Part shown: positions 1 to 10,372 of the stretch, one piece after another
Numbering within the stretch: position 1 is the first letter of the stretch
How the letters are laid out: every line of letters begins with the position of its first letter
Origin: an uncultured Lachnospiraceae bacterium
GTDB taxonomy: Bacteria > Bacillota > Clostridia > Lachnospirales > Lachnospiraceae
DNA length: 10,372 nt
NCBI GenBank assembly: GCA_945827765.1
Contig: CALZPS010000035.1
Coordinates: 1-10,372 of the forward strand
Reading direction: 5' to 3'
Program-made: the position numbers and the translations under genes
The notes under the pieces: model-generated
What the model saw: the letters and a program-made list of their open reading frames with translations, nothing else
Databases searched by the model: none
What the model was told of the DNA's origin: nothing

Positions 1-44
1 ATCTAGTACGGTCTCGTGGGCTCGGAGATGTGTATAAGAGACAG
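1..44 (+). other. Illumina Nextera adapter and index remnant (non-genomic)
   Basis: Bases 11-44 match the full 34-base Nextera read-2 transposase adapter, ending in the 19-base mosaic end at 26-44. Bases 3-10 (CTAGTACG) match the 8-base i7 index N702 as it reads in the adapter oligo, and bases 1-2 fit the last two bases of the P7 arm. The stretch is therefore library-preparation sequence left on the contig end. In the plus frame it translates to the GSEMCIRDR string that is a familiar sign of adapter contamination in protein databases. Genomic sequence begins at about base 45, and the minus-strand gene there is cut artificially. Confidence 0.97.
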
Positions 45-642
45 GTTTATACCCTGCAATACAAATAAACACAATGCCGATAAATATTGCCATCACGCTC
101 AAAAGAATCTGCGGCCAGTCCTGACGCAGACGATCCGCACAGATACTAAATTTGGAACCAACCAGAAATTCAACTTCTCTGTCGCGGAAACTCTCATATA
201 CCGGAATGATATTCACACGGATTTCTTTGCCTGCATCCTCCCTGTAAAGCGGTATCATTGTCCAGTTACTGCCAATGGTCTTGATAAACAGTTTCCCGGA
301 GGGTTTCATGTTATACACAAGCTGTCCGTCTATGTAAACTTCCACATATTGATGGACAGTATAAAAGGAGAGATACGTGTCCCTTTCAAAGTCTTCATCA
401 AGAGTAAACGTATATTCCTTGATTATTCCAATCGGGGCATCTTCATTTTCAACCTCACGGCATACATAGTTGTTGGCAGCCACAAAGCCGTCATCCGTCC
501 TGCTCTGTTGTATCTCAATGTTGACAGTCACACCCAGAAACACTATAAGGCCAAACAGCATCACTCCTGCGGAAACGGTCAAAATAACAGACATTCTGGA
601 TAATATAGTCGTTGATTTAACTTCTCTATTGGAATCAGGCAT
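45..642 (-). CDS. membrane-anchored sensor-like protein, N-terminal part (cut by contig end)
   Basis: An open minus-strand frame starts at ATG 642 and runs without a stop into the adapter, giving 199 genomic codons. The product begins with a short charged tail, then a membrane segment at about residues 17-42. An extracytoplasmic region of about 135 residues follows, rich in beta-type segments (for example YVEVYIDGQLVYNM near 99-112). A second membrane segment starts near residue 178 and is cut off. This layout fits Lachnospiraceae sensor proteins whose N-terminal jelly-roll-like domain is followed by several membrane helices and a cytoplasmic output domain such as GGDEF or LuxR-type HTH. That assignment is inference, because the output domain is missing. 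A ribosome site (AGGTGG) lies about six bases before the ATG. The gene is last in the operon with the S24/S26 peptidase and ABC transporter, 32 bases behind the peptidase stop. The reading through 1-44 is adapter and must not be counted. Confidence 0.75.
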
Positions 643-674
643 AGCACCACCTGCTTTCTTTCTTGCAAAATATT

Positions 675-1199
675 TCAGCTTATCCATTCTCCTGTGTTCC
701 TTCTCTTCCCTCTATGCATGAATTTCTCCAAAAGATACCTTCCCCGTTTCCACATCCTTCTCAAAGGAAACAGACCGCACCAGCACCGTACATAAACTTT
801 GTAAAGCCAGCCGTCCATATTTACCTGTCTCTTTCCCCGATAAAATCCAGTCAGTACTCCCAGAATCTGATCTTCCGTAATTCCATACTCCTTCTGAATA
901 CAATTATCACCACACATCACATAAGAATCCGGCCGTACCTCCAGGACCCGGTGAAGAATATAATCCGACCCCCGTTTGTACAGCGGCACATCATATTTTT
1001 TCAATCTGCCTTCATACGGGCAAACAATAATTGTATCCTTTCGGTTCCGGAGCATGGGGTACATGCTGAATCCCGCCGTGGTACTGACAAATACACCTTC
1101 CTCCGAAAGGACATCCTCAATTTTTCTGCACTCACTCATTGTTTCAGAAATCCTGCTTTCTCCAGCTTTCCAATCAGCATCTTCATATCTGATACACAC
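675..1199 (-). CDS. S24/S26 family peptidase (signal-peptidase-like)
   Basis: The 174-residue product carries the S24/S26 serine protease core. GFSMYPML at 43-50 supplies the nucleophile Ser45, LHRVLEV at 82-88 gives His83 where bacterial signal peptidase I has the general-base lysine, and CGDN at 96-99 is the conserved GD box. Ser/His pairing is known from SipW/ER-type signal peptidases. There is no clear membrane anchor before the Ser motif, and a basic, Trp/Cys-containing tail (about 130-170) follows the fold. The start is GTG at 1199, with AGGG about nine bases upstream, and it overlaps the end of the ABC transporter gene by 17 bases. An in-frame ATG at 1139 (residue 21) is the alternative and would keep all motifs. 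Location behind an exporter suggests a role in cleaving an exported peptide or its leader. That is inference, and no substrate gene is seen here. A LexA-like role is unlikely because no DNA-binding domain is present. Confidence 0.82.
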   Translation of the reverse strand: MCIRYEDADWKAGESRISETMSECRKIEDVLSEEGVFVSTTAGFSMYPMLRNRKDTIIVCPYEGRLKKYDVPLYKRGSDYILHRVLEVRPDSYVMCGDNCIQKEYGITEDQILGVLTGFYRGKRQVNMDGWLYKVYVRCWCGLFPLRRMWKRGRYLLEKFMHRGKRRNTGEWIS

Positions 1200-2889
1200 T
1201 TACTTTCCCTGTTTCAATATGAATCCTGTAATCACAGATCCGAATTGCCGCCGCTCTGTGCGTTACGATCAGACAGGTTTTATCTTTCAGAGAAGAAATA
1301 TTTTCCAGCACTTTTGCCTCTGTCTCCTCATCAAGCGCACTGGTACTCTCATCCAGCAGTAAAATCGGTGCTTTGCTCAACAGCGCTCTTGCTATCGCTA
1401 CCCGCTGCGCCTGTCCCTCAGACAACCCGATTCCACGCTCACCGATCACCGTATCCAGACCATCCTCCAGTTCTGCAATCAGATGATCGATACATGCAAG
1501 CCGGGCAGCCTGCCATATTTCTTCGTCCGTCACACCATCCGTAAACATCGCAAAATTCTCCCGGAGTGTACCCGAAAACAAAGTATTTCCTTGTGGCACA
1601 TATGCAAACAGTGCTCTCGTTTTTCGTGATGCGGTTTCCTGTGCTGCCGGCCCGGAATCATTATTAAAACAGAAACACAGCCGGCCACTGCACGGTTGAT
1701 ATATTCCGAGCAGCAGCTGGAACAACGTGCTTTTTCCGCCGCCGGAAACACCCGTTACTGCCACAAAATCCCCCGGTCTGATGCTGCAATTCACATGCTC
1801 CAACACAGATTGCTCTCCTCTTCCGTAAGAAAAGTCCATATTCTCTATTCGAATCTCTGACAACTGTTCATATAATATGCTTTGCCCAACAGGCCCGCAA
1901 TCCTCTTCCTCCGGGAGATCCAAAATTTCCTTCAGTCGTTCTGCAGAACTGATGGTGCTATATGTCTGGCCGGCAATCCCTGCCGCACTGGCTATCGGAC
2001 CCTGAATCTGCCCAACCAGCTGAATCATCGCCGCCAGCATTCCATACGTCAGATGCCCCTGATAAATTCCCCAACACCCCCACAGCATGCAAAACAGCCA
2101 GCCCAGCTGAAATAGCAGATTGATTCCCGCACTGATATAAGAAGATAAAAAACCTTTTTTCAGCTGCATTTCCAGAAACATCTCCTGCCTCCGGGCCACC
2201 TGATGTTCCATTCTCACCTCAGAAACGGAAGCCTTCACAAGCTGCAGATTCTCCAGCGTTTCCTGCAAAACCGCATGCAGCCTGCCCTCACTTTCCTGCA
2301 CCGCCTTATGCCTTGTTTTCATCGGATTTTTGAATACAACGAGCAGGAACATTCCAAGTCCCCCTCCCGCAACCAGGACAGCCACGAATTTCCAGTCCAT
2401 TGAAATCAGAATAACTGCCGCACCGACAAAGCTGACTGCCATACTTACCAGTCTGGGTACAATATCCAGAATTCCGTTTCTGACCACACTGACATCCGAA
2501 AACATTCGATTTACCAATTCTCCGCTGTGATACCCATTGAGAGAGGCATATTGTTTCCTCAGCAGTTTCCGTAACAGTATGCCACGTATCTCTTTCAAAA
2601 GTACTTCGCCCGTTCTGACAGACAGCAGTCCGGACAACAAAGACGCGATCCGAACCAGCAGCAGTGTAATAATCATCACTATCGCATAAAACCACATTTG
2701 ACTGCTCATATGCGCAGTCGCCCCGTCAATTATCCCCTTTGTCGCAACCGTAATTACAAGCGAGCCACCGGATACAATCAGATTCAGGATACAGATCCAG
2801 AAGACAGACCAGTGGTTTCCTTCTGACCACCGCCAGATATCTGCGAGCGCAGGACTTTTTAACATCCGAATAATTTTCTCTTTATACAT
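1183..2889 (-). CDS. ABC exporter, fused membrane and ATPase domains
   Basis: The 568-residue protein is a half-size type IV exporter (MsbA/LmrA-like) acting in the cytoplasmic membrane, probably as a homodimer. The membrane domain covers about 25-310 with hydrophobic segments near 28-50, 65-90, 143-165, 168-186 and 252-295. The ATPase domain has Walker A GVSGGGKST at 380-388, the Q-loop Gln at 433, the signature LSEGQ at 489-493 (Glu in place of the common second Gly), Walker B ILLLDE at 509-514, and the switch His544 in IVTHR. No N-terminal C39 peptidase domain is present, so any leader cleavage would fall to the adjacent S24/S26 peptidase. The start ATG at 2889 follows GAGG at a normal distance. 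A TTGCCA-17-TATAAT promoter lies about 70 bases upstream, making this the first gene of the operon. The substrate is unknown; a peptide is suggested only by the neighbour. Confidence 0.9.
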   Translation of the reverse strand: MYKEKIIRMLKSPALADIWRWSEGNHWSVFWICILNLIVSGGSLVITVATKGIIDGATAHMSSQMWFYAIVMIITLLLVRIASLLSGLLSVRTGEVLLKEIRGILLRKLLRKQYASLNGYHSGELVNRMFSDVSVVRNGILDIVPRLVSMAVSFVGAAVILISMDWKFVAVLVAGGGLGMFLLVVFKNPMKTRHKAVQESEGRLHAVLQETLENLQLVKASVSEVRMEHQVARRQEMFLEMQLKKGFLSSYISAGINLLFQLGWLFCMLWGCWGIYQGHLTYGMLAAMIQLVGQIQGPIASAAGIAGQTYSTISSAERLKEILDLPEEEDCGPVGQSILYEQLSEIRIENMDFSYGRGEQSVLEHVNCSIRPGDFVAVTGVSGGGKSTLFQLLLGIYQPCSGRLCFCFNNDSGPAAQETASRKTRALFAYVPQGNTLFSGTLRENFAMFTDGVTDEEIWQAARLACIDHLIAELEDGLDTVIGERGIGLSEGQAQRVAIARALLSKAPILLLDESTSALDEETEAKVLENISSLKDKTCLIVTHRAAAIRICDYRIHIETGKVSVYQI

Positions 2890-2959
2890 AAATCCTCAAT
2901 ACTTACTTTTCTGAAAATTGTAACTTCAAAGCCATCGAAATGAACCATTGCCTAAGGGA

Positions 2960-2988
2960 ATTATAAGCAAAATCGATTGATTTGGCAA
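2960..2988 (-). promoter_or_regulatory. sigma-A promoter of the ABC/peptidase operon
   Basis: On the minus strand TTGCCA (2988-2983) and a perfect TATAAT (2965-2960) are separated by exactly 17 bases. The spacer contains the palindrome AATCGATT. The predicted start is near 2953, giving a leader of about 65 bases before the ABC ATG at 2889. The site sits between the decayed PfkB gene and the ABC gene, so the operon does not depend on the pseudogenes. Confidence 0.8.
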
Positions 2989-3008
2989 CTATGAATTTTT
3001 TGTACTGT

Positions 3009-3650
3009 TCATCGCCAAAAAAACAGACAGCCGGCATCTATTTTTGTTTCCAGTTCCTCAAAGGATTTCAGACCGCTCAGGGCATCATAGGCAGCCACAC
3101 AAGATGCTCCGGTTGCTGTCGAAAGCTGCAGTGCACGTTCCAAAGGATAACCTTTCAGCATTGCGGTGAGAAATGCTGCAATACTGGTGTCACCGGCGCC
3201 CGTTCCGGACAGTATTCTATCCGGAACATAGCTTTTCTCAAACCCTTCCTTATCTGCCCACTGACACGGATTCAATTCCAAACGGTTGCTTATTTTGCCA
3301 ATCGTCCGCCTGTCTGCCGTCCGATAATACATTCCCGGCACTCCGCATTTAATCAAAAGAACCTTTGCTCCAAAAGCCATACATTGTGCAGCCAAAGGCT
3401 TTACATCTTTTTCGATATCCAGAATCTCGGTGATATCTCCTCCTGCCGCACGCTCCTGCCATTCATGAAACCGCTCTCTGTCAAGCATATAGCAGAGTTC
3501 TTCTACACTTGGAACAAAAACATCTGCCTCCCCCATTTGTATCAGCTTTCCGGGGGACAGGATTTCACTAAGGTGATTCACCTTTTTCTGCGGAAATACA
3601 GGTGTAATATACAGACAGATATGACCTGCTGCAATCACTTTTTTCTCCAT
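3009..3650 (-). pseudogene. PfkB-family sugar kinase with internal in-frame deletion
   Basis: The frame is open for 213 codons but the protein is far short of the usual 300-340 residues of PfkB/ribokinase-family kinases. Residues 1-44 look like the normal N-terminus, and residues 45-213 look like the C-terminal half, running directly from GEADV into FVPSVEEL. The part between, which in the family holds the GG sugar-binding signature and the lid, is missing: about 100-150 residues, estimated from family length. The C-terminal signature survives as SGTGAGDTS at 148-156, with the catalytic Asp154. Residue 14 is Tyr in HICLYITPV, where the family normally has a substrate-contacting Asp. The product would lack most of the sugar site, so I call it a pseudogene, although a small residual protein cannot be excluded. 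The start ATG lies three bases after the stop of the isomerase remnant, showing that the two formed one sugar-catabolic operon. Confidence 0.75.
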
Positions 3651-3653
3651 TTT

Positions 3654-4082
3654 TTATTCTACTCCCATTAAGAGATTCATCACATACATCTCAAGTGCTT
3701 CAAAGTCTCTGTTCTCCACACATTTTTTCTGGAAATCATAATCAAATCTGTCAACCTTCTCTTCCAGTGCCTTAAAGATTTTCAGGCTGTTTTCCAGATG
3801 CTTATAGCTGTCTTCATCCTTTGTAGTACGCATTGCTTTTACGTCAAGTCCTACATATTCGCCGTGCTCTCCATATCCGTTTTCTTTCAGGACCTTTACC
3901 TGATTGAAAGCAGAGCGAAGATTTTCTACACCGAAAGATTTGTCCTGATCGTAACGAATACCATTCTGGTCATTCAGATGTACTGTCATCAGCTTGCCCA
4001 TGGCCAGTGCAAATCCAATTTCGGGAAAGAAAACGGGTATGAACTTCAGTGCGCCTCGTATCTGAATCAAATATTTTATCAT
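3654..4082 (-). pseudogene. xylose-isomerase-like TIM-barrel protein, C-terminal remnant
   Basis: From about residue 20 (FPEIGFALAMGKLMTVHLND) to the end, the 142-codon frame resembles the last third of xylose-isomerase-like sugar isomerases. HLNDQNGIRYDQD at 35-47 sits where the family has its Asp-rich metal-binding stretch, GEYVGLDVKAMR at 74-85 follows, and the tail FEALEMYVMNLLMG matches the family's end. Full-length members are about 300-440 residues, so more than half of the barrel is missing. Upstream of about 4050 no frame gives recognisable isomerase sequence, and this frame meets a stop just before the ATG at 4082, which is probably not a real start. The stop lies three bases before the PfkB remnant, so this was the partner enzyme of that kinase. 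The sugar cannot be told. Confidence 0.7.
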
Positions 4083-4246
4083 ATTGTAAGAACCTGCCCT
4101 TATCGTCTTCTGTCAGAATCAGTTTTTCCATAATCAGCTTCCGGTTCAGCAAAAATCGCTGCTGACCACCCAGGAGTTTCTGTCTGATGCAAGTGCTCTG
4201 ATGATTCTCTGCCAGAAATATCGCCGTTAGACGGAGTATTTGCTCC
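4083..4246. other. unassigned spacer behind the CDF gene
   Basis: About 165 bases lie between the stop of the cation transporter and the isomerase remnant. A minus frame, open from the transporter end to 3970 with an ATG at 4152, and a plus frame, open from about 4090 to a TAG at 4228-4230, both avoid stops here. Neither gives a protein I recognise, and neither has a convincing ribosome site. The best reading is debris from the deletion that removed the N-terminal part of the isomerase gene. No terminator for the transporter gene is evident. Confidence 0.4.
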
Positions 4247-5164
4247 TCACTTTGCCGGATTCACATGAACCATAATATGTTTCACCTTCGGAAAATTCCG
4301 TTCAATGTCATTATGAACAGTTTCTGCAATAGTATGTGCTTCCTGCAATGTGTATGATGCATCTGCCTGAATTTCCACATCCACATATATTTTATTGCCA
4401 AAGATGCGTGTTTGAAGCAAATCTATGCCCATCACATTCTCGTTCTTCATGACGCAATCATAAATCTGCTTTTCTGTTTCTTCATCGCAGGAATGATCAA
4501 CCATCTTATCCATCGCATCCTTAAAAATGTCAAAAGCAGCTTTTACAATAAACACGAAAATAACCAGACTGGCAATAGAATCCATGACAGGAAAGCCCAG
4601 TCTTGCACCTCCGATTCCTATCAAGGCTCCTATTGAAGAAAATGCATCCGAACGATGATGCCACGCATCTGCCATTAATGCGCTGGAATCAATTTTCTTT
4701 GCATAGTATCTTGTATACCAATACATTCCTTCCTTACTGACAATTGATACGATTGCCGCAATCAATGCTAATATTCCCGGCACCTGTAAGCCGCTGTAAT
4801 TACCATTAATAATATTTTTTAATGCGTCCATACCAATTCCGAGACCCGTGATAAAAAGAACGACCGCCAGAATAATTGCCGCCACACATTCCAAACGTTC
4901 ATGTCCATAAGGATGCTCTTTATCAGGCTCTTTTGATGCCAGCTTAATCCCAATAATAACCACGAAAGTACTGAATACATCAGATGCCGAATGGATGGCA
5001 TCACTAATCATCGCATTGGAATGTGCTATAATTCCTGCAAGAAGTTTAAGCACAGACAGCACTACATTTCCAATAATTGTAATGAATGATACCCTGTTTG
5101 CCACTTTCTGAAAATCAGTTTCTGCAATATTGCTCTTCGTTGTTATTGTCTTGTTTTTATCCAT
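4247..5164 (-). CDS. cation diffusion facilitator (CDF) metal efflux protein
   Basis: The 305-residue protein (from ATG 5164) is a complete CDF antiporter: six membrane helices in about 25-210, then a cytoplasmic dimerisation domain (about 215-305). Residue numbers here count from the upstream ATG; subtract five for the preferred start. Helix 2 carries SDAIHSASD (Asp60, His63, Asp67). The loop motif HPYGHER is at 89-95. Helix 5 carries DAWHHRSD (His174, Asp178). The HxxxD pair in helices 2 and 5 is the metal site pattern of zinc- and related divalent-ion CDFs. It moves cytosolic metal out in exchange for protons. The gene is headed by a NiCo riboswitch, so its transcript is raised by cobalt, nickel or possibly iron(II). 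This makes a CzcD-like efflux role likely. The ATG at 5179 lies before the ribosome site and is not preferred. Confidence 0.93.
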   Translation of the reverse strand: MDKNKTITTKSNIAETDFQKVANRVSFITIIGNVVLSVLKLLAGIIAHSNAMISDAIHSASDVFSTFVVIIGIKLASKEPDKEHPYGHERLECVAAIILAVVLFITGLGIGMDALKNIINGNYSGLQVPGILALIAAIVSIVSKEGMYWYTRYYAKKIDSSALMADAWHHRSDAFSSIGALIGIGGARLGFPVMDSIASLVIFVFIVKAAFDIFKDAMDKMVDHSCDEETEKQIYDCVMKNENVMGIDLLQTRIFGNKIYVDVEIQADASYTLQEAHTIAETVHNDIERNFPKVKHIMVHVNPAK

Positions 5165-5171
5165 ATCAGTT

Positions 5172-5177
5172 ACCTCC
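5172..5177 (-). promoter_or_regulatory. ribosome binding site that fixes the CDF start
   Basis: GGAGGT (5177-5172) lies seven bases before ATG 5164. The upstream in-frame ATG at 5179 overlaps this site and has no purine-rich sequence of its own, so the shorter protein is preferred. Confidence 0.85.
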
Positions 5178-5240
5178 ATTTTTCAAGATAGCTCTATGGC
5201 ACTAAATATGTGTGGGAGTTTTTAACGAATTGGTTTTGAT

Positions 5241-5287
5241 AAAAAAACACCCACGAATCAGTATTAGCAACTACTGTCCCGTGGATG
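5241..5287 (-). terminator. riboswitch expression platform: intrinsic terminator
   Basis: On the minus strand CCACG (5284-5280) pairs with CGTGG (5255-5251) and CAGTA (5276-5272) pairs with TACTG (5263-5259). The two parts are joined by two G-U pairs and one mismatch, and the base can extend to C5287-G5248. Seven U residues follow at 5247-5241. The 5' arm uses the same bases as the 3' sides of aptamer helices P4 (5285-5281) and P1 (5276-5273), so aptamer and terminator exclude each other. Metal binding should therefore allow read-through into the CDF gene. Confidence 0.88.
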
Positions 5288-5349
5288 AAGATATTCCACT
5301 GTCACTCATGTGACCCGACTCCATGACATTCTGTCACGGTCTGCTCAGT
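5273..5349 (-). promoter_or_regulatory. NiCo (czcD) riboswitch aptamer
   Basis: The RNA read from 5349 begins ACUGAGCAG and ends GGGACAGU, the conserved ends of the NiCo/czcD class as I remember it. Helices, in order: P1 ACUG (5349-5346) with CAGU (5276-5273); P2 eight pairs, 5339-5332 with 5328-5321, GAA loop; P3 GUCAC (5314-5310) with GUGAC (5305-5301), loop AUGA; P4 GUGGA (5299-5295) with UCCAC (5285-5281). The G-rich joiner GUCGGG precedes P3. A four-way junction upstream of a CDF gene is the classic setting of this class. It was reported to bind cobalt and nickel cooperatively; later work proposed iron(II) as a physiological signal. It controls the CDF gene through the overlapping terminator. 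Confidence 0.9.
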
Positions 5350-5390
5350 TTGTACTGTAGATTTATATGCAGTGCAAAGAGTTCTTGTAG

Positions 5391-5417
5391 AGTATCATAT
5401 GTATCAATGCTTGTCAA
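5391..5417 (-). promoter_or_regulatory. promoter for the riboswitch-CDF transcript
   Basis: A perfect TTGACA -35 lies at 5417-5412 on the minus strand. The -10 is less sure: GATACT (5396-5391) gives a 15-base spacer, and TACTCT (5394-5389) gives 17. Either would start transcription about 30-40 bases before the aptamer. Confidence 0.6.
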
Positions 5418-5502
5418 GGTTAAAAAATGAGTCATCCTTCTAAAATTAATTCTCTCACCTATAATCTCCCGCTACGGCTCCGATGCAAAACAGCTATACT
5501 AG

Positions 5503-6495
5503 TCAGTTCAGATTTCCAAGGAACTCCTTTGCAGCCTCTCTCATCTGCTCCACCACTTCATCCGGTCCGACAACCCTCACATCCTTACCCAGACTAAAAA
5601 TCCAGCCATAGAACTGCGGGCTGACGTTCACATCCACATGAAGTTCGCTGTGTTCCTCATCAATCGGGCGAAAGGAAATGTCCTTTCCAAATCTGTCAAT
5701 GAAGACACCGCACATATAGTTGGAAAATAGAATTTTTACCTTCGTCTTCTGACCTTGATACATTCCGAAGGTCGCCTTAGAATACTCTGCCATATCGAAG
5801 TTTTTGAATTCTTCCTTACCGTCACGTTTCTCATCTTCTATGGAGATTCGCATCATCTTATCTACGCGGTAATGTTTAATCTTTTGATCCAAACCATCAA
5901 AGGCTACCATGTAATAATTCTCGTCGTCCCATGTGAGCGCCCAGGGACTGGCCACAAACCAATCACCATTATGTCTTGGGACAAGCTTTTTGCTGATGTC
6001 CCATTTAAAATATTTGAATCGAATCTTCTTGTTCTGATTGATTGCAGTATGAATAAAATCAACGTTGTAATACACGGACTCATTCATAGTCTTCACCCGA
6101 TCATTGATATACACTTGACGCTGTAACTGCTTAGCCTGATGCTCGCTCACAAAGCACTTGATCTTTGTAATCAGCTCGCGGGATTTTGTCTGAGTGATAA
6201 ACTTGGAAGACTGTATCGCATCGATGAGAAGCTTCACCTCTGCAAGTTCAAACTCTCTTGCGCCCACGTGGTAATAGGTTTCTCGTCCAATTTGTTCCTT
6301 GATGATTTCTATTCCCAGCTTATCCGTCATATCTGCAAAATCAGAATAAATACTTTTTCTTTCTGCAGTAACATCATACTTCTCAAGTTCTTCGATAATC
6401 TGTGGCATTGTTAGTGCATGCTCATCATCTGTCTTGGCAAGCATGATTTTGGTAAGGTAACTTAGTTTTAGTTTTTGATTGCTTCCTTTAGACAT
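5503..6495 (-). CDS. WYL-domain transcriptional regulator
   Basis: The 330-residue protein (from ATG 6495) has an N-terminal winged-helix-like region at about 7-60 (KLSYLTKIML ... PQIIEELEKYDVTAERKSIYSDF), a linker helix region, a WYL domain at about 138-215 (SPWALTWDDENYYMVAFD at 173-190, with YYM in place of the WYL triplet), and a C-terminal WCX-type region to the end. Proteins of this family bind DNA through the winged helix and are thought to sense a nucleic acid or small ligand through WYL; many regulate defence, metabolism or stress genes. The target is not shown by the sequence. The gene stands alone on the minus strand, with its back to the plus-strand secreted-protein operon, so the spacer at 6500-6840 could hold sites for control of either side. 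The upstream ATG at 6525 lacks a ribosome site. No convincing terminator is seen after the stop. Confidence 0.9.
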   Translation of the reverse strand: MSKGSNQKLKLSYLTKIMLAKTDDEHALTMPQIIEELEKYDVTAERKSIYSDFADMTDKLGIEIIKEQIGRETYYHVGAREFELAEVKLLIDAIQSSKFITQTKSRELITKIKCFVSEHQAKQLQRQVYINDRVKTMNESVYYNVDFIHTAINQNKKIRFKYFKWDISKKLVPRHNGDWFVASPWALTWDDENYYMVAFDGLDQKIKHYRVDKMMRISIEDEKRDGKEEFKNFDMAEYSKATFGMYQGQKTKVKILFSNYMCGVFIDRFGKDISFRPIDEEHSELHVDVNVSPQFYGWIFSLGKDVRVVGPDEVVEQMREAAKEFLGNLN

Positions 6496-6501
6496 TAGTC
6501 C

Positions 6502-6507
6502 ACCTCC
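6502..6507 (-). promoter_or_regulatory. ribosome binding site that fixes the WYL regulator start
   Basis: GGAGGT (6507-6502) is six bases before ATG 6495. The in-frame ATG at 6525 precedes the site, so ten residues should be dropped from the longest frame. Confidence 0.85.
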
Positions 6508-6552
6508 ATGTATCCCCAAAGCCATTACTTCAGGCTCAATTACTATACCGAT

Positions 6553-6583
6553 ATTGTACCACAGATGGACATTTTATTGGACA
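6553..6583 (-). promoter_or_regulatory. probable WYL-gene promoter with paired TGTCCA boxes
   Basis: TACAAT (6558-6553, minus strand) is a good -10, but no clear -35 stands 16-18 bases upstream. Instead TGTCCA occurs twice, at 6571-6566 and 6583-6578, exactly 12 bases apart. A weak -35 with two direct boxes suggests regulator binding, possibly autoregulation. This is inference. Confidence 0.45.
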
Positions 6584-6608
6584 GTTTTTTTGTGGGACAC
6601 ATGATGTA

Positions 6609-6653
6609 CCATTGGGGACAGGTTCATTGGTGCCATTGGGGACAGGTTCATTG
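6609..6653. repeat. tandem 21-base direct repeat (TGTCC-type)
   Basis: Two identical 21-base copies (6609-6629 and 6633-6653), each containing ATTGGGGACAGGTTCA, are separated by three bases, giving a 24-base period. Partial relatives of the GGACA core continue to the left at 6593-6599, 6578-6583 and 6566-6571. The unit recalls short dispersed repeats seen near REP-associated transposases, but no transposase is here. The open frame read through it (6574-6756, minus) is not a believable gene. Confidence 0.8.
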
Positions 6654-6749
6654 ACTCGCAGAGACTCTCATATGGTTTCATAAAAATAGTAAAAGTGCAT
6701 AAATAAAATTTAGAAATACTCGAAAAATGTACAAAATAACGAAAAGCAA

Positions 6750-6778
6750 TTGACACAAAGGACAGTATCGTATAAAAT
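6750..6778 (+). promoter_or_regulatory. strong promoter of the secreted-protein operon
   Basis: TTGACA at 6750-6755 and TAAAAT at 6773-6778 are 17 bases apart. The region before it (6680-6749) is very A-rich, like an UP element. Transcription should start near 6785, giving a leader of about 55 bases. No operator palindrome is obvious. Confidence 0.8.
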
Positions 6779-6825
6779 TAAATTTATGATTAGCTGTGGC
6801 GTATCCTTAGGGTTGTGGATCATAA

Positions 6826-6832
6826 GGGAGGT
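6826..6832 (+). promoter_or_regulatory. ribosome binding site for the small secreted protein
   Basis: GGGAGGT is six bases before ATG 6839. The earlier in-frame ATG at 6815 lies upstream of this site and is rejected. Confidence 0.85.
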
Positions 6833-6838
6833 ATTAGG

Positions 6839-7264
6839 ATGAGGAAGAGCAAAATGGTTTTAAAGAACAGGATTATCGGGTTATTGGTAGTATGTGTACT
6901 GCTGCTAGGGCTTTCTGCCACAGCTGTGGCAGGCAATGAGACAGTTGATGCAGTCAACTTTACGTTATATGCCTATCAGGGAGACTGGGAGAGTGACCCT
7001 GTAGCCAGAGCTACAAACAACAATACATTTTATATGGGAATTTACACGATGAGCAGAGATGGTGTGAAGGCTCGTGTTTGGACGGAATCACTGTTGGGTA
7101 CAAATTTTTCAGACCCATATGGGAATACCGTTGGAGCGGCAGAAGGGAAGTATTACAATTATGATACGAAACCGAGTATCGGAACAAATGTAGTACTGAA
7201 CATGGATGCTTCGATTTACTTATCATACAGTGTGACAGGTGTAGGGTTGTGGAGTCCATATTGA
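6839..7264 (+). CDS. small secreted beta-rich protein (DUF2712/YybN-like)
   Basis: The 141-residue precursor has a classic Sec signal peptide: basic start (MRKSKMVLKNR), hydrophobic core at about 12-25, and an AVA cleavage site before Gly32, leaving a mature protein of about 110 residues. The mature part has no cysteine and is rich in Tyr, Thr, Asn and Gly. It has short alternating segments typical of a beta fold, a Trp near each end (50, 138) and one in the middle (81), and ends in LWSPY. The spacing of ARATNNN, ARVW, SDPYGNTV, GKYYNY and the closing VTGVGLW reminds me of the DUF2712 family (B. subtilis YybN), and more loosely of lactococcin-972-type bacteriocins. I have not been able to test this. 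It has its own strong promoter and terminator, and leads an operon of three membrane proteins and an ABC ATPase. It may be an antimicrobial or signal protein, or a stress-response surface protein. Confidence 0.7.
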   Translation: MRKSKMVLKNRIIGLLVVCVLLLGLSATAVAGNETVDAVNFTLYAYQGDWESDPVARATNNNTFYMGIYTMSRDGVKARVWTESLLGTNFSDPYGNTVGAAEGKYYNYDTKPSIGTNVVLNMDASIYLSYSVTGVGLWSPY

Positions 7265-7273
7265 TGTATTAAT

Positions 7274-7318
7274 ATGCTATTGGTGAATTTGGTTCACATT
7301 TTAAGAGATGTGTAGCAT
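7274..7318 (+). repeat. inverted repeat behind the secreted-protein gene
   Basis: ATGCTA (7274-7279) can pair with TAGCAT (7313-7318), and inside it GTGAA (7283-7287) pairs with TTCAC (7293-7297). It is not followed by T residues. It lies just before the terminator at 7327-7369 and may protect the 3' end of the short transcript. Confidence 0.45.
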
Positions 7319-7326
7319 AAAGGGAA

Positions 7327-7369
7327 GGCTGTAGCGGTCAAATATTCTCGAATACGCTACAGTCTTTTT
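7327..7369 (+). terminator. intrinsic terminator between the secreted protein and the transporter genes
   Basis: GGCTGTAGCG (7327-7336) pairs with CGCTACAGTC (7355-7364) over ten pairs including one G-U, and an inner stem TATTC/GAATA closes the loop. Five T residues follow at 7365-7369. No separate promoter is obvious before the next gene, so the transporter genes probably depend on partial read-through. That would give much more secreted protein than transporter. Confidence 0.82.
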
Positions 7370-7386
7370 CACAGGAGGAGGAACGC

Positions 7387-8217
7387 ATGAATTATTTCAT
7401 TACTGATATAAAAAGCATGGTACGGAGTACATCTTTTCAACTTCTTTTTTTTGTGTCTGCTGTTGTGATGATTTTGGATCCTATTACAATGTACTTTGTG
7501 CTGGGAAACTCCAAAGGATATTTTGAAGAGCTCGGAACAAACTTTTACCGTCACTGGATTTTGATGAACTATAGTTGGGGAAATCGTTTGTTTTGTAGTT
7601 TATTTTTTGCAATTCCGTGTATTTTGCCTGGATTGGTTTATTATCATGAACAAAAATCTTCTGTCAGGGATTTGTTGGTTACGCGAGGAACATGGAAACA
7701 ATATTTTTTGTCCAAGGTTTTTGCACAGATACTGACAGCTTTTTTTACATTGCTACTGTTGTTTGTAATCAATGGGATAGTAACGGGAATCTTCTTTCCG
7801 GTCAATGGTCCTTTGATTATGGATCAGGTGGACATTACCCCAATCAAAGAAAGCTTTGCGTATTCCTTGTTTGTAAAAAGTCCGATGCTAGTAGTTTTGA
7901 TCTATTGGTTTCTGGTGGCGGCGGCGCTGGCACTGCTTTCGTTAAATACAATGGCGATTCTATCCGTTATCCATTTTAAAAATATTTATCTTACGTTGCT
8001 AGTGCCATTTGTCGTATATACGCTTGGAGATATGCTGATAAGCAAGTACATAGATTGGAAATATTCTCTGCTGATTATGATGCAGCCGAGTGCAACATGG
8101 GGCGTGACGGATCTTTATACAAGTTGGAGCAACTGGGGTGTTATATTCGGCGTACTGATTTTGGCGGATGTTGTTCTGCTTTTGATAGGATACCGGAAAG
8201 GCAAAGAAAGCATATGA
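7387..8217 (+). CDS. integral membrane protein 1 of ABC-2-like transporter (YybM/DUF2705-like)
   Basis: The 276-residue product has about six membrane segments (near 17-39, 68-86, 111-137, 166-188, 198-217, 250-269), with a charged cytoplasmic loop HEQKSSVRDLLVTRGTWKQYF at about 87-107. Such a loop before the third helix is typical of ABC-2-type permeases, where it meets the ATPase. It has no ATPase of its own and is presumably served by the one at 9575-10240. A strong ribosome site (GGAGGAGG, 7374-7381) precedes ATG 7387. Its last codons overlap the next gene as ATGA. The resemblance to B. subtilis YybM (DUF2705) comes from size, topology and position and is from memory. Whether it exports the neighbouring secreted protein, protects against it or moves something else is unknown. 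Confidence 0.72.
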   Translation: MNYFITDIKSMVRSTSFQLLFFVSAVVMILDPITMYFVLGNSKGYFEELGTNFYRHWILMNYSWGNRLFCSLFFAIPCILPGLVYYHEQKSSVRDLLVTRGTWKQYFLSKVFAQILTAFFTLLLLFVINGIVTGIFFPVNGPLIMDQVDITPIKESFAYSLFVKSPMLVVLIYWFLVAAALALLSLNTMAILSVIHFKNIYLTLLVPFVVYTLGDMLISKYIDWKYSLLIMMQPSATWGVTDLYTSWSNWGVIFGVLILADVVLLLIGYRKGKESI

Positions 8218-8873
8218 TTGATTCAAGGGAAAAGAAATATTGGTTTTGTGGTATTATTATATACCACAGTGTCATAATTTTTACATTTTGTATCATGAAT
8301 GATTCAGCCGCGGAATTATTTTTTAAAATTACAGACGCAAAAACGCATGTGATGTTGTTTGCATTTCCATATCAGTTGTTATTGGCACTTGGTGATAAAT
8401 ATATGACGATTCCGATGGTGATCCGGTTTGGCAGTCGGGAAAAAATCTGGGAAGAGCGCGTGAAAACAGCATATATATGGGGCGGTATCTATATGGGTAT
8501 CTGGCTTGTATTCCTTTTTGTTGCTTGTACGTTACGTCCTGGATATCTGCAGGATTTTCCGGTGGAAACAGCGATTTCCCGAGTGCTGCATCTGTTCTGC
8601 AATATTTTAATTCTTTGCAGTTTATCTCTGATTTTTCGCATGTCTGGGAATGTAAAACTGGCAAAAGGGGCATATCCGCTTGCCCTTTTGGCACTGTGCG
8701 CGGAAACGCTCGGACTGGAAAGATGGATTAAGGCAAGCACAAATATTGAACTAAACCTACTATTTAATTGGGCATATCATTTAAATTTTGACAGCCTTAT
8801 CATACAAATTATTTTAATCTGTGTGATGTTGTTACTGCTACGTAGGCTCTGTATGCGGGAGGATTTGTTATGA
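8214..8873 (+). CDS. integral membrane protein 2 of the same transporter
   Basis: The preferred start is ATG 8214, which overlaps the previous stop as ATGA, giving 219 residues. The frame is open from further upstream (8055), but that part is out-of-frame reading of the preceding gene. Six membrane segments are visible (about 9-28, 44-60, 86-106, 121-142, 151-168, 193-211). The charged loop RFGSREKIWEERVKTAY at 71-87 again has the look of an ABC-2 permease coupling loop. The end overlaps the next gene as ATGA (8870-8873). Tight translational coupling on both sides suggests fixed stoichiometry in one membrane complex. I do not recognise a named family beyond the likeness in position to YybL. 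Confidence 0.72.
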   Translation: MIDSREKKYWFCGIIIYHSVIIFTFCIMNDSAAELFFKITDAKTHVMLFAFPYQLLLALGDKYMTIPMVIRFGSREKIWEERVKTAYIWGGIYMGIWLVFLFVACTLRPGYLQDFPVETAISRVLHLFCNILILCSLSLIFRMSGNVKLAKGAYPLALLALCAETLGLERWIKASTNIELNLLFNWAYHLNFDSLIIQIILICVMLLLLRRLCMREDLL

Positions 8874-9571
8874 GGCTGTTGATAAAAAATGTGTTCTATA
8901 AGTTTATTCTCATATGGATTGGGAGTTTTGTACTCTTGTCCTATATGATTGAGCAGCCTTTTCTGGAAAATGGAGACTGGCTGCGCTTATTATTTGGCGG
9001 TGTGAAGATGGGCACTGCTTCCATAATCATGGTATATATGTGTTCAATGGCATTGCTACAGTATCTGCATCTGGACACTACACTGTTATGCACAAAAGAA
9101 GAAGGCGTATTATTGTCCCGTTTAAAGAGCCGCAAAAAGTTGTTTTGGCATTCGGTGCGAAGTATATGCATATTAAATGTACTATTTTGTATTTGCGTTG
9201 CAACAGCGGGGATAGTGGCAATGGCTCTGGCTGAAAAGACAGGATGGAATGAAAACCTGATTTTGTTTTCAGAAATGATGGAAATCATTGTGCGTGGTTT
9301 TCTGTTTTGTGTATTGTTTGCAGTTGTTCAGGCGATTATACTGACTTATGTGGATGAGGCAAAGGCATTTTTAATTATGACAGGAATCTGTGCCGTCTTG
9401 GTGATATGTTCAAAAATTAAACTTGCATTTTTGATATTGCCTGCACCATTTAAACTTGAAGGAGCACTTACAAATGTCGCAGTTTCCGTATGTATCATGT
9501 ATATTATAATCGCAATGGTAATATTCAGAAAAAGGTTATTAAGCAGAGATATCGGAATTGACAGGAGGTAG
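8870..9571 (+). CDS. integral membrane protein 3 of the same transporter
   Basis: The 233-residue product starts at ATG 8870 inside the ATGA overlap. It has about six membrane segments (10-26, 45-66, 99-121, 137-160, 163-182, 203-220) and a basic cytoplasmic loop EEGVLLSRLKSRKKLFWHS at 77-95. It is the third ABC-2-like membrane protein in a row, which is unusual, since most such transporters have one or two. A short basic tail ends at Arg233. The ATPase gene follows three bases later, and its ribosome site (AGGAGGT) is formed by the last codons and stop of this gene. By position it would match YybK. Function is unknown. Confidence 0.7.
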   Translation: MRLLIKNVFYKFILIWIGSFVLLSYMIEQPFLENGDWLRLLFGGVKMGTASIIMVYMCSMALLQYLHLDTTLLCTKEEGVLLSRLKSRKKLFWHSVRSICILNVLFCICVATAGIVAMALAEKTGWNENLILFSEMMEIIVRGFLFCVLFAVVQAIILTYVDEAKAFLIMTGICAVLVICSKIKLAFLILPAPFKLEGALTNVAVSVCIMYIIIAMVIFRKRLLSRDIGIDRR

Positions 9572-9574
9572 AAT

Positions 9575-10240
9575 ATGAAAATCAAGATACACCATGTGAC
9601 AAAGACAATCAAGGATAATATGATATTGGACGACATTAATCTGGAGATGGAGAGTGGGAACATTTATGGTTTTGTAGGAATTAACGGTAGTGGGAAGACG
9701 ATGTTGATGCGCATGATTGCAGGACTAATCCGACCTACAGAAGGAACCGTTTCCGTTGACGGAAAGGAATTGCATAAGGAGATTTCATTTCCACCGGATA
9801 TGGGTCTCATTATCGAGAAACCGGAGCTTTTAGGTCACCTGAACGGTCTGGAGAACCTGAAACTACTGGCCGGAATCAAAAAGAAAGTGACAGAAGGGCA
9901 AATGAAAGGTTTTCTGGAGCAGTTTGGGCTGGATCCAAATGACAAACGCCCACTTCGGAAGTATTCTCTGGGAATGAAACAAAAAATCGGAATCATTCAG
10001 GCAATTATGGAAGACCCGCAATTGTTGATTATGGACGAGCCTTTTAACGCCTTGGACGAGGGTACGGTCGAGATGCTTAGAAATTTGTTTATCGAATACA
10101 AGCAACAGGGGAAACTGATTATCATGACATCTCATCATTCAGAAGATATCGAGTTATTATGCGATGAGACCGTATATATGCAGGATGGGAAAATTAAAAA
10201 GAAAACGTTAAAAGATGTAGAGATACAGCGTGATGCTTAA
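9575..10240 (+). CDS. ABC transporter ATPase (ABC-2/BcrA type)
   Basis: The 221-residue protein is a stand-alone ATPase of the class that drives ABC-2 permeases, including bacitracin and lantibiotic immunity pumps. Walker A GINGSGKT is at 35-42. The Q-loop position holds Glu81 (IIEKP) instead of Gln, as is common in BcrA-like subunits. The signature is the divergent SLGMKQ at 131-136, Walker B is LLIMDE at 150-155, the D-loop is NALD at 158-161, and the switch His187 sits in TSHH. All catalytic residues are present. A strong ribosome site six bases before ATG 9575 suggests good translation. It presumably powers the three membrane proteins encoded just upstream. By order and size it corresponds to B. 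subtilis YybJ. Another ATG (10233) overlaps its stop, so the operon may continue. Confidence 0.93.
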   Translation: MKIKIHHVTKTIKDNMILDDINLEMESGNIYGFVGINGSGKTMLMRMIAGLIRPTEGTVSVDGKELHKEISFPPDMGLIIEKPELLGHLNGLENLKLLAGIKKKVTEGQMKGFLEQFGLDPNDKRPLRKYSLGMKQKIGIIQAIMEDPQLLIMDEPFNALDEGTVEMLRNLFIEYKQQGKLIIMTSHHSEDIELLCDETVYMQDGKIKKKTLKDVEIQRDA

Positions 10241-10372
10241 AACCAAAACATTTACATCGGAAGAAAAAGAGCATTCTGTCCGTCGGCTGCTTTTCCATCG
10301 GTGTATTTGCGACCGGCGCAATCAGTTTAGGAATCATTTCTCTCGGGGCAATTGCAATCGGTGATTTCTCTA
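10233..10372 (+). CDS. glycine-every-fifth-residue repeat protein, partial, apparent frameshift
   Basis: The frame starting at ATG 10233, which overlaps the ATPase stop, reads MLKTKTFTSEEK and then loses sense, with a stop at about 10359. From 10270 the +1 frame gives SILSVGCFSIGVFATGAISL and continues to the window end. Its Gly residues recur every five positions in blocks of the type GxxSxG/GxxAxG. That pattern belongs to small hydrophobic glycine-repeat proteins common in Clostridia. The second frame has no ATG, GTG or TTG of its own before the repeats. Removing one A from the A5 run at 10264-10268 would join the two parts. So the gene is broken by a one-base insertion, or the base is a sequence error, or initiation is non-standard. 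Function unknown. Confidence 0.55.

Follow-up and report, generated by a model that had tools for sequence, protein, structure and literature searches.

A small secreted protein and a three-permease ABC complex encoded together in a divergent yybNMLKJ-type operon of a Lachnospiraceae bacterium

Why should a small protein that carries its own secretion signal be encoded immediately ahead of the genes for an ABC complex with three membrane proteins? This question is raised by a stretch of DNA of 10,372 nucleotides (hereafter, the window), which is one whole contig of a 1.8-Mb, 69%-complete genome of an uncultured Lachnospiraceae bacterium.

Operon layout and encoded proteins

The five genes of the preliminary description were confirmed. 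They form uninterrupted ORFs on the same (+) strand, encoding in order the small protein (SP), three membrane proteins (MP1, MP2 and MP3) and an ABC ATPase (Table 1), with overlaps of four bases between MP1 and MP2 (8214–8217) and between MP2 and MP3 (8870–8873), and a spacing of three bases between MP3 and the ATPase gene. The SP ORF starts at ATG 6839, with a GTG in the same frame upstream, at 6815, and the divergent neighbour of the operon encodes a WYL/WCX regulator (5503–6525). The promoter-like site ahead of SP had the top score among 19 such sites in the region, where shuffles led us to expect 13.0. The SP-to-MP1 gap (7265–7386) has a folding z of −2.6, and a hairpin of the kind present there arose in 3/60 shuffles of this region; a stricter terminator scan (loops ≤8) gave none in 6500–10372. 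Hairpins 3′ of the small gene recur among loci of this type: L102 was set aside beforehand, as were, of 31 loci measured, the seven with <25 bases after the small gene, and seven of the 24 scored had a hairpin, versus 0.60 expected and a maximum of three in any of 60 shuffled sets.

Table 1. Features of the five-gene operon in the window.
Feature	Position	Strand	Remarks
Promoter-like site	6750..6778	+	TTGACA-17-TAAAAT, 11/12 consensus bases; promoter scan
Small secreted protein SP	6839..7264	+	Signal peptide about 6839–6931; 110-aa cysteine-free mature part 6932–7261; cleavage by eye
Terminator-like hairpin	7325..7369	+	12-bp stem, 18-nt loop and T run; between SP gene and pump genes
MP1, permease	7387..8217	+	Six hydrophobic segments; YybM position; likely core subunit
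MP2, membrane protein	8214..8873	+	YybL/WxPxxD position (match weak, 24.4%); likely optional subunit
MP3, permease	8870..9571	+	Six hydrophobic segments; YybK/DUF2705 position (58.6%); likely core subunit
ABC ATPase	9575..10240	+	Top NCBIfam model TIGR03740 (lantibiotic protection), below its cut-off

SP was correctly described as a cysteine-free protein of Sec type: a signal peptide is present and, with cleavage placed by eye, leaves a mature protein of 110 residues (12.1 kDa, pI 4.3) that contains neither a lipobox nor a second hydrophobic segment. Its proposed kinship to DUF2712 proved harder to judge. SP matches no Pfam family at E 1 and misses the gathering score of 22 bits of PF10916 (DUF2712), and a PF10916 search of the window's own genome at E 0.1 gave no match. 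Nonetheless, when aligned with 21 relatives, to which it is 12–22% identical, SP has R26, G105 and W107 in near-invariant columns (an R ... G-x-W pattern), and against a profile of the other proteins the mature part scored 13.3 bits, above all of 300 shuffles (best, 9.5), in a test that L110 and L097 among the 21 other proteins fail, so that these two are not safe members. With an earlier profile, 2/500 shuffles equalled mature SP, and the signal peptide gave most of the full-length score. When 449 ORFs of 80–220 aa (377 distinct) were ranked by profile, SP (10.7 bits) came directly below 29 distinct clear members, which fill the top 57 rows and include many training rows, and above about 389 others, the next at 7.1 bits. 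The kinship stands in so far as SP ranks next after the clear members, but without a Pfam hit and at a score well under the 31.6 bits of the weakest of them. Judged by its sequence, SP is probably a very divergent DUF2712 protein that lies below the curated cut-off.

AlphaFold2 gave for SP an all-beta model of seven strands and no helix, with low confidence (mean pLDDT 62.9, pTM 0.48), and a similar all-beta model (pLDDT 64.8) for a bona fide DUF2712 protein (L034). The two models have overlapping PDB neighbours (GOLD-domain, PirA, Ena), a likeness to be read in the light of pLDDT values of 63–65, overlapping input alignments and a common fold; lactococcin 972 is not among the fold matches listed for either. 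A sequence search of the PDB with SP yielded nothing at E 1, and the four matches to the DUF2712 profile (E 0.05–0.93) were taken as chance.

The ATPase matches PF00005 (5.4e-30) and has Walker A, signature (YSLGMK) and Walker B motifs. TIGR03740 (lantibiotic protection) is its best-scoring NCBIfam model, at 166.5 bits against a cut-off of 309.75, and weaker matches include exporter models (PSM export PmtC, GldA). With TIGR03608 it reached 106.3 bits against a cut-off of 254.85; given this shortfall and the lack of a Pfam family for SP, the kinship to lactococcin 972 that had been suggested is not supported, leaving an analogy.

Simple hydropathy revealed six strong hydrophobic segments each in MP1 and MP3 and four in MP2, so that the six-helix description given for all three membrane proteins fits the first and last but not MP2. 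Neither MP2 nor MP3 matched the curated model tried for it, NF035952 (WxPxxD) and PF10920 (DUF2705) respectively. In hhalign comparisons, MP1 matched the YybM position with 99.2% (P 7.6e-20) when the profile comprised Bacillus-type and Lachnospiraceae sequences and with 90.6% for the Bacillus-type set alone. MP2 and MP3 were likewise best at their own positions (24.4%, P 8e-4, and 58.6%, P 9.5e-5), both falling to <4% with smaller profiles. Each membrane protein of the window thus appears to correspond best to the matching yyb position, MP1 strongly, MP3 moderately and MP2 weakly.

Operons with two permeases hint at which of the three form the core. In nine of them the second permease resembles MP3 of three-permease operons (99.9%, P 1e-33) rather than MP2 (34%) or MP1 (7%), and in four more it matched MP3 with 92.8%. 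Against window-type MP3 alone the same sets gave nothing (0.1% and 5.1%), because the window-type set is small and divergent. The two-permease forms tested therefore retain MP1-like and MP3-like proteins, and since their second permease is MP3-like, the conserved pump core appears to be MP1 plus MP3, with MP2 as an optional extra. Three permeases are also encoded in Priestia, Listeria and L034 operons; this is normal for the operon family, and not unusual for one ATPase as had been thought.

Recurrence, linkage and gene neighbourhood

Few genomes yielded matches. The SP query matched three of 61 relatives (its own genome included, the others weakly) and the MP1 query two of 98 (again with its own genome), while a small MP1 profile found 2/12 genomes of the genus and 25/397 of the family, and DUF2712 exceeded its cut-off in 4/61 relatives, 11/397 family genomes and 1/398 phylum genomes. 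These low counts indicate that the operons are scattered. The window's exact gene combination occurred in no other genome among those searched, and a plasmid search with its SP and MP1 matched no copy. Two other labels were tried and rejected: viral-contig scans with the small protein and A1 found no relative that would suggest a viral home for the operon, and PADLOC, which would have supplied an anti-phage defence label, matches the ATPase only (best, mad3 at 1.5e-22), by ATPase domains.

The small secreted protein does recur before this type of pump, as anticipated. A small secreted ORF lies ≤2.6 kb upstream of 29/48 MP1-type genes (window included) compared to 14/186 control ORFs drawn from the same stretches, in a sample for which part of the loci were picked for carrying DUF2712 and the near-copies L047 and L099 were both counted; by hand-checking, the count becomes 28/48 (L015 and L044 false, L041 missed). 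Among the new loci that were retrieved solely through MP1 similarity (L090–L112) it is 11/23, or 14/26 when three MP1 hits known through DUF2712 (L033, L040, L042) are added. Some of these small proteins do not resemble DUF2712: those of L091, L096 and L104 are similar to one another by eye, and those of L097, L110 and L111 are separate. This type of operon is real and recurs: similar gene sets were found in a minority of related bacteria, scattered among them, and on plasmids of Bacillus relatives from soil. The window holds a divergent variant of it.

Pumps without a small gene were also found. On a tree of 44 ATPases (not fully settled, at 0.988 where 0.99 was wanted, and with presence labels assigned by hand), presence of the small gene changes 12 times, compared to a shuffled mean of 13.4, with 122/500 shuffles as low, and is therefore unclustered. 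The cleanest break is seen between L045 and L046, whose DNA is 78.7% identical on the regulator side and 84.1% in the pump, with a further patch of 74 bases at 74%: a segment of 689 bases in L046, which includes its DUF2712 gene, corresponds to 71 bases in L045, where no remnant was found. In a second pair without the small gene, L040 and L112, no alignable DNA exists upstream of the pump region, and this is consequently not a clean case of absence.

The pumps closest to that of the window, in L090, L043 and L044 (ATPase identity 65% and 57–58%), form with it a clade of full support in the ATPase tree, and each of the three has an ECF sigma gene with an adjoining partner gene and lacks a small secreted gene ahead of the pump; a zf-HC2 protein is additionally encoded in L044 and a DUF4179 protein in L090. 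Of the 51 locus stretches, six contain ECF sigma-like genes, upstream on the pump strand in L043, L044, L090, L092 and L037 and elsewhere in L049; L037 has a DUF2712 gene as well, so that the two are not exclusive. Genes for GHKL kinases, LytTR proteins or AgrB were present in 17/51 stretches. Genes for AgrB were found in 8 of the 51 stretches, which total 741 kb, versus 38 matches in the whole genomes of 41 relatives (about 126 Mb as the sum of rounded genome sizes), which are ~35-fold less dense, in a comparison where the locus queries came from the same loci and the whole genomes were searched by Pfam model. LanM is encoded in 3/51 stretches, among them L032, where LytTR, kinase, LanA-like ORF, LanM, DUF2712 and pump genes stand in a row; the idea that this LanM modifies the DUF2712 protein was dropped, because the 48-aa LanA-like ORF (by eye) directly precedes LanM. 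BlaR1/MecI-like genes lie upstream in L096 (Pfam), with a similar one in L051, and a DUF5027 lipoprotein-like gene is inserted between small gene and pump in L018. In the window itself we found no ECF sigma, GHKL, LytTR, AgrB, LanM or BlaR1/MecI-like gene.

Candidate roles of the operon

We give about an even chance to a reading in which SP is a bacteriocin-like protein that would attack the envelopes of other cells while the dedicated ABC complex would protect its producer. It starts from what the sequence shows: genes that are intact and coupled, a signal sequence at the N-terminus of SP, linkage that recurs, and pumps retained where the small gene is absent. SP would leave by Sec, as its signal peptide predicts, presumably as a beta-sandwich protein, and act on the envelope of competitor bacteria; the complex, with MP1 and MP3 plus two ATPase copies as its core and MP2 as an accessory, would clear SP, or a complex containing it, from the producer's own membrane, as LanFEG pumps do. 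A promoter followed by a leaky hairpin might then provide much effector and less pump. Toxin–immunity pairs lead one to expect pump-only loci, and we favour a pair of this kind given the gap at the small gene in L045 relative to L046 with regulators and pump kept, the linkage of the small gene, the AgrB enrichment, the hairpins after the small gene, the 12 presence changes, and both the Rok company of yybN and the pump-only loci of streptococcin B described below. Immunity or removal, which the preliminary description had put forward, accordingly stays the likeliest role of the pump, as inferred from where the small gene is present or absent across the tree and in L045/L046.

The regulators and immunity-type genes nearby could instead belong to a resistance module, in which SP would be a secreted decoy or sensor that binds an antimicrobial or its target (lipid II), the ABC complex would remove the antimicrobial, and SP would kill nothing. 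The lantibiotic row of L032, the ECF sigma-like genes with the zf-HC2 and DUF4179 proteins of L044 and L090, the BlaR1/MecI-like genes and the DUF5027 gene of L018 all fit such a module. We nonetheless consider this main rival rather unlikely, as lantibiotic immunity helpers are membrane-anchored and SP has no corresponding lipobox or second hydrophobic segment, and as both the absence of the small gene from an otherwise retained locus and the low identity among the small proteins suit an effector better. The frequent adjacency of small gene and pump, the exporter models among the weaker ATPase matches and the resemblance of the jelly-roll models to, among other proteins, fibre subunits like Ena2A might point to a complex that exports or assembles SP as a surface protein, fibre or signal, with no protective role; this is improbable in our judgement, for SP carries a signal peptide of its own, pumps are also found where it is lacking, and the top model for the ATPase is one for lantibiotic protection. 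That the small gene sits beside the pump by chance, the latter being an ordinary envelope-stress pump of MP1, MP2, MP3 and ATPase, would agree with its lack in the three closest pumps and its unclustered presence on the tree. Set against this are a linkage well over control, the shared first position of the small gene with nothing between and the residual DUF2712 similarity of SP, which make coincidence quite improbable.

If the toxin–immunity reading is followed further, DUF2712-type operons may tentatively be viewed as encoding a class of antibacterial jelly-roll proteins of Bacillota that leave by Sec and have so far gone unrecognised; the operons would often neighbour agr-type quorum-sensing genes and include an ABC immunity complex with a core of MP1 and MP3. 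Their pump-only descendants, with ECF-sigma or BlaR1-type sensing, could serve defence in non-producers. The window would then be a bridge, a producer that sits among the ECF-type pumps and whose effector has diverged beyond the reach of current models. The case ties the yybN operon to a family found in gut Bacillota; were the toxin reading true, gut commensals would offer a set of protein antibacterials together with the matching immunity.

Comparison with known systems

The literature searched did not mention DUF2712, held nothing related on DUF2705, DUF5027, DUF5028 or WxPxxD, and offered no description that we found of such an operon system. LanFEG pumps have one ATPase and two core permeases, with no exporter peptidase. 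The window differs in its third membrane protein and in that no lanthipeptide genes were found in it; it is alike in that TIGR03740 is the best model for its ATPase, though under the cut-off.

Lactococcin 972, whose mature protein has about 66 aa compared to the 110 of SP, offers a second parallel. It has no sequence match to SP, the window ATPase falls far below the TIGR03608 cut-off, and the window has three permeases. For lactococcin 972 and streptococcin B, the available text describes a bacteriocin, a predicted immunity membrane protein and a predicted transporter, with exit by Sec assumed (PMC11796350, PMC4055356), and for streptococcin B it lists 157/571 genomes with the non-bacteriocin genes only, the roles of these genes being predicted (PMC11796350). 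As far as these accounts go, the window shares with both systems a small Sec-type protein followed by membrane and ABC genes, and bacteriocin-less loci exist.

The parallel with B. subtilis, where we take the gene order to be yybN-yybM-yybL-yybK-yybJ, was borne out by gene order in Priestia and by the positional profile matches of MP1, MP2 and MP3. Annotated Priestia plasmids encode DUF2712, DUF2705 (or hypothetical), WxPxxD, DUF2705 and ABC proteins in the order of the window, and a chromosome-length Listeria record has the same layout by ORFs. Like yybNMLKJ and the Priestia operons, the window has a small Sec protein first, then MP1, MP2, MP3 and ATPase on one strand, with MP1 clearly homologous and an ATPase of one subfamily; unlike them, its SP, MP2 and MP3 fit no curated family model. 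L062 has a sixth gene after the ATPase, and the contig of the window ends before such a gene could show. The sbo-alb, sun, yyd and sdp operons make antimicrobials. In the text available to us, the yybN operon is grouped with these four, and with others such as comK, among the units of B. subtilis repressed by Rok (PMC2978689). Its function is still described as unknown in the accessible part of one paper (PMC11841835), and a moderate dipyridyl sensitivity of a yybN deletion is noted in that of another (PMC6212828). The model presented in a 2024 survey was of YybJ2KL and left out YybM, and the survey considered its gap between the permeases to be probably inaccurate (PMC11466899). Unlike that model, our choice for the permease pair would be YybM with YybK, in preference to YybK with YybL.

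Surroundings of the operon

Upstream of the operon, the window carries a tandem pair of the 20-mer CATTGGGGACAGGTTCATTG, whose copies are spaced 24 bases apart. A search of its own genome returned two further near-copies, with one and two mismatches, and none for the reversed control; the pair is possibly a REP-like element. Downstream of the ATPase gene, a frame with many I-S-x-G-type repeats continues past the contig end, with no clear start seen in window positions 10241–10372. Elsewhere, an ABC exporter of 568 aa (assigned by NCBIfam) adjoins a gene for a 174-aa protein, which had no matches in NCBIfam (E 1) or Pfam (E 0.01), and the contig begins with what we take to be the Illumina Nextera read-2 adapter (window 11–44), artefact peptides of which are contained in both ORFs touching the contig start.

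Features in the window and at the comparison loci (L-numbers) with DUF2712 and/or MP1-type pump genes
Feature	Location	Positions	Strand
ORF touching contig start	window	1–687	minus
ORF touching contig start	window	16–603	plus
ABC exporter and 174-aa protein	window	675–2889	minus
CATTGGGGACAGGTTCATTG tandem pair	window	6610–6653	
I-S-x-G-type repeat frame	window	10241–10372	
DUF5027 gene	L018	6774–7529	
Gene with sub-threshold DUF5028 match	L042	4045–4635	
LanM synthetase (Pfam) beside DUF2712 gene	L032	9055–14777	
LanA-like ORF, 48 aa	L032	12569–12715	minus
LanM synthetase (Pfam) beside DUF2712 gene	L017	451–7536	
LanM synthetase (by similarity) beside DUF2712 gene	L015	2912–7347	
Small secreted protein, other type	L096	7282–7701	
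Small secreted protein, other type	L104	8494–8916	
Small secreted protein, other type	L091	7906–8325	

Accessory genes at related loci

The DUF5027 gene lies between the small gene and the pump, and the DUF5028-like gene 3′ of the ATPase gene; at other loci, genes of similar size encoding one hydrophobic segment occupy either position. The window has no gene between its small gene and pump, and none is visible after its ATPase gene up to the contig end.

Small secreted proteins and their neighbours

Immediately 5′ of three MP1-type pumps (ABC complexes with an MP1-like permease) are small secreted proteins unlike the DUF2712 type, sharing by eye a C-terminal FRGN/FCGN pattern; in L096, BlaR1/MecI-like genes (Pfam) lie upstream. 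DUF2712 genes themselves adjoin LanM synthetases at three loci, the order in L032 being LanA-like ORF, LanM and DUF2712–pump module. A DUF2712 relative with 48% identity to the bona fide family member of L034 is also present in two unannotated Listeria phage records of ~22 kb from a phage collection (OR848112.1 and OR846763.1).
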